64,000 bases of DNA, from assembly GCA_023134145.1 (NCBI GenBank), contig JAGLUW010000018.1, positions 62,001-126,000 of the forward strand, written 5' to 3'. Under the pieces are notes generated by a model. That model saw only the letters and a list, made by a program, of their open reading frames with translations. It did no database searches and was not told the origin of the DNA. Shown piece by piece: positions 1 to 64,000 of the stretch. The position numbers and the translations under genes were made by a program. This DNA comes from Sulfuriflexus sp. (GTDB taxonomy: Bacteria; Pseudomonadota; Gammaproteobacteria; AKS1). How positions within the stretch are numbered: the first letter of the stretch is position 1; each line of letters begins with the position of its first letter.

Positions 1-432
1 GCAGCGCCACCTGTTCTAGGTTGGACGGCTATTACAGGCGACATTAACGCGCATTCATTATTATTGTTCTTAATCATTTTCGCATGGACACCACCCCATT
101 TTTGGGCATTAGCAATTCATCGTTGTAAAGAATATGCAAAGGTTGATGTGCCGATGTTGCCAGTGACGCATGGTCTTGAATTTACGCGTTTACAAATTTT
201 GTTGTACACGATTATTCTTATCGTTGTAACGATTTTACCATTTGTAACATTGATGAGTGGTGTGTTTTATTTGGCAGGGGCAATTGCTCTTGGGCTTGGC
301 TTTTTATATTACTCGTTGGAAGTTAAAAAAGCCGAAGATGAAACAATGCCGATCAAGACCTTTGGTTATTCTATTTTTTACTTAATGGCCTTGTTTGCAT
401 TCTTATTGATTGATCACTACATCCCTTATTAA
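1..432 (+). CDS. cyoE: Heme O synthase (protoheme IX farnesyltransferase), 3' part
   Basis: This is the C-terminal part of a UbiA-family membrane prenyltransferase that adds a farnesyl group to protoheme IX to make heme O for terminal oxidases. The reading frame is open from base 1, so the start lies outside the window. The visible part begins with a PPVLGW-type segment, followed by the family signature [12 protein letters not shown] and the VPMLPVTHG segment, then three hydrophobic helices to the C-terminus. It converges on the cyclase gene, whose stop is 29 bp away. The identification rests on these conserved blocks. The partner oxidase genes would lie to the left of the window, which cannot be checked here. 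Confidence 0.93.
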
Positions 433-460
433 ATTATTTATGCTATTTATTTTCGCCAGA

Positions 461-2596
461 TTACTTACTGTCGAGGGTATTGATCTGATCCCAATCAGCA
501 GCGGGTGGGTTTTCCATATAGCGCTTGGCACGCTGTGAGAATTTTTCTGATGCCATATCACCTTGTTCAGCAAGTTGGCTAAATATATCGAAGGCCTTTT
601 TGAAATCAGTTGCGCGATAAGCCGTTAACGCGTTTGCAAAACTATCGCGTAATTCTTGATTAGCAATCATCTCTGGTTGTAGTGGTTCATAAATAGTTGT
701 TGGTGTTTCTTTACCCTTAACACGAACAATATCTAATTCGCGGACTGGAATAGCATCACCACATTGGGCAAGGGTCGTATCACTCAACATGATAGTGGTG
801 CCATACATCTTATTCACACCTTCGATTCGTGCGGCTAGGTTTACTGCATCACCCATGATGGTGTAGTTGAGGCGGTCAGATGAACCAATATTACCCACTA
901 GCATCTCACCTGTATTGATACCTATACGCGCAGAAACCTTTAAGTCACCGGGAAGAGCAAAGCTATCTTCTAGTTCTTTAAGGCGTTTATCACAGGCCAA
1001 GGCAGATTGTACGGCATGCAACGCATGTTCTGGATCGTATTGAGGTGCGCCAAATACAGCAATAATGGCATCGCCAACATACTTATCAACAAAGCCGCCG
1101 TGTTCTTTTACGATACAGGTCATTGCGGTGAAATACTGGTTAAGGAATTCAACCAAGTCATGTGGTTCGAGACTTTCTGAAATACTAGTGAAGCCGGCAA
1201 TGTCCGAGAACCAAACGGTTAACTCACGTTCTTCACCACCAAGCTCAGGACTGTCACCTGCTGCCATCATTTGATCGATAACAGCGGGTTCTAGATAAAG
1301 ACCGAAGGCATCTTTAATAAGACGTTTATCTTTATCAGCAACAATAAAGCGGAAACCAAGTACCGCAGATAGCGTTATTGCAGAAGCAATAATAGGATCG
1401 AGTAAAGGTAGAACTAAACCATCATAAAAACTAACCATCACGATAATAGTCCAGATCGCAACACTAGCAATAGCCGCGATGCCGAGTCGTATTGGCGCAA
1501 AGAAAAGTGTTAATAGCGCAATGGCTAGTGCAAGAGGAATAGAGAGTAGCGCATAAGAAACACTATTTATTTCTCGTAGCGAATTACCTTGTAATAAATT
1601 GTTGATGGCATGTGCATGAACGTAAACGCCGGCTATATCATCGCGTATTGCTGTGCTGGCATATTTTTTATTGTCATATTTAATAGCACAGCGTTCGGGT
1701 GCAACTAAGCCTTCCCGTGAATTTGCGAAATGTGAACTTGCTTTCTTACGATCTTCAAGACCAAGTACGGCACCTAATAGTACAACTTTGTTTTTAAAAT
1801 GTTTTTCGAAGTAATTAGTATCACCTTTCTGTGTACAAGCATAGATGTCGGCTAAAGAGTAGGTCGGGATGTAATTAGCATGCGTATTAAAATTAATAAG
1901 CATGGTGTTATTTTCAGTAACTGGAACTTGATAATTATTTATTACTAATGGTTTGTTCTTTACATATTTAAGTTTTTCGCCTGCTGCACGTGCAGCAAGT
2001 TCTACAGACATAGATGGATCAAATCGGTTTCCCGCATCAAACCATAAAGGTAGATCGCGAATGATGCCATCATCATCTTCAGTGCTTAAGCCTAAATTTA
2101 GAAGACGTATATTTCGTTGGTTGCCGACTGCAAGACTATGTCCAGGATAAGGTGAAACAGGTTTACCATGGTGTTGAACCTTACCAAGTACGAGATTTCC
2201 TTTACGGCCATGTTTGAAGAGTGTTTTTAAAAAGGGTTTATCATAACCGCGTAGTTTTGTTTCGAGGCTAGTTGGTAAAACAATATCGAAACCAAGGACC
2301 TTAGCACCACCGGCCATAATGGCATTGATGGTTTCTGCGTATTGTGGTGTCCACATAACACGAGGTGTGTCTTTGAATCCTGGTTGTTGGTAAGTTTCTT
2401 CATCGATAGCAAGAATAACCACATCAGATGGTTTTTCGTTCGTATGCCATTCAGGAAAGGTTTGTTGTAGCTGGTGACGTAACCAGAATAGACTGTCGAT
2501 CGATGTTTTTTCTAGTCGCTGGGTCAGCGGTAATGCCATAAGCAAACTGGCTGCGAGTGCAATTGCACCCGCAATCATGACATGTGAATACTTCAT
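461..2596 (-). CDS. CHASE2-domain class III adenylate cyclase
   Basis: A membrane-bound adenylate cyclase of 711 residues. An N-terminal membrane helix (about 7-25) precedes an extracytoplasmic CHASE2 sensor domain (about 35-335). Three closely spaced helices (about 345-420) then lead to a cytoplasmic class III cyclase domain (about 455-640). Metal-binding aspartates D465 (FSDIAGFT) and D509 (YVGDA) are present, as are the adenine-type lysine K505 and the TIMGDAVNLAAR segment with the transition-state arginine, so it should be active and make cAMP. The start lies 3 bp after the stop of the FecR-domain gene, which suggests translational coupling. The C-terminal tail (about 650-700) resembles a TPR-like helical pair. 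The signal sensed is unknown. Confidence 0.9.
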   Translation of the reverse strand: MKYSHVMIAGAIALAASLLMALPLTQRLEKTSIDSLFWLRHQLQQTFPEWHTNEKPSDVVILAIDEETYQQPGFKDTPRVMWTPQYAETINAIMAGGAKVLGFDIVLPTSLETKLRGYDKPFLKTLFKHGRKGNLVLGKVQHHGKPVSPYPGHSLAVGNQRNIRLLNLGLSTEDDDGIIRDLPLWFDAGNRFDPSMSVELAARAAGEKLKYVKNKPLVINNYQVPVTENNTMLINFNTHANYIPTYSLADIYACTQKGDTNYFEKHFKNKVVLLGAVLGLEDRKKASSHFANSREGLVAPERCAIKYDNKKYASTAIRDDIAGVYVHAHAINNLLQGNSLREINSVSYALLSIPLALAIALLTLFFAPIRLGIAAIASVAIWTIIVMVSFYDGLVLPLLDPIIASAITLSAVLGFRFIVADKDKRLIKDAFGLYLEPAVIDQMMAAGDSPELGGEERELTVWFSDIAGFTSISESLEPHDLVEFLNQYFTAMTCIVKEHGGFVDKYVGDAIIAVFGAPQYDPEHALHAVQSALACDKRLKELEDSFALPGDLKVSARIGINTGEMLVGNIGSSDRLNYTIMGDAVNLAARIEGVNKMYGTTIMLSDTTLAQCGDAIPVRELDIVRVKGKETPTTIYEPLQPEMIANQELRDSFANALTAYRATDFKKAFDIFSQLAEQGDMASEKFSQRAKRYMENPPAADWDQINTLDSK

Positions 2597-2599
2597 TAT

Positions 2600-3256
2600 T
2601 TATAAATCGATAAGACGTGAAACAATAGATATTTTTCCCATTTCTGCATATTTATCGACCTTAAAGGTTTTACTGTTACCACCCTTAACTGAAATTCGGT
2701 AAACACCACCTAGAGGTAAAGAAAGCTTTTTATTCGCTAGGTCAATATGTCGGCCCTTAATATGATAAGAATATGTTTTGCTGCGTTGGTCCATGCGTTC
2801 GATTGTGATATCAGCATTGGCGTGCTTAACGCGAACTACTGGTGCTGTTCCATAAATAGTTAAGTCAGCTTTACCAATACCAACCTTTTTCTTAGCGCTA
2901 CCACGAAAGGCGAGTGCTCCACTGGTTGCAGCCTGTTGGCCAGACAACTTGGCGTTACCACCATCACATTCGACGTCTTCGCGTAATAATTGACCCTTGT
3001 TGACCTTACTTTGCAGCGCACCAATAGTGACGGTGCCGCCAGTAATGGTTTCACGACGGCATGAATTCATGTAGCCAATGACTAATTTTCCACCGCTGCC
3101 TAATTTAATGACTTGGCCTTCATTGACGTAGTCCATAAAAGATAATTTGCTTCCCGTGGCCTCAATATCTTCGATAATGGCAACAGGTGCTAAACCAGCA
3201 TGAGCACTAATACTGATAAGTAGTCCCATTGATGCGAGAATTGCGTTGATCTTCAT
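2600..3256 (-). CDS. FecR-domain exported protein
   Basis: Exported protein with a signal peptide (MKINAILASMGLL...SAHA) and a FecR-like beta domain (about 30-140), including the typical G-x-V-I-K-LGSGGKLVIGY stretch. The second of two in-frame ATGs (3256) is chosen because a GAGG Shine-Dalgarno lies 9 bases before it; an upstream ATG at 3271 would add MRVGK. There is no sigma-regulator partner, so this is not a classical iron-transport FecR; proteins of this kind often sit beside CHASE2 cyclases. It is the first gene of a two-gene operon with the cyclase and is divergent from the caspase gene. Function is inferred only to the level of a periplasmic sensing or scaffold domain. Confidence 0.75.
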   Translation of the reverse strand: MKINAILASMGLLISISAHAGLAPVAIIEDIEATGSKLSFMDYVNEGQVIKLGSGGKLVIGYMNSCRRETITGGTVTIGALQSKVNKGQLLREDVECDGGNAKLSGQQAATSGALAFRGSAKKKVGIGKADLTIYGTAPVVRVKHANADITIERMDQRSKTYSYHIKGRHIDLANKKLSLPLGGVYRISVKGGNSKTFKVDKYAEMGKISIVSRLIDL

Positions 3257-3277
3257 TTTTCCGACCCTCATGTTTCG

Positions 3278-3330
3278 TTCTGTTATGCCTTTGACTACCG
3301 TGTTATGGTCTTAAATTGCATTCTGTTATG
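3278..3330. promoter_or_regulatory. Three TGTTATG direct repeats in the divergent FecR/caspase promoter region
   Basis: The 168-bp gap between the FecR-domain and caspase genes holds three same-strand copies of TGTTATG starting at 3281, 3301 and 3324; two of them are part of the longer match TTCTGTTATG. Spacings of 20 and 23 bp put them on roughly the same helix face. They could be an operator for coordinated control of the divergent genes. No known regulator is recognised. Confidence 0.3.
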
Positions 3331-3424
3331 ACTAATAATATAGCAGTATCTTAGCGGTTTATAGGTGAATTTCTCACATATGTTGGTCAGAAAATACCGA
3401 ATTTAGAACTAGAGCAGAGGGAAT

Positions 3425-4951
3425 ATGCGCAGTTTATTATTTTTGAGTGTTTTACTCGGATTTTCAATATCGCTGGCTCAGGCTGCGATCACCCCTTATG
3501 ATCTTGAATTAGGTCGCTATCATGCGCTGATTATTTCAAATCAAGACTATAAACAGCTTTCACCATTGAAGACCCCGCATGGCGACGCGGATGCGCTTGC
3601 TACCCTATTGCGGAATGATTATGGCTTTAAAGTAACGTCTTTGCGTGACACGAATCGTGCCGGGACTTTGGATGCCCTGGATCAGTTGGTTGAGAGATTA
3701 ACGCCTAACGATAATCTGCTGATTTTTTATGCTGGACATGGCCATCTTGATCCCGCGACCGGGGAAGGTTACTGGCTACCTGTTACGGCTAGCCCGCGTC
3801 GTCGTTCTGAATGGATTTCGAATAGTGATATCACAGATACTCTACGTGCCACAGTAGCAAAACATGTACTGGTGATTTCAGATAGTTGTTTCTCAGGGAC
3901 TTTAAGCCGCAGTGCTTCAGCAGGGCTGAATGTAAGCCAGAATAAGCGCAGTTACTATGCCAAGCTAGCTAGCAGAGCTTCTCGTACTGCACTGAGTTCA
4001 GGTGGTTTAGAGCCGGTAGATGATGGCGGTAGCGATGGTCATTCGGTATTTGCAGGCGCATTGATATCCGCATTAAGACGTAATAATGAACCATTGTTGG
4101 AAGCTGAGAATCTTTATAGCCAAATTAAGCGTCCAGTGGCGCTTAATTCATCGGCAATTCAAAAGCCGCAATATTCGGATGTTCGAGCTACTGGGCATGA
4201 TGAAGGAGATTTCCTCTTTTTTAAGCGTACTGCACGCCCTGTAGTTACCCCTGTTGTATCGGTTGCTCCGGTGGCACCTGTGGCCGGTGTTGATACCAAA
4301 GCGGCATATGAATTAACTTTTTGGAATAGTATAAAAGATAGTAAGGATGCACAGGATTTTGCGGCGTATTTGGAAACCTATCCTCAAGGACAGTTTGCTG
4401 TATTGGCGAAGCTTCGCACGAGGCAATTAGCGGCAAAGCCGGAAGCGGCCATTTCTGTGGCTAAAAGAGATCCTGTAACAAGTGGGAAAAAAATAATACC
4501 AATTAATAAGGTTACCGGGCCAATTGATACATTATTGTTGGTATTGGCAACACCTGATATAGATTATTCGCCAGAATTTAATAATGTAACAGCATACTCA
4601 ACAGCTGTTGCTGACCTGATTAAGACAGTTTTAAATAAAGGTTCGATGGTTTATTTACCGTCACAAAAAATAGTGAAGCAGATTATTGCTGAAGATGAAG
4701 ACCATGATACTAGTAAGCAATTATGTCAACAATATCAGGCGAAAAGAATAATGAGCATTGAGCTTAATTTAACTAGAGAGATTGAAGAGATGGGACGTTC
4801 TGCAGATGATGTTTACGTTGGCTTATATAATTGTGAAAAGAAACGATACAAAATAAGCAAGCATCAGTTAGATTTTGCACGCGGTGAAGAGTTTACATAT
4901 GCAGAAGGAATTCGTCATAGTTTAAAGGTTTATAATCAATTGGTACGATAA
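3425..4951 (+). CDS. Secreted caspase-family (C14, metacaspase-like) peptidase
   Basis: A 508-residue protein with a cleavable signal peptide (about 1-20, ending AQA) and a caspase p20-like domain (about 30-270). The catalytic histidine sits in FYAGHGH (H105/H107 region) and the cysteine in ISDSCFSG (C155), the expected dyad. A GGSDGHSVFAGAL segment matches the caspase C-terminal strand. After a Pro/Val-rich linker (about 275-290) comes a short helical segment. A C-terminal domain (about 365-508) then carries a DVYVGLYNCEKKRY-type beta motif that I do not recognise. The start has a good GAGGG ribosome site. It is divergent from the FecR/CHASE2 cyclase operon and may be cotranscribed with the downstream kinase (62-bp gap). 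Substrates are unknown. Confidence 0.88.
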   Translation: MRSLLFLSVLLGFSISLAQAAITPYDLELGRYHALIISNQDYKQLSPLKTPHGDADALATLLRNDYGFKVTSLRDTNRAGTLDALDQLVERLTPNDNLLIFYAGHGHLDPATGEGYWLPVTASPRRRSEWISNSDITDTLRATVAKHVLVISDSCFSGTLSRSASAGLNVSQNKRSYYAKLASRASRTALSSGGLEPVDDGGSDGHSVFAGALISALRRNNEPLLEAENLYSQIKRPVALNSSAIQKPQYSDVRATGHDEGDFLFFKRTARPVVTPVVSVAPVAPVAGVDTKAAYELTFWNSIKDSKDAQDFAAYLETYPQGQFAVLAKLRTRQLAAKPEAAISVAKRDPVTSGKKIIPINKVTGPIDTLLLVLATPDIDYSPEFNNVTAYSTAVADLIKTVLNKGSMVYLPSQKIVKQIIAEDEDHDTSKQLCQQYQAKRIMSIELNLTREIEEMGRSADDVYVGLYNCEKKRYKISKHQLDFARGEEFTYAEGIRHSLKVYNQLVR

Positions 4952-5013
4952 CGACATGGTTCATGTTTTCAGTTAGCATTGCAATATAATAAATTTTATC
5001 TCCTGAATGATAT

Positions 5014-6789
5014 ATGTGTTTTTTAAAATCTAAAATAAAGCTGTTGTTATTAGGGGTGCTTATAGCATCACCTATATTGACGTATGCAGATACGATTAAA
5101 ATTGGTCTGCGTGCACACAATGGTGTGTCCAAGGGACTCCTTCAATGGCAGGCAACGGCAAATTATTTATCGAAAGCTATTCCTCAACATGAATTCTTAT
5201 TTATTCCTGTTGTCGGGCTTGATGAACTTATGCAAGCAGCGGCAAGAAATGAATTTGATTTTATCTTAACTAACCCTTCTTCCTTTGTTGAAATGAAAGT
5301 GCGTTTTGGCGTATCGGCTCTCGTTACCTTAAAGAACAAACGACAAGGTAAACCTTATACTCAATTTGGTTCAGTTATTTTCACTTTAGCAAGTCGTAAA
5401 GATATTAATGAAATTGCTGATCTTAAGGGTAAAGTGTTGGTTGCCGTATCCGATAAAGCATTTGGGGGTTGGTGGGTTGCATTAAGAGAAATTTTAAAAA
5501 ATGGTATTAATCAAGATGATTTTTCACAAATAAATTTTAGCGGGGGAATTCAGTCAGATGTTGTTGATCTTGTTGGGGCTGGTGTAGCGGACGTAGGAAT
5601 TGTCCGAACAGATATGTTAGAGCGACTATCTGCAGATGGTAGTATTGACATCAATCTTTTTAAAATAATTAATCAACATAAGACAGAAGGATTTCCCTTT
5701 TACCATAGTACGCCCCTTTATCCTGAGTGGGCTTTTGCAAAAATGCAGAACACCTCAGAAGACCTATCTAAGCAAGTTGCCTTGGCCTTGTTAGCAATAA
5801 AGAGCTCGCAAAATGCGGCAAGAAATGGGCTCTATATTGGCTGGACAGTTCCGCAAAATTACGAGCCGGTACATGAGCTAATGAGAGAGTTGGGTGTTGG
5901 CCCTTATGTGAATTTTAATAAAAGTTTATGGCAACGAGTTTATAGTCAGTATCGTTTTGAAGCTGTGATTGTATTTATTCTATTTATTATGTTGCTTATA
6001 GGTATTAGCTATATTGTTCTACATAACCGCAGACTTGAAGCACGTGTATGGCATCGTACAGCGGCTTTATCACAAGCTAAAGATGAAGCAGATAAAGCCA
6101 ATTTAGCTAAATCAGATTTTCTCTCTAAAATGAGCCATGAACTTAGAACACCAATGAATGCAATTTTGGGATATGCACAATTAATTGAATATCAATCAGA
6201 GTATATTAATAAACAACAACAAAAGGAATTTGTTGGTGAAATTTTACATGCAGGCAAACACTTACTTGATTTGATTAATGACCTATTGGATGTGGCAAAG
6301 ATTGAAGCGGGTAAATATGAAGTAGAAGTTAAGCCTGTTATTTTGTTTGATATTGTGAACGAATGTATTTCGTTAGTTTCTATTCTTGCAAGGGCGAAAA
6401 AAATCGAGATCCAGAATCAATTATCGGAAGATGATAAATTAACGGTGTTAATTGATAGACGATCATTTAAACAAATTTTAATTAATCTATTATCGAATGC
6501 GATTAAATATAATTCTGAGGAAGGTGTTGTAACAATTAATATTGAGCATCCGGATAATAGTAAATATTATGTGCTAAATGTTATTGATACGGGTGATGGT
6601 ATTTCAGAAGAACAATTAGATACTATTTTTGATGAATTTCATCGTTCAACGGAACGAAGTGGGGTTGAAGGTAGTGGAATTGGATTAGGAATCAGTAAAC
6701 AATTAGTAGAAGCAATGGGTGGAGAGCTAAGGGTTAAAAGTGAACTTGGTAAGGGTAGTCAGTTTTCTTTGTATATTATTAATAGCTAA
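5014..6789 (+). CDS. PhnD-type sensor histidine kinase
   Basis: Hybrid of a periplasmic PhnD-like binding domain and a histidine kinase, 591 residues. A signal or anchor segment (about 1-25) is followed by a phosphate/phosphonate-binding-protein fold (about 27-290, with KIGLRAHNG and DFILTNPSSFVEM). Next come a single membrane helix (about 318-338), a HisKA domain with the phosphoacceptor in KMSHELRTPMNA, and an HATPase with N box NLLSNAIKYN, DTGDGIS and GSGIGLGISKQL. There is no receiver domain, and no response regulator gene is adjacent, so the partner is encoded elsewhere. It follows the caspase gene in the same direction. Ligand is unknown; PhnD-like sensors bind small anions or organic ligands. 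Confidence 0.88.
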   Translation: MCFLKSKIKLLLLGVLIASPILTYADTIKIGLRAHNGVSKGLLQWQATANYLSKAIPQHEFLFIPVVGLDELMQAAARNEFDFILTNPSSFVEMKVRFGVSALVTLKNKRQGKPYTQFGSVIFTLASRKDINEIADLKGKVLVAVSDKAFGGWWVALREILKNGINQDDFSQINFSGGIQSDVVDLVGAGVADVGIVRTDMLERLSADGSIDINLFKIINQHKTEGFPFYHSTPLYPEWAFAKMQNTSEDLSKQVALALLAIKSSQNAARNGLYIGWTVPQNYEPVHELMRELGVGPYVNFNKSLWQRVYSQYRFEAVIVFILFIMLLIGISYIVLHNRRLEARVWHRTAALSQAKDEADKANLAKSDFLSKMSHELRTPMNAILGYAQLIEYQSEYINKQQQKEFVGEILHAGKHLLDLINDLLDVAKIEAGKYEVEVKPVILFDIVNECISLVSILARAKKIEIQNQLSEDDKLTVLIDRRSFKQILINLLSNAIKYNSEEGVVTINIEHPDNSKYYVLNVIDTGDGISEEQLDTIFDEFHRSTERSGVEGSGIGLGISKQLVEAMGGELRVKSELGKGSQFSLYIINS

Positions 6790-6810
6790 AAGTTTTTTCG
6801 AAGGTATTAA

Positions 6811-6835
6811 AAAAGGCTCCATTAGGAGCCTTTTT
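6811..6835. terminator. Bidirectional rho-independent terminator
   Basis: A 6-bp GC-rich stem GGCTCC / GGAGCC (6815-6820 and 6825-6830) with an ATTA loop, flanked by an A run on the left and a T run on the right. It lies between the convergent kinase and rpoH genes and can serve both strands. Confidence 0.9.
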
Positions 6836-6857
6836 GTTGAAGTAATTAAAAGGTCGC

Positions 6858-7709
6858 TTAATCCATTAAGGCCGTACGCATTTTTTGCATAGCCGCTTTT
6901 TCTAGTTGACGAACACGTTCAGCTGAAATGCTGTAACGATCAGCCAAGTTATGCAAAGTTAATTTCTTTTCGCCTAACCAGCGACTATTTAAAATATCAC
7001 GACTACGATCATCTAATGTACCAAGCGCACTCGCGAGGCGCTTGTTGTTGTGTTCACTCCAGTCAGACGCTTCGACTACCTTAGATGGTTCGTCACTCAT
7101 GTCTTCAAGGAATTGAGACGGTGCAACGTAGTAACTGTCGTCATCATCATCGGAGTAACCATCAAAGGCCATATCACGACTTGATAGACGTGTTTCCATT
7201 TCTAATACGGTTTCGGGTTTAACACCGAGCGCACTAGCAACGGTTTGCACTTCATCATGGGTAAACCAGCCTAGACGCTTTTTGTTCTTACGTAGATTAA
7301 AGAATAATTTACGTTGTGCTTTCGTGGTCGCAACTTTTACAATGCGCCAGTTCTTTAAAATGAATTCGTGCATTTCAGCGCGGATCCAGTGAACGGCAAA
7401 AGAAACCAGACGTACACCCACATTTGGATCAAAGCGTTTAACCGCTTTCATCAGACCAATATTGCCCTCTTGAATTAAGTCAGCGATATTAAGGCCGTAA
7501 CCAGAATAGCCACGTGCGACGTGTATAACGAAACGCAGGTGGGGCAGAATTAATTTCCGAGCAGCTTCAACATTACCATTTTCTTGCAGGTCGATAGCGA
7601 GCGCGCGCTCTTCTTCTGCGCTCAGCATAGGGACGCTATTTGCTGTGGTGATGTAACCCGAGATGTTGCCTGTCGGTACCGCCAATTGCATTTGCATGGT
7701 GTTGTCCAT
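6858..7709 (-). CDS. rpoH: Heat-shock sigma factor sigma-32
   Basis: Alternative sigma factor directing RNA polymerase to heat-shock promoters. Region 2 is clear ([37 protein letters not shown]), the RpoH-specific box [10 protein letters not shown] is present, and region 4 ends with a helix-turn-helix ([15 protein letters not shown]). The ATG at 7709 is chosen because GAGG lies 9 bases upstream of it; an in-frame ATG at 7724 would add MRIRF. It sits downstream of ftsY-ftsE-ftsX as in many gammaproteobacteria, but here a diguanylate cyclase gene intervenes. A perfect CIRCE box lies 56 bp before the start, so transcription is probably repressed by HrcA in addition to any post-transcriptional heat control. 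Confidence 0.97.
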
Positions 7710-7764
7710 GAATCTAATCCTCATTGCCTATAAAGTAGTTTGGATATATTCGGATATGCTTATA

Positions 7765-7791
7765 TTAGCACTCACATACTAAGAGTGCTAA
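7765..7791 (-). promoter_or_regulatory. CIRCE operator (HrcA binding site) upstream of rpoH
   Basis: Perfect inverted repeat TTAGCACTC-N9-GAGTGCTAA, identical to the CIRCE consensus bound by the heat-shock repressor HrcA. On the rpoH strand it overlaps a plausible promoter: a TTAGCA -35-like hexamer lies in the left arm and TAATAT, 18 bases downstream, can serve as the -10. This geometry suits direct repression by HrcA. No hrcA gene is in the window. Confidence 0.93.
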
Positions 7792-7843
7792 TTTTAGCGT
7801 AAGTTCAGGGGAATTGCCTAAAATGGGTGAAAAAACTTCTAAA

Positions 7844-9214
7844 TCAGAGGGTTATTGCCTGTTCTACGTCTTGATTTAGGGAAATTGGGCCATCTTTCCC
7901 TGCAATATAGACACGATTTCGGCCATTTTCCTTCGCTGCATAGAGTGCTTTATCGGCAAGTGAGAGTAGCTGGGTGATATCCGCATCGCCGTGTTCGGTG
8001 GTGCAGGCAACGCCAATACTGAAGGTGACATCCACATTAGCAGGGCGGAGTTGTTCTATTTCTATACGTAGTTTCTCGGCATGTTCAGCCGCTTGTGCCG
8101 CCGTGGTATTGGTCATAATGACTGAAAATTCTTCGCCACCAAAACGAACCACCATATTGTCTGGAAAGCTGTCATTCAATTGCGCGCCAATGCCAGATAA
8201 AACATGATCGCCGGTTAGATGACCGAGTAAATCGTTGATCTTCTTAAAGTGATCAATATCCATAATCATGGTCGAAACAGGTTGGTTTTCAGCGTTATTA
8301 ATAACCTTATTACCATTATCGAGTAGGTAACGTTTGCTACGTACACCGGTCAAACTGTCCGTTGTGGCTAGGCGACTCATTTCGTCGGCTTGATGTTTGA
8401 GGGCGAGGAATTGCTGTTTAATCAGTAGTAATGAACGAATTCGGGCAATGAAGATTTCTTCAAACAACGGTTTCTGCACAAAGTCATTGGCGCCGGCATG
8501 AAAAACTTCGGCCTGTTTTTGCTGGTTATCGGTAACAGTGATGACCAATACTGGCATTTCCTGTTGTGAGTAGTGGAAACGGGTGCGGATCGCATGAAGA
8601 AGATCGCCCCCAGTTAACTTACCTTTGAGGAAGAAATCAGTAACGATAATGTCAAAGCCATCGTCTTCACTTCCCCAGCCATTGGCAACGCCTTCCAGTA
8701 GTTCTAAAGCTTGTTCGGCATGGGTAACGTGCACAACCTTGAGGCCGTGTTTTTCCATAATGCGAATGGTAATTGCGGCAGCCGTGGGGCTGTCTTCAAC
8801 ATAAAGAATTTTACCGACTAATCCAGAATTTCGTTGTAAGAAAGATTTAATAAATTCGACAAAGGCTTTATAGCCGCTGGATTTATCGAAGTAATCGGTT
8901 ACACCGGCAGCAAAACCTTCGCGCAGTAAGCGGCTATCGGCATCGCCAGACACAACAATCACGGGTGTGTAATGGTGACGTTCAGAAGAACGGATTTTAG
9001 TACATAGATCCAGACCATCCATATCGGGCAGCATCAGGGAGGTCGTAATAAGGTCGAAACGTTCCCAGTTGCCTAGTCGCTCAAGCGCTTCCTTGGCCGA
9101 CTCACAAGAGGTGATATTAACGTTCTCAATTTCGTTTTTGAGAATGCGAGCGATAATCGTCCGTGAGACCTCTGATCCATCAACGATCATAATATTGGTT
9201 TGGCGTTGTTGCAT
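7844..9214 (-). CDS. Two-receiver (PleD-like) diguanylate cyclase
   Basis: Cytoplasmic response regulator of 456 residues: REC1 (about 7-125), REC2 (about 135-265) and a GGDEF domain (about 285-445). REC2 keeps the phosphoacceptor D193 (VTDFF) and the conserved lysine (VQKPL). REC1 is degenerate: the phosphoacceptor position is serine (TTSLMLPDMDG, S59) and the acidic pair is reduced to VDG, so it is probably a dimerisation or adaptor receiver. The GGEEF motif (359-363) is intact, so c-di-GMP synthesis is expected. The upstream RxxD inhibitory site is not conserved (SFPD). It lies between ftsX and rpoH on the same strand. No kinase partner is adjacent. Confidence 0.9.
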   Translation of the reverse strand: MQQRQTNIMIVDGSEVSRTIIARILKNEIENVNITSCESAKEALERLGNWERFDLITTSLMLPDMDGLDLCTKIRSSERHHYTPVIVVSGDADSRLLREGFAAGVTDYFDKSSGYKAFVEFIKSFLQRNSGLVGKILYVEDSPTAAAITIRIMEKHGLKVVHVTHAEQALELLEGVANGWGSEDDGFDIIVTDFFLKGKLTGGDLLHAIRTRFHYSQQEMPVLVITVTDNQQKQAEVFHAGANDFVQKPLFEEIFIARIRSLLLIKQQFLALKHQADEMSRLATTDSLTGVRSKRYLLDNGNKVINNAENQPVSTMIMDIDHFKKINDLLGHLTGDHVLSGIGAQLNDSFPDNMVVRFGGEEFSVIMTNTTAAQAAEHAEKLRIEIEQLRPANVDVTFSIGVACTTEHGDADITQLLSLADKALYAAKENGRNRVYIAGKDGPISLNQDVEQAITL

Positions 9215-9345
9215 TTAGCTGTTATCCCACAGTGTATCCATACACGGCAATTTATTGATTTATAGTTATTTTGTTATGAGTAACAGTGTGGCAACTAGAT
9301 CGGGATTGCGCAATGTGAATTACGGCTTTTATTGGGGTTTTTTAG

Positions 9346-10269
9346 TTATTCTGGCTCAATGGCATGTAAATGCCGACTAACGGCGAGCCAGGAACCGGCT
9401 AGGCCTAGGGAGATACTTAGTCCGAGCAGGATAAAGCTACTATTCAAATCAAGCGAAGAAAGTGAGTAATCACTATCATATAAGGTCGCTAGCTGGCTAA
9501 CAGGGCCGCTGAGTAGCCAAATGGAGAGGGTGACGAGTAACCAGCTCAAAATACCGCCACTAAGCCCGTACCAAAAACCGGTATAGAGGAAGGGGCGTCT
9601 AATAAACGCGTCGGTGCCGCCAATGAGTTTAATTATTTCAATTTCATCACGCCGGTTCTGAATGGCGAGACGAATGGTATTACCCACGACGAGTAAAACA
9701 GAAAGCGACAGCATCGCGGCCAGTACCCAGATCCCGCGTCGGCCAAAATCCATGATCGCATAAAGACGTTTCAGCCACTGCATATCGAGCTGTGCCAGTT
9801 CTACCTCGGGTCGGTCTTTAAAATTGGCGAGCATGCCTTGCACAGTAAGTAGATTATCGGATTGCTCGGTTGGATAAATAACGATGACAGCAGGAAAGGG
9901 ATTCTCTTCTAGTGATTCTAACGCCTCACCAAAGCCGGAGTTTTGGCGGAATTCTTCTAATGCTTCACTGCGCGTGATGTTAGTGACCGATTTAATGTCT
10001 TGGCGTTGTCGTAAAATAGTGGTCAATTGTTCAGCTTGTTTATCGGTGACCGATTGTTTTAGGAACAGAGAAATTTGTGCAGCGCCATCCCATTGTGCGG
10101 TGACCTGCTGAACATTTTTTAAAATAATATGCAGACCCGCCGGTAGAGCCAAAGCAATACCCATTACTGCAATCGTCATTAGGTTCGACATCGGTGAACG
10201 GATCATCTGACCAAGAGTCGATAACATGACTTGCATATGGCGGGCGAGATAAACAGTAGGCGAAATCAT
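9346..10269 (-). CDS. ftsX: Cell division protein FtsX (permease-like)
   Basis: Integral membrane partner of FtsE in the FtsEX complex, which links septation to activation of peptidoglycan hydrolases. The 307 residues show an N-terminal helix, a periplasmic ECD loop (about 65-165) and three further helices of the FtsX permease domain, with the signature RNRRDEIEIIKLIGGTDAFIR-like cytoplasmic segment. It overlaps the end of ftsE by 4 bp (ATGA), so the two are translationally coupled. Length and neighbours are as expected for the family. Confidence 0.96.
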   Translation of the reverse strand: MISPTVYLARHMQVMLSTLGQMIRSPMSNLMTIAVMGIALALPAGLHIILKNVQQVTAQWDGAAQISLFLKQSVTDKQAEQLTTILRQRQDIKSVTNITRSEALEEFRQNSGFGEALESLEENPFPAVIVIYPTEQSDNLLTVQGMLANFKDRPEVELAQLDMQWLKRLYAIMDFGRRGIWVLAAMLSLSVLLVVGNTIRLAIQNRRDEIEIIKLIGGTDAFIRRPFLYTGFWYGLSGGILSWLLVTLSIWLLSGPVSQLATLYDSDYSLSSLDLNSSFILLGLSISLGLAGSWLAVSRHLHAIEPE

Positions 10270-10955
10270 CTGAAACCGCCTTGTGGTTCGTTGTGCATGC
10301 CACCAGCGGTCATTCTGCCTTCATTAAGCGTGAGCACCTTACTGCCCATTTGAGCAATCAAATCTAAATCATGGCTGGCAATTAATACGCTAGTGCCAAC
10401 CTGTTGGAACTGGGCGAAGAGATCCATGATTTCACGTGACAGTTCTGGATCAAGGTTACCGGTAGGCTCATCGGCAAGCAGGATAGGTGGTTTATTCACC
10501 ACGGCGCGAGCGATGCCAACACGTTGTTGCTGTCCACCCGACAAGGTAATTGGCAAGGATTTTTCCTTGCTGAGTAAGCCGACTTTATCGAGAGCGGCGC
10601 GTACGCGGCGACCAATTTCGCGATGCGAAAGTCCTGAAATAACCAGTGGTAGGGCAACATTATCAAACACAGTGCGGTCGAAGAGCAGCTTATGATCTTG
10701 GAAAATAATGCCAACGTTACGGCGTACATAGGGAATACGGCGACGACTGATATGACCGATGTTTTCGTTGTTAACCAGCACCTGCCCATTGGTTGGACGA
10801 ATCAGCACAGCGATGAGTTTCAATAAGGTACTTTTTCCTGCACCAGAGTGACCAGTGAGAAAGGCCATTTCGCCACTCGCCAGTTTAAAACTGACTTGGC
10901 TCAGGGCATCACCGAATCCGGGATAGCGTTTGCTGACGTTGTGAAATTCAATCAT
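10266..10955 (-). CDS. ftsE: Cell division ATP-binding protein FtsE
   Basis: ABC-type ATPase of the FtsEX complex, 229 residues. It has a Walker A motif (GHSGAGKST), Q loop (IFQDHKLL), ABC signature ([14 protein letters not shown]), Walker B ([11 protein letters not shown]) and H switch (ASHD). FtsE does not transport; its ATP hydrolysis drives conformational changes in FtsX that control septal hydrolases. The middle gene of ftsY-ftsE-ftsX, with a 4-bp overlap to ftsX. Confidence 0.97.
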
Positions 10956-11031
10956 CTTTATAGATACTTACTTATTTTAACCATTGTGGCATGAACCGGC
11001 GGCATGAACCAAGCCCCGTAGCCTTCAATGT

Positions 11032-12012
11032 TTAAAACAAAGCCTCGATAAAATCCTTGGCGACAAAAGGTCGAAGGTCATCGATACCTTCGCCAACACC
11101 AATAAAGCGAATCGGCAGTTGGGTCTTATTGGCAATAGAGAAGATAATGCCGCCCTTTGCCGTGCCATCGAGCTTGGTGAGGGCAACACCGGTAAGGCCA
11201 ATAATCTTATTGAATTGCTCGGTTTGCGCCAGCGCATTTTGGCCGGTGGTGGCATCGAGAACGATTAGAACCTCATGTGGTGCTGCGGCATCGAGCTTGC
11301 CTAAAACGCGCTTAATCTTAGCGAGTTCTTCCATGAGGTTATCTTTATTATGTAGGCGACCCGCTGTATCAGCGATCAACACATCAATACCTTTGGCTTG
11401 CGCAGATTGCAGGGCATCGAAGACCACTGAAGCAGCATCGGCTCCGGTATGTTGGGCAACCACGGGGATGTCGTTACGTTCGCCCCAAACCTGTAGTTGT
11501 TCGACAGCAGCAGCGCGGAAGGTATCGCCAGCAGCGAGCATCACAGAACGGCCATCGCTTTGTAGTTGTTTGGCGAGTTTGCCGATGGTGGTGGTCTTGC
11601 CAACACCGTTTACACCAACCACTAGAATCACAAACGGTGAGTTAGAAACGGGGATATCTAAAGGGATGCTGCTGGGTTCGAGCATGGCAGCGAGGTCATC
11701 GCGTAAGGCTGTAAGTAAGGCATCACTATCAGTTAGTTGCTTACGAGCCAAGCGTTCGGTTAAGTCGGCAATGATTTGGCCAGTGGCTTCAACACCGACA
11801 TCGGCTAGCAAGAGTTGGGTTTCAATCTCTTCGAGCAGGTCATCATCAATGGCCTTTTTACCGACAACCAAATCAGCAATTGCCCCACCAAAACTGCTGC
11901 GAGTCTTGCTCAAGCCTTGTTTTAGGCGTGCAAATAGACCAACAGACTCCTTTTCGGTGTCTTGTTCAGCAGATGCTGAGGGAGTTTTGCTGTTTTTTCC
12001 GAAACCAAACAT
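11032..12012 (-). CDS. ftsY: Signal recognition particle receptor FtsY
   Basis: SRP receptor GTPase that docks ribosome-nascent chain complexes at the membrane. The 326 residues comprise a short acidic N-terminal A region, an N domain (about 25-115) and a G domain with G1 (GVNGVGKTTTIGKLA), the insertion-box residues DTFRAAAVEQL, G3 (DTAGR) and G4 (TKLDGTAKGG). The A domain is much shorter than in E. coli, which is common outside enterics. First gene of the ftsYEX cluster and divergent from the M16 protease operon; the 117-bp gap should hold both promoters. Confidence 0.97.
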   Translation of the reverse strand: MFGFGKNSKTPSASAEQDTEKESVGLFARLKQGLSKTRSSFGGAIADLVVGKKAIDDDLLEEIETQLLLADVGVEATGQIIADLTERLARKQLTDSDALLTALRDDLAAMLEPSSIPLDIPVSNSPFVILVVGVNGVGKTTTIGKLAKQLQSDGRSVMLAAGDTFRAAAVEQLQVWGERNDIPVVAQHTGADAASVVFDALQSAQAKGIDVLIADTAGRLHNKDNLMEELAKIKRVLGKLDAAAPHEVLIVLDATTGQNALAQTEQFNKIIGLTGVALTKLDGTAKGGIIFSIANKTQLPIRFIGVGEGIDDLRPFVAKDFIEALF

Positions 12013-12129
12013 ACTTTACAACTGTCATAGACTCGCAGAGGATAATAAGATTGTGCGCATTATGCGCGGCGCTATCGTACCATTGTGTCGGTCTGGCGGA
12101 AAAAATATTTTAGAGGGAGCAGTAAAAAC

Positions 12130-13527
12130 ATGCGTTTAGTACCCAATTTAGTCCTGTCAGCAGTGCTGGCAGTTAGCCTAGTGTCGCCATTGCAGGCCAA
12201 GCATCGTGATGGTGCATCAGACGTTAGGCAATACATGCTGGACAACGGCATGAAGATTTTAGTTAAGGAAGATCACCGTGCCCCCGTGGTGGTGTCACAG
12301 GTCTGGTATAAGGTGGGCTCGAGTTACGAGCACAATGGAATTACCGGTGTTTCACATGTGCTGGAACATATGATGTTCAAGGGTACAAAAACACTCGGAC
12401 CGAATGAGTTTTCTAAGATCATTGCCGCCAATGGTGGTCGTGAGAATGCCTTTACCGGTAAAGATTACACAGCATATTTTCAACGCCTACATAAAGATCG
12501 CCTTGAAGTGAGTATGCGTCTTGAAGCAGATCGCATGCATAACTTATCGCTGCGCGAAGAAGACTTCGTTAAGGAAGTGAACGTTGTTAAAGAAGAACGT
12601 CGCTTACGTACAGAAGACAAACCAACTTCATTGACCTATGAGCAATTTATAGCGACGGCATTTCAGTCCAGTCCTTACCACCATCCAATAATTGGTTGGA
12701 TGGAAGACCTCGACAGTATGCAGCTTGAAGACTTACAGGCGTGGTACGAGCGTTGGTATTCACCTTCAAATGCAACACTGGTAATTATTGGTGACGTGCA
12801 GGCCGACCAAGTTTATCGTATGGCGAAAAAACATTTTGGTCCGATACCGGGCTCGAAAGTTAAACCATTGAAACCGCAACGTGAAACCAAGCAACGTGGT
12901 GAGCGTCGTCTTAAAGTCAGAGCGCAAGCCGAAGTGCCTTATTTATTAATGGGCTATAAGGTGCCGGTTTTATTAACCGCAAAAGATCCAAGTGAAGTTT
13001 ACGCATTGGAAGTGATGGCGGGTGTTCTTGATGGCGGTAACAGTGCGCGTTTTGCACGTGAGTTGGTACGCGGCACGCAAATCGCTGTGTCGGCTGGCGC
13101 GGGTTATGACATGTACGATCGAATTGATAATTTATTTTTGTTCGATGGTCGCCCTGCAACAGGACATAGTATTGAAGAATTAGAGAAGGCATTGCGTGAA
13201 CAAATAGCGCGTTTGCAAACAACCTTGGCAACGCAAGATGAACTGGATCGAATTAAGGCGCAGGTTGTTGCTGCGAAGGTTTATGAACTCGATTCTGTTT
13301 TTTATCAAGGAATGCAAATTGGTACATTGGAAACAGTTGGCTTAGATCATAAGCAGCTTGATGAATATGTTGAGCGAGTTCGCGCAGTCACACCAGCGCA
13401 AGTTCAGGCAGTAGCGAAGAAATATTTGATCGATGAAGGCCTGACGGTTGCGATACTCGATCCAATGAAAGATGAAACAGAAAAGAATAAAGAGCCAGCA
13501 GTAAAGGGAGCAGATCATGCGAAATAA
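12130..13527 (+). CDS. M16B zinc metallopeptidase, catalytic subunit
   Basis: Exported insulinase-family (M16B, pitrilysin clan) protease. The ATG at 12130 is chosen because it has GAGGGAG upstream and begins directly with a signal peptide (ending PLQA); an in-frame ATG at 12085 would add 15 non-signal residues. The inverted zinc motif HVLEH (H76-H80) is intact, with the downstream glutamate in the NVVKEERR helix. Two M16 domains span about 35-430. The gene overlaps the next M16 gene by 11 bp, the usual arrangement for heteromeric M16B pairs. Substrate unknown; likely periplasmic peptide or protein turnover. Confidence 0.92.
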   Translation: MRLVPNLVLSAVLAVSLVSPLQAKHRDGASDVRQYMLDNGMKILVKEDHRAPVVVSQVWYKVGSSYEHNGITGVSHVLEHMMFKGTKTLGPNEFSKIIAANGGRENAFTGKDYTAYFQRLHKDRLEVSMRLEADRMHNLSLREEDFVKEVNVVKEERRLRTEDKPTSLTYEQFIATAFQSSPYHHPIIGWMEDLDSMQLEDLQAWYERWYSPSNATLVIIGDVQADQVYRMAKKHFGPIPGSKVKPLKPQRETKQRGERRLKVRAQAEVPYLLMGYKVPVLLTAKDPSEVYALEVMAGVLDGGNSARFARELVRGTQIAVSAGAGYDMYDRIDNLFLFDGRPATGHSIEELEKALREQIARLQTTLATQDELDRIKAQVVAAKVYELDSVFYQGMQIGTLETVGLDHKQLDEYVERVRAVTPAQVQAVAKKYLIDEGLTVAILDPMKDETEKNKEPAVKGADHAK

Positions 13528-14818
13528 TCTTTTATTGTTGTTGAGTTTATTATTGGTTGCAAACGTTAGTATTGCCGGGCCGAAGATTGAACATTGGCAA
13601 ACAGAAAATGGCGCGCGGGTTTTTTACGTTAATGCACCGGGCTTACCGATTGTTGATCTAAGAATTGTCTTTGACGCGGGCAGTGCGCGTGACGCAAGTA
13701 AACCAGGCGTGTCGAGTTTAACAAGTAGTTTGCTTGATGAAGGCACTGGTAAGTTAAATGCAGATCAAGTGGCAGAACAATTTGAAGGGCTTGGTGCGCA
13801 GTATGGTAGTTCATCACTGCGTGATATGGCGGTAGTCAGTCTGCGTAGTTTGAGCGATAAGGCTATTCTCGATAAGGCCTTGGATCTATTTAGTCAGGTT
13901 GTTGCTGCGCCTACATTGCCAGAGAAATCCTTTCAACGTAATCGCAAAGCGATGTTGGTTGGTTTGCAAGTTGCCAGTCAACGACCAAGCGCTATTGCGA
14001 GTAAAACGTTTTATAAGCAGGTGTTTAACGATCATCCTTATGCGATTGATGGTAGCGGCACCGAGCCTAGTTTGACGAGTATGCAACGCCAAGATGTAGT
14101 GGCTTTTCATAAGCAGTACTACGTTGCAAATAATGCAGTGATCGCCATTGTTGGAGAAATATCACGCGCCCGTGCAGAAGAATTAGCCAATCGGGTTTCA
14201 AGTGGTTTAGCAAAGGGCGAGCATGCAGCTAAGTTAGTCAAGGTTGCTAGTCTTTCAACTGGAATTACTAAACGTATTAAACATAAGTCACAACAAACTC
14301 ATATTTTAGTTGGTCAACCCGGTATGCATCGTGGCGACCCTGATTACATTACCTTATATGTAGGCAATCACATATTTGGTGGTAGCGGTTTGGTATCACG
14401 GTTGAGTGATAGCATTCGTGAACAGCGCGGTTTGGCTTATAGCGTTTATAGTTATTTTTCACCTATGCGTGAAGATGGCCCGTTCATGATGGGCATGCAA
14501 ACTAAAAACTCACAAGCCGATGATGCATTGAAGTTACTTAATAAAGAGTTAATGGAGTATGTAGAAAAAGGTCCATCGGAAGATGAACTAAAACGCTCTA
14601 AACAAAATATTACTGGCGGTTTTGCTTTACGTGTTGATAGCAATAAAAAAATTACTGAGTATATTGCGATGATCGGTTTCTATGATTTGCCTTTAAATTA
14701 CTTGGATACATTTAATGATCGCGTTGAAGCGGTAACGGTTGCGAAAATTAAAGACGCCTTTAAACGACGCGTACATCCGGATAAATTAGTCACCGTCATG
14801 GTGGGTGGTGAAAAGTAA
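13517..14818 (+). CDS. M16B peptidase-like protein, non-catalytic subunit
   Basis: Second M16-fold protein of 433 residues with a signal peptide (about 1-20, VSIAGP). The equivalent of the zinc-binding HxxEH motif is absent (SSLLDEGTG), so it should be catalytically dead. It keeps the C-terminal substrate-grip features of this subfamily (REQRGLAYSVYSYF). By analogy with other M16B pairs, it forms a heterodimer with the upstream active subunit. It overlaps that gene by 11 bp and is followed 6 bp later by a lipoprotein gene, so the three are likely one operon. Confidence 0.9.
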   Translation: MRNNLLLLLSLLLVANVSIAGPKIEHWQTENGARVFYVNAPGLPIVDLRIVFDAGSARDASKPGVSSLTSSLLDEGTGKLNADQVAEQFEGLGAQYGSSSLRDMAVVSLRSLSDKAILDKALDLFSQVVAAPTLPEKSFQRNRKAMLVGLQVASQRPSAIASKTFYKQVFNDHPYAIDGSGTEPSLTSMQRQDVVAFHKQYYVANNAVIAIVGEISRARAEELANRVSSGLAKGEHAAKLVKVASLSTGITKRIKHKSQQTHILVGQPGMHRGDPDYITLYVGNHIFGGSGLVSRLSDSIREQRGLAYSVYSYFSPMREDGPFMMGMQTKNSQADDALKLLNKELMEYVEKGPSEDELKRSKQNITGGFALRVDSNKKITEYIAMIGFYDLPLNYLDTFNDRVEAVTVAKIKDAFKRRVHPDKLVTVMVGGEK

Positions 14819-14824
14819 ATCAGT

Positions 14825-15304
14825 ATGAAGTGGTGGGTGTTAATTAGTTTATTAAGTTTAGGTGGTTGTGTTACGAGCTACGCGCCACCGAACAATCCTA
14901 CGCATCCTAAAATTCGTATTGACATGAAAAATATTAAATCCTTACTCTTCTTTGAGAAGGGTGAGGATTGTTCGCGGGCTGGAAAATTAGAGATTCCACA
15001 TAATCCATATTTGAAAGATGCGCAGTCACTTCCTGTTCGAGGTGGCGAGTTGTTGGCTTTTCAACTGGGCTATAACAATCGACGTGAATCTTGTCGTGTG
15101 ATGATTTCCTTTAGGCCAAAATTTAATCATGACTATGTGATTTATAATAAATTAAAATTAGATCAACGCAGCAATATTAGTTGTAACTTTAAAGTAATTA
15201 GAAAGTATCGAGGCGCTAAAACGGTGCAGTGGCTGGACGAAGAAACGGTTCGACAACGTCGACCGATTAAAGCCCTTAAGCCGGATGAACGGCATTGTCG
15301 TTAA
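14825..15304 (+). CDS. Putative lipoprotein of unknown function
   Basis: A 159-residue protein with a short lipoprotein signal ending in a lipobox (LSLGGC, modified Cys at residue 15). The mature part is basic and carries three further cysteines (EDCSRAG, RESCRV, ISCNF) plus a C-terminal cysteine (HCR), so disulfides are likely. I do not recognise the family. It starts 6 bp after the M16 gene pair and 12 bp before rsmD, so it is probably cotranscribed, and an outer-membrane role linked to the proteases is possible. Confidence 0.7.
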   Translation: MKWWVLISLLSLGGCVTSYAPPNNPTHPKIRIDMKNIKSLLFFEKGEDCSRAGKLEIPHNPYLKDAQSLPVRGGELLAFQLGYNNRRESCRVMISFRPKFNHDYVIYNKLKLDQRSNISCNFKVIRKYRGAKTVQWLDEETVRQRRPIKALKPDERHCR

Positions 15305-15316
15305 AATTAAATAGTT

Positions 15317-15880
15317 ATGGCTAAACAAACCAATACATTACGCATTATTGCCGGTGAGCATCGAGGACGAAAACTTAATTTCGTTGATGCGCCGAACCTG
15401 CGCCCGACACCTGATCGCATGCGCGAAACCTTATTCAATTGGTTGCAGCCTGTTATTTATGATGCGCGTTGTTTGGATTTATTTGCTGGCAGTGGTGCGC
15501 TGGGGCTTGAGGCCTTATCACGTGGTGCGAGAGACCTAATATTTGTTGAGAAAGATGCTAAGGCGGCTCAACGCTTAAATGAAAATTTGCAGTTACTTGG
15601 TTATGACAATATCAAATGTCAGCAAAAAACCGCACAGAGTTTCTTGCAAGGTACGCCAGAATTATTCGATGTGGTGTTTCTTGACCCGCCATATCAAAGC
15701 GACTTATTGCCAGAAATAATCGCACAGCTAGATGCGGGTTGGCTCGCCGAGGGTGCTCGAATATACCTTGAACATGACAGCAATCAGCCAGCACCATCGT
15801 TACCAGAGCATTGGCAGCGCCTAAAAGAGAGCCAAGCAGGGCAGGCGACGGCAATATTATTGCAATATGAGCGTGGCTAA
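15317..15880 (+). CDS. rsmD: 16S rRNA (guanine966-N2)-methyltransferase RsmD
   Basis: SAM-dependent methyltransferase modifying G966 of 16S rRNA in the small subunit. The 187 residues contain the RsmD N-terminal signature (RIIAGEHRGRKL, LRPTPDRMRETLFNWL), the SAM-binding loop DLFAGSGALGLEALSRGA and the catalytic motif FLDPPY. It is followed by coaD, the usual rsmD-coaD order. Confidence 0.97.
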   Translation: MAKQTNTLRIIAGEHRGRKLNFVDAPNLRPTPDRMRETLFNWLQPVIYDARCLDLFAGSGALGLEALSRGARDLIFVEKDAKAAQRLNENLQLLGYDNIKCQQKTAQSFLQGTPELFDVVFLDPPYQSDLLPEIIAQLDAGWLAEGARIYLEHDSNQPAPSLPEHWQRLKESQAGQATAILLQYERG

Positions 15881-16399
<519 letters not shown>

Positions 16400-16425
16400 T
16401 ATACGCCCGCCGCTCATGTTAGTGA

Positions 16426-16707
<282 letters not shown>

Positions 16708-16741
16708 GTCTGTTTGCGATTATAAGAATTTAGTTCGTTTG

Positions 16742-16768
16742 AAAAGGTCCCATGCGTGGGGCCTTTTT
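16742..16768 (+). terminator. Rho-independent terminator after the ferredoxin gene
   Basis: A stem of AAGGTCCC pairing with GGGGCCTT around an ATGCGT loop, followed by a T run. It closes the rsmD-coaD-ferredoxin transcription unit and overlaps the upstream in-frame ATG of the next gene, which argues that the true start of that gene is further right. Confidence 0.85.
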
Positions 16769-16793
16769 TATGCGTGAGTGGGAGAGAGTCATT

Positions 16794-18455
16794 TTGTTAC
16801 GAAACGTATTAATTGCCTGTTTAGTTAGTTTTAATTGTGCGAGTGTTCTTGCGCAAAGTCTTCCACATGCCGGTATTGCGACGGCGCATCCTCTAGCAAC
16901 TCAAGCCGGTCACCAGATCCTTGCTCAAGGTGGTAATGCCTTTGATGCTGCCGTTGCAGTGACGGCAACTTTGGCTGTAGTTGAACCTTATAGCTCAGGA
17001 TTGGGCGGCGGTGGTTTCTGGTTATTGCACCGAGCCAGTGACGGCATGCAAGTCATGCTTGATGGACGAGAAATGGCGCCGGGTCGAGCGCATCGAGATA
17101 TGTATTTAGATGACGCTGGCAATGTACGTTCAGGCGCTTCTATTGATGGGCCTCTTGCCGCAGGTATCCCCGGTGTTCCGGCGGCGTTGGAACATCTCGC
17201 ACATCGTTATGGAAAATTACCATTAGCCACTTCATTACAGCCAGCGATTAAAGCAGCCCGAAATGGTTTTCCTGTCGATGCAATGTATCAGCGCATGGTG
17301 GGTTTTCGCTTAGCAGCATTACGTGCCTCACCTGCAGCAGCAGAAATTTTTCTCGATAAAAATGAAACTCCTAAGCTGGGTTATAAAATACGCCAGCTCG
17401 ATTTAGCGAACACCTTAGAGGAAATTGCAGAGAAAGGATCTAATGGATTTTATCGTGGTCATATTGCGCAACGTCTTGTCACAGGGGCGCGTGATGCAGG
17501 TGGGATTTGGTGCTTGGAAGATCTGGCTAAGTATCATGTGATTGAGAGAAAGCCTGTAAGTGGCATGATTGGTCAGACTAAAGTCATTTCCGTACCACCT
17601 CCTTCATCGGGTGGTGTTGCCTTACTATCTATATTACAACAAATCGATGGGTTTAGTCGTTTTGATCGTAATACAAATTTTGATCATATTGTGATTGAGT
17701 CAATGCGGCGTGCTTATCGAGACAGGGCAGAATTTCTTGGCGACAATGATTTTGTCGATGTGCCAGTATCGCGTTTAATTAGTGATGCACACGCGGATGA
17801 GTTACGTGCTGGTATTGATTTGAACAATGCCACACCCAGTTCAGAGTTGCCGGCTATTGCTGTGTCAGAAAATGCCGGTACCGACACCACGCATTTTTCG
17901 ATTATGGATCGTGAAGGCAACCGTGTTGCAGCAACCTTAAGTGTTAACTATCCCTTCGGCAGTGGTTTTGTTTCACCCGGTACCGGTGTGTTGCTGAATG
18001 ATGAGATGGATGATTTTTCGTCTAAGGTTGGCATACCTAATATTTATGGTTTAGTTGGTGCTGAAGCGAATTCTATTGAAGCACGTAAACGCCCGCTGTC
18101 GAGTATGTCACCGAGTTTTATAGAAATGCCGCGTGGAGTTGCGGTATTGGGGACTCCAGGTGGTAGCCGAATTATTACTATGGTGCTGAACGGTATATTA
18201 GATTATTTAAATGGTGGCGATGCGAATAGCATGGTGAGCAAGCGACGTTATCACCACCAATATTTACCAGATGAAATTCAACATGAGCGTGGCGCTTTCT
18301 CAAAGTCGCAAGCCGATGATTTACAGTTGCGTGGTCATATTTTAAAAGAGCGAGATGACTACGGAAATATGCAAGTTGTCCTGTGGGAACGTGAGAGCAA
18401 TACGCTGGATGCAGCCAGTGATCCTCGTGGTGTAGGTAGTGCGACTGTAAAATAA
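16794..18455 (+). CDS. ggt: Gamma-glutamyltransferase (glutathione hydrolase)
   Basis: Periplasmic Ntn-hydrolase that cleaves the gamma-glutamyl bond of glutathione and related compounds. The precursor self-cleaves before the catalytic threonine in the DTTHFSIMD motif, preceded by a large-subunit region with GLGGGGFWLLH and DGREMAPG. The small subunit carries RPLSSMSPSF and the GTPGGSRI oxyanion segment. A TTG start at 16794 is preferred: GGAG lies 9 bases before it and a clean signal peptide (ending VLAQ) begins there. ATGs at 16770 and 16752 are in frame, but the first lies at the edge of, and the second inside, the preceding terminator. It is followed 29 bp later by a MOSC protein. Confidence 0.93.
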   Translation: MLRNVLIACLVSFNCASVLAQSLPHAGIATAHPLATQAGHQILAQGGNAFDAAVAVTATLAVVEPYSSGLGGGGFWLLHRASDGMQVMLDGREMAPGRAHRDMYLDDAGNVRSGASIDGPLAAGIPGVPAALEHLAHRYGKLPLATSLQPAIKAARNGFPVDAMYQRMVGFRLAALRASPAAAEIFLDKNETPKLGYKIRQLDLANTLEEIAEKGSNGFYRGHIAQRLVTGARDAGGIWCLEDLAKYHVIERKPVSGMIGQTKVISVPPPSSGGVALLSILQQIDGFSRFDRNTNFDHIVIESMRRAYRDRAEFLGDNDFVDVPVSRLISDAHADELRAGIDLNNATPSSELPAIAVSENAGTDTTHFSIMDREGNRVAATLSVNYPFGSGFVSPGTGVLLNDEMDDFSSKVGIPNIYGLVGAEANSIEARKRPLSSMSPSFIEMPRGVAVLGTPGGSRIITMVLNGILDYLNGGDANSMVSKRRYHHQYLPDEIQHERGAFSKSQADDLQLRGHILKERDDYGNMQVVLWERESNTLDAASDPRGVGSATVK

Positions 18456-18484
18456 AAAGAAAAATAATAAATAAAGAAAAAATA

Positions 18485-18985
18485 ATGAACAATGGATCAA
18501 TTACTATCGCTGGCTTATTAGCAACCATGCCGCAAGTCGGACGGCTTGACTGGATTGGTATCCGCGAGGTTAAGCGTGAGCCATTAACTGTTCTTGAGCA
18601 GGTTGAGGTAATTGAAAATAGAGGTCTGGTGGGTGATCATCGAACACAACGTGAAGACGGTAAACGCCAGGTGACAATCATTCAGGCTGAACATTTTCCC
18701 GTGTTAGAAGCGATTACGGGTCACGATGTTATACCGCCTGAATGGTTGCGCAGGAATCTGGTTGTATCTGGAATTAATCTTTATGCATTGCGAAAAGCAC
18801 GTTTTATGATTGGCGATGTCTTGCTGCAGGGCAGCGGAAACTGTCCTCCTTGTTCGCGTATGGAAAAAATACTCGGCCCCGGCGGCTATAACGCCATGCG
18901 TGGTCATGGTGGAATCAATGCGCAAGTCATTTGGGGTGGTGAGATTAAGATTGGTGATGCTGTTAAGTATGTAGATGAAGAATAG
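18485..18985 (+). CDS. MOSC-domain protein
   Basis: A 166-residue MOSC (MOCO sulfurase C-terminal) domain protein. Recognisable features are IENRGLVGDHR near the N-terminus, the GNCPPCSRMEKIL segment with the conserved cysteine, and the HGGINAQVIWGGEIKIGD end. MOSC proteins bind sulfur or molybdenum-cofactor-related groups, but this short stand-alone class has no established reaction. It is downstream of ggt on the same strand, and a link to sulfur or thiol metabolism is only a guess. It borders the cassette array. Confidence 0.88.
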   Translation: MNNGSITIAGLLATMPQVGRLDWIGIREVKREPLTVLEQVEVIENRGLVGDHRTQREDGKRQVTIIQAEHFPVLEAITGHDVIPPEWLRRNLVVSGINLYALRKARFMIGDVLLQGSGNCPPCSRMEKILGPGGYNAMRGHGGINAQVIWGGEIKIGDAVKYVDEE

Positions 18986-18986
18986 T

Positions 18987-19075
18987 TTAAAACACCGCCA
19001 GTAATTACCTGCCGGCTCAACAAGCGGCCTGCGGCGCGCTTGGAATTCACCGTCATCTAACTACTGACGTTATTT
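18987..19075 (-). repeat. Degenerate attC-like palindrome at the end of the cassette array
   Basis: Imperfect inverted repeat of attC size. The outer arms GCCAGTAATTA (18997-19007) and TAACTACTGAC (19058-19068) match at 9 of 11 positions when one is reverse complemented. The core CAAGCG...GCGCTTG (19021-19042) forms a second stem. Weak R''/R'-like heptamers flank it. It lies just downstream of the last minus-strand gene of the array, where a terminal attC is expected. The R'' heptamer that would match the cassette starting at 20291 is missing, so this is at best a decayed site. Confidence 0.35.
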
Positions 19076-19088
19076 AATTTATTTTCAC

Positions 19089-19448
19089 CTATTTGAATGC
19101 AAAGACAAAACCAACGAACAACATGCCTATTGCAGGTAGAAGAATTTTAAATAGGAATAAAAACCCAAACATTTTGGGATTGTCTTTTCGATAGTATCGG
19201 TTAATCCTGCCTTTTACATAGCCTCTTTCAAGATCTATTAAACCCCAAAATACTAAGGACAGCGCAATTGATAATCCGAAATACGTACCAACATATTTTT
19301 TAATAATATCACTATCGGTATTTTCGAAATACGCGGCACATGCAAATGCGGATATAAACAGTATCAATGCGGACCAATGTTTAATTGTCCATTTATCAGC
19401 CGAATAATAGTTGGTTACCGTTTTTTGAATTTTTTGTTCTTTATCCAT
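19089..19448 (-). CDS. Small three-helix membrane protein, unknown function
   Basis: A 119-residue protein. After a charged N-terminus (MDKEQKIQKT), three hydrophobic segments are visible: ALILFISAFACAAYF, a TYFGLSIALSLVFWGLI stretch, and a C-terminal FLFLFKILLPAIGMLFVGF helix, separated by a basic loop (KGRINRYYRKDN). The ATG at 19448 is used; a TTG two codons earlier is the alternative. No family is recognised. It is the last gene of the minus-strand cassette cluster, separated from the previous gene by a short repeat (19469-19490) rather than a recognisable attC, so the two may share a cassette. Confidence 0.65.
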   Translation of the reverse strand: MDKEQKIQKTVTNYYSADKWTIKHWSALILFISAFACAAYFENTDSDIIKKYVGTYFGLSIALSLVFWGLIDLERGYVKGRINRYYRKDNPKMFGFLFLFKILLPAIGMLFVGFVFAFK

Positions 19449-19468
19449 TGTCAAATCTCAGGATTCTA

Positions 19469-19490
19469 GAGTTTTTACTCTGACCCCAAA
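19469..19490. repeat. GGGGTCAGAGTA-type repeat fragment
   Basis: On the minus strand this reads GGGGTCAGAGTA followed by AAACTC, giving a GAGT...ACTC mini-hairpin. GGGGTCAGAGTA is a motif I associate with the ends of small mobile elements in proteobacteria. It lies in the 49-bp gap between two cassette genes and could mark an insertion that disrupted the original attC. Confidence 0.35.
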
Positions 19491-19497
19491 TATAATT

Positions 19498-20271
19498 TCA
19501 TGGCCAAGTTGGTGGAAATTGCCCATCTAAAGCCATCTCTAGCTGTATCTTAAAATTTGGATCATCCCACTCCAATAGTGCCATATCAGCTATTTCCTCT
19601 GCTAATTGATGCCTCTTATTCCTTATTAATAGAGCTACAAGATTAGAAACGTTGTTCGAATAATTATTATACGCAAAGCTCATTCTTTTAGCAGGCAGAT
19701 TCCTGGCCTTGGCGAATTTCAAAAATGAATGAAAGTTTTTTACATATCTGAGAAAGGCGTTATCCGGATCTATGTATCTACCGCATAGTTCGTATTTTTT
19801 AGCGCTAATTAACAAAGTTTCCGCCAAGTCATAAACCAGCTTTGCTCTATCTGTGTGATTTTTATCTAACCAAACAAATAAATTAACTGTTTTCTCATCC
19901 GCGTGTAACTTACTATTAATGGATTCGAAATCATTAAAATAATCGCGAGCGTTAACGCCATTACGTATATTTATTTCAGAATTATCCCTAGATGCCTTTA
20001 GCGCTACGAGTGCGGGTGGGTAAATAGTGCTTAAATGATGCCAGTCACTCAGTGCAAATGATAGCCGCACACCATACAACGATCTTCTATATTTCAATGC
20101 ATTATCATGGAACCAAATGTGCTTAGTTAAGCTATCTTTATAGTTTCCGGCTCTGTAATCATCTCTCGCTTCGTTAAGAATTGATCGCGGATCTGGTTCT
20201 GATGGTGGACTCCAATCAGCGTACGAAGATTCAGACACAAAGATTAATAATAGTATTATGAGTATCTTCAC
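19498..20271 (-). CDS. Exported hypothetical protein of an integron-associated family
   Basis: A 257-residue protein with a signal peptide (about 1-18, ending SYA) and a mature start DWSPPSEPDP. The rest is helical and TPR-like: EARDDYRAGNYKDSL, then HIWFHDNALKYRRSLYGVRLSFALS with conserved aromatic and basic residues, and LCGRYIDPD later. I recall similar hypothetical proteins in Vibrio, Shewanella and Xanthomonas, from memory only. It starts with GTG at 20271, preceded by AAGGA, directly after the TTAGCT end of attC at 20286-20348, as cassette genes do. Function unknown. Confidence 0.75.
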   Translation of the reverse strand: MKILIILLLIFVSESSYADWSPPSEPDPRSILNEARDDYRAGNYKDSLTKHIWFHDNALKYRRSLYGVRLSFALSDWHHLSTIYPPALVALKASRDNSEINIRNGVNARDYFNDFESINSKLHADEKTVNLFVWLDKNHTDRAKLVYDLAETLLISAKKYELCGRYIDPDNAFLRYVKNFHSFLKFAKARNLPAKRMSFAYNNYSNNVSNLVALLIRNKRHQLAEEIADMALLEWDDPNFKIQLEMALDGQFPPTWP

Positions 20272-20285
20272 TAGTTATCCTTAGC

Positions 20286-20348
20286 AGCTAACGTTTGAGC
20301 TAAGGGGCGCCGCTTTGCGGTGTCCCTGACTTGAGCGACTTGTTATGC
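20286..20348 (-). repeat. Integron attC recombination site 1
   Basis: On the minus strand: R'' GCATAAC, an imperfect palindrome with a CCGC-AAA-GCGG tip, and R' GTTAGCT, 63 bp in all. The R'' heptamer is the exact complement of GTTATGC, the R' that begins this same cassette at 20827-20833. That match is the diagnostic property of a real cassette. The stop of the gene at 20300 lies inside the site. Confidence 0.85.
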
Positions 20349-20824
20349 CTAGCAGTATCTCCAACAAGTACAACTTTATCTGTTATAAAAACATGTGGTG
20401 CTGGGTTAATATCCGAACCAGGACAGTTACTAGATATACGCCTCCCTGTTAAATCAAACCACGCACATGAACAGAGATCTAAGAAACCGCCTGTTAGAGA
20501 GACAGGATGGTTTGAATATTCTTTATTGCCTTTTATGACATGTAATAGAGCACATTTGCTATCGGGGCTTGTGGCTTCTATAAGCATAAAGTTAGGATTT
20601 CCAGATCTAAGATTATTTTTTCCATATTTTTTGATGAGTAGCTTGGTTTCTTCAACAGAACGACGAATTATGTAATATGGTCCGCCTTTTATATCAACCC
20701 CCAACATACCATGACCAAGTTTACTTAGGTCTACTTTAACTGTTTCTGCTAATAAGCTTGTACTGGAAATAACAAGCAAGATAAATATAGAAATCAGTTT
20801 AGTTTTATGCATATTATTTTTCAT
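20300..20824 (-). CDS. Exported cassette protein with degenerate Rieske-like C-terminus
   Basis: About 174 residues: signal peptide (MHKTKLISIFILLVISSTSLLA), then a mature domain. The C-terminal half (CALLHVIKG...LCSCAWFDLTGRRISSNCPG...VFITDKVVLVGD) resembles the end of Rieske iron-sulfur proteins, C-x-H ... CxCHGSxFDLxGR ... PAP ... VxVG. The histidine of the second ligand pair is replaced by alanine (CSCAW), so a normal [2Fe-2S] cluster is doubtful. The last 15 or so residues are encoded within the attC, typical of cassette ORFs. The start could be the ATG at 20830, 20824 or 20812; 20824 is used. Function unknown. Confidence 0.7.
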   Translation of the reverse strand: MKNNMHKTKLISIFILLVISSTSLLAETVKVDLSKLGHGMLGVDIKGGPYYIIRRSVEETKLLIKKYGKNNLRSGNPNFMLIEATSPDSKCALLHVIKGNKEYSNHPVSLTGGFLDLCSCAWFDLTGRRISSNCPGSDINPAPHVFITDKVVLVGDTARHNKSLKSGTPQSGAP

Positions 20825-20826
20825 GG

Positions 20827-20890
20827 GCATAACGTTTAAGTTAACGGGCGCGAGTCTTTTTTCGCGTCCGGGTTGAACGCCTTGTTAGCT
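20827..20890 (-). repeat. Integron attC recombination site 2
   Basis: On the minus strand: R'' AGCTAAC, inner stem CGGACGCGA / TCGCGCCCG around an A-rich tip, and R' GTTATGC, 64 bp in all. R'' AGCTAAC complements GTTAGCT, the R' at the start of its own cassette (21333-21339). The TAA stop of the gene at 20885 is part of R''. Confidence 0.88.
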
Positions 20891-21319
20891 GTTGTTTTCA
20901 TAGTTTATTTTCTTGAACTCATTTATGCCTAAATCAATTTCCTTGAAAAGAGATGCTTCATCTATTTCTTGTTTATTCTTTTTAAGCCTAGTTACAAACA
21001 GCACAATAGTTTCTCTGACTCTTGAAGCAATATAGTCTCTAATATTATTTTTAGACTTAGGTTCCCACACACTTTCTGGGATTTGAATATCAGCAGTTAT
21101 ATATCGCTGTTTTTTAGCAAACCTGAGTCTTGTTATTTCTTCTTCACCAAATTTTTGTATTGAACCGTCGACACGTATAACAGGAGCGTATTCATCAATA
21201 GCATCGCAGTATGTAGAGGTGCAGCTATTTTTTAATGCTTTATATAGATCGACCTTAATTCGACCTATGTCACCATCTTTTGGGCCTCCAGACTGTACTC
21301 CAATTGATACTATGCTCAT
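20885..21319 (-). CDS. Hypothetical cassette protein
   Basis: A 144-residue soluble protein without signal peptide or membrane helix. The N-terminal part MSIVSIGVQSGGPKDGDIGRIKV looks like a beta strand plus glycine loop; the C-terminal third is a charged helix (RLKKNKQEIDEASLFKEIDLG). It has two cysteines close together (SCTSTYC). I do not recognise the family. It starts 14 bp after attC 3 and its stop codon lies in attC 2, so it occupies an entire 506-bp cassette. Confidence 0.7.
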   Translation of the reverse strand: MSIVSIGVQSGGPKDGDIGRIKVDLYKALKNSCTSTYCDAIDEYAPVIRVDGSIQKFGEEEITRLRFAKKQRYITADIQIPESVWEPKSKNNIRDYIASRVRETIVLFVTRLKKNKQEIDEASLFKEIDLGINEFKKINYENNS

Positions 21320-21332
21320 GACTTCCTTTTAC

Positions 21333-21405
21333 AGCTAACTATAGTTATGGGGCATAAGTGCTACATAGCACGCCCGATTTTGTGTTGTTGATAGTTTGCT
21401 TAGAC
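21333..21405 (-). repeat. Integron attC recombination site 3 (boundary)
   Basis: On the minus strand: an R''-like GTCTAAGC, then AAACTAT pairing with ATAGTT, an inner stem GGGC-GTGCTA-TGTA-GCAC-TTAT-GCCC, and R' GTTAGCT, 73 bp. R' matches the R'' of attC 2, so it defines the 5' edge of the first recognisable cassette. The R'' is less regular than in the other two sites. To its right, 21406-21586 has no gene that I can support. Confidence 0.7.
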
Positions 21406-21586
21406 GCAATTTCCTTTGCTTTCATATTCTTATGCACCAATGTTCCGTATTGATTTAGGAGTGATATGTAGTAGTTCTGCTCTAAATGGGATATCACTTA
21501 TGTTTTCATTAAGTTAGCTGCATTGATACTACTACTGTGTAGTCGGTAGCGTCAAAGGGTTGCGGTCATTGCGTGCTGAAGTATTT

Positions 21587-22402
21587 CTATTTCTGACAGG
21601 CGGTACAATAGTAGGTCGCTCGTTGCCCCATTACGCAATGGCTAATTGGTTTAGCACATTTCCTGCAAGGTTCACCTTTGCGGCCATAAACATTCAGACG
21701 TTGTTGAAAGTAACCCGGTTTACCATCGCCACCGGTAAAGTCTCGCAGGGTTGTACCGCCTTGTTTAATCGCTGCTTTGATAACAGTTTTGATGGCACGG
21801 ACTAATAGCGTGTAATTTTCGAGGCTCACTTTTCCTGCGGCACGGCGAGGATGGATGCCGGCGCGAAATAAAGATTCACTGGCATAAATATTCCCAACGC
21901 CAACGACATTGTGGCTGTCCATAATGAATTGTTTAATACTGATTTTTCGTTTGCGAGCGGTTTGCCATAAATACTTGGCATTAAATTCTGTATCGAGTGG
22001 TTCGGAGCCCAGGTCTTTAAGTAGTTTGTGTTCGAAGGGTGGCTCGTTTGTCCAAAGAACACTGCCGAAACGACGCGGATCATGTAGGCGTAAACATTTT
22101 CCATTGGCGAAGACGAGATCGAAATGGTCGTGTTTGCGAGGTTCGGTGTTGCGGTCGACAACTTGCAAACTACCGGACATGCCAAGGTGCATTAATAAAT
22201 GGCCTTTTGGAAATTCGAGTAGTAAATATTTCCCACGTCGCGTTACTGACAATAATTTTTGCTTGGGAAGTGTTTTCTTAATGGCCGTAGGTATTGGCCA
22301 GCGCAATTTACCATTGCGAATAATAACCGACGTAACGGTTTGGCCTTGTATGTGTGGGCTGATGCCTACTCGGGTGGTCTCAACTTCAGGTAATTCAGGC
22401 AT
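21587..22402 (-). CDS. mutM: Formamidopyrimidine-DNA glycosylase (Fpg)
   Basis: Base-excision repair enzyme that removes 8-oxoguanine and formamidopyrimidines and then nicks the abasic site. The N-terminus is PELPEVETTR, with the catalytic proline after Met1 and the adjacent glutamate. The helix-two-turn-helix region (KQFIMDSHNVVGVGNIYASESLF) is intact, and the C-terminal zinc finger has C-x2-C (CRKC) and C-x2-C (CTAC). Length 271 is normal. It follows the DUF4340 gene by 14 bp on the same strand but is probably only a positional neighbour. Confidence 0.98.
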   Translation of the reverse strand: MPELPEVETTRVGISPHIQGQTVTSVIIRNGKLRWPIPTAIKKTLPKQKLLSVTRRGKYLLLEFPKGHLLMHLGMSGSLQVVDRNTEPRKHDHFDLVFANGKCLRLHDPRRFGSVLWTNEPPFEHKLLKDLGSEPLDTEFNAKYLWQTARKRKISIKQFIMDSHNVVGVGNIYASESLFRAGIHPRRAAGKVSLENYTLLVRAIKTVIKAAIKQGGTTLRDFTGGDGKPGYFQQRLNVYGRKGEPCRKCAKPISHCVMGQRATYYCTACQK

Positions 22403-22416
22403 GAGGTTATTTAAAT

Positions 22417-23280
22417 CTATTTCGTAGCATTGCTGCCGGCTAACGTGAGTAGATCGTTAGCAGCGCTTACGGGAAGATGATATTGAAAACCAAGATCGGC
22501 ACGAATCAGGATAAGTTCTTTATTAGATTGAACCAGCGTAAAACGTATTTTTGAATCATCAGAGAATGTAATAAATATTTCTTTCGTACTATCAGTGGGT
22601 TTAGCCGGCAGGATCTGAATAGCACGTTTATGCTGCCAATGGTCGAGCAGTGTTTGTATTGCATCTGTTGGAATATTATTTTTGGATGATTTATTTCCCG
22701 AGATCATCCATTCACCTTGGGCTGATTTATTAAGCTCAAGCTCAGGTAGTTTTAATGAAGTAATTTTAACGTCATCAGGAACAAGTTGCGGGCTAATAAA
22801 GCTTTCAGTATTGGTACGTAGTCGGTGATAAAAAAGGTCGGTAACCAAGTGAATGGTGTTGTCTTTTAATAGGTAGCGACGTTTATTAATATGTTCGATA
22901 TTACCAAATACATATTCATCATCATTAAAATGCAGACTGGCTCTGGCAGGTTGTAAATCATAGTCGCGCAGATTTTTCCCAACGGCAGAGAAACGCGAAT
23001 GACTAATGGCCTTGGTTAATTTTAGAATCTCATTAATAGGTGTGCTATTGGCTTTTACTTTATATGGCTGCGTCATTAACCAATTATTATCAGTTGTTTG
23101 TTGTAACTGAATATCAGCAAGACCATCACTCTGGATGAAGATGTTTTTTATTTCTGAAATATCGGGCCCACCTAGTCGAATGATATCAGCTTCATTTTTA
23201 TCGGGACTATTCGCGATAAATACACCGATAGCAATAACACCGACCAATAGAGAAAGATTAAGTAATAAACGGGCGTTCAT
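22417..23280 (-). CDS. DUF4340-domain exported protein of a Gld-like ABC system
   Basis: A 287-residue protein with an N-terminal membrane anchor (LLLNLSLLVGVIAIGVFIA) and a periplasmic DUF4340 repeat-like domain (ADIIRLGGPDISEIKNIFI, QPARASLHFNDDEYVFG). Fourth gene of the operon ATPase-permease-GldG-like-DUF4340, separated from the GldG-like gene by 1 bp. The DUF4340 family is regularly encoded with such transporters, but its role is unknown; it may be a periplasmic partner of the GldG-like subunit. Confidence 0.85.
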   Translation of the reverse strand: MNARLLLNLSLLVGVIAIGVFIANSPDKNEADIIRLGGPDISEIKNIFIQSDGLADIQLQQTTDNNWLMTQPYKVKANSTPINEILKLTKAISHSRFSAVGKNLRDYDLQPARASLHFNDDEYVFGNIEHINKRRYLLKDNTIHLVTDLFYHRLRTNTESFISPQLVPDDVKITSLKLPELELNKSAQGEWMISGNKSSKNNIPTDAIQTLLDHWQHKRAIQILPAKPTDSTKEIFITFSDDSKIRFTLVQSNKELILIRADLGFQYHLPVSAANDLLTLAGSNATK

Positions 23281-23281
23281 T

Positions 23282-24619
23282 TTATGTTCGGCGACGACGT
23301 TGCCAAATAATAAAACCAGTGGCGAGTAATATTAGTGGTAGCAAAATAAAAATCAATCCAATAATACCCGCGGTTGAAGCTGAAAATTCGAGTGATAAAT
23401 CGCTACTGGTTTTTGCCGGGATATTAATAAAGGCATCATCGCGGCTTAACCAATTAGCAAGGTTGAGTCCTAAATCTTGATTGCCGGCATTGCCTAGATA
23501 TTGGTTAGAGAGAAAATCGCCATCGCCAATAACAATAACGCGTTGTTCTAATGCGGCTTCCGTGTTGGTGTTGCGAGTTAGGATAACGCCGATGTTGAGC
23601 GGGCCCGGAATATCTTCACCGGCATCAAGGGCCAGTTCGCCTTGTAACTCGCCGGTTTCAGACCAGCTATCTGGTGCAGTAATCAAAAATGGATCAGCCT
23701 GCCATTCACTGCCTTCTATTAGTTCGATGGCACTCGCCTGCGGAAATAGGGTTAAATTCGAAAAGTTATTCGTCACGGCTTGCGTGCCGTATTCAGCAAT
23801 AATGGTAATACGTGGATCATTTAAGCCTAGGCGCTGTGTAGTTGGATCGACCACCATACCGGGATGAAACTCGATACCTAATTGTTCGGCGAGAACACCG
23901 AGGCCATGAGCTTCACCGGGATCAGCTAACCATAATAGGTTACCGCCTTTGGCAAGGTAGTCACCAATAATAGAAACCTCACCAGGCAGCAGATTAACCT
24001 GTGGGCTAGCAATAACCAGTGCGGAAGCATTGCTAGGTATTTGTTGGTTTACGCCAAGGTTAATGGTTTGTGTATTGATGCCGCGTGACTCTAACTGTAC
24101 TGCCCAGTCAGATAGATCATGGTTGGCGCGGCCACGTGGGCTACGTTCGCCGTGGCCTTCAAGAAACACAATAAAACGTTCAGCATTTCGTGCAAGACGT
24201 TGCAGGGCATTTGTCATTGCTTGTTCGGTCAATGTTTGCAGGTTCTCGCGACGTTCGCCATAGCGTAAGACAAGTTCACCTTTAACGCGCACACCATTTT
24301 CTCTTGCCAATTGTGGTTCGATATCAGGGTCGATGAAATTAAGCTTAATATCTTCTTTGTAATTTTGGTAACGCTGCACGAAATTTTCAATTTGCTCATT
24401 ACGGCTAACAAAGGAAGTAATCGAAATAGGCCCGTCAATTTTCTTGAGTAAGGCAATACTCGAATCAGATAATGTATTGCGACTGTTCTTGGTCCAGTCA
24501 CTGCTTACATTATAACGTTCGCCAAGCCATGCCAGCATGGCGACAAAAACAAGGAATAACGCGACAAAAATTATGTTCTGTAAGCGTATTTGCAGGTGAG
24601 TTTTTTTTGTTACTTGCAT
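23282..24619 (-). CDS. GldG-like ABC transporter auxiliary protein
   Basis: A 445-residue protein with a membrane helix near the N-terminus (IIFVALFLVFVAMLAWLGERY), a large periplasmic ABC_transp_aux domain (about 40-400, including NTLSDSSIALLKKIDGPI, VFLEGHGERSP, LLWLADPGE) and a C-terminal helix (IIGLIFILLPLILLATGFIIW) ending in a basic tail. It is of the GldG/IFT52-like family, named from the Bacteroidetes gliding system but widespread in proteobacteria without gliding. Sits 9 bp downstream of the permease gene. Substrate unknown. Confidence 0.88.
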   Translation of the reverse strand: MQVTKKTHLQIRLQNIIFVALFLVFVAMLAWLGERYNVSSDWTKNSRNTLSDSSIALLKKIDGPISITSFVSRNEQIENFVQRYQNYKEDIKLNFIDPDIEPQLARENGVRVKGELVLRYGERRENLQTLTEQAMTNALQRLARNAERFIVFLEGHGERSPRGRANHDLSDWAVQLESRGINTQTINLGVNQQIPSNASALVIASPQVNLLPGEVSIIGDYLAKGGNLLWLADPGEAHGLGVLAEQLGIEFHPGMVVDPTTQRLGLNDPRITIIAEYGTQAVTNNFSNLTLFPQASAIELIEGSEWQADPFLITAPDSWSETGELQGELALDAGEDIPGPLNIGVILTRNTNTEAALEQRVIVIGDGDFLSNQYLGNAGNQDLGLNLANWLSRDDAFINIPAKTSSDLSLEFSASTAGIIGLIFILLPLILLATGFIIWQRRRRT

Positions 24620-24628
24620 GACATTGGC

Positions 24629-25384
24629 TCAATGTTGCATGCGGTAACTATCTAGCTTGCGGATAGTTAACACAATGAAGGTTGTGATGATTAATATGAA
24701 AAATATTACATCCGAGCTATTTACCTGACCATTGTAAAAGGGTGATGCGTGTTTTGATATGGACAGATACTGTAGTGCGCTTTGTGCGGCATCGACTTTA
24801 ATTAAAGAGGCAACTAATTCCACCAACCAAAACAAAAATAAAATAATACCGATACTGCTAAATGCCGCGAGGCCCATATGGTCGGTTAGAGATGATGCGA
24901 ATACTCCGATAGTCATAAAGGTAAACGTCACTAATAAGAAGCCAAGCAGGGAAGAGAAGTAAAGCCCGGCATCAAGTTGTGTACCAAATACAAGCGATAG
25001 TGTAATTAATAGTGGAATGACTGCTGTAATAAGACCAAATAGGTATAGGCCCAGACATTTTCCTAAAACAATTTCACTCATACTAATGGGCGCAGAGAAA
25101 AGTAACTGTGAGGTTTTGTTTTTAAATTCACCACTGAAACTACGCATGGTTAACATGGGTGCGATAAGAATAAATAGATAGCTGCAAAAATAAAATATAG
25201 TCGAAACAATGGTGCCTGTTACGCCAACGCCACCAATACTATTTGATGGGTTATCTAAATATGATTTAACCAGGGTAACGAGTATCAGGAATACGATAAG
25301 ACTGATGCCAGAAAGAATAATCCATGCTAATAGTGAATTAAACATATTACGTAATTCACGTTGAGCAATTGAGAATATGATCAT
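24629..25384 (-). CDS. ABC-2 type permease (GldF-like)
   Basis: A 251-residue integral membrane protein with six predicted helices and the ABC-2 features RELRNMFNSLLAWI at the N-terminus and APMLTMRSFSGEFKNKTSQLLFSAPIS in the first cytoplasmic loop. It overlaps the ATPase gene by 4 bp and therefore is likely translationally coupled. It forms the membrane channel of the Gld-like transporter with the ATPase at 25381-26337. Confidence 0.92.
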   Translation of the reverse strand: MIIFSIAQRELRNMFNSLLAWIILSGISLIVFLILVTLVKSYLDNPSNSIGGVGVTGTIVSTIFYFCSYLFILIAPMLTMRSFSGEFKNKTSQLLFSAPISMSEIVLGKCLGLYLFGLITAVIPLLITLSLVFGTQLDAGLYFSSLLGFLLVTFTFMTIGVFASSLTDHMGLAAFSSIGIILFLFWLVELVASLIKVDAAQSALQYLSISKHASPFYNGQVNSSDVIFFILIITTFIVLTIRKLDSYRMQH

Positions 25385-26337
25385 GCGGTGACTTCTTCTG
25401 CTTGATGTGAGTTGTTATCGCTACAAGTAATATCAATAAACATTTGTTCAAGAGATCCGGTTTGTGGCGTAAGTTCATTAAGTTGCCAGCTATTATTGAC
25501 AGCGCTACTGGCAAAGTCAGCAGGATTAAAATCATCGCTGCAATGTAATTGATAACGACCTTCACTTAGTTGCTCGACCGTATCGACATTATTTAGTGCA
25601 GTTAGTGTTGCGAGTTCGGGCGGGTTGCCTAATGACACAGTGATAATATTTTTCCGTAAGCGTGAATCAAGTCCAGCAAGACTATCCTCAAGTGCGATTT
25701 TGCCTCGGTTGATAATGATCACGCGGTCACAGGTGGATTGCACTTCCGGCAGAATATGGGTTGATAGGATGACACTGTGGTCACTACCGAGTTCACGAAT
25801 AAGGGTACGAATCTCACGTATCTGAATCGGGTCTAGTCCGACGGTGGGCTCATCGAGAATTACAACCTCAGGGGTATGAATAATAGCCTGAGCAATACCA
25901 ACGCGTTGCTGATAGCCTTTAGATAGGTTGGCAATAAGTCGTTTTTGTACATCGCCCAATCCACAACGCTCACAAGCTCGGGCAATTGCTTTGCTAATAT
26001 CCGCGCGAGGAATACGGTTAAGTTTTGCGCAATACTCTAAATACTCAATAACGGTTAGCTCAGTATATAAAGGCGGTTGTTCTGGCAGAAAGCCAAGTGC
26101 TGCTTTGGCTTGGCGTGGTTCATCGAGAATATCGAAACCATTAATCAGCACACGACCTGATGTTGGTGCCAGATTGCCGCTAATGATCTGCATGGTGGTG
26201 GATTTGCCCGCGCCATTGGGTCCCAGAAAGCCGAGGACTTCACCTCGTTTCAGGGTCAGGTTAACGTCGGCCAGAGCGTGTAAATTACCATAGTCACGGT
26301 ACAGGTTTTCAACCTGAATGAGTGTTTCTCTCGACAT
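25381..26337 (-). CDS. ABC transporter ATP-binding protein (GldA-like)
   Basis: ATPase of 318 residues with Walker A (GPNGAGKST), Q loop (FLPEQPPLY), signature (LSKGYQQRVGIAQA), Walker B (VVILDEPTVGLDP) and H switch (STH). The C-terminal ~90 residues form the extension usual in the CcmA/NatA-like ABC-2 class. First gene of the four-gene operon; the 115-bp region to the divergent diguanylate cyclase should carry its promoter. Confidence 0.94.
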   Translation of the reverse strand: MSRETLIQVENLYRDYGNLHALADVNLTLKRGEVLGFLGPNGAGKSTTMQIISGNLAPTSGRVLINGFDILDEPRQAKAALGFLPEQPPLYTELTVIEYLEYCAKLNRIPRADISKAIARACERCGLGDVQKRLIANLSKGYQQRVGIAQAIIHTPEVVILDEPTVGLDPIQIREIRTLIRELGSDHSVILSTHILPEVQSTCDRVIIINRGKIALEDSLAGLDSRLRKNIITVSLGNPPELATLTALNNVDTVEQLSEGRYQLHCSDDFNPADFASSAVNNSWQLNELTPQTGSLEQMFIDITCSDNNSHQAEEVTA

Positions 26338-26452
26338 ACCCTCTCCGCCGTTATTTACGGCTTATTATTAGTACTTAAGTATAATGTTAAGATTAATCTA
26401 ATTGTACCGATATAGTTCATAGATTGCCTTTTTTAATGTGGTGTTAGTAAGT

Positions 26453-27517
26453 ATGAGTGATTTTTGCAAAATTTATGCAATGGATATTGAGCGGCGTGCT
26501 TCGTTGCTAGGTCTGCTTGAGCTTAAAACGGATGACCATAAAGTAGCTGAAGTGCTACATCGGGTTATTCTTGATAAACAGTCCGATAAAATTGTTGATG
26601 ATTTTTATGATTACCTATTACAGCATAATGAATATGCCTTGCTGCTTGAACCTGATTTGATCCCCGCTCTTAAGCAGGCTCAGGCAGCTTATGTACGCAG
26701 TTTTGGGGTCGATTTTGATAGCAGTGATTACTTTGATTACCGTTTGCGGATTGGGCTTGCTCATAAGAGGGTGGGTTTGACGCTGGGTTTGTATCAATGT
26801 GCTTATCGCCAATTACAACAACTCATGCTTAATGAGATCCCTGAAAATTTTATGCAGGATGGTGTTAATGGTCGAGATCTTTGTTGTTTTATTCATAAAA
26901 TAACCACATTAGACATGGCCTTAGCGATAGAAACTTATCACGACGCACTGGTAATGGATATTCAAGATGAATTGGATAATGTTTATTTTGAGAAGGCAGC
27001 ATTACGTGAACGGGTACAAACAGATTCGCTGACGGGTTTATTTACAAGAGATTATGGCCTTGCCATACTGAAAAAATTGTTGATTCGAGGTGAAGTAGAA
27101 AATGATATTTGCCTCATTTTGTTAGATATCGATTTCTTCAAATTAGTTAACGATACCTATGGTCATTTGGCTGGGGATGAGGTGTTACGTCAAATTGGCA
27201 AACTGCTTAACTCTGCTGTTCGAGATTTTGACACGGTATGCCGTTTTGGTGGAGAAGAATTTATGATTGTGCTGCGTCATACAACAAAGAATGTTGCCAT
27301 GAAAGTAGCTGAACGTATTCGTCAGAGTATCAGTGAAAATATTGTTCAATTTGATGGAAAAGATATTCAGGTCACGATTAGTCAGGGTGTTGCTGTTGCT
27401 CAGTCGGAAAGTGATAGTATGGTGTTATTGAATAAAGCAGATGCGGCTTTATATGAGGCTAAGGCTCAAGGGCGGAATTGTGTTGTGATGAGTGGGGCAG
27501 ATGTTATTAGGGATTGA
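26453..27517 (+). CDS. Globin-coupled diguanylate cyclase
   Basis: Soluble sensor of 354 residues. Residues ~20-155 have the globin-coupled sensor pattern, with proximal histidine H104 in the RLRIGLAHKRVGLTLGLYQCAY-type helix. A short linker leads to a GGDEF domain (about 188-345) with active site GGEEF (266-270) and an inhibitory I-site RDFD (257-260). It should make c-di-GMP in response to O2 or another gas bound to heme, under product inhibition. An upstream GTG at 26438 is a possible start. The 3' end overlaps the hydantoinase A gene by 26 bp, which suggests coupling of the two, though no functional link is known. Confidence 0.88.
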   Translation: MSDFCKIYAMDIERRASLLGLLELKTDDHKVAEVLHRVILDKQSDKIVDDFYDYLLQHNEYALLLEPDLIPALKQAQAAYVRSFGVDFDSSDYFDYRLRIGLAHKRVGLTLGLYQCAYRQLQQLMLNEIPENFMQDGVNGRDLCCFIHKITTLDMALAIETYHDALVMDIQDELDNVYFEKAALRERVQTDSLTGLFTRDYGLAILKKLLIRGEVENDICLILLDIDFFKLVNDTYGHLAGDEVLRQIGKLLNSAVRDFDTVCRFGGEEFMIVLRHTTKNVAMKVAERIRQSISENIVQFDGKDIQVTISQGVAVAQSESDSMVLLNKADAALYEAKAQGRNCVVMSGADVIRD

Positions 27518-29462
27518 TACGGGTGGAACCTTTACCGATTTTGTTTTATTGACTGAGCAGGGTTTACAAGTTCACAAGGTGCTTTCCACACCGCACGCAC
27601 CTGAGGAAGCGATTCTTCAAGGTATCCGTGAACTTGGTTTTACAGATTGTCAAAAGCTTATAATTGTTCATGGCTCAACGGTTGCGACTAACGCAGTACT
27701 TGAAGGTAAAGGCGCTCGCACTGTCTACATTACCAACCGTGGCCTTGCCGATGTTTTGAGTATTGGTCGACAAGCACGCCAATCACTCTATGATTTACAA
27801 CCATCAATACCTACGCCTCCTGTTGCTGCGAATTTATGCATTGAAACTGGCGGAAGAATTTCTGCCGACGGAAAAACCATTGAGGCATTGACTGATGCCG
27901 ATCTACAAGCAATCAAAGAATCACTTGTCGAGCTGAAACCTCAAGCGGTTGCGATTAATTTATTATTTTCTTTTTTAGATGACACCGCTGAAAAAGCGAT
28001 TGAAAAAATTATCCCTGAAGGTGTTTTTATCTCTCGCTCATCTTTGGTATTACCAGAATATAAAGAATATGAACGTGGCATGACGACATGGCTGAATGCT
28101 AGCGTTGGCCCACTTGTGCAAGGTTACTTGCAGTGTCTTAAAGACGGTGTTGCTCCCGCATCTGTTTCTGTTATGCAAAGTTCCGGATCGACTATTGCCG
28201 CTGAACAGGCGGGTGAATTGGCCGTGCATTTATTATTGTCGGGGCCGGCTGGCGGTTTGGCAGGTGCACAGTCTGTTGCTCGAATGGTTGGCAAGGAGAA
28301 ACTGCTGACTTTCGATATGGGTGGAACTTCTACCGACGTGGCACTTATTGATGGAGAAATAAGCCTGACGAGTCAGGGTAAAATTGCAGGTTACCCCGTG
28401 GCCGTGCCAATGGTTGATATGCACACGATTGGTGCTGGTGGTGGTTCCTTAGCAAGAGTTGATGCTGGCGGTTTATTACAGGTTGGGCCAGAGTCAGCCG
28501 GAGCTAGCCCAGGACCGGCTTGTTACGGCAAGGGAGGCAAGCAAGCGACGGTAACGGATGCGAACTTAGTTTTGGGTCGGCTGCGGGTCGATGCCTTTCT
28601 TGGTGGCGAAATGAGGCTTGATGAACAGGCGGCAAGGCAGGCAGTAGGGAAAATTGCTGACGAGATGGGCGTGTCGGTTGAAGAAGCCGCCGAAGGTATT
28701 ATTAAAATCGCCAATGAACATATGGCCAGAGCTTTGCGGGTTATTTCTGTGCAACGCGGCATTGATCCTCGTCAATGTAGCTTAACTAGTTTTGGTGGTG
28801 CCGGTGGCTTGCATGTTTGTGCACTCGCGGATGCTTTATCGATGCGTGAAGCCTTGGTGCCGGTGCATGGTGGGGTGTTGTCTGCTCTTGGTATGCTGGC
28901 CGCGCCGCGTGGCAGAGAATATGCTCGAAGTGTTAATACGCCACTTGCGGATATGAATGTTGGGGATATTAATGAACATATCGCATTGATGTTAAAACAA
29001 GGGCAGCAAGCATTAAATGAAGAAGGTGTGGGTAACGATGAACTACTCATCGAGCCAAGCTTAGATCTTTGCTACCAAGGTCAGTCATCTAGTTTGATGG
29101 TGGCATGGGAAAATATAGATGAAGCAATTGAACAGTTTCATCTGGCGCATCAAAAGCGTTATGGACACCGTCTTGAGTTAGCCGTTGAATTGGTCACCAT
29201 TAGGCTTTGCTTACGACAGAAATCAGTTGCCCTAGATTTTTCAGTTTCATCGGTTGAAAATAAACAAGGTGAAGCTATTTATATCAATGTGTACGGCATG
29301 AAAAAAGAAGTACCTGTTTATCAGCGAGAACAACTGATTGAATCGCAGGTTTTGGATGGGCCAGCCTTGGTCACCGAAAAAATCTCTACGACTTGGCTAG
29401 CTGAAGGCTGGCAAGCACGGCTACATGGCTCAGGGAATTTATTGTTACAACGAATTGATTAA
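27492..29462 (+). CDS. Hydantoinase A / oxoprolinase family protein
   Basis: ATP-dependent amidohydrolase-like protein of 656 residues. Sugar-kinase-fold motifs are visible: GIDTGGTFTDFVLL at the N-terminus, the LLLSGPAGGLAGAQSVAR segment, and FDMGGTSTDVALI. This is the HyuA/5-oxoprolinase N-terminal subunit type, but no HyuB partner gene is next to it, so its substrate (5-oxoproline, hydantoin, acetone-type carboxylation) cannot be assigned. GTG at 27492 is used; an ATG three codons later is the alternative. Confidence 0.88.
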   Translation: MGQMLLGIDTGGTFTDFVLLTEQGLQVHKVLSTPHAPEEAILQGIRELGFTDCQKLIIVHGSTVATNAVLEGKGARTVYITNRGLADVLSIGRQARQSLYDLQPSIPTPPVAANLCIETGGRISADGKTIEALTDADLQAIKESLVELKPQAVAINLLFSFLDDTAEKAIEKIIPEGVFISRSSLVLPEYKEYERGMTTWLNASVGPLVQGYLQCLKDGVAPASVSVMQSSGSTIAAEQAGELAVHLLLSGPAGGLAGAQSVARMVGKEKLLTFDMGGTSTDVALIDGEISLTSQGKIAGYPVAVPMVDMHTIGAGGGSLARVDAGGLLQVGPESAGASPGPACYGKGGKQATVTDANLVLGRLRVDAFLGGEMRLDEQAARQAVGKIADEMGVSVEEAAEGIIKIANEHMARALRVISVQRGIDPRQCSLTSFGGAGGLHVCALADALSMREALVPVHGGVLSALGMLAAPRGREYARSVNTPLADMNVGDINEHIALMLKQGQQALNEEGVGNDELLIEPSLDLCYQGQSSSLMVAWENIDEAIEQFHLAHQKRYGHRLELAVELVTIRLCLRQKSVALDFSVSSVENKQGEAIYINVYGMKKEVPVYQREQLIESQVLDGPALVTEKISTTWLAEGWQARLHGSGNLLLQRID

Positions 29463-29465
29463 TGA

Positions 29466-30695
29466 TTATTTCATTTGTGAAGTAATTTCATCGGACCAAG
29501 CTAAACTATCTAAGAAAGATGTTCGCAATGAACTTGGCGAGCATGTTGCAATTTTCTCTAGTTCTTTCCAATCACCTTTTTCATAGGCAACAACTATTTT
29601 TAATAAATTTCCTAGAGCGCCATTATACTCTAGTAATGCCTCTGTCACTTCTTCTGCCAAGGGGAGTTGAGTTAGTAACTCGTTTAGCGGTTGATCCATT
29701 AACACATCAAGCATTGAAAATAGGCCAATGGTAAAAGATGAGTTTTTGTCACAGCCTAATTCGGGTGCAAGTAGCTCACACATTTTTGCACGAGTAAGAG
29801 AAATGGTAATGAGTTCTTGCGGTTTGTTTTCTATTTGAGATAGACCAATAACTGTCATCCAGTTACGCAAAGACTGTAAACCTAGTACAACTAATGCTTT
29901 TTGAATTGACTCAACTTTTTGTGATAATCCATAAAACGATGAGTTAATAATGCGTAGTAATTTATAACTCATCGCAACATCTTTACTAATGATTGATTCT
30001 AATTCATCAAAGCGACATTCTGGATCTTGAAGTGTCGCAATCATTTCTAATAGAGCTAATTTATTGGGGGGCAATTGCTTCCCGGAAACGATGTCTGGTT
30101 TACAGAAATAATAGCCTTGAAAATATTTAAAGCCTAATTGCTTGCATAACTCGAACTCTTGTTTGGTCTCAATTTTTTCGGCGAGTAATTCGACATCGTA
30201 TTTCTCAAGAGCCATGACTTGTTGAGCTAATTCTTGTTGAGTCATTGCCATTAGGTCGATCTTAATAATGTCGGCAAACGGTATGAGAACATGGTTCTTG
30301 TCATCTAAAATAAAATCATCAAGGGCAATCTTAAAGCCTTCCTCTTTCAGACGTTTAACGGACTCGACGAGTGCATCATCAACGACGACATCTTCAAGTA
30401 CTTCGAGAACAATTTTCCCCGGAGGTAAAGGGAAAGGAATTTCACCTAACAGGAATTCTCGGGTTAGATTTATAAAGGCACAGTGTTGTTGCACAATTTG
30501 TTCAACGCCCATCTCAAGAAAGGCATTAATGATGACTTGTGAAGTGGCATGATTACCATCAACTACGCTGGCGGCATTAACCTGACCATCACGGAATAAT
30601 AATTCGTAAGCAAATATTTCAAGTTTTTCATCAAATATTGCTTGGCGACCGACAAATATTTCGTTGGTAGAGGCTTGATCGGCGGGCATGTTCAT
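29466..30695 (-). CDS. EAL-HDOD signalling protein (YuxH family)
   Basis: A 409-residue protein with an N-terminal EAL-like domain (about 15-205) and a C-terminal HDOD domain (about 205-390). The EAL signature is YELLFR and the metal ligands are partly replaced, as usual for YuxH/CdgJ proteins, so phosphodiesterase activity is unlikely and c-di-GMP binding is more probable. The HDOD part contains DVAMSYKLLRIINSSFYGL and SLRNWMTVIGLSQ. It converges on the hydantoinase gene, 3 bp apart. Together with two diguanylate cyclases in the window it points to an active c-di-GMP network. Confidence 0.9.
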   Translation of the reverse strand: MNMPADQASTNEIFVGRQAIFDEKLEIFAYELLFRDGQVNAASVVDGNHATSQVIINAFLEMGVEQIVQQHCAFINLTREFLLGEIPFPLPPGKIVLEVLEDVVVDDALVESVKRLKEEGFKIALDDFILDDKNHVLIPFADIIKIDLMAMTQQELAQQVMALEKYDVELLAEKIETKQEFELCKQLGFKYFQGYYFCKPDIVSGKQLPPNKLALLEMIATLQDPECRFDELESIISKDVAMSYKLLRIINSSFYGLSQKVESIQKALVVLGLQSLRNWMTVIGLSQIENKPQELITISLTRAKMCELLAPELGCDKNSSFTIGLFSMLDVLMDQPLNELLTQLPLAEEVTEALLEYNGALGNLLKIVVAYEKGDWKELEKIATCSPSSLRTSFLDSLAWSDEITSQMK

Positions 30696-31032
30696 AGAGT
30701 ATGAGCCTAAAAATGGTTGTTAGTAGTGGCTACATAAAGGTATCGGCACAAGAATGAAAAATATAAACACATAATTGGTATGGAAATTAGGCTGGCTGCG
30801 AGTTACAAAAAAATCTCCGCGGCCAATTTTTGTATAATTTGACCTTGTATTTTGCTTATTCAGTCCGATATACAATGAGTATGAATGCGGAAAAGCCTAG
30901 AATCTAAATTTATATATTTATCATAAGGTTATGATGAGTCGTTACTCGGTAAGTAGAATGCCGGGATGGACGCAATGAGGTCGAATTGATTATAGTACAA
31001 CCTAAATATCGAGTGCTAAGGAGTAATTGTTG
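30696..31032. other. 337-bp divergent intergenic region between EAL-HDOD and desaturase genes
   Basis: No open frame of note. The region is AT-rich and must hold both divergent promoters. On the plus side, an AAGGAG ribosome site lies at 31018-31023, 9 bases before the desaturase ATG. A GATTATAGT stretch around 30985-31000 could be part of the desaturase promoter. I see no riboswitch, repeat or terminator in it. Confidence 0.4.
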
Positions 31033-32220
31033 ATGCTGAACGGGATGTTGGATTTACCATGGTGGGGCACGCTTATCGCCGCATTGATTTTTACCCACAT
31101 TACTATCGTCAGCGTGACGATTTTTTTACACCGTACTCAGGCGCATCGCGCTATTGAAGTTCATCCATTAGTTAGCCATTTTTTCCGCTTCTGGCTTTGG
31201 TTAACCACCAGCATGGTGACTAAACAGTGGGTCGCGATTCATCGCAAACATCACGCCAAGTGTGAAACTGAACAAGATCCACATAGCCCGATTGTCTTAG
31301 GTATTAACACGGTATTGTGGACTGGCGCGGAACTTTATCGAAAAGAAGGTGATAAACAAGAAACACTTGATGCCTATGGACACAATACGCCGGATGACTG
31401 GCTTGAAAATAATCTTTATAGCGGTCGAACTAATAAATTAGGTATCGCCTTGATGTTGGTTATTAATCTGATCTTATTTGGACCAATAGGTCTCACTGTT
31501 TGGGCTGTGCAAATGGCATGGATCCCATTTTGGGCGGCGGGGATTATTAATGGTGCCGGGCATTATGTCGGTTATCGTAATTTTGAGGTCAGTGATGCCT
31601 CAACCAATTTAGTACCATGGGGCATTATTATTGGTGGTGAAGAGTTACATAACAATCACCATGCCTTTGGTAGTTCAGCCAAGTTTTCCGTTAAGTGGTG
31701 GGAGTTTGATATTGGCTGGATGTACATTCAAATCTTGAGTTTCTTTGGATTGGCGAAGGTTAAGAAGCGTGCCCCTAAACCTATACTAGATGGTAGTAAG
31801 CTTACTTTGGATAAAGATGCGGTGATGGCACTTGTTACAAACCGTTTTCAAGTGATGTCGAACTACGCACGTCAGGTAATGAAAAGGGTTTATAAAGAAG
31901 AGGTCCGCCGTACAGAAGATGGTGTTTTACGCGTTCAATTAAAGAAAGTTCGCAAATTATTGGTACGCGATAATTTCTTAATGGATATCTCTGCGCAAGA
32001 GAAGCTGGCGACTGCATTATCACAGCATCAAGCACTGGATACCGTTTATGAATTCCGCCAGCGTTTAGAGGCAATATGGCAAAAGACCACTGACAGTCAA
32101 GAACAGTTATTAGCCGCCTTACAAGAATGGTGTAGCCAAGCAGAAGCTAGCGGCATTAAATCTTTGCAGGAATTTTCACAGAGTTTGAAAAATTATTCAT
32201 TACAGCCGCAGATGGTTTAA
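31033..32220 (+). CDS. Membrane fatty acid desaturase (acyl-CoA/lipid delta-9 type)
   Basis: Integral membrane di-iron desaturase introducing a double bond into acyl chains to control membrane fluidity. The three histidine boxes are present: HRTQAH, HRKHH and EELHNNHH. Four hydrophobic segments surround them. The C-terminal ~140 residues form a charged helical extension (KKRAPKPILDG...EEVRRTEDGVLR), as in Pseudomonas DesA-type proteins of similar length. The ATG at 31033 is chosen because of AAGGAG nine bases upstream; TTGs at 31027 and 31030 are less likely. It ends before a strong terminator. Confidence 0.93.
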   Translation: MLNGMLDLPWWGTLIAALIFTHITIVSVTIFLHRTQAHRAIEVHPLVSHFFRFWLWLTTSMVTKQWVAIHRKHHAKCETEQDPHSPIVLGINTVLWTGAELYRKEGDKQETLDAYGHNTPDDWLENNLYSGRTNKLGIALMLVINLILFGPIGLTVWAVQMAWIPFWAAGIINGAGHYVGYRNFEVSDASTNLVPWGIIIGGEELHNNHHAFGSSAKFSVKWWEFDIGWMYIQILSFFGLAKVKKRAPKPILDGSKLTLDKDAVMALVTNRFQVMSNYARQVMKRVYKEEVRRTEDGVLRVQLKKVRKLLVRDNFLMDISAQEKLATALSQHQALDTVYEFRQRLEAIWQKTTDSQEQLLAALQEWCSQAEASGIKSLQEFSQSLKNYSLQPQMV

Positions 32221-32248
32221 TGCTTTAGGGCTGCGAAATAACGACCAT

Positions 32249-32280
32249 AAAAAAAGCCTCGCATTGCGAGGCTTTTTTTA
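32249..32280. terminator. Bidirectional rho-independent terminator
   Basis: Perfect 8-bp stem AGCCTCGC / GCGAGGCT (32255-32262, 32266-32273) with an ATT loop, flanked by A and T runs. It separates the convergent desaturase and rpmB-rpmG units. Confidence 0.95.
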
Positions 32281-32303
32281 CACATCAAAATACCGAAACA
32301 AGA

Positions 32304-32462
32304 TTATTTAATCTTCGCTTCCTTGTACATGACATGTTTACGTACAACTGGATCAAACTTTTTCATTTCAAGTTTTTCAGACATAGTACGTTTGTTCTTA
32401 TCAGTAGTGTAGAAGTGACCGGTTCCGGCACTAGACACGAGTTTGATTTTATCACGAGCCAT
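32304..32462 (-). CDS. rpmG: 50S ribosomal protein L33
   Basis: A 52-residue ribosomal protein too short for most gene calls. The translation [20 protein letters not shown] continues with [20 protein letters not shown] and ends EAKIK, matching L33 throughout. The zinc cysteines are absent, so it is the C- form. It is 11 bp downstream of rpmB with a clear GGAG ribosome site, the normal rpmB-rpmG pair. Confidence 0.98.
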
Positions 32463-32473
32463 GATGTTCTCCT

Positions 32474-32710
32474 TTAGACCTTTTCGCCGCGGGTACGCAT
32501 TTCAGTAAGAACGGTATCAATACCTTTCTTGTCGATAATACGCATACCTTTTGAGGAAACGCGCAGACGTACGAAACGCTGCTCACTTTCTACCCAAAAG
32601 CGATGGTTGTGTAGGTTAGGCAAAAAACGGCGACGCGTTCTATTTTTCGCGTGAGACACGTTATTTCCTGACATTGGGCGTTTGCCGGTTACTTGGCATA
32701 CTCTGGACAT
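32474..32710 (-). CDS. rpmB: 50S ribosomal protein L28
   Basis: A 78-residue large-subunit protein. It begins [20 protein letters not shown], continues with [17 protein letters not shown] and ends RTRGEKV, all L28 signatures. The frame stays open upstream to 32767, but the start at 32710 matches the family and has GGAGG-like bases before it. First gene of rpmB-rpmG. Confidence 0.98.
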
Positions 32711-32877
32711 CTTCTTAAACCTCCGAAACCTGTGGATCCATACGCTTACGTATGAAACGAGCCGCACTTTATACCAGAAGGTATCTGGCAGAGCAAGGAT
32801 TTCTGTAAATACCTTAATTCACCATTGCACATAATATTATTAAAAATCATGGTGATAGGCATATTCTGCTATCAAAA

Positions 32878-33552
32878 TTATATTTTTCCATGTTCTGCGA
32901 ATGACCACGGCTCACCATCACCGACAATAAAGTGGTCGAGCACCCTAATTTCCACCAACTGCAGCGCCTCAACCAATCGCTGGGTAATAGCGAGATCAGA
33001 ACGACTTGCCTCACTTACGCCTGAAGGGTGGTTGTGAGCCAAGATCACTGCCGCTGCGTTGTTGGAGAGGGCTTGTTTCACAACCTCACGTGGATGCACG
33101 CTGGCGCCATCAATGGTGCCAAAGAACAGTTCCTCGTAATGAATCAGCCGATGTCGGGTATCCAGAAACAAGCAGGCAAAGACTTCACGTTTCCTATCCC
33201 GTAAGCGGGTGCTGAGGTAGCGCCTGACTGTGATGGGATCGGTAAACACCGCATCGCGTTGCAGGGTTTCATCGAGATGGCGACGGCTGAGCTCAAGGGC
33301 GGCTTGGCATTGCACGTATTTAGCTGGGCCAAGACCGGGCGCTTCGCAGAAGTGCTGCTGATTAGCATCGAGTAGGCTTCTGAGAGAGCCAAAGCGTTTG
33401 AGTAAGCTCCGAGCGAGATCAACGGCTGAAAGCCCTCGACTGCCGGTACGGAGAAAGATGGCGAGTAATTCGGCATCGGATAAGGCTTGTGGGCCTCGTT
33501 GCATGAGCTTTTCACGTGGTCGCTCGGCGACCGGCCAATCTGATATACGCAT
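32878..33552 (-). CDS. radC: RadC family JAMM/MPN+ protein
   Basis: A 224-residue RadC protein: an N-terminal helix-hairpin-helix part ([31 protein letters not shown]) and a JAMM metalloprotease-like domain with HNHPSG and the aspartate of SRSD as metal ligands. The name derives from an old repair phenotype that was reassigned; the true function is unresolved. The ATG at 33552 is chosen since GGGAGG precedes it by 4 bases; 12 upstream residues in the frame do not fit the family. Divergent from coaBC, as in pseudomonads. Confidence 0.95.
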
Positions 33553-33679
33553 ATTGCCTCCCTGGCATGCTGCTATTAATCCTTCCATATGTAAATTGAG
33601 TGTAGCAGGAGTGAGTTTCTATGGGCACATATCTGCTAAAATCCCAGCTCTACATAATAAAGATAAGAATTGACCTAAA

Positions 33680-34888
33680 TTGACTAGCCTGACTAACAAA
33701 CGAATCTTACTTGCGGTGACGGGCAGTATCGCTGCCTATAAGAGTGCAGATCTGACACGTCGTTTGCGTGAGGCGGGTGCGCAGGTGCGTGTGCTGATGA
33801 CGAACGGTGGACAAGAGTTTATTACGCCAATGACCTTACAGGCCGTTTCAGGCAATCCTGTTTACACGACCTTGATGGATGTTGAGGCGGAATCGGGCAT
33901 GGGGCATATTGAATTGGCTCGTTGGGCTGATTTATTGTTGATTGCGCCAGCCAGTGCAGATTGCCTAGCTCGCTTAGTACAAGGCCGAGGTGATGATCTG
34001 CTCGGTGCGGTAAGTTTGGCTTGCGAAGCACCAACGGCCGTTGCACCGGCAATGAATCAGGCAATGTGGGCGGATGCCGCAACACAGTCGAATGTGAATA
34101 CCTTAGTTGAACGTGATATTTATTTACTTGGGCCAGCAGAAGGTGAGCAGGCTTGCGGTGAAGTCGGCAGTGGTCGTATGTTGGAGCCGACCGAGTTAGT
34201 CACTGAATGCAGTCGGTTGTTTGCGACCGGTTCATTAGCGGGTAAAAAGGTAATAATTACGGCAGGGCCAACCCGAGAAGCCCTAGACCCGATGCGCTTT
34301 ATCAGCAATCGAAGTAGTGGTCGAATGGGTTATGCGGTGGCCGAGGCATGTGTTGAAGCTGGCGCAGAAGTGACTTTAATCAGTGGCCCAGTTTGCTTGC
34401 AAACGCCAGAACGAGTGACTCGTGTTGATGTTGAATCGGCCGCAGATATGTTGGAAGCGGTGAATGAACAGATTATTAATTCCGATATTTTTATTGCGGC
34501 GGCGGCGGTAGCAGATTATCGACCGCTTGAAGTAGCTGCGCAAAAATTAAAGAAACAGACACAGAGTTTAAGCTTTGAACTTGAGCAAACTACCGACATT
34601 GTTGCATCAGTCGCACAATTAAAAGACGCACCTTTCACGGTAGGTTTTGCCGCTGAAACAAATGACCTAGAAAAGCATGCATTAGGTAAGCTACAAGCCA
34701 AGTCATTAGATATGATTGCAGCTAATCAAATTGGTCAAGCTGAGGATGGTTCAGCAATTGGTTTTGAGAATGAAAAAAATGCCTTGAGCGTATATTGGCA
34801 GGGTGGTAAAAAAGAGTTCTCATTAATGCAAAAATCAAAGCTCGCACGTCAATTAGTTGAGTTAATTGCCGAGCGAGTTGCACGTTAA
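33680..34888 (+). CDS. coaBC: Bifunctional phosphopantothenoylcysteine decarboxylase/synthase CoaBC
   Basis: Bifunctional enzyme of coenzyme A synthesis. The N-terminal CoaC (Dfp) flavoprotein domain (about 1-185) has TGSIAAYKSADL, the MGHIELARWAD histidine, the PAMNQAMW motif and the ACGEVGSGRM substrate-clamp segment with the catalytic cysteine. The C-terminal CoaB domain (about 190-400) starts KKVIITAGPTREALDPMRF and contains AAVADYRP and the KLKK loop. A TTG start at 33680 is used since no ATG is available near the family start. First gene of coaBC-dut-algC-argB-slmA. Confidence 0.97.
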   Translation: MTSLTNKRILLAVTGSIAAYKSADLTRRLREAGAQVRVLMTNGGQEFITPMTLQAVSGNPVYTTLMDVEAESGMGHIELARWADLLLIAPASADCLARLVQGRGDDLLGAVSLACEAPTAVAPAMNQAMWADAATQSNVNTLVERDIYLLGPAEGEQACGEVGSGRMLEPTELVTECSRLFATGSLAGKKVIITAGPTREALDPMRFISNRSSGRMGYAVAEACVEAGAEVTLISGPVCLQTPERVTRVDVESAADMLEAVNEQIINSDIFIAAAAVADYRPLEVAAQKLKKQTQSLSFELEQTTDIVASVAQLKDAPFTVGFAAETNDLEKHALGKLQAKSLDMIAANQIGQAEDGSAIGFENEKNALSVYWQGGKKEFSLMQKSKLARQLVELIAERVAR

Positions 34889-34943
34889 ATTCATAACTTA
34901 AAGACAAACACTAAAATAACAAACAGACTTCAAAGTAGAGACG

Positions 34944-35402
34944 ATGAAACATAAAATTCAACTAAAGATTCTTGATAAACGTATTGGTAGTGAATTTCCA
35001 TTGCCAGATTATGCAACCGAAGGTTCAGCGGGTATGGACTTGCGGGCCTGCCTAGATGAGGCGATTGAATTGGCTGCAGGAGAAACCTTCCTTGTGCCAA
35101 CCGGTTTATCTATTTATGTTGCTGATCCAGATTATGCAGCGATGTTATTGCCTCGTTCAGGACTTGGGCATAAACACGGTATTGTACTTGGCAACTTAGT
35201 TGGTTTGATTGATTCTGATTACCAAGGTCAATTATTTGTTTCGTGTTGGAACCGTGGAGATAAAACTTTTACGGTAGAGCCGGGTGAGCGTATCGCACAA
35301 ATGATTATTGTTCCTGTCGTGCAGGCAGAGTTTGAAATAGTCGATGAGTTTGATGATAGCGAACGTGGTGAAGGCGGTTTTGGTCATACAGGTAGGCACT
35401 AA
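34944..35402 (+). CDS. dut: dUTP diphosphatase (dUTPase)
   Basis: Trimeric dUTPase that hydrolyses dUTP to dUMP, preventing uracil incorporation and feeding thymidylate synthesis. The five conserved motifs are visible: [10 protein letters not shown] (I), PRSGLG (II), [10 protein letters not shown] (III), PGERIAQM (IV) and the Gly-rich C-terminal arm [10 protein letters not shown] (V). Length 152 is standard. It is 55 bp after coaBC and its stop is 6 bp before the algC start. Confidence 0.98.
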
Positions 35403-35408
35403 TTGAAT

Positions 35409-38751
<3,343 letters not shown>

Positions 38752-38756
38752 TCGAT

Positions 38757-39365
38757 ATGTCGCCACGAATTGATAAAGCAGCGAAAATATCTCGGCGCGA
38801 ATCTATCTTGCAAGCCTTGGCTCGTGAACTAGAAGAAAAGCCCGGCGAGCGAATTACTACAGCGCAGTTAGCAAAAGCCGTCGGCGTATCTGAAGCCGCG
38901 TTATATCGTCACTTTCCTAGCAAGGCTAAAATGTTTGAAGGCCTTATCGAATTTATCGAAGACACCATTTTTTCTTTGGTGAATCGTATTCTCGATGAAG
39001 AAAAGCGGCCTTTATCGCGTTGTGAAAAGATTCTTTCTTTATTGCTTGGTTTTGCGGAAAAAAATCCGGGCATGACTCGGTTGCTTGTGAGTGATGCCTT
39101 GGTGGGTGAAAAGTCGCGTTTACGCGAACGTATTAATCAATTTTACGAGCGTGTTGAAACGCAATTGAAACAGGTCTTACGTGAATCACGTTTACAAGGG
39201 GCTGAGATCAGTGATGAGCAAATCAAAATCTATAGTCGCTTACTCTTATCGATTATAGAAGGTCGTCTGCATCGTTATGTGCGCAGTGATTTCTCACAGC
39301 CACCACTGGCGGATTGGTTAGCCGAGTGGCAGATAGTGACCGTGGGAATGATTATTTCGGATTAG
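38757..39365 (+). CDS. slmA: Nucleoid occlusion factor SlmA
   Basis: TetR-family DNA-binding protein that blocks FtsZ assembly over the nucleoid by binding chromosomal SBS sites. It has the SlmA-specific N-terminal helix-turn-helix (ILQALARELEEKPGERITTAQLAKAVGVSEAALYRHFPSKAKMFEGL, abbreviated here by its ends) and the IEDTIFSLVNRI ligand/FtsZ-binding helices. Length 202 is normal. It overlaps the 3' end of the convergent DUF4124-like gene by 14 bp. In E. coli slmA also lies by dut, so position supports the call. Confidence 0.96.
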   Translation: MSPRIDKAAKISRRESILQALARELEEKPGERITTAQLAKAVGVSEAALYRHFPSKAKMFEGLIEFIEDTIFSLVNRILDEEKRPLSRCEKILSLLLGFAEKNPGMTRLLVSDALVGEKSRLRERINQFYERVETQLKQVLRESRLQGAEISDEQIKIYSRLLLSIIEGRLHRYVRSDFSQPPLADWLAEWQIVTVGMIISD

Positions 39366-40008
39366 TTGATACCTTTCGTGGTCGGCGTAGCTCTTTATAG
39401 CGAGCCATATCGTTTTCGAATTGACCATTAATCTTATCTAATTCAGCTTTCTTTGACGCGATAAATTCTTCGTAATTGATAATCTGTTTCTGTGCTTGCT
39501 GAATTTTATCAGTGACTGCCTTAGGAACAGCTTTACCAGCACGTTCTAATCCAGCCGCTTGTTTGCGTGCAACACCTTGGCGGTCCTTGGCTTTATTAAG
39601 GCTTTTATAAGTTAGCCTAATCTCAGTACGAATAGATGTGATCTTGCCATTGCGTGCCATGACAATTTCATCTTCACTAGCAAAGGTATTGAGCAACACC
39701 ATGTCATTACGTTCTTTTGCTTCTTTGGCAATTCTTTCAGCTTTTTCTTTTTCTTTAAGTATTTTTTCTGCTGCAAGTTCTTCTTTATTAAGAGCGCGTT
39801 TGTGGTGTTTCGTTTTAATGCCTTGAGAATTAATTTCGTCATGACCTTTTTGTGCGTATTCAGGTGGAACGATATTGCCGCATTCGCGGAAACCATCGCT
39901 GTTCTTCCAGCACTTAATTTTGCCGGCTTGTACGGATACGCTACTAAGCGTAAGCGCCATGATGGCACTGCTGATAAAGATTTTATGTACGAGTTTCATG
40001 TTGGTCAC
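39352..40008 (-). CDS. DUF4124-like exported coiled-coil protein
   Basis: A 218-residue protein with a signal peptide (about 5-28, ending VQA). A short DUF4124-like beta unit follows (IKCWKNSDGFRECGNIVPPEY, two cysteines), then a long charged, Lys/Glu-rich coiled-coil region (about 70-110 and 140-205). DUF4124 proteins are common periplasmic proteins of unknown function in proteobacteria. A GTG start with AGG 8 bases upstream is used; the next ATG (39999) is possible. Its 3' end overlaps slmA. Confidence 0.75.
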   Translation of the reverse strand: MTNMKLVHKIFISSAIMALTLSSVSVQAGKIKCWKNSDGFRECGNIVPPEYAQKGHDEINSQGIKTKHHKRALNKEELAAEKILKEKEKAERIAKEAKERNDMVLLNTFASEDEIVMARNGKITSIRTEIRLTYKSLNKAKDRQGVARKQAAGLERAGKAVPKAVTDKIQQAQKQIINYEEFIASKKAELDKINGQFENDMARYKELRRPRKVSTNPK

Positions 40009-40141
40009 GATGGTTACCTGCTAGAGTCTATTTATACTTTCATTCGAGTATAGTCAGTGGATGTTTATTAGTCATTATTATTAATATGAAGTTCGTTTAT
40101 TATGATATTTGCACATATTTCCGTACACAGGCCAGTTTTGC

Positions 40142-40891
40142 ATGATTGAGCAAATATGGTTATTTTTCATCTCTTTAGTGGCGAATATATTCTCTGCATT
40201 TGCCGGTGGTGGTGCTGGGCTTATTCAATTACCGGCCTTATTATTCCTCGGTTTACCTTTCTCTGTTGCGCTGGCGACTCATAAAGTGGCTAGTGTGGCA
40301 CTTGGCGTTGGAGCGACAATTCGCCATGCGAGAGAGAAGGGGTTAGAACGTCAGTTCGTTCTCTATATGCTGTTGGCGGGACTCCCGGGTGTTGTTTTGG
40401 GGGCGAACCTTATTTTGTATGTAGCCGATAGACCCGCTGAAATCGCCTTGGGGATATTGACGGCGGGCTTAGGTATTTATTCTATTACCAAGCGTGAATT
40501 AGGTTTGGCTCATACCCCAATGAATCGAGACCGACGAGGATTTGCGATAGGTACTGCGGTGTTGTTTCTGATAGGTGTCCTGAATGGTTCACTGACCTCG
40601 GGCACCGGCCTATTTGTCACTTTATGGTTAGTGCGTTGGTTTGGTCTCGATTACAAACGTGCCGTTGCACACACTTTGATCTTGGTTGGGCTATTTTGGA
40701 ATGGTGCGGGTGCTATTACCTTGGGCCTGTTGAGCGAAATTCATTGGCCATGGTTGCCAGCGTTGTTAGCCGGTTCGCTACTCGGTGGTTATATCGGTGC
40801 GCACTTGGCCATCGTGAAAGGAAATCGTTGGATCAAACGAATTTACGAAGCGATCACGTTGTTGATTGGCTTGAAGTTGATTGTTGGTTAG
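40142..40891 (+). CDS. TauE/SafE (TSUP) family anion permease
   Basis: Membrane protein of about 249 residues with seven to eight hydrophobic helices and the TSUP motif FAGGGAGLIQLPALLFLG, then VALATHKVASVALG; the second half contains LNGSLTSGTGLFVTLWLV, the inverted-repeat counterpart. The family exports sulfite, sulfonates or other small organic anions; the substrate cannot be told here. The ATG at 40142 (MIEQIW) is preferred because the 11 upstream in-frame residues do not look like family N-terminus. Its stop codon is the first base triplet of an 89-bp palindrome. Confidence 0.9.
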   Translation: MIEQIWLFFISLVANIFSAFAGGGAGLIQLPALLFLGLPFSVALATHKVASVALGVGATIRHAREKGLERQFVLYMLLAGLPGVVLGANLILYVADRPAEIALGILTAGLGIYSITKRELGLAHTPMNRDRRGFAIGTAVLFLIGVLNGSLTSGTGLFVTLWLVRWFGLDYKRAVAHTLILVGLFWNGAGAITLGLLSEIHWPWLPALLAGSLLGGYIGAHLAIVKGNRWIKRIYEAITLLIGLKLIVG

Positions 40892-40977
40892 CTATCTATC
40901 CGGTTATTACATCGCCTCCGCATTCATTCTGCGAATGAACGCTAATGTCGTCGATATAATAACCGAATAGATAGCTA
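40889..40977. repeat. 89-bp near-perfect inverted repeat
   Basis: The arms 40889-40914 and 40952-40977 match at 24 of 26 positions when one is reverse complemented (they begin TAGCTATCTAT). The 37-bp interior contains a second stem CATTCATTC / GAATGAACG with a TGC tip. The whole can fold into one long hairpin. There is no T run, so it is not a standard terminator. It could be a miniature inverted-repeat element or an mRNA 3'-stabilising structure of the TSUP gene. Confidence 0.7.
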
Positions 40978-41032
40978 GGAACGGTTGTCAATGTGACGTG
41001 TATGTTATCAGGCCACAGTCTCGTGAAGTGTG

Positions 41033-41062
41033 CCGTCATTGCGAGCGATAGCGCGGCAATCT
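41033..41062. repeat. GTCATTGCGAG-type dispersed palindromic repeat
   Basis: Contains GTCATTGCGAGCGA and ends GCGGCAATCT; the ATTGC / GCAAT ends pair. Sequences of the form GTCATTGCGAG...GGCAATC are dispersed repeats known from many unrelated bacteria. One copy only is seen here, between the 89-bp palindrome and pyrE. Confidence 0.5.
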
Positions 41063-41077
41063 AGCCAGTCTTCCTGC

Positions 41078-41728
41078 CTACGCCTTCGGCCCATATTCCG
41101 CACGATAAGCACGAATTTTATCTAGGTGTTCAGCTTGGTCTGGTTTATCAGAAAGATAAGTGATCAAATCATCGAGCACAACAATACTCGCGACCTTGAG
41201 GTCATTGCGTTGTTCAACAGCCTGAATGGCGGTGAGGTCACTATCTAAACCACGTTCCATACGATCCAGAGAAATGGATACGCCTGATGCAGTCGCACCT
41301 GCGGCTTTAATAATATCAACAGATTCATCAATCGACATACCAGATGAAATCACGTCATCAATAATAAGCACTTTGCCTTCAAGTTTAGCGCCGACTGTCA
41401 TACCACCTTCGCCGTGATCTTTGGCTTCTTTGCGGTTAAAGACATAAGGCACGTTGCGGCCATGATGTTCAAACAAAGCAACACTGGCCGTCGCTACAAG
41501 AGGGATGCCTTTGTAGGCTGGACCAAAGATACAGTCATACTCGATGCCGCTATCTTGAATCGATTGGGCGTAGTAACGACCTAATTTCGCCAAGCTCTCG
41601 CCAGTGTTGAATAAACCTGAATTAAAGAAATAAGGGCTAACACGGCCAGATTTGAGGGTAAATTCGCTAAAACACAGCACATTGGTTGCGATCGCGAAGT
41701 CGAGAAATTCATGTTGGTAATCTTGCAT
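41078..41728 (-). CDS. pyrE: Orotate phosphoribosyltransferase
   Basis: Converts orotate and PRPP to OMP in pyrimidine synthesis. The 216 residues show [15 protein letters not shown] near the N-terminus, the GPAYKGIPL segment, the flexible loop [13 protein letters not shown], and the PRPP-binding motif [13 protein letters not shown]. The start [13 protein letters not shown] at 41728 matches the family; an open extension of 60 residues upstream does not and overlaps the divergent xth gene. Divergent from the exonuclease III/Crc-like gene, exactly as pyrE and crc are paired in pseudomonads. Confidence 0.97.
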
Positions 41729-41798
41729 ATTGTATTGCCATGTCAGTATGTGGAATGATGCCGCGTAATATACACGCTGTGAGCAAAGGTTGGAACGT

Positions 41799-42572
41799 AT
41801 GCGCATTATTACTGCAAATTTAAATGGGATTCGCGCCGCTGAGCGCAAGGGCTTTTTTGACTGGATGAAGAAGCAGCGGCTTGACGTGCTATGCATACAG
41901 GAAACCAAGGCACAGGAAGAACAGCTGAGTGCCGATGCCTTTCACCCCAAGGGTTATTTCAATTATTTCTTTGATGCCGAGAAAAAGGGCTATAGCGGTG
42001 TGGCTTTGTACTGTAAGCAAGAGCCAGATGCGGTGCGTACGGGTCTGGGTTGGCCGCATTGCGATACCGAAGGTCGTTGGATTGAGGCAGACTTCGGTAA
42101 GCTCACGGTCGTGTCGTTGTATTTACCATCGGGTTCATCAAGCGATGAGCGTCATGCCAATAAGCTAGATTTCATGGATAGGCTTCGCGCTGAAATGAAA
42201 AAGATGCGCCGCCGTAAACGTGAATACATTATCACTGGTGACTTTAATACCGTGCATACCGAAATTGATATTAAGAACTTTAAACCCAACCGTAAAAATT
42301 CAGGCTGTACCGATGCCGAACGTCAGTGGATGGATGACGTGTTGAACAAAGATGGTTGGACGGATGCCTTTCGCGTTGTAGAGAAGGGCCCAGATAATTA
42401 TACGTGGTGGTCAAATCGCGGTAATGCCCGCGCCAACAACGTCGGTTGGCGCATTGATTACCAGCTAGTCACACCGGGGCTGGCGGATAAGGTCAAGAAA
42501 GCCAGTGTCTATACAGAGAACTGGTTTTCTGACCATGCTCCGTTAAGCATCGATTATGACTACGAGCTATAA
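41799..42572 (+). CDS. Exonuclease III family AP endonuclease (syntenic with Crc)
   Basis: A 257-residue exonuclease III/AP endonuclease-fold protein. All catalytic positions look intact: N in TANLNGIR, E in IQETKA, D/N in TGDFNTVH, and the D-H pair in FSDHAP. It is therefore likely an active AP endonuclease/3' exonuclease. Position next to divergent pyrE is that of Pseudomonas crc, whose product has the same fold but lost the nuclease residues. It can be viewed as an active homologue in the Crc locus. The ATG at 41799 is used; the frame opens 9 bp earlier with TTG. Confidence 0.9.
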
Positions 42573-43103
42573 CTAGTGTGGTGCGTGATCTAATAAGTGG
42601 TTATAGGTGCGTTGTAAGGTACGGAGCAGATCATCGAGTGCGCTGATTTCGCTACGCAGTGTGTCACGTACGACAGAATTTTTTTCTACGCGGAGTTGAT
42701 CTTCTTTTTTGCGAAGATCATCAATTGCTGTTTTAATTTTTTTGTCGGCATCGTAGAGTTTTTTACCGTAGCGGTAATTCTCTAAAAATTCAGGCTCTAG
42801 ATCCGCGGGGCAAACATGATGGTAATAACGATTGGCTTCACCGACATGACGACCATTAGACGGTGAACAATAGGTTCTAATACCTTTGTTATAACCCTGT
42901 GTATATTTTTCACGGCTAGGTCGCACGCCGTGTTCGGCACAAGCTTTTGCGTGTGTATCAATTGACTCAGGTTTATAGCCTTGCCGACCATCGCGATAAC
43001 CAATGTCACTCCAGTTACCAGCGAGACACTGTTCTTTAGAAAGACTGGCACAGCCACTTAGGCCAAAGGCCAACATAAGCACAAAAATGGAACGCAACAT
43101 CAT
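42573..43103 (-). CDS. DUF2799-type lipoprotein
   Basis: A 176-residue putative lipoprotein with lipobox LSGC (Cys 18). It carries the DUF2799 pattern: CLAGNWSDIGYRDGRQG, then HAKACAEHGVRP and TYCSPSNGRHVGEANRYYHHVCP, where several cysteines may form disulfides. The C-terminal third is a coiled coil (about 115-165). Function unknown. It meets the xth-like gene stop to stop with no gap. Confidence 0.82.
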   Translation of the reverse strand: MMLRSIFVLMLAFGLSGCASLSKEQCLAGNWSDIGYRDGRQGYKPESIDTHAKACAEHGVRPSREKYTQGYNKGIRTYCSPSNGRHVGEANRYYHHVCPADLEPEFLENYRYGKKLYDADKKIKTAIDDLRKKEDQLRVEKNSVVRDTLRSEISALDDLLRTLQRTYNHLLDHAPH

Positions 43104-43199
43104 GGGAATTTCCTTAACTTAAATAAACAATACAGTTTGTTTATTATGCAGGATTGCCCATGTGGAGGCGATATAAGATTTCGTTTTTACCCTACTGTA

Positions 43200-43406
43200 T
43201 TAGTCTGATTTGTTTTTAAACAACATCTTAGAAAACATAATCCCCGGGCAAATTCCGGTAATGGCAGCAAATAATAAGAACACGGCTGGTATATAGAGAA
43301 CCCAGCTAACGACTTCAAACCCGGTATGCCAGATACCAAGCCAGATTACTGAACTTAGAAATAATAAGAAAAAGCGGATGGGTGCACCTACTTTAGAAAT
43401 ATTCAT
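43200..43406 (-). CDS. DUF2892-like small inner-membrane protein
   Basis: A 68-residue protein with two hydrophobic helices (FFLLFLSSVIWLGIW, WVLYIPAVFLLFAAITG) and a CPG turn (ITGICPGIMFSK), the DUF2892/YgaP-type pattern. The start at 43406 is chosen for its AGGAG site 8 bases upstream; the frame extends to 43472 without ribosome site. In other proteins this domain follows rhodanese domains; here it stands alone. Function unknown. Confidence 0.75.
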   Translation of the reverse strand: MNISKVGAPIRFFLLFLSSVIWLGIWHTGFEVVSWVLYIPAVFLLFAAITGICPGIMFSKMLFKNKSD

Positions 43407-43518
43407 AACATGTCTCCTTTTCAGTCCGTGTGAAAAATAGTCAGTGTGAATAATGCTGAGTATACGCTTCACTGCGTGCTAGAGTAGGCCTAAATAATAA
43501 AACGACCACGGTTCTTCT

Positions 43519-44907
43519 ATGTCTTCATCATCGAATGGTTTCCAGCCGCTGCATAGCTGGCGTGAGTCGCTATTGGTTTATACCAAGCCTCGTGTGGTTG
43601 GTATGCTATTCCTCGGTTTCTCTGCAGGCCTGCCATTTCTGTTGGTGTTTTCTACTCTTTCTGCTTGGTTGAATGATGCCAATGTAAGCAAGGCTACGAT
43701 TGGTTTCTTTAGTTGGATTGGCATTACCTATTCCATCAAGGTGATTTGGGCGCCAGTGATTGACCGTTTACCCCTGCCTTTCTTGACGCGAGTATTGGGC
43801 AAGCGACGCAGCTGGATGCTAGTGGCGCAAATAGGTATTGCTTGCGGCCTGTTAGGCATGGCAAGCATTAACCCGACAGAAGATTTACAAACGATTGCCT
43901 TATTCGGTTTATTAGTTGCATTTAGTTCGGCAACGCAAGACGTAGCATTGGACGCCTACCGTATTGAGGCGATGGATAAAGAATACCAAGGAGCGATGTC
44001 GGCGATATATATCTTTGGTTATCGGTTTGCATTATTGGTAGCCGGTGCAGGATCTTTTTATATTGCAGAGTATGTCGATTGGCCAACCGCCTATATCGTC
44101 ATGGCATTACTAATGGGTGTCGGCATGTGTACGGTATTGGTTATTCGCGAACCTGAGCATGTGATTAGTGGTGCAACGCGAGATCAGGAAACAAATACTG
44201 CTGCAGTCTTTGATGGTGGCCCAACTGATTCAACATGGCACTGTATAAAAGAGTGGTTTAGTACTGCGGTGGTGAGTCCATTTGTAGATTTTGTTAAACG
44301 CTACGGCAAGTTTGCATTTATTATTCTTATCTTTGTCGGCATTTATCGTATCTCTGATATTACGATGGGAGTGATGGCAAACCCGTTTTATCTCGATATG
44401 GGTTACAGCAAGATCGAGATTGCCAATATAGGAAAAATATTTGGCTTCTTTATGAGTCTGTTTGGCGCATTGGTTGGCGGTGTGTTGGTGGTGCGTTATG
44501 GCATTCATCGACCATTAGTTCTTGGTGCGATATTGGTTGCGGTAACCAATTTACTATTTGCTTACTTAGCAACGTTGGGGCCAGATTTAGTTTGGTTAAG
44601 TATTGTCATTAGCGCAGATAATTTTTCCGGTGGTTTAGCCGGTTCGGCCTTTATTGCTTTTCTTTCCAGTTTGACTAATTCAGCTTATACCGCGACGCAA
44701 TATGCTTTATTTAGTTCGATCATGACTTTGCCTGCAAAAATACTCGGTGGTTTTTCAGGCGTGATCGTTGAAGGCTATGGTTACGAATGGTTCTTTAGTT
44801 ATGCGGCGGTATTAGGCATTCCTGCGATTATTGTCGCACTGTATTTAACTCTGAGTCCTTTGGCACGACGGCAGCAATTGTCGGCAGAACAAGCATCTGG
44901 GCATTAG
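43519..44907 (+). CDS. ampG: AmpG-like muropeptide permease (MFS)
   Basis: A 462-residue major facilitator with about 12 helices. Features of the AmpG family are the N-terminal LLVYTKPRVVGMLFLGFSAGLPF, ATIGFFSWIGI, VIWAPVIDRLPLP and the SATQDVALDAYRIE segment in helix 4. AmpG imports anhydromuropeptides from the periplasm for cell-wall recycling. It is shorter than two-domain variants but complete for transport. Stop-to-stop with a small membrane gene on the other strand. Confidence 0.9.
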   Translation: MSSSSNGFQPLHSWRESLLVYTKPRVVGMLFLGFSAGLPFLLVFSTLSAWLNDANVSKATIGFFSWIGITYSIKVIWAPVIDRLPLPFLTRVLGKRRSWMLVAQIGIACGLLGMASINPTEDLQTIALFGLLVAFSSATQDVALDAYRIEAMDKEYQGAMSAIYIFGYRFALLVAGAGSFYIAEYVDWPTAYIVMALLMGVGMCTVLVIREPEHVISGATRDQETNTAAVFDGGPTDSTWHCIKEWFSTAVVSPFVDFVKRYGKFAFIILIFVGIYRISDITMGVMANPFYLDMGYSKIEIANIGKIFGFFMSLFGALVGGVLVVRYGIHRPLVLGAILVAVTNLLFAYLATLGPDLVWLSIVISADNFSGGLAGSAFIAFLSSLTNSAYTATQYALFSSIMTLPAKILGGFSGVIVEGYGYEWFFSYAAVLGIPAIIVALYLTLSPLARRQQLSAEQASGH

Positions 44908-44909
44908 TG

Positions 44910-45173
44910 CTATAGCATATCGATATCAAAACCATAGAGTAAAATAAAATAGGTAGTGATGGTTACGGCTGCTTGAAGGAAGCAAGCGCGTGAATGGGGC
45001 GGATCTTTTTCAAGAAACATACCGCCTTGCAATATACCGATAATGGGCACGGTTGAAGCAACGACACCGACCAGTTTAAGCACAAACCATTGTGGTTTTG
45101 ATTGTCTATTAAAAATAATAGATAAAATTAAAGCGATGCCAGCAAGTGCCATGTATACAGATTCAATGCTCAT
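44910..45173 (-). CDS. Small membrane protein, unknown function
   Basis: An 87-residue protein with three hydrophobic segments (MALAGIALILSIIF, LVGVVASTVPIIGIL, and a C-terminal FLQAAVTITTYFILLYGF). The ATG at 45173 (MSIES) follows a GAGA ribosome-like site; an open extension to 45275 crosses the sigma factor promoter and is unlikely. I do not recognise a family. Divergent from the ECF sigma gene by 125 bp. Confidence 0.6.
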   Translation of the reverse strand: MSIESVYMALAGIALILSIIFNRQSKPQWFVLKLVGVVASTVPIIGILQGGMFLEKDPPHSRACFLQAAVTITTYFILLYGFDIDML

Positions 45174-45257
45174 AAAGATCTCGGTATTGCGATTAGTTAT
45201 GTGTGAGGCCGATATTAGCAAGCTTTGGCAAGCTGATTCAGTAAAAATCAGGACTTC

Positions 45258-45273
45258 GTCACATTTTAGTGAC
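45258..45273. promoter_or_regulatory. GTCAC-N6-GTGAC inverted repeat before the ECF sigma gene
   Basis: Perfect 5-bp arms around a 6-bp spacer, ending 25 bp before the sigma ATG at 45299. A TATACT hexamer (45285-45290) lies between them and could be a -10. The position is right for an operator or activator site of the divergent region. The regulator is unknown. Confidence 0.35.
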
Positions 45274-45298
45274 ATTTTCTTGCTTATACTTCAGCACC

Positions 45299-45844
45299 AT
45301 GAAGAATATTTTCTCAATTTGGCAGGCACGCAAGAACTCGAATTCGGATTTTGAAGAGTTAGTAGCGCCGCATATCGATCGTCTATATCGCTTAGGTTAT
45401 CGTTTTAGTGGCACGCGCCATGACGCTGAAGATCTGGTTCAAGAATTATTGGTCAAGTTATACCCACGTAGTAAAGAGCTAAACAATATTGAGAAGCTTG
45501 GCCCGTGGTTGTCTAAATCGCTTTATCACTTATTTATCGATCAAGCTCGCCGCGTAACAAATTCGCCGGTTGCCTTGGCCGAAGGTATCGGCATTGAACT
45601 CGAAGCGGTGGCTTGTGTTAATGCTGGGCCAGATGAATATATGATTCGCCAACAACAATTTGCCAGATTGGAAAATGCCTTATTTACCCTCAATTTCGAT
45701 CAGCGAACCTTGGTCGCGATGCATGATATGGAAGGTTATACCCTGCCTGAATTAAGCTCTATGTTAGACACGCCTCTTGGCACGCTCAAATCACGGCTGC
45801 ATCGTGCCCGTGCCAGCCTACGTGAGCAACTAGCTGAAAAATAA
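45299..45844 (+). CDS. ECF-type RNA polymerase sigma factor
   Basis: A 181-residue sigma-70 family ECF factor. Region 2 is visible as LYRLGYRFSGTRHDAEDLVQELLVKLY, with an acidic DAEDLVQE helix, and region 4 as LNFDQRTLVAMHDMEGYTLPELSSMLDTPLGTLKSRLHRAR (given by its ends: the TPLGTLKSRLHRAR recognition helix). The start at 45299 (MKNIFS) is used, with an open extension upstream to 45269 overlapping the promoter. It is followed 100 bp later by a zinc-finger anti-sigma gene and then by two exported proteins that are candidate targets. Confidence 0.92.
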   Translation: MKNIFSIWQARKNSNSDFEELVAPHIDRLYRLGYRFSGTRHDAEDLVQELLVKLYPRSKELNNIEKLGPWLSKSLYHLFIDQARRVTNSPVALAEGIGIELEAVACVNAGPDEYMIRQQQFARLENALFTLNFDQRTLVAMHDMEGYTLPELSSMLDTPLGTLKSRLHRARASLREQLAEK

Positions 45845-45944
45845 GTAAAAACCCATGTCGCTCAAGAAGAAAGCCAAAGTAATCGTATTTGAAGGAACCT
45901 TTTGGCGTCGCCGTTCGTGTAAACGGGTAACAGAGGACAAAACC

Positions 45945-46628
45945 ATGCAGTGCGCTGAACTTCAACAACACATCGACGACCGACTGGACGACCAGTTGTC
46001 TGAGATGGAATGTGCCGCGATGGATCGCCATCTCGAACATTGTGCCGATTGTCGCGGTGCGTTTGCGGAAGAGAAGGCAATGCGGGAAGCGTTAATGGAC
46101 ATGCCTGTTCCTGATGCTTCGATTGGTTTTGCTGCTCGTGCCCTTCGTCGAGCTGCGGCAGCCAATGCAGTAAGTCATCATCCTGTCCGCAACCGAGCTT
46201 TTATGGGCGGTTTTGCAGCAGCGTTGGTGGCCGGGATTGTGCTCTGGTTTGTATCGGGCGTTGTTGGCCCGAATGGAGAGCTCGCAACGTCGCAACCACA
46301 ATTGGCTGAACTGAGTATTAGCCTTTACGAAACGCGTCGGGTCAAACTCTCTTTTAATACACCGGAGAATATGGAAAAGGTACGCGTGTCATTGGTTTTG
46401 CCTGAACATGTGGAACTTGAGGGTTATCCCGGTCGTAAACAGATTGCTTGGTTTACCAAGCTGCACAAGGGTAGCAATGTATTAACTTTACCGCTGTCGG
46501 CACTTCGTTCGGATAAGGGCATATTTACTGTCAAGATTGGAACAGGTGAAGAGCAGGAGACAATGCAATTTTACCTGAATGTAGCAAAGCCAGGTTTCTC
46601 TACGCTGGAGGCCCCTAAATCGGCATAA
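45945..46628 (+). CDS. Zinc-finger anti-sigma factor, membrane-anchored
   Basis: A 227-residue single-pass protein. The cytoplasmic N-terminus has the ZAS motif H-x3-C-x2-C (H29, C33, C36 in HLEHCADC), with one membrane helix at about 85-108 (GGFAAALVAGIVLWFVSGVV). The periplasmic beta-rich domain has SLYETRRVKLSFNTPENMEKVRV and ends in LNVAKPG. It should bind and inhibit the upstream sigma factor. The ATG at 45945 has GAGGACAAAACC upstream; an in-frame ATG at 45855 would add 30 basic residues. Confidence 0.85.
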   Translation: MQCAELQQHIDDRLDDQLSEMECAAMDRHLEHCADCRGAFAEEKAMREALMDMPVPDASIGFAARALRRAAAANAVSHHPVRNRAFMGGFAAALVAGIVLWFVSGVVGPNGELATSQPQLAELSISLYETRRVKLSFNTPENMEKVRVSLVLPEHVELEGYPGRKQIAWFTKLHKGSNVLTLPLSALRSDKGIFTVKIGTGEEQETMQFYLNVAKPGFSTLEAPKSA

Positions 46629-46667
46629 GCCGAGTGGCCCACACAATAAAAGTTAAGGAAAACGATA

Positions 46668-47291
46668 ATGAATAAATTTAAATTAACGACCATTGCAGCA
46701 AGTTGCTTATTAGCCTTAGGTGCAGTGCAAGCAGAAGCCGTTGAGATTGTTATCGTTGATGATGGTGGAGTAACGGTTGAAGAGTCTGGAACGGTTGGCG
46801 GTGAGCTTATACCGATTGGTGATGTGCCAACGATTGAACCTGTTGTAATGGAATTACCAGCGGTTGGAGACATTATAGAAATAGAGATAGAAAAACCTGA
46901 AATTGAAGATGAGAAAGACGACATCGATGATGATAAGGATGACTCTAAGGACGATAAAGACGACGCTGAAGATGACAAGGACGAAGCTCACGACGAAAAA
47001 GATGAAGCTGATGATGATAAGGATGAGGCTCACGACGAAAAAGATGAAGCTGATGATGATAAGGATGAGGCTCACGACGAAAAAGATGATGCTGAAGATG
47101 ACAAGGATGAGGCTCACGACGAAAAAGATGAAGCTGAAGATGCCAAGGAAGAATCTGAAGAAGCTAAGGAAGATTCTGAAGATGCTCATGATGAATCAGA
47201 TGAAGCCAAGGAAGATTCTGAAGACGCTCACGAGGATTCAGATGATGCCAAGGACGATTCTGAAGACGCTTCTGAAGACAAAGAAGACTAA
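46668..47291 (+). CDS. Exported, extremely acidic repeat protein
   Basis: A 207-residue protein with a signal peptide (about 1-24, ending VQAEA) and a short Val/Gly-rich hydrophobic part (25-75). From about residue 80 it is almost only Asp, Glu, Lys, Ala, His and Ser. Five 14-residue repeats of the type HDEKDEADDDKDEA are followed by a (A)KEDSEDAH-type stretch. Net charge is very negative, suggesting cation (Ca2+) binding or a disordered, helical spacer. It has a good AAGGA ribosome site and comes 39 bp after the anti-sigma gene. No family recognised; the repeat may evolve by slippage. Confidence 0.85.
   Translation: MNKFKLTTIAASCLLALGAVQAEAVEIVIVDDGGVTVEESGTVGGELIPIGDVPTIEPVVMELPAVGDIIEIEIEKPEIEDEKDDIDDDKDDSKDDKDDAEDDKDEAHDEKDEADDDKDEAHDEKDEADDDKDEAHDEKDDAEDDKDEAHDEKDEAEDAKEESEEAKEDSEDAHDESDEAKEDSEDAHEDSDDAKDDSEDASEDKED
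46947..47156 (+). repeat. Five tandem 42-bp repeats in the acidic protein gene
   Basis: Units start at 46947, 46989, 47031, 47073 and 47115. The units at 46989 and 47031 are identical over all 42 bp; the others differ at a few positions. Each codes for 14 residues in frame. The identical pair suggests recent duplication and possible length variation between strains. Confidence 0.95.
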
Positions 47292-47325
47292 TTATTTAAT
47301 TAGCTCTTAAGCCAGTAATACGCAG

Positions 47326-47358
47326 CCCCTTTCCTCATTATGAGGTGAGGGGTTTGCT
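47326..47358 (+). terminator. Rho-independent terminator after the acidic protein gene
   Basis: The stem CCCCT-TT-CCTCA pairs with TGAGG-TG-AGGGG around a TTA loop (47326-47352), followed by a short T-rich tract. It ends the sigma/anti-sigma/acidic protein unit before the OMP gene. Confidence 0.8.
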
Positions 47359-47430
47359 TATTTATATCAATAAGTTAAGATTATTTAATAATATATTATG
47401 AAATTAAACATTTTGCTTGATGGGATGACA

Positions 47431-48369
47431 ATGAAAAACAAAAACAAATACAAAACAAATTTAGCCATATTTGCTTTATCAGCATTACTTAGTGGTAGCG
47501 CTATGGCTGGTGAATGGGCTGGGCTCGTTTCAGCGACATTGGGTCATGATGACAATGTAACTCTTGGTGATGACAGCAATGTTGTTGCAAGTGATGCAAA
47601 AGATAATTTCCTCGATATTCTTGGTACAGCAGGACGTTACCTCAAGGGTAATAAAGATGATGGTATTCGCTTGACCGGTACCTTGTATAACCGTGAATAT
47701 AATACTGAGGATGCATTCAACTTCTTATTAGTCAGTGGTGGCTTGGCTTACCATAAGAAGTTTGGCAGTTGGCATGGTCGTTTTGGTGCTAAATATGGCT
47801 ACCTTGAGTTTGGTGGTGATCCTTACGAAACTGTTTTTACTCTGAGTGCAGAAGGTCGTCATAAATTTACTAAGAAGACTGAATTGCGAGTGCGTTACCG
47901 TTACAGCGATATTGATGCTGAAAGCAGCCAGTTTAATAGTCTTGAAGGCGATCGACACCAACTACGCGCACAATATCGCTTAAAGCATGGCGGCAACCGT
48001 TACCGTTTAAGTTATACGTTTGAAACCAATGATCGTAATGACAGTAGTCGTTCTGCGACTTCATTTAGTAGCAGTTCACCTGTTCGGCATACACTTCGTG
48101 CAAATGCGAAAATCCCTTTGAATGGTAAGTGGGGCACTGTATTTGACGTGCGTTTCCGAGATAGCCGTTATAAGGATGATAATATCGTAAGTGGTGTTAG
48201 CATTCGTCGTAATGATGATCGCTTTAGAGCGAAAGCAGAGCTGAATTATCAAATTGATAGGAAGACCGATGTGTATGTTGATTACACGCATACGAATAAT
48301 GATTCGAATATCAGTAGTTCTGATTATGATCGAAATGAAATGACAGTGGGTGTTAATTATTTATTCTAA
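47431..48369 (+). CDS. Outer-membrane beta-barrel protein
   Basis: A 312-residue outer membrane protein. A signal peptide (ending SAMA) is followed by GEWAGLVSATLGHDDNVTLGDDS, an N-terminal strand seen in several predicted barrels, and then alternating amphipathic strands (e.g. TELRVRYRYSDID, HQLRAQYRLKH, RYRLSYTFETND). The last residue is Phe in the NYLF ending, the BAM recognition signal. It lies after the terminator of the acidic protein gene, so it has its own promoter. ATG 47431 has a GGGA site; 47425 and 47398 are alternatives. Likely a 12- to 14-stranded barrel of unknown specificity. Confidence 0.82.
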   Translation: MKNKNKYKTNLAIFALSALLSGSAMAGEWAGLVSATLGHDDNVTLGDDSNVVASDAKDNFLDILGTAGRYLKGNKDDGIRLTGTLYNREYNTEDAFNFLLVSGGLAYHKKFGSWHGRFGAKYGYLEFGGDPYETVFTLSAEGRHKFTKKTELRVRYRYSDIDAESSQFNSLEGDRHQLRAQYRLKHGGNRYRLSYTFETNDRNDSSRSATSFSSSSPVRHTLRANAKIPLNGKWGTVFDVRFRDSRYKDDNIVSGVSIRRNDDRFRAKAELNYQIDRKTDVYVDYTHTNNDSNISSSDYDRNEMTVGVNYLF

Positions 48370-48390
48370 GTCATGAAATAATCAGTAATA

Positions 48391-48416
48391 AAAAAGCCCG
48401 CTATTGCGGGCTTTTT
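48391..48416. terminator. Bidirectional rho-independent terminator
   Basis: Perfect stem GCCCGC / GCGGGC (48396-48401, 48406-48411) with a TATT loop, an A run to the left and a T run to the right. It lies between the convergent OMP and metW genes. Confidence 0.93.
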
Positions 48417-48436
48417 TATTGGAAGTACTTAAATAG

Positions 48437-49051
48437 TTATTTGCGTTGAATACGATAAATAGCCACTTCACCAAATAGGTTAGGGAATAACTTCATCAGG
48501 AAACTACTGCGGTGATTATGATCAACGACGGTACGTTGTACGATCTTGATCTTATTGTCAGCACAGAGTGTCTCAAAGTCTTGTAGTGTACAGAGATGAA
48601 TATTCTGTGTGTTAAACCACTTACTTGGTAATGTCTTAGTCACCGGCATGTGGCCGCCAAAGAATAATTGCAGGCGTGAACGTATATGGCCAAAATTAGG
48701 GAAGGTAACGATACCTTCACTGCCGATGCGTAGCATGTCGTTAAGCAAGCGGTCAGGACGCTCAACGGCTTGTAGTGCTTGAGTCATGATGACGTAGCTG
48801 AACGTATTATCATCAAAGTCAGATAGGCCTGCATTTAAGTCAGCTTGAATAACATTTACATTAGCATTAACGCACTTCACGATATTGCTAATTTCTATTT
48901 CAAGACCATAACCATTTACATCACGTTCTTTTTTGAGCATGGCTAATAGTGTGCCATCACCACAACCGAGATCGAGAACACGACTTCCCGGTTTAATCCA
49001 TTCACAAATGGTTTGCAGATCAGGACGAACTTTATTATTGAAGGTGCTCAT
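48437..49051 (-). CDS. metW: Methionine biosynthesis protein MetW
   Basis: A 204-residue SAM-binding methyltransferase-fold protein. It has the motif [16 protein letters not shown] and the MetW-typical [22 protein letters not shown] segment. MetW accompanies MetX in many gammaproteobacteria lacking MetA and is needed for full homoserine acyltransferase function. The gene overlaps the end of metX by 4 bp (ATGA), so they are translated together. Confidence 0.96.
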
Positions 49052-50196
49052 GATGAGACCTCCTTAACAAGATGCCCCATCCATGCACCGAACACATCGA
49101 GATAATCGTTTATTGGCATCAAGAAGGCGTCATGGCCGTGTGGCACAACAACTTCGGCATAGCTAACATCATGGTTATTATTTTGTAAGGCCTTCACAAT
49201 TTCACGTGAGCGCTCCGGCGCAAAACGCCAGTCACTACTAAAGGAAATCACTAGAAAGTTTGCCTGAGCATGAGATAAGGCCTTTGATAAATCATCATCA
49301 AAGTCAGCGGCAGGATCAAAGTAGTCTAAGGCCTTGGTCATGAGTAAATAGGTGTTGGCATCAAAGCGATCAACAAAGGATTCACCTTGATAACGCAGAT
49401 AGCTTTCCACTTGGAAGTCCACATCAAAGCCGTAACTAATTTTACCTTGACGAAGTTCGCGACCAAATTTCTCACGCATCGCATCATCAGATAAATAAGT
49501 AATATGACCAAGCATCCGCGCTAACATCAGGCCACGGCGTGGCACTGTATCGTGTTCGTAATAACGACCATCATGAAAATCAACATCATGCATGATGGCT
49601 TGGCGAGCAACTTCGTTGAAACCAATATTTTGTGCAGTGAGTTTAGGGGCGGCAGCAATAACCGCAGCATGTTTAATTCGTTCCGGAAAATCGATATTCC
49701 ACTGCAATACTTGCATGCCGCCAAGGCTGCCACCTATTATGGCGAGCCATGTTTTAATTTCTAATTTGTCAGTAAAGCGCGCCTGACTTTCTACCCAATC
49801 TTTGACGGTGACAATGGGGAAATCAGGGCCATAAGGTTTATTGGTTTCAGGGTTAGTACTAGCAGGCCCCGTCGAACCTTTACAGCCGCCGAGGTTGTTC
49901 ATGCAGACGACAAAGAAATGATTGGTGTCGATAACCTTACCTGGGCCAATGCAGGTTTCCCACCAACCGGGCTTACGATCCTCCATGCTGTGATAACCCG
50001 CGGCATGATGGTCGGAAGACAGTGCATGACAAATTAAAATGGCATTTGAATGATCGCTGTTTAATTCACCATAGGTTTCGTAGGTTATGTCGTAGTTATC
50101 GAAACTGCGTCCACAGGCAAGCGCTAACGGCACATCAAAATGCATCGTTTGCGCTGTTACGAGTCCAACGGAATTTTCCGGGAGTGTGTCAGGCAT
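49048..50196 (-). CDS. metX: Homoserine O-acyltransferase MetX
   Basis: Alpha/beta-hydrolase acyltransferase activating homoserine in methionine synthesis, 382 residues. The nucleophile elbow GGSLGGMQ (S157) and the catalytic histidine in VPHGHDAFL are present, as are [14 protein letters not shown] and [12 protein letters not shown]. The acetyl or succinyl specificity cannot be decided by eye; in gammaproteobacteria with MetW it is often succinyl. The start codon sits inside a 14-bp palindrome (TCAGGCATGCCTGA, 50189-50202), which might affect initiation. It is 88 bp downstream of the dynamin-like gene on the same strand. Confidence 0.96.
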
Positions 50197-50284
50197 GCCT
50201 GAAAATATCTTCTTTTACTGGCTTAATTGAACAGTCTAAAGATACCTGAGGCTACTGGCAACTAAAGACCGCGCGTAGTGAAGA

Positions 50285-52261
50285 TTAAGAAGCATCTGCC
50301 GCTTGTTGTTCGTCATTGACCGGTGGCACAAATGGACGTTTGACGACTTCAAGCATGAGATTGATAGCCGATATTTGCTGTTCGAGATCCACTAAGGTTT
50401 TCTCAAGTTCAGCGATCTTGCCTTCTAAAGTATCACGCGATTGACTAATTTTACGCAGTGTCAGTAGGCGTTTTTCGATATCGAGTTTGTGTTCTTTAAT
50501 CTGGGCCTTGAGAGGGCTAATGACTTCTTTTGCCCAACGGTTGGCCTCTTGGTTGGCATTGAAGAATATATTACGCGCCTTACTGACCATTGAAATAAAG
50601 AATTTTTTCACAACAAAGCTTTGCTCTGTCATGGTGGTGACTGGGCTCTTACGGAATAATTCAGCTTCACGGTAGAGTAAATCGAGTTCTTTTTGAAAAC
50701 GTAAGGTTGTAAATAGTTTTGGTTTAACTTCACGGAAACCATGTTCTTTATGAAATTTATGGTAAATAGCGCGGACTATCTTATGCAGCTCTAATGCTTG
50801 GTCTGAGGCGGCATCCATTGTTGTCGTCATCTCATTAAAGAAGTTTTTCATGCCGCCTTTCATGCCAGTTGTTGTCCAGCTACCTGACATGCTCTTGCGG
50901 GTATTCGCAACAACCTTATCAATAGAAACGAGGTCGAGATGACCAAGTAGCTTGCTGCTGTAGTTGTCCATAATGCGACGGCCTTTCTTCAGGCCTTCAA
51001 GATTCTTGTTATAGACAATTTGTTCATCGCGCGTCTTTTGTAACAAATGCATAATGACGTCGGCATTCTTGCCACAAAGTGATTGCAGTTCGTCGCGTTG
51101 TTTATTGGTTGAATTAATCCGATCAGCCAGTATTTGTTTGTCGGCATTGATCATGGTGCTAATTTCAGAAATGACCTTTTGACTAATAATGTGGTGTTTT
51201 TCAGGAATGACATCACAACTGAGTGCATGTTCGAGCGCACTAATACCGCTATTTGCGAGTAAAATATCATCTTTCTTTATCTTCGCTAGCAAGGCTTTCT
51301 GTGCAGAAATAGGGAAAACATTTTCAATCGGGATACATAATTCTTCAGAAGCCTTTTTACACTGTGACTGAATACTGATATCAATCGCTTCTTTAGTATG
51401 TAGTTCGTCCCAGAGGGTATCGATTTTATTCAGTACAACCAGTAAGCCTTTATTATGATTAACACGATAACCACTGATGTGGTGTTGCCACATTTCCATA
51501 TCGGATTTGGTGACGCCAGTATCGGCAGCCAGCAGGAATAATACGGCTTGTGCGTTAGGTAGCATGTTGATGGTTAATTCAGGTTCTGCACCAAGGGCAT
51601 TGAGCCCGGGCGTATCGAGTACAACCAAACCCTGTTGTAGCAGAGGGTGTGGAAAATTAATAAGTGCATGACGCCATTTCGGGATCTCAATATGGGTCGT
51701 TGGAATATCTTGAGATGATAAATGGGCAAACTCTTTTTCATCATAGAGACCGAGTTCACGAGCGCGTTCAACGGACACACGTTTGGTGCGAGTGACTTCA
51801 CTAAAGGCTTCGGAAAGCGAGTCGGCCGATTCAGGGTCGAGATGAATATTGGTCCATTCGATTTCTTCTTTTTTGTAATCGGCAATGCTGTTGTTTTCGT
51901 CAAGCCGCGTTTCAATGGGCAGCAAGCGTATGTAAGGGCGCTCGACTTCATCGTCATAAAAAATTTCAGTTGGGCACATGGTGGTGCGGCCCGCCTGCGA
52001 TGGTAATAAACGACGTTTGTATTGTGAGAAGAACAGCGTGTTAATGAGTTCGGTTTTACCGCGAGATACCTCGGCGACGAACGCAACGGTAATCTTGTCA
52101 GATTTAAGTGATTCAAGTGTTTCGTAGATGCGCAGGTCATTCTCGGCATCATTGAGATCATTGTCTTCTAGCCAACTAAGATAGGCGTTGATTTCACGGA
52201 TCAGATCGTTTTTCCATTTTGCATAGGCTTCGATCTGAAGCATTAATTCATTTTCTGGCAT
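50285..52261 (-). CDS. Bacterial dynamin-like GTPase
   Basis: A 658-residue dynamin-like protein. The G domain (about 40-330) has a P-loop EVSRGKTELIN (G1, with Ala-Glu before it instead of the usual Gly), a conserved threonine after it (G2, in AGRTTMCPTE), DTPGLNALG (G3) and LNKID (G4). The rest is helical with coiled coils, ending LAELEKTLVDLEQQ. There is no membrane helix; membrane contact would come from the helical bundle. Such proteins act in membrane remodelling or envelope stress, and some are linked to phage defence. It is alone rather than in a tandem pair. The ATG at 52261 has GGAG ten bases upstream; the frame extends to 52324. Confidence 0.82.
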   Translation of the reverse strand: MPENELMLQIEAYAKWKNDLIREINAYLSWLEDNDLNDAENDLRIYETLESLKSDKITVAFVAEVSRGKTELINTLFFSQYKRRLLPSQAGRTTMCPTEIFYDDEVERPYIRLLPIETRLDENNSIADYKKEEIEWTNIHLDPESADSLSEAFSEVTRTKRVSVERARELGLYDEKEFAHLSSQDIPTTHIEIPKWRHALINFPHPLLQQGLVVLDTPGLNALGAEPELTINMLPNAQAVLFLLAADTGVTKSDMEMWQHHISGYRVNHNKGLLVVLNKIDTLWDELHTKEAIDISIQSQCKKASEELCIPIENVFPISAQKALLAKIKKDDILLANSGISALEHALSCDVIPEKHHIISQKVISEISTMINADKQILADRINSTNKQRDELQSLCGKNADVIMHLLQKTRDEQIVYNKNLEGLKKGRRIMDNYSSKLLGHLDLVSIDKVVANTRKSMSGSWTTTGMKGGMKNFFNEMTTTMDAASDQALELHKIVRAIYHKFHKEHGFREVKPKLFTTLRFQKELDLLYREAELFRKSPVTTMTEQSFVVKKFFISMVSKARNIFFNANQEANRWAKEVISPLKAQIKEHKLDIEKRLLTLRKISQSRDTLEGKIAELEKTLVDLEQQISAINLMLEVVKRPFVPPVNDEQQAADAS

Positions 52262-52463
52262 GCTGGTACTACTCCAAAATGCGGTATTTACCGCTAAACA
52301 CTTGAATACATTATATTTTAACAATTAGGCTTGAGATGAACTCGATCACAGAGTAAATCGCAAGCGTCTATTAGTTATAGACGATTCTGATAAGAATGCA
52401 GTCTTATATAAGGTTATCGGCCCAAATTGTTGATTCTTAATGCTTCAGTATCTGAATCTGAGC

Positions 52464-52757
52464 TTAATTGGCAGGTTTTATACCGTCGAGGAGTTGGGTC
52501 GGGGAGTGGATAAGTAAGCGTTTCTGGCGGTTGTGTGCGCCACTCATAAGCTCAACTTGGCTATTTGCGACAGCAAAGCTTTTGGCGATGAATTTGCACA
52601 AAGCAATATTCGCTTTGCCATCCACCGGCGGGGCGGTGAGTCTGATTTTTAACTGATTGTCTTGTACGCCAATAATCTCATTACGACTGGCTTTGGGTTG
52701 CAAACGTACCGATAGAATGAGGTCATCACCTTGCCATTGGTAATAGCCGTCATTCAA
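52464..52757 (-). CDS. yggU: YggU (DUF167) family protein
   Basis: A 97-residue DUF167 protein. It has the RLQPKASRNEIIG and RLTAPPVDGKANIALCKFIAKSF motifs that define the family. The biochemical role is unknown. It starts 3 bp after the yggT stop and is the last gene of yggS-proC-yggT-yggU. Confidence 0.95.
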   Translation of the reverse strand: MNDGYYQWQGDDLILSVRLQPKASRNEIIGVQDNQLKIRLTAPPVDGKANIALCKFIAKSFAVANSQVELMSGAHNRQKRLLIHSPTQLLDGIKPAN

Positions 52758-52760
52758 ATC

Positions 52761-53375
52761 TTAGTAAAGCAATTTCAGCAGTGAACCAGGGAAGCCCAAG
52801 TGTATAGATAAAGCATATAAAGGCGGCATTATCAGCATGCGTGCGACAACTAAGCCTAAAATGGTCACAAATACAGATAAATCTAACATCCCCACGGGAG
52901 GCATAATTCTGCGAATAGGTCGTAATAGGGGTTCAGTTATGCTGCTCATTATTGCGGTAACAGGGTTATAGCCACCGGTCGATATCCAGCTAAGCAGGGC
53001 GACAATAACCAAGCTGAAGAAGTAGATATACATGAACAGTGAAATCAATTTGGTAAAAGTGGCCATGAGCAAGCCAGCAATACTCAGCGTCTCAAGTGCA
53101 CCACCATGCAATAGCGCCATAATGACAATTGAGGCGCATTGTAGGGAAAATAGCAGCACTAACGATGAAACATCGATGCCACCCCAGCCCGGTATAATTC
53201 GGCGCAATGGTTTGAGTGGTGGATTGGTTATTTTGACCAAAAATTGCGAAAACGGATTATAAAAATCAGCGCGAACGATCTGCAGCAACAAACGCAGCAT
53301 CACTGCCAATATGTACAAGCCGAAGAGTGTATCGATAAGAAAAATAACTGGGTTGAGTAAATAGCCGTTGCCCAT
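52761..53375 (-). CDS. yggT: YggT family membrane protein
   Basis: A 204-residue integral membrane protein with two YggT repeats; each has the PLLRPIRRIMPPVGMLDLS-like ending (NPPLKPLRRIIPGWGGIDVS and EPLLRPIRRIMPPVGMLD, abbreviated). Four hydrophobic segments. Its role is unresolved, with links to osmotic stress and cell division in other bacteria. Lies between proC and yggU. Confidence 0.94.
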   Translation of the reverse strand: MGNGYLLNPVIFLIDTLFGLYILAVMLRLLLQIVRADFYNPFSQFLVKITNPPLKPLRRIIPGWGGIDVSSLVLLFSLQCASIVIMALLHGGALETLSIAGLLMATFTKLISLFMYIYFFSLVIVALLSWISTGGYNPVTAIMSSITEPLLRPIRRIMPPVGMLDLSVFVTILGLVVARMLIMPPLYALSIHLGFPGSLLKLLY

Positions 53376-53397
53376 GAGGGAAACTCCTGAGGTTTAT

Positions 53398-54228
53398 TTA
53401 ATTTTTGCTACCGAGTTGGTCGGCAAGTTCTGCGGCGCGATCACTGGCTGCTTGTAGGGCTTCCATGAAGAGGTTTTCTAAACCGCCGTCGCGTAACACA
53501 CTCAAGGCGCGTTCGGTGGTGCCACCAGGTGAGGTGACCTTTTCACGTAATACGGCAGGCTCATCAGATGATTCAAGTGCCAGTTTAGAAGCACCAAAGG
53601 CGGTTTGTACGGCAAGACGTCGAGCGGTTTCTGCATCCAAGCCGAGTTTGACACCGGCCTTTTCCATGACTTCAATAACATTAAAAATATATGCAGGACC
53701 ACTGCCAGATAAGGCCGTTACTGCATCAATTTGTTGTTCATCATCAAGCCAAACCGTAATACCTACAGCACGTAAAATAGACTCGGCTTGTTCACGTTGA
53801 GAGCTTGATACATGGCTATTGGCGAAAAGGCCTGTAGCACCACTTTGTACTAATGCGGGCGTGTTGGGCATGCTGCGAACGATGGCAACATCACCGCCTA
53901 ACCAGTGAGCGAGGTCACTACTGCGGATACCCGCTGCGATAGAAACAACCAATGATTGCTTGTCTTGCACGCTGGCAGCGAGTTGCTCGGCAACGTTTCT
54001 TAATACTTGTGGTTTGACGGCAAGCAGTAGCACATCAACTTGAGCGGCGACCAGGGCATTATCGACTTCAGTGTGAATGCCGAAACGGGCAGCAAGCTGG
54101 CTGCGAGCTTCTTCGTTTGGTTCAGCGACATAAATCGCGTTAGCAGGAAAGCCATCGGCAACTAAACCACCGATAATGCTGGAGGCCATATTGCCTCCGC
54201 CGATAAAACCAATGGAGTATTTTTTCAT
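53398..54228 (-). CDS. proC: Pyrroline-5-carboxylate reductase
   Basis: Last enzyme of proline synthesis, reducing P5C with NAD(P)H. The 276 residues include the Rossmann GFIGGGNMASSIIGGL N-terminus, the LLAVKPQVLRNV segment, RSMPNTPALV and the C-terminal LSGSGPAYIFNVIEVM helix. The conserved SPGGTTERAL motif is intact. Second gene of the yggS operon. Confidence 0.98.
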   Translation of the reverse strand: MKKYSIGFIGGGNMASSIIGGLVADGFPANAIYVAEPNEEARSQLAARFGIHTEVDNALVAAQVDVLLLAVKPQVLRNVAEQLAASVQDKQSLVVSIAAGIRSSDLAHWLGGDVAIVRSMPNTPALVQSGATGLFANSHVSSSQREQAESILRAVGITVWLDDEQQIDAVTALSGSGPAYIFNVIEVMEKAGVKLGLDAETARRLAVQTAFGASKLALESSDEPAVLREKVTSPGGTTERALSVLRDGGLENLFMEALQAASDRAAELADQLGSKN

Positions 54229-54246
54229 AACTTCAACATACCTTAA

Positions 54247-54936
54247 TTATGCTCGCGCGCCAAAAATAGCTGTGCCTATTCGTACCAGTGTGCTGCCTTC
54301 TGCAACCGCAGCTTCTAGGTCACCGCTCATTCCCATTGAAAGTGTATCTAGCGCAAAGCCTTTCTGATTGAGCTGTTCATAGAGCGTGCGCAGTGCAGCA
54401 AATGCCTTTCGTTGTTCAGCGGGCTCCTTAGTCGCAGCAGGAATTGCCATCAAGCCACGTAATTTCAAGTTTGGAAGCTCGGCTATTTCTGTTGCTAATG
54501 CCATAACTTGTTCAGTGGGGATGCCGGCCTTACTCTCTTCGTTGCTAATATTGACCTGAATACAGACTTGAATGGGCGATAAGTTTTCAGGACGCTGGTC
54601 ATTGAGTCGTTGGGCAATTTTGAGTCTTTCTACGGTATGCACCCAGCTAAAGTGTTTGGCAATGTCGCTGGTCTTGTTAGATTGAATAGCACCAATAAAA
54701 TGCCATTCTAGGTTCGGGTAGTCATTTTCTAATTCAGTAATCTTAGCCAGAGCGTCCTGTAGATAGTTTTCACCAAAATGCTGTTGCCCTGCAGTAATCG
54801 CTGCCACGATGTCTTCGATGGGGCGGGTCTTGCTGATTGCCAGTAGCGTGATCTCGACAGGATCACGGTTTACCGCTTCGGCAGCAGCTACAATGCGCTG
54901 CTGAACCTCAGTGATATTTTGTGAAATGTCGGTCAT
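54247..54936 (-). CDS. yggS: PLP homeostasis protein YggS (PLPBP)
   Basis: Single-domain alanine-racemase-fold PLP-binding protein of 229 residues, acting in vitamin B6 homeostasis without enzyme activity. The PLP lysine is in LLAISKTRP, with [21 protein letters not shown] and [13 protein letters not shown] as further family marks. First gene of the operon and divergent from pilT, the classic arrangement in pseudomonads. Confidence 0.97.
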
Positions 54937-55052
54937 GTCAAACTCTGTAGGTAAGCTATACTGTAGAAAATCGTGGCTTTGTTCGATGAATCATGGCCTT
55001 ATTATACGCAATAAATTTTGCGTAGCCCAGATTTACCCAGATGGAGGATTGC

Positions 55053-56093
55053 ATGGATATTGCAGAACTGCTGGCTTTCGGTGTGAAAAACGATGCCTCG
55101 GATTTACATTTATCGGCAGGTTTGCCACCGATGATTCGTGTTGATGGTGATATTCGCCGTATCAACGTACCGGCTTTGGACCACAAACAGGTTCATAGTT
55201 TGATATACGACATCATGAACGATAAACAGCGTAAAGATTTTGAAGAATTCTATGAAACTGATTTCTCTTTTGAAATTCCTGGTCTAGCTCGTTTTCGTGT
55301 TAATGCCTTCAATCATAACCGTGGTGCTGGTGGTGTGTTCCGTACCATTCCTTCTCGAATTCTATCTTTAGAAGATTTGGGTTGTCCTGAGGTCTTTAAA
55401 GAAATCTCCGATGTACCTCGTGGCATTGTGTTGGTGACAGGGCCGACCGGTTCGGGTAAATCAACTACGCTCGCCGCGATGGTTGATTATAAGAATGATA
55501 ATGAGTTTGGTCATATCCTGACTGTTGAGGATCCAATCGAATTTGTTCACGAAAGTAAAAAATGTCTGGTTAACCAACGTGAAGTTCACCGCGATACCTT
55601 AGGTTTTAATGAGGCCTTACGTTCAGCATTGCGTGAAGATCCAGATATTATTCTGGTTGGTGAAATGCGAGATCTGGAAACCATTCGTCTTGCCCTCTCT
55701 GCGGCAGAAACAGGTCACCTTGTATTCGGTACTTTGCATACTAGTTCTGCGGCAAAAACCATTGACCGTATTATTGATGTATTCCCAGCAGCAGAAAAAG
55801 ACATGGTGCGTTCCATGCTTTCAGAATCACTGCGTGCGGTTATTGCACAAACACTGATTAAGAAAATTGGTGGTGGTCGTATTGCAGCACATGAAATTAT
55901 GATTGGTACACCGGCGATTCGTAACTTGATTCGTGAAAATAAAATTGCACAGATGTATTCAGCGATTCAAACAGGTCAAGGTATTGGTATGCAGACGTTA
56001 GATCAGTGTCTCAAGGATTTGGTCGCAAAGGGAAAGATCACTGTTCAAGATGCGCGTATGCGTGCGATGAATAAAGATCAATTTTTAGCTTAA
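55053..56093 (+). CDS. pilT: Type IV pilus retraction ATPase PilT
   Basis: Hexameric ATPase that retracts type IV pili for twitching and DNA uptake. From the ATG at 55053 (GGAGG five bases upstream) the 346 residues show the N-terminal domain with DASDLHLSAG, Walker A GPTGSGKST, an aspartate box (DPDIILVGEMRD), Walker B, the histidine box HLVFGTLHT and the C-terminal AIRNLIRE motif needed for retraction. Followed by pilU in the same direction. Confidence 0.98.
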   Translation: MDIAELLAFGVKNDASDLHLSAGLPPMIRVDGDIRRINVPALDHKQVHSLIYDIMNDKQRKDFEEFYETDFSFEIPGLARFRVNAFNHNRGAGGVFRTIPSRILSLEDLGCPEVFKEISDVPRGIVLVTGPTGSGKSTTLAAMVDYKNDNEFGHILTVEDPIEFVHESKKCLVNQREVHRDTLGFNEALRSALREDPDIILVGEMRDLETIRLALSAAETGHLVFGTLHTSSAAKTIDRIIDVFPAAEKDMVRSMLSESLRAVIAQTLIKKIGGGRIAAHEIMIGTPAIRNLIRENKIAQMYSAIQTGQGIGMQTLDQCLKDLVAKGKITVQDARMRAMNKDQFLA

Positions 56094-56147
56094 AACCATA
56101 TTGGCTTGAAATTATATTAGTTTAGAATATTAAGAGGGTAAGCCGCG

Positions 56148-57299
56148 ATGGAATTCGAATCGTTATTGAAATTGATGGTGCAAAAAAATGCATCGGATTT
56201 ATTTATTACTGCAGGGATGGCGCCATCGTTAAAGATTAACGGCAAACTCACACCCGTAACAAAAAGCTCTTTAACGCCAGCACAGGCGAAAGAAACTGTG
56301 TTTAGTATTATGAGTGAATCGCAAAAAGAAGAGTTTACTCAACATAACGAGTGTAACTTTGCTATCTCGGCTTCTGGTATCGGGCGTTTTCGTGTCAGTG
56401 CATTTATTCAGCGAAATCATGCGGGCATGGTACTGCGTAAAATTGAAACCAAGATCCCAACTCTTGAAGAACTAAGCTTGCCTGCAGTAATTAAAAACTT
56501 GGCTATGACGAAACGTGGTCTGGTTTTATTTGTTGGTGGTACGGGTACAGGTAAATCAACATCGCTCGCGGCGATGATTGGTTATCGTAATAAAAATACT
56601 ACCGGTCATATTATTAGTATCGAAGACCCTATTGAGTATATTCATCAACATGGTGGCTGTATTATCACTCAGCGTGAAGTGGGGCTTGACACCGAGTCGT
56701 TTGAAGTGGCGTTGAAAAATACATTACGTCAAGCGCCGGATGTAATTCTGATTGGTGAAATTCGAACCCGTGAAACAATGGAACATGCGATTACCTTTGC
56801 TGAAACTGGTCACCTTTGTTTAGCAACCTTGCATGCTAACAACGCTAACCAAGCACTCGATCGTATTATCAACTTTTTCCCTGAAGATCGTCGTAATCAA
56901 TTGTTGATGGATTTGTCGTTGAACTTGAAAGGTATTATCGCGCAGCAATTAATCCCGACACCAGATGGTAAAGGTCGACGTGCTGCGATTGAAGTTTTGA
57001 TCAACACACCACTGGCTGCCGATATTATTCGTAAGGGTGCGATTCATGAACTCAAAGAGCTCATGCGTAAGTCGAACCAGAATGGTATGAAGACCTTTGA
57101 CCAAGCACTTTATGATCTTTACACCGCAGGTGAAATTACCTACGAAGATGCAATTCACTCTGCCGATTCAGCGAATGAACTTCGCTTAATGATTAAACTC
57201 GGTGACGAAGAAGCCGTGGATAAAATGGATAACGCCATTGATGGCATGACCTTGGTTGAAGATGAAGATGGTCCTGGCGGTAGTGGGATGATGAGGTAG
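56148..57299 (+). CDS. pilU: Type IV pilus accessory ATPase PilU
   Basis: PilT paralogue that assists retraction. The 383 residues show NASDLFITAGMAPSL, Walker A GGTGTGKST, APDVILIGEIRT and HLCLATLHANN. Compared with PilT it has a longer, acidic C-terminus (MDNAIDGMTLVEDEDGP), as expected of PilU. The start is preceded by a GAGGGTAAG site. 54 bp after pilT; likely one transcript. Confidence 0.97.
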   Translation: MEFESLLKLMVQKNASDLFITAGMAPSLKINGKLTPVTKSSLTPAQAKETVFSIMSESQKEEFTQHNECNFAISASGIGRFRVSAFIQRNHAGMVLRKIETKIPTLEELSLPAVIKNLAMTKRGLVLFVGGTGTGKSTSLAAMIGYRNKNTTGHIISIEDPIEYIHQHGGCIITQREVGLDTESFEVALKNTLRQAPDVILIGEIRTRETMEHAITFAETGHLCLATLHANNANQALDRIINFFPEDRRNQLLMDLSLNLKGIIAQQLIPTPDGKGRRAAIEVLINTPLAADIIRKGAIHELKELMRKSNQNGMKTFDQALYDLYTAGEITYEDAIHSADSANELRLMIKLGDEEAVDKMDNAIDGMTLVEDEDGPGGSGMMR

Positions 57300-57306
57300 T
57301 GAGCGG

Positions 57307-57705
57307 TTACCTTGTCCGGCGTTGTGGCATAGAAATTATCAAAGAAATAGCTGTCCAGATACCTGTGCGTAAACTCATTGCGATTACAGTGCGCTGTTCG
57401 TATTCGCCACCATAAAAGACATGGATGCCAAAGGTAGCAAAAATCAATAGGGTCAATACGGCTATGGAGATTGCCGCCGCAGGGGCCCAAGTTTTTCTTA
57501 ACCAAATGCCAATTCCAGTAATCACATAGAAGAAACCGGCGAAAAAATTGAACCAGAGTACAAAATCAACATAGTTTCCTGCGGCGCGTCTGGCTTCTCC
57601 ATCAATAAAGAGTACGCTACCACCTGATTTAATGGTTATTACGCCAAAGACTACGGCGGTGATAGCGATAATCCATACCCATGCAGGACGTTTTGTAGTC
57701 ATCAT
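57307..57705 (-). CDS. Four-helix membrane protein, unknown function
   Basis: A 132-residue protein with four hydrophobic helices (VWIIAITAVVFGVITI, VLWFNFFAGFFYVITGIGIWL, AAAISIAVLTLLIFATFGI, TGIWTAISLIISM), the pattern of DoxX-like or DUF-type small membrane proteins, with no diagnostic motif that I recognise. The start has AGGAAACATC upstream. It follows the small Gly/Ser/Lys-rich protein by 46 bp, so they may be cotranscribed. Confidence 0.65.
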   Translation of the reverse strand: MMTTKRPAWVWIIAITAVVFGVITIKSGGSVLFIDGEARRAAGNYVDFVLWFNFFAGFFYVITGIGIWLRKTWAPAAAISIAVLTLLIFATFGIHVFYGGEYEQRTVIAMSLRTGIWTAISLIISMPQRRTR

Positions 57706-57751
57706 TTCGATGTTTCCTGATTAAAGGCAAAAGCAAAGTTTATACAATGGG

Positions 57752-58099
57752 TTAATGACCGCGCCCCTTGCCACCACCAGAACCACTACCGCTACGTGAA
57801 CCATAGCCCGATCCATAATCGCTGCTTGCGCTATTGCTCTCTCTCTTTCTATAACGTTTTTTTTCGCCTGAGCCACTACCATCACTTTTTCTGTAACGGT
57901 TTTTGTCGCCATTGCCTTTATTGTTGCCATTTAGTTTCTGATAGAGGTTGCGATCTTGCTCATTCATTGATTGCATACGATATTGCAATTGAGTTTGTTG
58001 CATCGTTTCGTTTTTTATCTCAACAGTATCTTCTGCCTGACTAGCTGTACTAATCAACAGAAGAAGTGAACTTCCAATTAATGTCATTCGTTTGTTCAT
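57752..58099 (-). CDS. Small exported Gly/Ser/Arg/Lys-rich protein
   Basis: A 115-residue protein with a signal peptide (about 1-22, ending SQA), a short helical part (EDTVEIKNETMQQTQLQYRM), and a low-complexity basic tail (YRKSDGSGSGEKKRYRK, then Gly/Ser-rich to GKGRGH). The sequence is likely disordered in the periplasm. No family recognised. The start has AAGGAAAATATC upstream. Its promoter region contains one copy of a 75-bp element that is also found upstream of the peroxidase and the two-component regulator, so it is probably in their regulon. Confidence 0.65.
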   Translation of the reverse strand: MNKRMTLIGSSLLLLISTASQAEDTVEIKNETMQQTQLQYRMQSMNEQDRNLYQKLNGNNKGNGDKNRYRKSDGSGSGEKKRYRKRESNSASSDYGSGYGSRSGSGSGGGKGRGH

Positions 58100-58142
58100 G
58101 ATATTTTCCTTTTATCGGTTTTTTACTGAAGTGCTAGTTATC

Positions 58143-58217
58143 GTGCATGAAAGGTGTTTCACAAAGATTTCTCCGGAAATTTAATTTATTACGGACTATT
58201 TCAATGAAATTGTTGTA
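58143..58217. promoter_or_regulatory. Copy A of a 75-bp GTTTCA regulatory element
   Basis: Aligns without gaps with copy B at 59734-59808, identical at 58 of 75 positions by hand count. It contains GTGTTTCA, a TTTC...GAAA palindrome (TTTCTCCGGAAA) and the fully conserved TTTCAATGAAATTG. It lies 44 bp before the start of the gene at 57752-58099. It is a candidate binding site for the OmpR-type regulator at 59819-60571. Confidence 0.6.
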
Positions 58218-58222
58218 AATAA

Positions 58223-58252
58223 AACGAGGGCAGCAGATCTACTGCCCTCGTT
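58223..58252 (-). terminator. Rho-independent terminator after the peroxidase gene
   Basis: An 11-bp perfect stem AACGAGGGCAG / CTGCCCTCGTT with an 8-base loop, followed on the minus strand by TTTTATTT. It terminates the peroxidase transcript and immediately precedes copy A of the regulatory element. Confidence 0.9.
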
Positions 58253-58268
58253 AATACATTAGAAGGTT

Positions 58269-59642
58269 TTACTCAGCTAACGTAAGACCACTCGGGACGC
58301 TCGCAGGAACATCATCACGATTATCAACACTACTTGGATCCGTCAGTGCATTCAGAAAGTCGATAATCAGGTCGACATCTTTGGGGCTGTACTTCATTTT
58401 GGGTATTTCACTATATGCTGCGATTTCTGCAACACGTGCAGGATCGTTCATCACAACAAAGTCCAGTGCATCCAGATCAGGTCGTGACGGTAATTTAGCC
58501 TGTGTTTGATCATAGTTGGTGACTCCTTTCACTGTATTGACGTGATGTTCCACCATTGCACGCAATGTATTGTACGAACCGCTATGACCGTATGGTGCAT
58601 TTAGTGCAACGTTACGTAGTGAGGGTGTGCGGAATTTATAATGGTCAGCAGGATCGCCAGTTACTTGTTCGCGACCAAAATCTTCGCGGCCATCAAAGCC
58701 ATCACCACGACCTGCACCGATCTGCGGCATGGCGATTGAGTGGTAGACATGGTCGGTTTGAAGCACACCACTATGGCAATCAGCACATGAACCACCCTTA
58801 CGGGCGCGACTGTAAAACAGTTTCATACCTTTTTTGGCATTATTGCTCATGGCATTCTTATCACCGCGTAAGTAACGGTCAAAAGGACTGTCATCGGCAC
58901 GCCAGAAAACACGCTCAAAGGCTGAAATAGCATTGGCTGCGTGAGCATAGGTAATATCTGACGCTTGATTGATATCGTCAAAAGAGTCGATGAACATGTC
59001 GACGTACTCGGGGATACCCTGCAAGCGCACGGCGAGCTGTTCCCATACACCGCCGGAGCCAGAAATATTACCAGCGGCGGCTGCATCGGCAACGGGGTTT
59101 TCACCTGACTGTCCCGCCATCTCGGTGGCCGAGGTTACCGGGAACATGGCCTGACAAGCCACGATGTTTTCTAGATTGTCCGGTAAATTGGCACCAGCCG
59201 GTGACTTACAGCTGCTTGGGAATGTGTCATCTAATTCGAGACGACCATCATGAAACATAGCTGTAAATTCCTTGGCACCTTCATTCCAAACATGCGGGGC
59301 GTTACGCGGTACACGTTCATGTACGGCATCTGTACCTGAACCTGTATCGCGGGTTACTCCCAGACCCAGACCACCCTCACCAATCGGTAGCGATAGCCCG
59401 TCACCTGTACCGGCTAACGGGTGGTGGCAGCTGGCGCAGGAAATATTTTTATTACCACTGAGGATCTTGTCGAACATGAGGAATCTACCCAGTTCTACCT
59501 TGGCTTCACTTGGGGCACCATTATCGTGAAAATCACGGTCGGTTAGTGGAGTTAGCTTAAGTTTACTGTCATCTGCCAACGCAGAGCCTCCGGCGAATAA
59601 CACTGAAATAACTGATGCTGTAATGAGTTTCTTAAATTTCAT
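58269..59642 (-). CDS. Di-heme cytochrome c peroxidase (MauG/CcpA family)
   Basis: Periplasmic di-heme enzyme of 457 residues with a signal peptide (ending GSALA). There are two CxxCH heme sites, CASCH in the N-terminal domain and CADCH in the C-terminal domain. RTPSLRNVALNAPYGHSG holds a family-conserved ligand region. It reduces H2O2 with electrons from cytochrome c or acts on a MauG-like substrate. It is longer than typical CcpA, with an insertion at about 100-220 (NAPHVWNEG, FHDGRLELDD) as in the larger MauG-like peroxidases. The ATG at 59642 follows GAGGAAAATTTA; the frame runs open to 59753. Divergent from the two-component genes. Confidence 0.9.
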   Translation of the reverse strand: MKFKKLITASVISVLFAGGSALADDSKLKLTPLTDRDFHDNGAPSEAKVELGRFLMFDKILSGNKNISCASCHHPLAGTGDGLSLPIGEGGLGLGVTRDTGSGTDAVHERVPRNAPHVWNEGAKEFTAMFHDGRLELDDTFPSSCKSPAGANLPDNLENIVACQAMFPVTSATEMAGQSGENPVADAAAAGNISGSGGVWEQLAVRLQGIPEYVDMFIDSFDDINQASDITYAHAANAISAFERVFWRADDSPFDRYLRGDKNAMSNNAKKGMKLFYSRARKGGSCADCHSGVLQTDHVYHSIAMPQIGAGRGDGFDGREDFGREQVTGDPADHYKFRTPSLRNVALNAPYGHSGSYNTLRAMVEHHVNTVKGVTNYDQTQAKLPSRPDLDALDFVVMNDPARVAEIAAYSEIPKMKYSPKDVDLIIDFLNALTDPSSVDNRDDVPASVPSGLTLAE

Positions 59643-59733
59643 TAAATTTTCCTCTTGTCGAGATTTTGTCGAATTTGCTACTGTGGTTGTGCAACGAGGT
59701 AATCGAGTCAGAACCTCATCACAAACAGTTATC

Positions 59734-59808
59734 ATGCAGGTAAGTTGTTTCAAAAAAATTTCTATAGAAAATTAATTTGTTTCAAATTGTTTCAATGAAA
59801 TTGCTGTA
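59734..59808. promoter_or_regulatory. Copy B of the 75-bp GTTTCA regulatory element
   Basis: The sequence holds three GTTTCA motifs, two of them exactly 10 bp apart (direct repeats GTTTCAAATT-GTTTCAATGA), the geometry of OmpR/PhoB-family sites. It also has the palindrome TTTCTATAGAAA. It lies between the divergent peroxidase gene (92 bp to its start) and the regulator gene, whose ATG is 10 bp from the right end. The ribosome site AAGG follows directly, so this element probably controls both, including autoregulation. Confidence 0.62.
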
Positions 59809-59818
59809 GGGTAAGGTA

Positions 59819-60571
59819 ATGATGAGTAGCGAAAGCCGGAAAGAGAAGATCCTGATTGTTGATGACGATCTGCGTCTTCAAGAATTGTTGGCAGAATATC
59901 TTGGCGAACAGGGTTATGTCATTTCTGCCCTGGGTAGTGGTGAAGCGATGGATCGCTGGCTTGATGAGCATCATCCTGATCTGATCATCCTTGATCTGAT
60001 GTTGCCGGGTGAGGATGGCTTGTCGCTAGCGCGGCGCATACGTCAGCGTGATTATATTCCAATTATTATTCTCTCGGCACGTGGCGAAGAACTGGATCGG
60101 ATCATCGGTCTTGAGGTCGGTGCCGATGACTACTTAGCCAAACCTTTTAACCCACGCGAACTGTTGGCGCGTATTCGCGCGGTCTTGCGTCGTGGTTCTG
60201 TAGCGACCGTTGTAGAGGGCGCGGAAAAAAATGTAGCGGCTAATGAGCAACAAGCGCATGCACAGTTCGGTGAGTTCACACTCGACTTGGAGGAACAGGT
60301 TCTGTTGCGAGAGGGACAGGAAGTGAAGTTGACCAGCGGCGAAATGGCACTGCTGATTGTTCTGGTAGAACATCCAAACCGTGTACTCAGTCGTGAGCAA
60401 CTGATGGATATGATTAACACAGGGGAGCATGATCCCTTTGACCGAAGTATTGATGTTCGCATAACCCGCTTACGTCAAAAGATAGAGGACACCAACGCAA
60501 AACCGCGTTTTATACGTACTATCTGGGGACAGGGTTATCGTTTTACCCCCAATGCGAATTCAGGCCAGTAG
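59819..60571 (+). CDS. OmpR-family response regulator
   Basis: DNA-binding response regulator of 250 residues. The receiver domain (about 8-125) has phosphoacceptor D59 (LIILDLMLPGEDG), the acidic pair in VDDD and the lysine in LAKPFNP. A Q-rich linker (about 130-150) leads to a winged-helix effector (about 155-245) with RSIDVRITRLRQKIE and RTIWGQGYRF. The kinase gene starts 11 bp after the last sense codon region, so the pair is cotranscribed; the regulator likely binds the GTTTCA elements beside it. Confidence 0.93.
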   Translation: MMSSESRKEKILIVDDDLRLQELLAEYLGEQGYVISALGSGEAMDRWLDEHHPDLIILDLMLPGEDGLSLARRIRQRDYIPIIILSARGEELDRIIGLEVGADDYLAKPFNPRELLARIRAVLRRGSVATVVEGAEKNVAANEQQAHAQFGEFTLDLEEQVLLREGQEVKLTSGEMALLIVLVEHPNRVLSREQLMDMINTGEHDPFDRSIDVRITRLRQKIEDTNAKPRFIRTIWGQGYRFTPNANSGQ

Positions 60572-60581
60572 TAGTAAGCAG

Positions 60582-61934
60582 ATGAAAATTCCAAATACGA
60601 TCTTTTTCAAAACAGCATCGACGCTGGTTATCACACTGTTGTTGTTGTCGATCATTATTCTGGCAAGCACGGCTTACTTTGTTCTGGTACCGGTGGGTAA
60701 GCGATCCGCAGATGACCTAGCTGCATTGCTGGTGCTTTCCGCGCAGACCTGGACAGAATTGCCACCAGAGACCCGCCCGGATTTTGAGAAAGAATTGATT
60801 ACTGCGCATGGCATCAAGCTACTTGAAGCTGAACAGCCACTTGAGGCAGCAGATCAAATGCAATTCTTTATTTACCGGAACCTGTTACAGCAGGCGCTGG
60901 AAAGACGACTCGGCGAGACTAGTGGTATTATTATGGGTGTCGATGCGCAGTATCCCGAATGGATATGGCTTGATATACCAATACGTGAGCAGACACTGCG
61001 ATTTGGTTTTTCAAAACATCGTATCGGTGCCCGACCTCCGGTTGTATTTTTGGCGGTACTTATTGCCATTGCAGTACTGGCGGTCAGTGCAGCTCTGATT
61101 ATTGCACTACGTCTCGCTCGTCCCCTTGCGTTACTCTCTGCGGCCACTACGGCAGTAGGTCGAGGTGAGAAGAAATCTGTCTCCGAAGATAACGGCCCCG
61201 ATGAAATTATCACCTTGGCTCGTAACTTTAATCAAATGTCACGTGAGGTATCTGAGCTGTTGGAGAACAGGACAACGCTTCTAGCCGGAATTTCTCATGA
61301 CCTTCGGACCCCGCTGACACGTATACGCCTTGCCTTGGAAATTAATACCGATGCTATTAATGCGACACTCCGTTCCAACTTTGAGAGTGATGTCGAGGAT
61401 ATGGAACAACTCCTTGAGCAGGCGCTATTGCTTGCACAAGGAGTTGATAAAAAAGAACAGTTGCAAGAACGAGATCTGGTTAAGTTGTTATCAACATTGG
61501 TCGCACAGATTGAGGCTGAATGGCAGGTACAACATCCCGATAGTGAATGTCAGATCGAGTTTCAAGCAGATGATGCATTAAACGCTAGCTGGCTCTGGCC
61601 ACTGCCGGAGCAAAGTCTGTTAAGGGTGTTGCATAATCTGATAGAGAACAGCGTGCGCTATGGTGATAATAATCCCATCACTATTCAATTAGCTAAGCAG
61701 GGTGATTACCCTTTGATTACCATCCTTGACCGAGGCCCCGGCATTCCGAAGGAAGAACGAGAAGCCGTGTTTCGCCCCTTTTATCGACTAGAGGAATCTC
61801 GGAACTTGATGACGGGGGGTAGTGGTCTTGGTTTGGCGATCGTACGGCAACTTTGTCAGGCTCAGGGTTGGGAGATTACACTTCATCCGCGTATTGGTGG
61901 TGGTACTGAAGTACGTCTGTTACTCAGCTCTTAA
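60582..61934 (+). CDS. EnvZ-like sensor histidine kinase
   Basis: Membrane sensor kinase of 450 residues. Two membrane helices (about 11-36 and 155-180) enclose a periplasmic loop of ~115 residues; a HAMP domain (about 180-232) precedes the HisKA region with phosphoacceptor H239 (LAGISHDLRTPLTRIRLALE, given as GISHDLRTPL). The HATPase has the NLIENSVRYGD N box, DRGPGIP and GGSGLGLAIVRQL. The ATG at 60582 is used; the frame opens at 60552 inside the regulator gene. Partner of the upstream OmpR-type regulator. Confidence 0.92.
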   Translation: MKIPNTIFFKTASTLVITLLLLSIIILASTAYFVLVPVGKRSADDLAALLVLSAQTWTELPPETRPDFEKELITAHGIKLLEAEQPLEAADQMQFFIYRNLLQQALERRLGETSGIIMGVDAQYPEWIWLDIPIREQTLRFGFSKHRIGARPPVVFLAVLIAIAVLAVSAALIIALRLARPLALLSAATTAVGRGEKKSVSEDNGPDEIITLARNFNQMSREVSELLENRTTLLAGISHDLRTPLTRIRLALEINTDAINATLRSNFESDVEDMEQLLEQALLLAQGVDKKEQLQERDLVKLLSTLVAQIEAEWQVQHPDSECQIEFQADDALNASWLWPLPEQSLLRVLHNLIENSVRYGDNNPITIQLAKQGDYPLITILDRGPGIPKEEREAVFRPFYRLEESRNLMTGGSGLGLAIVRQLCQAQGWEITLHPRIGGGTEVRLLLSS

Positions 61935-62800
61935 AATACTCTTCTAGCATCAAACACCGGTCCATCAACACATACGCGTTGCATAGCAGGGCCGTTGTCG
62001 GTTTCGACTTTCACTACGCATCCCGCGCAACCACCCACGGCACAGGCCATGAATTCTTCGAGTGAGACTTGGCAAGGCAAGTCGTATTCGACGGCAAGTT
62101 TGGCAACGGCTTCGAGCATGGGATGCGGGCCGCAGGAGAATATTTCGACTTCGTTACGTTCGTCTTCGCTTAGACCATCAAGCCATGTGCGTGCTAGGTC
62201 AGTCACGTAGCCTTCAAAACAGCCAGGGTAGCCTTGCAGACTAGCGAGTCGGCAGGCGATGCCCCAGTCTTCCATCAACGGCATGGTGCCAATGACGTCA
62301 GGCGCGAGTCCGTTAATCATGTGCTGCGAAGGTTGCACCTTGAATGGAAAGGGCACTTCGGAACCAAGGATCACGAATGGTTCGAATTTTTTGTCATCTT
62401 TCAAATGATCAGCTATGAACACCATCGGTGGCATGCCTACGCCACCACCAATTAGTAGTGGGCGTTTTCGTTCTGGATTAAAGCTGAATGGTTTGCCAAT
62501 GGGTCCCATCAAGCTGAGTGTTTCGCCTACTTTACGTTCACCGAGGGCACGCGTGCCTTCGCCGAGTGCTTTGTAAAGCAAGGTGATCTCACCTTGCTTT
62601 GGATCGGTGCGCATGATCGAAATAGGTCGGCGCATTGGCAGACGTTCGGCGCAGCGAATATGCACAAAGCTACCGGGCTGTGCTTCGGCAGCTGTTTTTG
62701 GTGCGTGCAGGCGCAGAATAAATTGATCGCCTTCATAGGCGTCATGGCTGAGGATTTTAGCGTCCTCAACGTGAATGGTGTTGCGTGTTTGATCAGTCAT
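61931..62800 (-). CDS. PyrK-like dihydroorotate dehydrogenase electron transfer subunit
   Basis: FAD/[2Fe-2S] reductase of about 289 residues. The FAD domain contains LPMRRPISIM (RPISI-type motif) and the NAD domain LLIGGGVGMPPMVF. The C-terminal cluster motif is CAVGGCAGC plus a later C (VCVDGPVF), four cysteines for a 2Fe-2S centre. PyrK partners PyrD class 1B; no pyrD is in the window. The start MTDQTR at 62800 overlaps the pseudo-dihydroorotase stop by 8 bp, so they are coupled. It converges with the sensor kinase gene, overlapping by 4 bp. Confidence 0.88.
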   Translation of the reverse strand: MTDQTRNTIHVEDAKILSHDAYEGDQFILRLHAPKTAAEAQPGSFVHIRCAERLPMRRPISIMRTDPKQGEITLLYKALGEGTRALGERKVGETLSLMGPIGKPFSFNPERKRPLLIGGGVGMPPMVFIADHLKDDKKFEPFVILGSEVPFPFKVQPSQHMINGLAPDVIGTMPLMEDWGIACRLASLQGYPGCFEGYVTDLARTWLDGLSEDERNEVEIFSCGPHPMLEAVAKLAVEYDLPCQVSLEEFMACAVGGCAGCVVKVETDNGPAMQRVCVDGPVFDARRVF

Positions 62801-64000
62801 GGATGGCAGTGAAAACAAGTTGTCCGTTGACGAGGGTGTTGGTTGCGCGGCCGTGCATTTCCCAACCCATGAACGGGGTATTGTGGCCGCGGCTATTCAT
62901 GGTATCTGCGCTGACAAACCAGCTCATATTGGGATCAAAGATGCATATATCTGCACTGGCACCGACACTGAGTTGGCCTTGTTCAAGACCAAGAATGCTC
63001 GCAGGTGTTGAGGTAACGCAGGCAATAATCTCAGAGAGAGTTAATAATTTCTCATCGGCAAGTCGTTTCACCAATGGCAACAAGGTATCGAGTCCAGATA
63101 GGCCGGGGGCGGTATCTGGAAAAGGAGCTTGTTTGGCATCGGGTTCATGCGGTTGGTGATCCGAACAAATCGCGTTTATGACACCTCGTTTTAAAGCATC
63201 ACGAAGGCCATCGCGATCTCGTTGACTGCGCAGTGGTGGAATTAAATGGCAGGCGCTGTCGTATTCACGAATATCGATTTCGCTTAAATAAAGATGATGT
63301 ACAGCAACATCGGCCGTAATTTTGAGACCGTCATGGCGGGCTCGGCCAATCATTTCTGCAGCGCGTGCTGTAGAGAGCTGGCTAAAGTGGGCGCGCACAC
63401 CGGTTTGTGCAATGAGTTCGAGTTCTCGTGCCACGGCAACTGTTTCAGCGGCTTCCGGAATGCCGGGTAATCCTAAGCGTGAGGCGACGGAACCTTCATG
63501 GACACAGCCACTTTTACTCAGGCTGGGTTCATTGGGGCGAATAAAAACAGTCAGGTCATGGGTTGCGGCATATTCAAAGGCATGACGCAGCGTTTGAGAA
63601 TTTTGTACCGGTTGGTTGGCATTACTCATGCCAAGAACACCGGCATTCTTGAGGCTAAGCATTTCGCTAATCAGTTCGCCTTTGAGTCCACTGGTGAGTG
63701 CGCCGAGCATGTGCAGGCGAGCTTGGCCTACTTGGCGAGCCTTGTTGTGCATTAACTCAACAATGGCTGGAGAATCAATCACTGGTTTGGTATCGGGTGG
63801 GCAAACGAGGCTGGTAATGCCTGCGCTGGCAGCGGCCGTGGTTTCACTGGCGATAGTCGCCTTGTGTTCATGGCCGGGTTCACGGAGTCGAGCCGAGAGG
63901 TCGATTAGTCCCGGACAAACAATCTGCTGCTCAGCATTAATGATTTGGTCGGCAGTAAATCCATCGGGTGCTGTGCCTACGGCTTGTACTTTACCGTCGG
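62793..64000 (-). CDS. pyrC': Dihydroorotase-like protein, catalytically dead PyrC' type, 5' end missing
   Basis: Amidohydrolase-fold protein open across the right edge of the window; the start codon is outside. The expected zinc motif of dihydroorotase, DLHxHLREPG, reads DLSARLREPG, so both metal histidines are lost. The second-shell histidine is also replaced (HFSQLSTARA). Other family features remain (PGLIDL, SDHQPHE, GLDTLLPL). This is the pattern of the inactive PyrC' subunit that structures aspartate transcarbamoylase in pseudomonads, where pyrB is adjacent; pyrB is expected just beyond 64000. It overlaps the PyrK-like gene. Confidence 0.9.
   Translation of the reverse strand, partial: DGKVQAVGTAPDGFTADQIINAEQQIVCPGLIDLSARLREPGHEHKATIASETTAAASAGITSLVCPPDTKPVIDSPAIVELMHNKARQVGQARLHMLGALTSGLKGELISEMLSLKNAGVLGMSNANQPVQNSQTLRHAFEYAATHDLTVFIRPNEPSLSKSGCVHEGSVASRLGLPGIPEAAETVAVARELELIAQTGVRAHFSQLSTARAAEMIGRARHDGLKITADVAVHHLYLSEIDIREYDSACHLIPPLRSQRDRDGLRDALKRGVINAICSDHQPHEPDAKQAPFPDTAPGLSGLDTLLPLVKRLADEKLLTLSEIIACVTSTPASILGLEQGQLSVGASADICIFDPNMSWFVSADTMNSRGHNTPFMGWEMHGRATNTLVNGQLVFTAIHD

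Follow-up and report, generated by a model that had tools for sequence, protein, structure and literature searches.

An integrase-less cassette array in Sulfuriflexus is headed by its own attI and is probably one of several integron platforms that lost intI

The gene cassette array between mutM and a MOSC-domain gene in Sulfuriflexus sp. is probably an integron platform that lost its own integrase gene, one of several in the genome, with ancestral losses of intI and retention of promoter and attI. It lies in the window, that is, the whole 64-kb stretch of DNA that was analysed, and comprises a candidate promoter, a leader that contains a short ORF, attI and three cassettes, two of them intact and the third truncated (Table 1). 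Because attI and the candidate cassette promoter are retained, the array can be described as a platform minus only the integrase gene. An earlier note, made from the sequence alone, had proposed that the genes were captured as cassettes; that origin stands, but attI, the candidate promoter and the status of the locus as one of several platforms per genome had been overlooked. The whole array reads on the minus strand, an orientation that had been left unstated.

Table 1. Features of the window array and its flanks (window positions)
Feature	Position	Strand	Basis or detail
mutM (fpg), upstream flank, co-directional with array	21587..22402	-	family search
Leader + attI, type A, 220 nt	21336..21555	-	homology to C39, C27
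Candidate cassette promoter Pc	21526..21555	-	TTGACG (21550-21555), 18-nt spacer, TAGTAT (21526-21531)
Short leader ORF MKAKEIASKQTINNTKSGVLCSTYAP	21345..21425	-	sequence
attI-proximal imperfect hairpin GGGCGTGCTA...GCCC	21350..21375	-	fold
Crossover core G/TTAGCT, attI / first cassette junction	21333..21339	-	sequence
Cassette A, TTAGCT...AGCTAAC	20833..21338	-	attC 20827..20890
Cassette A 144-aa ORF	20885..21319	-	no family found
Cassette B, TTATGC...GCATAAC	20292..20832	-	attC 20286..20348
Cassette B 176-aa ORF, distant Rieske (PetA) relative	20300..20830	-	N-terminal signal-like segment
257-aa ORF	19498..20271	-	start ~15 nt past G/TTAGCT
121-aa membrane-protein-like ORF	19089..19454	-	no family
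MOSC-domain gene, other flank, convergent with array	18485..18985	+	family search

The attC sites were searched with covariance model R1, which was trained on 14 sites outside the window, taken from further contigs and from other species, and whose structure was set by hand as R/L boxes. In the 64-kb window it scored the attC of cassette A (56.1 bits, E 7.5e-12) and that of cassette B (44.7 bits, E 5.6e-9), both on the minus strand, and no further attC at E ≤ 10, so that two of the three sites named in the earlier note, which had suggested such a search, were recovered. A strict text pattern for attC gave zero matches, two further attC scanners with strict thresholds or a demand for matching outer arms missed the window sites, and Rfam had no match to the window. 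Read on the minus strand, each cassette ends in an R'' complementary to its own start (G/TTAGCT...AGCTAAC, 21338 to 20833; G/TTATGC...GCATAAC, 20832 to 20292), as had been pointed out before, and the stop codons of both ORFs (at 20300 and 20885) indeed fall within attC. The window attC is 78% identical to an attC of contig C40, attC subtypes being common to several arrays of the genome. CALINs are defined by at least two attC sites found by covariance model and no integrase gene at the locus, and the window array is of this kind, since the ORFs of the region include no integrase gene and the genome's sole intI above cut-off lies on another contig, C39. The arrangement of a complete integron, with intI adjacent to attI, is absent from the window locus.

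The segment 21333-21405 had been read as a third attC; judged by its sequence, it is the 3' end of attI rather than an attC. It was unscored at E ≤ 10 and belongs to a 220-nt alignment with the segment between intI and attI on C39, and the hairpin in Table 1 is the palindrome on which the attC reading had been based. The last 227 nt before the end of C39 align with the window leader-attI (65%), with a local score of 70, whereas none of 500 shuffles exceeded 16. Identity of the window copy, labelled C10, is 65.5% to C39 and 66.4% to the copy on contig C27, and the local alignment scores (70-75) compare with shuffled maxima of 16-23. Against model R2, of which it is itself a training member, it scored 159.9 bits (E 7e-47). 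By sequence, then, the putative attI is homologous to a site intervening between intI and the first cassette and ends in G/TTRRRY. ATAGTTA forms the end of nearly all type A copies, and the ATAGTTA at the C39 contig terminus reads as the attI crossover. Homology among C10, C27 and C39 begins at TTGACG, ~10 nt before the C39 intI start codon; upstream of TTGACG no common sequence was found between C39 and the window, where the leader starts 31 nt past the mutM stop codon.

The candidate promoter matches the consensus at 9 of 12 positions, in a region that held 2 such sites against 1.1 expected. Other copies have TTGACG-N18-TAGAGT (C27, C39 and a copy in the complete congener, G002_2367k) or TTGACG-N18-TACAGT (G003_C203), and TTGACG-N18-TAGTAT of the window would transcribe the cassettes. 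The start codon of the leader ORF lies 90 nt ahead of the GTTA end; the stop codon TAG of this ORF takes the crossover G in five other copies. Substitutions at the three codon positions number 158/157/148, with neither periodicity nor third-position excess, so that a coding role of the ORF is only suggested and selection on a leader peptide was dismissed. A conserved RNA structure in the leader was also considered, but the signal was weak (-1.5 kcal/mol, one compensated pair). Like ORF-11 of the class 1 site attI1 (PMC8876359), the leader ORF begins before the crossover and stops there or close by, a layout that by analogy may suit translational coupling with the first cassette (PMC8876359). 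The leader ORF has 28 codons in five copies and a stop intrinsic to attI, whereas ORF-11, unrelated in sequence, has its stop supplied by the first cassette (PMC8876359).

The genome of the window (G000; 2.32 Mb, 40 contigs, 89% complete) contains a single intI above cut-off, on the minus strand of C39 (475.7 bits, cut-off 265). It is an open ORF of 327 aa (52110-53093) in which the IntI-specific region and the catalytic residues were recognised by eye. The description of the array as lacking an integrase therefore holds for the window locus and fails for the genome, where the proposed look elsewhere led to this intact gene. No intI above cut-off was found in congener G001 (99% complete), and both intI genes (a and b) of the complete congener G002 are frame-shifted at the catalytic tyrosine; a near-identical ~50-nt insertion directly precedes the tyrosine codon in the two (L085; L086 near 10951). 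In three species intI lies downstream of ilvD (G000 C39, L006/L007; G003 C16, L087; G002b, L086, 2.30 Mb), and on C39 a HigBA-like toxin-antitoxin pair sits between the two genes. The integrases of G000 and of an Ectothiorhodospiraceae MAG (G037) form one group, those of G003, G002a and G002b the other. Three draft assemblies break at most ~130 nt from an intI-linked attI crossover (L007 end, L087 start, L033 start), possibly as a result of first-cassette variation in the population.

The leader-attI element recurs. Model R2, built from C10, C27, C39 and the copy at L033 of the MAG, matched these three sites in G000, two to three sites in each of the three congeners and further loci of the MAG. 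Full copies without intI, hereafter solo copies, number 11 (three in G002 and two each in G000 (C10 and C27), G001, G003 and G037). Downstream of each of the 11 lies attC in the same orientation, in some cases a single site with a weak score; the weak scores are those in G001, G003_C144 and G037_C19. On C27, for example, the leader-attI stands behind soxZ and is followed by cassettes, with no intI; one cassette of this array (L089:1247-2116) encodes a TIR-domain protein, possibly a defence gene. On C39 and in the MAG, a leader copy lies between intI and its crossover. No relative of intI was found by tblastn within 1.5 kb or less upstream of the solo copies, two loci having shorter upstream sequence. 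The genes upstream, identified from translations, include mutM, soxZ, trmB-like, NtrC-like, hydrolase and hsdR-like genes and others, and the solo copies mostly lie just past the 3' ends of such chromosomal genes, co-directional with them. With a further model, R3, and stricter filters, the element was detected among 369 genomes of the class in 4/4 genus members and 0/365 others. Copies from one genome group with those of other species and not with one another in a tree with several weakly supported branches, and the spread of the element looks old. Several copies have a nearly identical 5' boundary. Upstream of TTGACG, ~30 nt (GCAGACATTAAG...TTAGCTTTGG) are common to G000_C27, G003_C203, G002_2367k and G001_C38b, and this segment is absent from C10 and C39. 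Leader-only copies without the attI end were seen at two syntenic positions with different genes behind them (L116:3125-3258 on G000 C26; L111:2846-2973 on G003 C211); these are perhaps eroded platforms.

A second attI type, B, adjoins intI in G002b and G003 and consists of a GGCCTAAAAGGCC-kind hairpin, then TAATTATA or TACTTATA, then GTT. It too occurs solo, heading attC sites twice in G002 (L130:2499-2619, E 2e-12; L135:925-1032, E 9e-8), with a weaker match on contig C2 of G000 (L030:3520-3590, E 4e-4). The latter is embedded in a cassette array, with attC 3243-3313 on one side and attC 4014-4099 on the other, as if two arrays had fused. Since the integrases split like the attI types, some solo sites sit in genomes without the matching integrase type.

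Neither the 144-aa nor the 121-aa protein received a family assignment. Matches to the 176-aa protein are PetA-type Rieske proteins (~30%), but inspection by eye showed FLDLCSCAWFDL in the place of PetA FFCPCHGSKFDL and an unconserved CTHLGC motif, which makes cluster binding unlikely; from its sequence it is probably a Rieske-fold relative unable to bind the cluster, its ligands seemingly lost. The 257-aa ORF would represent a third cassette whose attC is gone, to which the 121-aa ORF possibly belongs. No terminal attC was found for the genes at 19089-20271, and the R'' required by a third cassette (GTTAGCT, + strand) is absent from 18986-20285; an inverted repeat at 18986-19090 was rejected as a terminal attC for want of a properly oriented 3' GTTRRRY core. 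A 43-nt segment at the distal end of the array (18992-19034) is 91% identical to C19:34293-34335, has weaker copies elsewhere and, by sequence, looks like a dispersed repeat. The one relative of the 257-aa protein in a plasmid collection (38.5%) is encoded on a megaplasmid of Halomonas, in a region where no attC was found nearby, and a cassette context elsewhere was dismissed. As for the flanks, the interval between the MOSC gene and mutM contains a diguanylate-cyclase-like gene in G002, a chemotaxis-receptor-like gene follows mutM in G003, neither genome having an array there, and in G001, whose contig stops soon past mutM, the array was not seen. The differing site in G002 and G003, together with the absence of the 176-aa protein from all three congeners, supports cassette capture.

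In the mechanism we favour, ancestral integrons at several loci would have lost intI, selection would have retained promoter and attI, and the C39 IntI, encoded beside a homologous attI at the ilvD locus, could load and excise window cassettes in trans. Loss of intI fits because the leader reaches the intI start and the copies are old; it fits less well because no intI remnant lies beside any solo copy, and the near-common 5' boundary argues against independent deletions unless the promoter sets that boundary. Passages of PMC12444791 and PMC9668308 treat CALIN cassettes as mobilisable in trans. Such recombination cannot be general today, since G001 has no intI above cut-off and both G002 genes are frame-shifted. 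The main rival is that copies of the promoter-attI module were placed at further loci unaccompanied by intI, as might happen if IntI acted on secondary sites; the lineage would then maintain several attI docking sites, all of them targets of a single integrase acting in trans. The many loci with their near-common 5' boundary and without intI remnants, the preference for positions right after gene 3' ends in the same direction, and the attC subtypes shared among arrays of the genome, as between the window and C40, all speak for it. We nevertheless consider it unlikely, as the copies are old, divergent (65%) and not grouped by genome, solo platforms persist in two species without an intact integrase, G002 and G003 hold type A solo copies without a type A IntI, and no junction was found that shows module movement. 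That the genome houses a distributed integron, in which one integrase, acting in trans on several dispersed attI-promoter platforms behind the 3' ends of chromosomal genes, would let a single cell capture and express cassettes at many positions of its chromosome simultaneously, is doubtful.

IntI insertion at secondary genomic sites, for which passages of PMC12444791 cite literature, could also have produced an ordinary CALIN at a non-attI site (attG) with an incidental resemblance to attI; the 220-nt homology to an intI-linked attI region, far above shuffles, and the recurrence of the element before other arrays contradict this reading and render it very improbable. Partial copies lacking the attI end before other genes (G000 C26, G003 C211, G001 C6) might instead point to a general promoter or 5'UTR module outside the integron, behind which arrays stand by chance or for expression. 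That is hardly credible either, given that full copies stop at the attI crossover with attC sites next, and that a copy lies between intI and the crossover on C39 and in the MAG.

In the textbook integron attI adjoins intI. CALINs are known as well and are regarded as clusters of attC sites whose origin is unclear. The window resembles a CALIN in its attC cassettes (two here) without intI at the locus, but starts with its own attI and a candidate promoter, neither of which the CALIN definition requires. An attI-headed CALIN has been published in Shewanella prophage M16-3 (PMC9892861), where, as here, it shares a replicon with a complete integron. That case is a single pair in a prophage with one common Shewanella-type attI, whereas all 4 genus members have several chromosomal platforms each, which have diverged to ~65%. 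For the sedentary chromosomal integrons of Xanthomonas, passages of PMC12444791 likewise place intI downstream of ilvD, as on C39, G003 C16 and in G002b, and CALINs at several conserved chromosomal loci; unlike here, they describe no attI at the distal CALINs. In the open-access literature, preprints excluded, we came across no description of a genome with several platforms that are headed by attI and lack an integrase, and such multiplicity appears to be new, CALINs and one attI-headed CALIN being already known.

CALIN detection based on attC and intI would miss such attI sites unless their sequence were already known. Arrays that lack an integrase but retain attI would exemplify one direct way in which CALINs arise, through the loss of intI, and the recurrence of solo attI departs from the rule that the docking site lies beside the gene of its enzyme, raising the question of whether a single integrase can load several docking sites of one chromosome.
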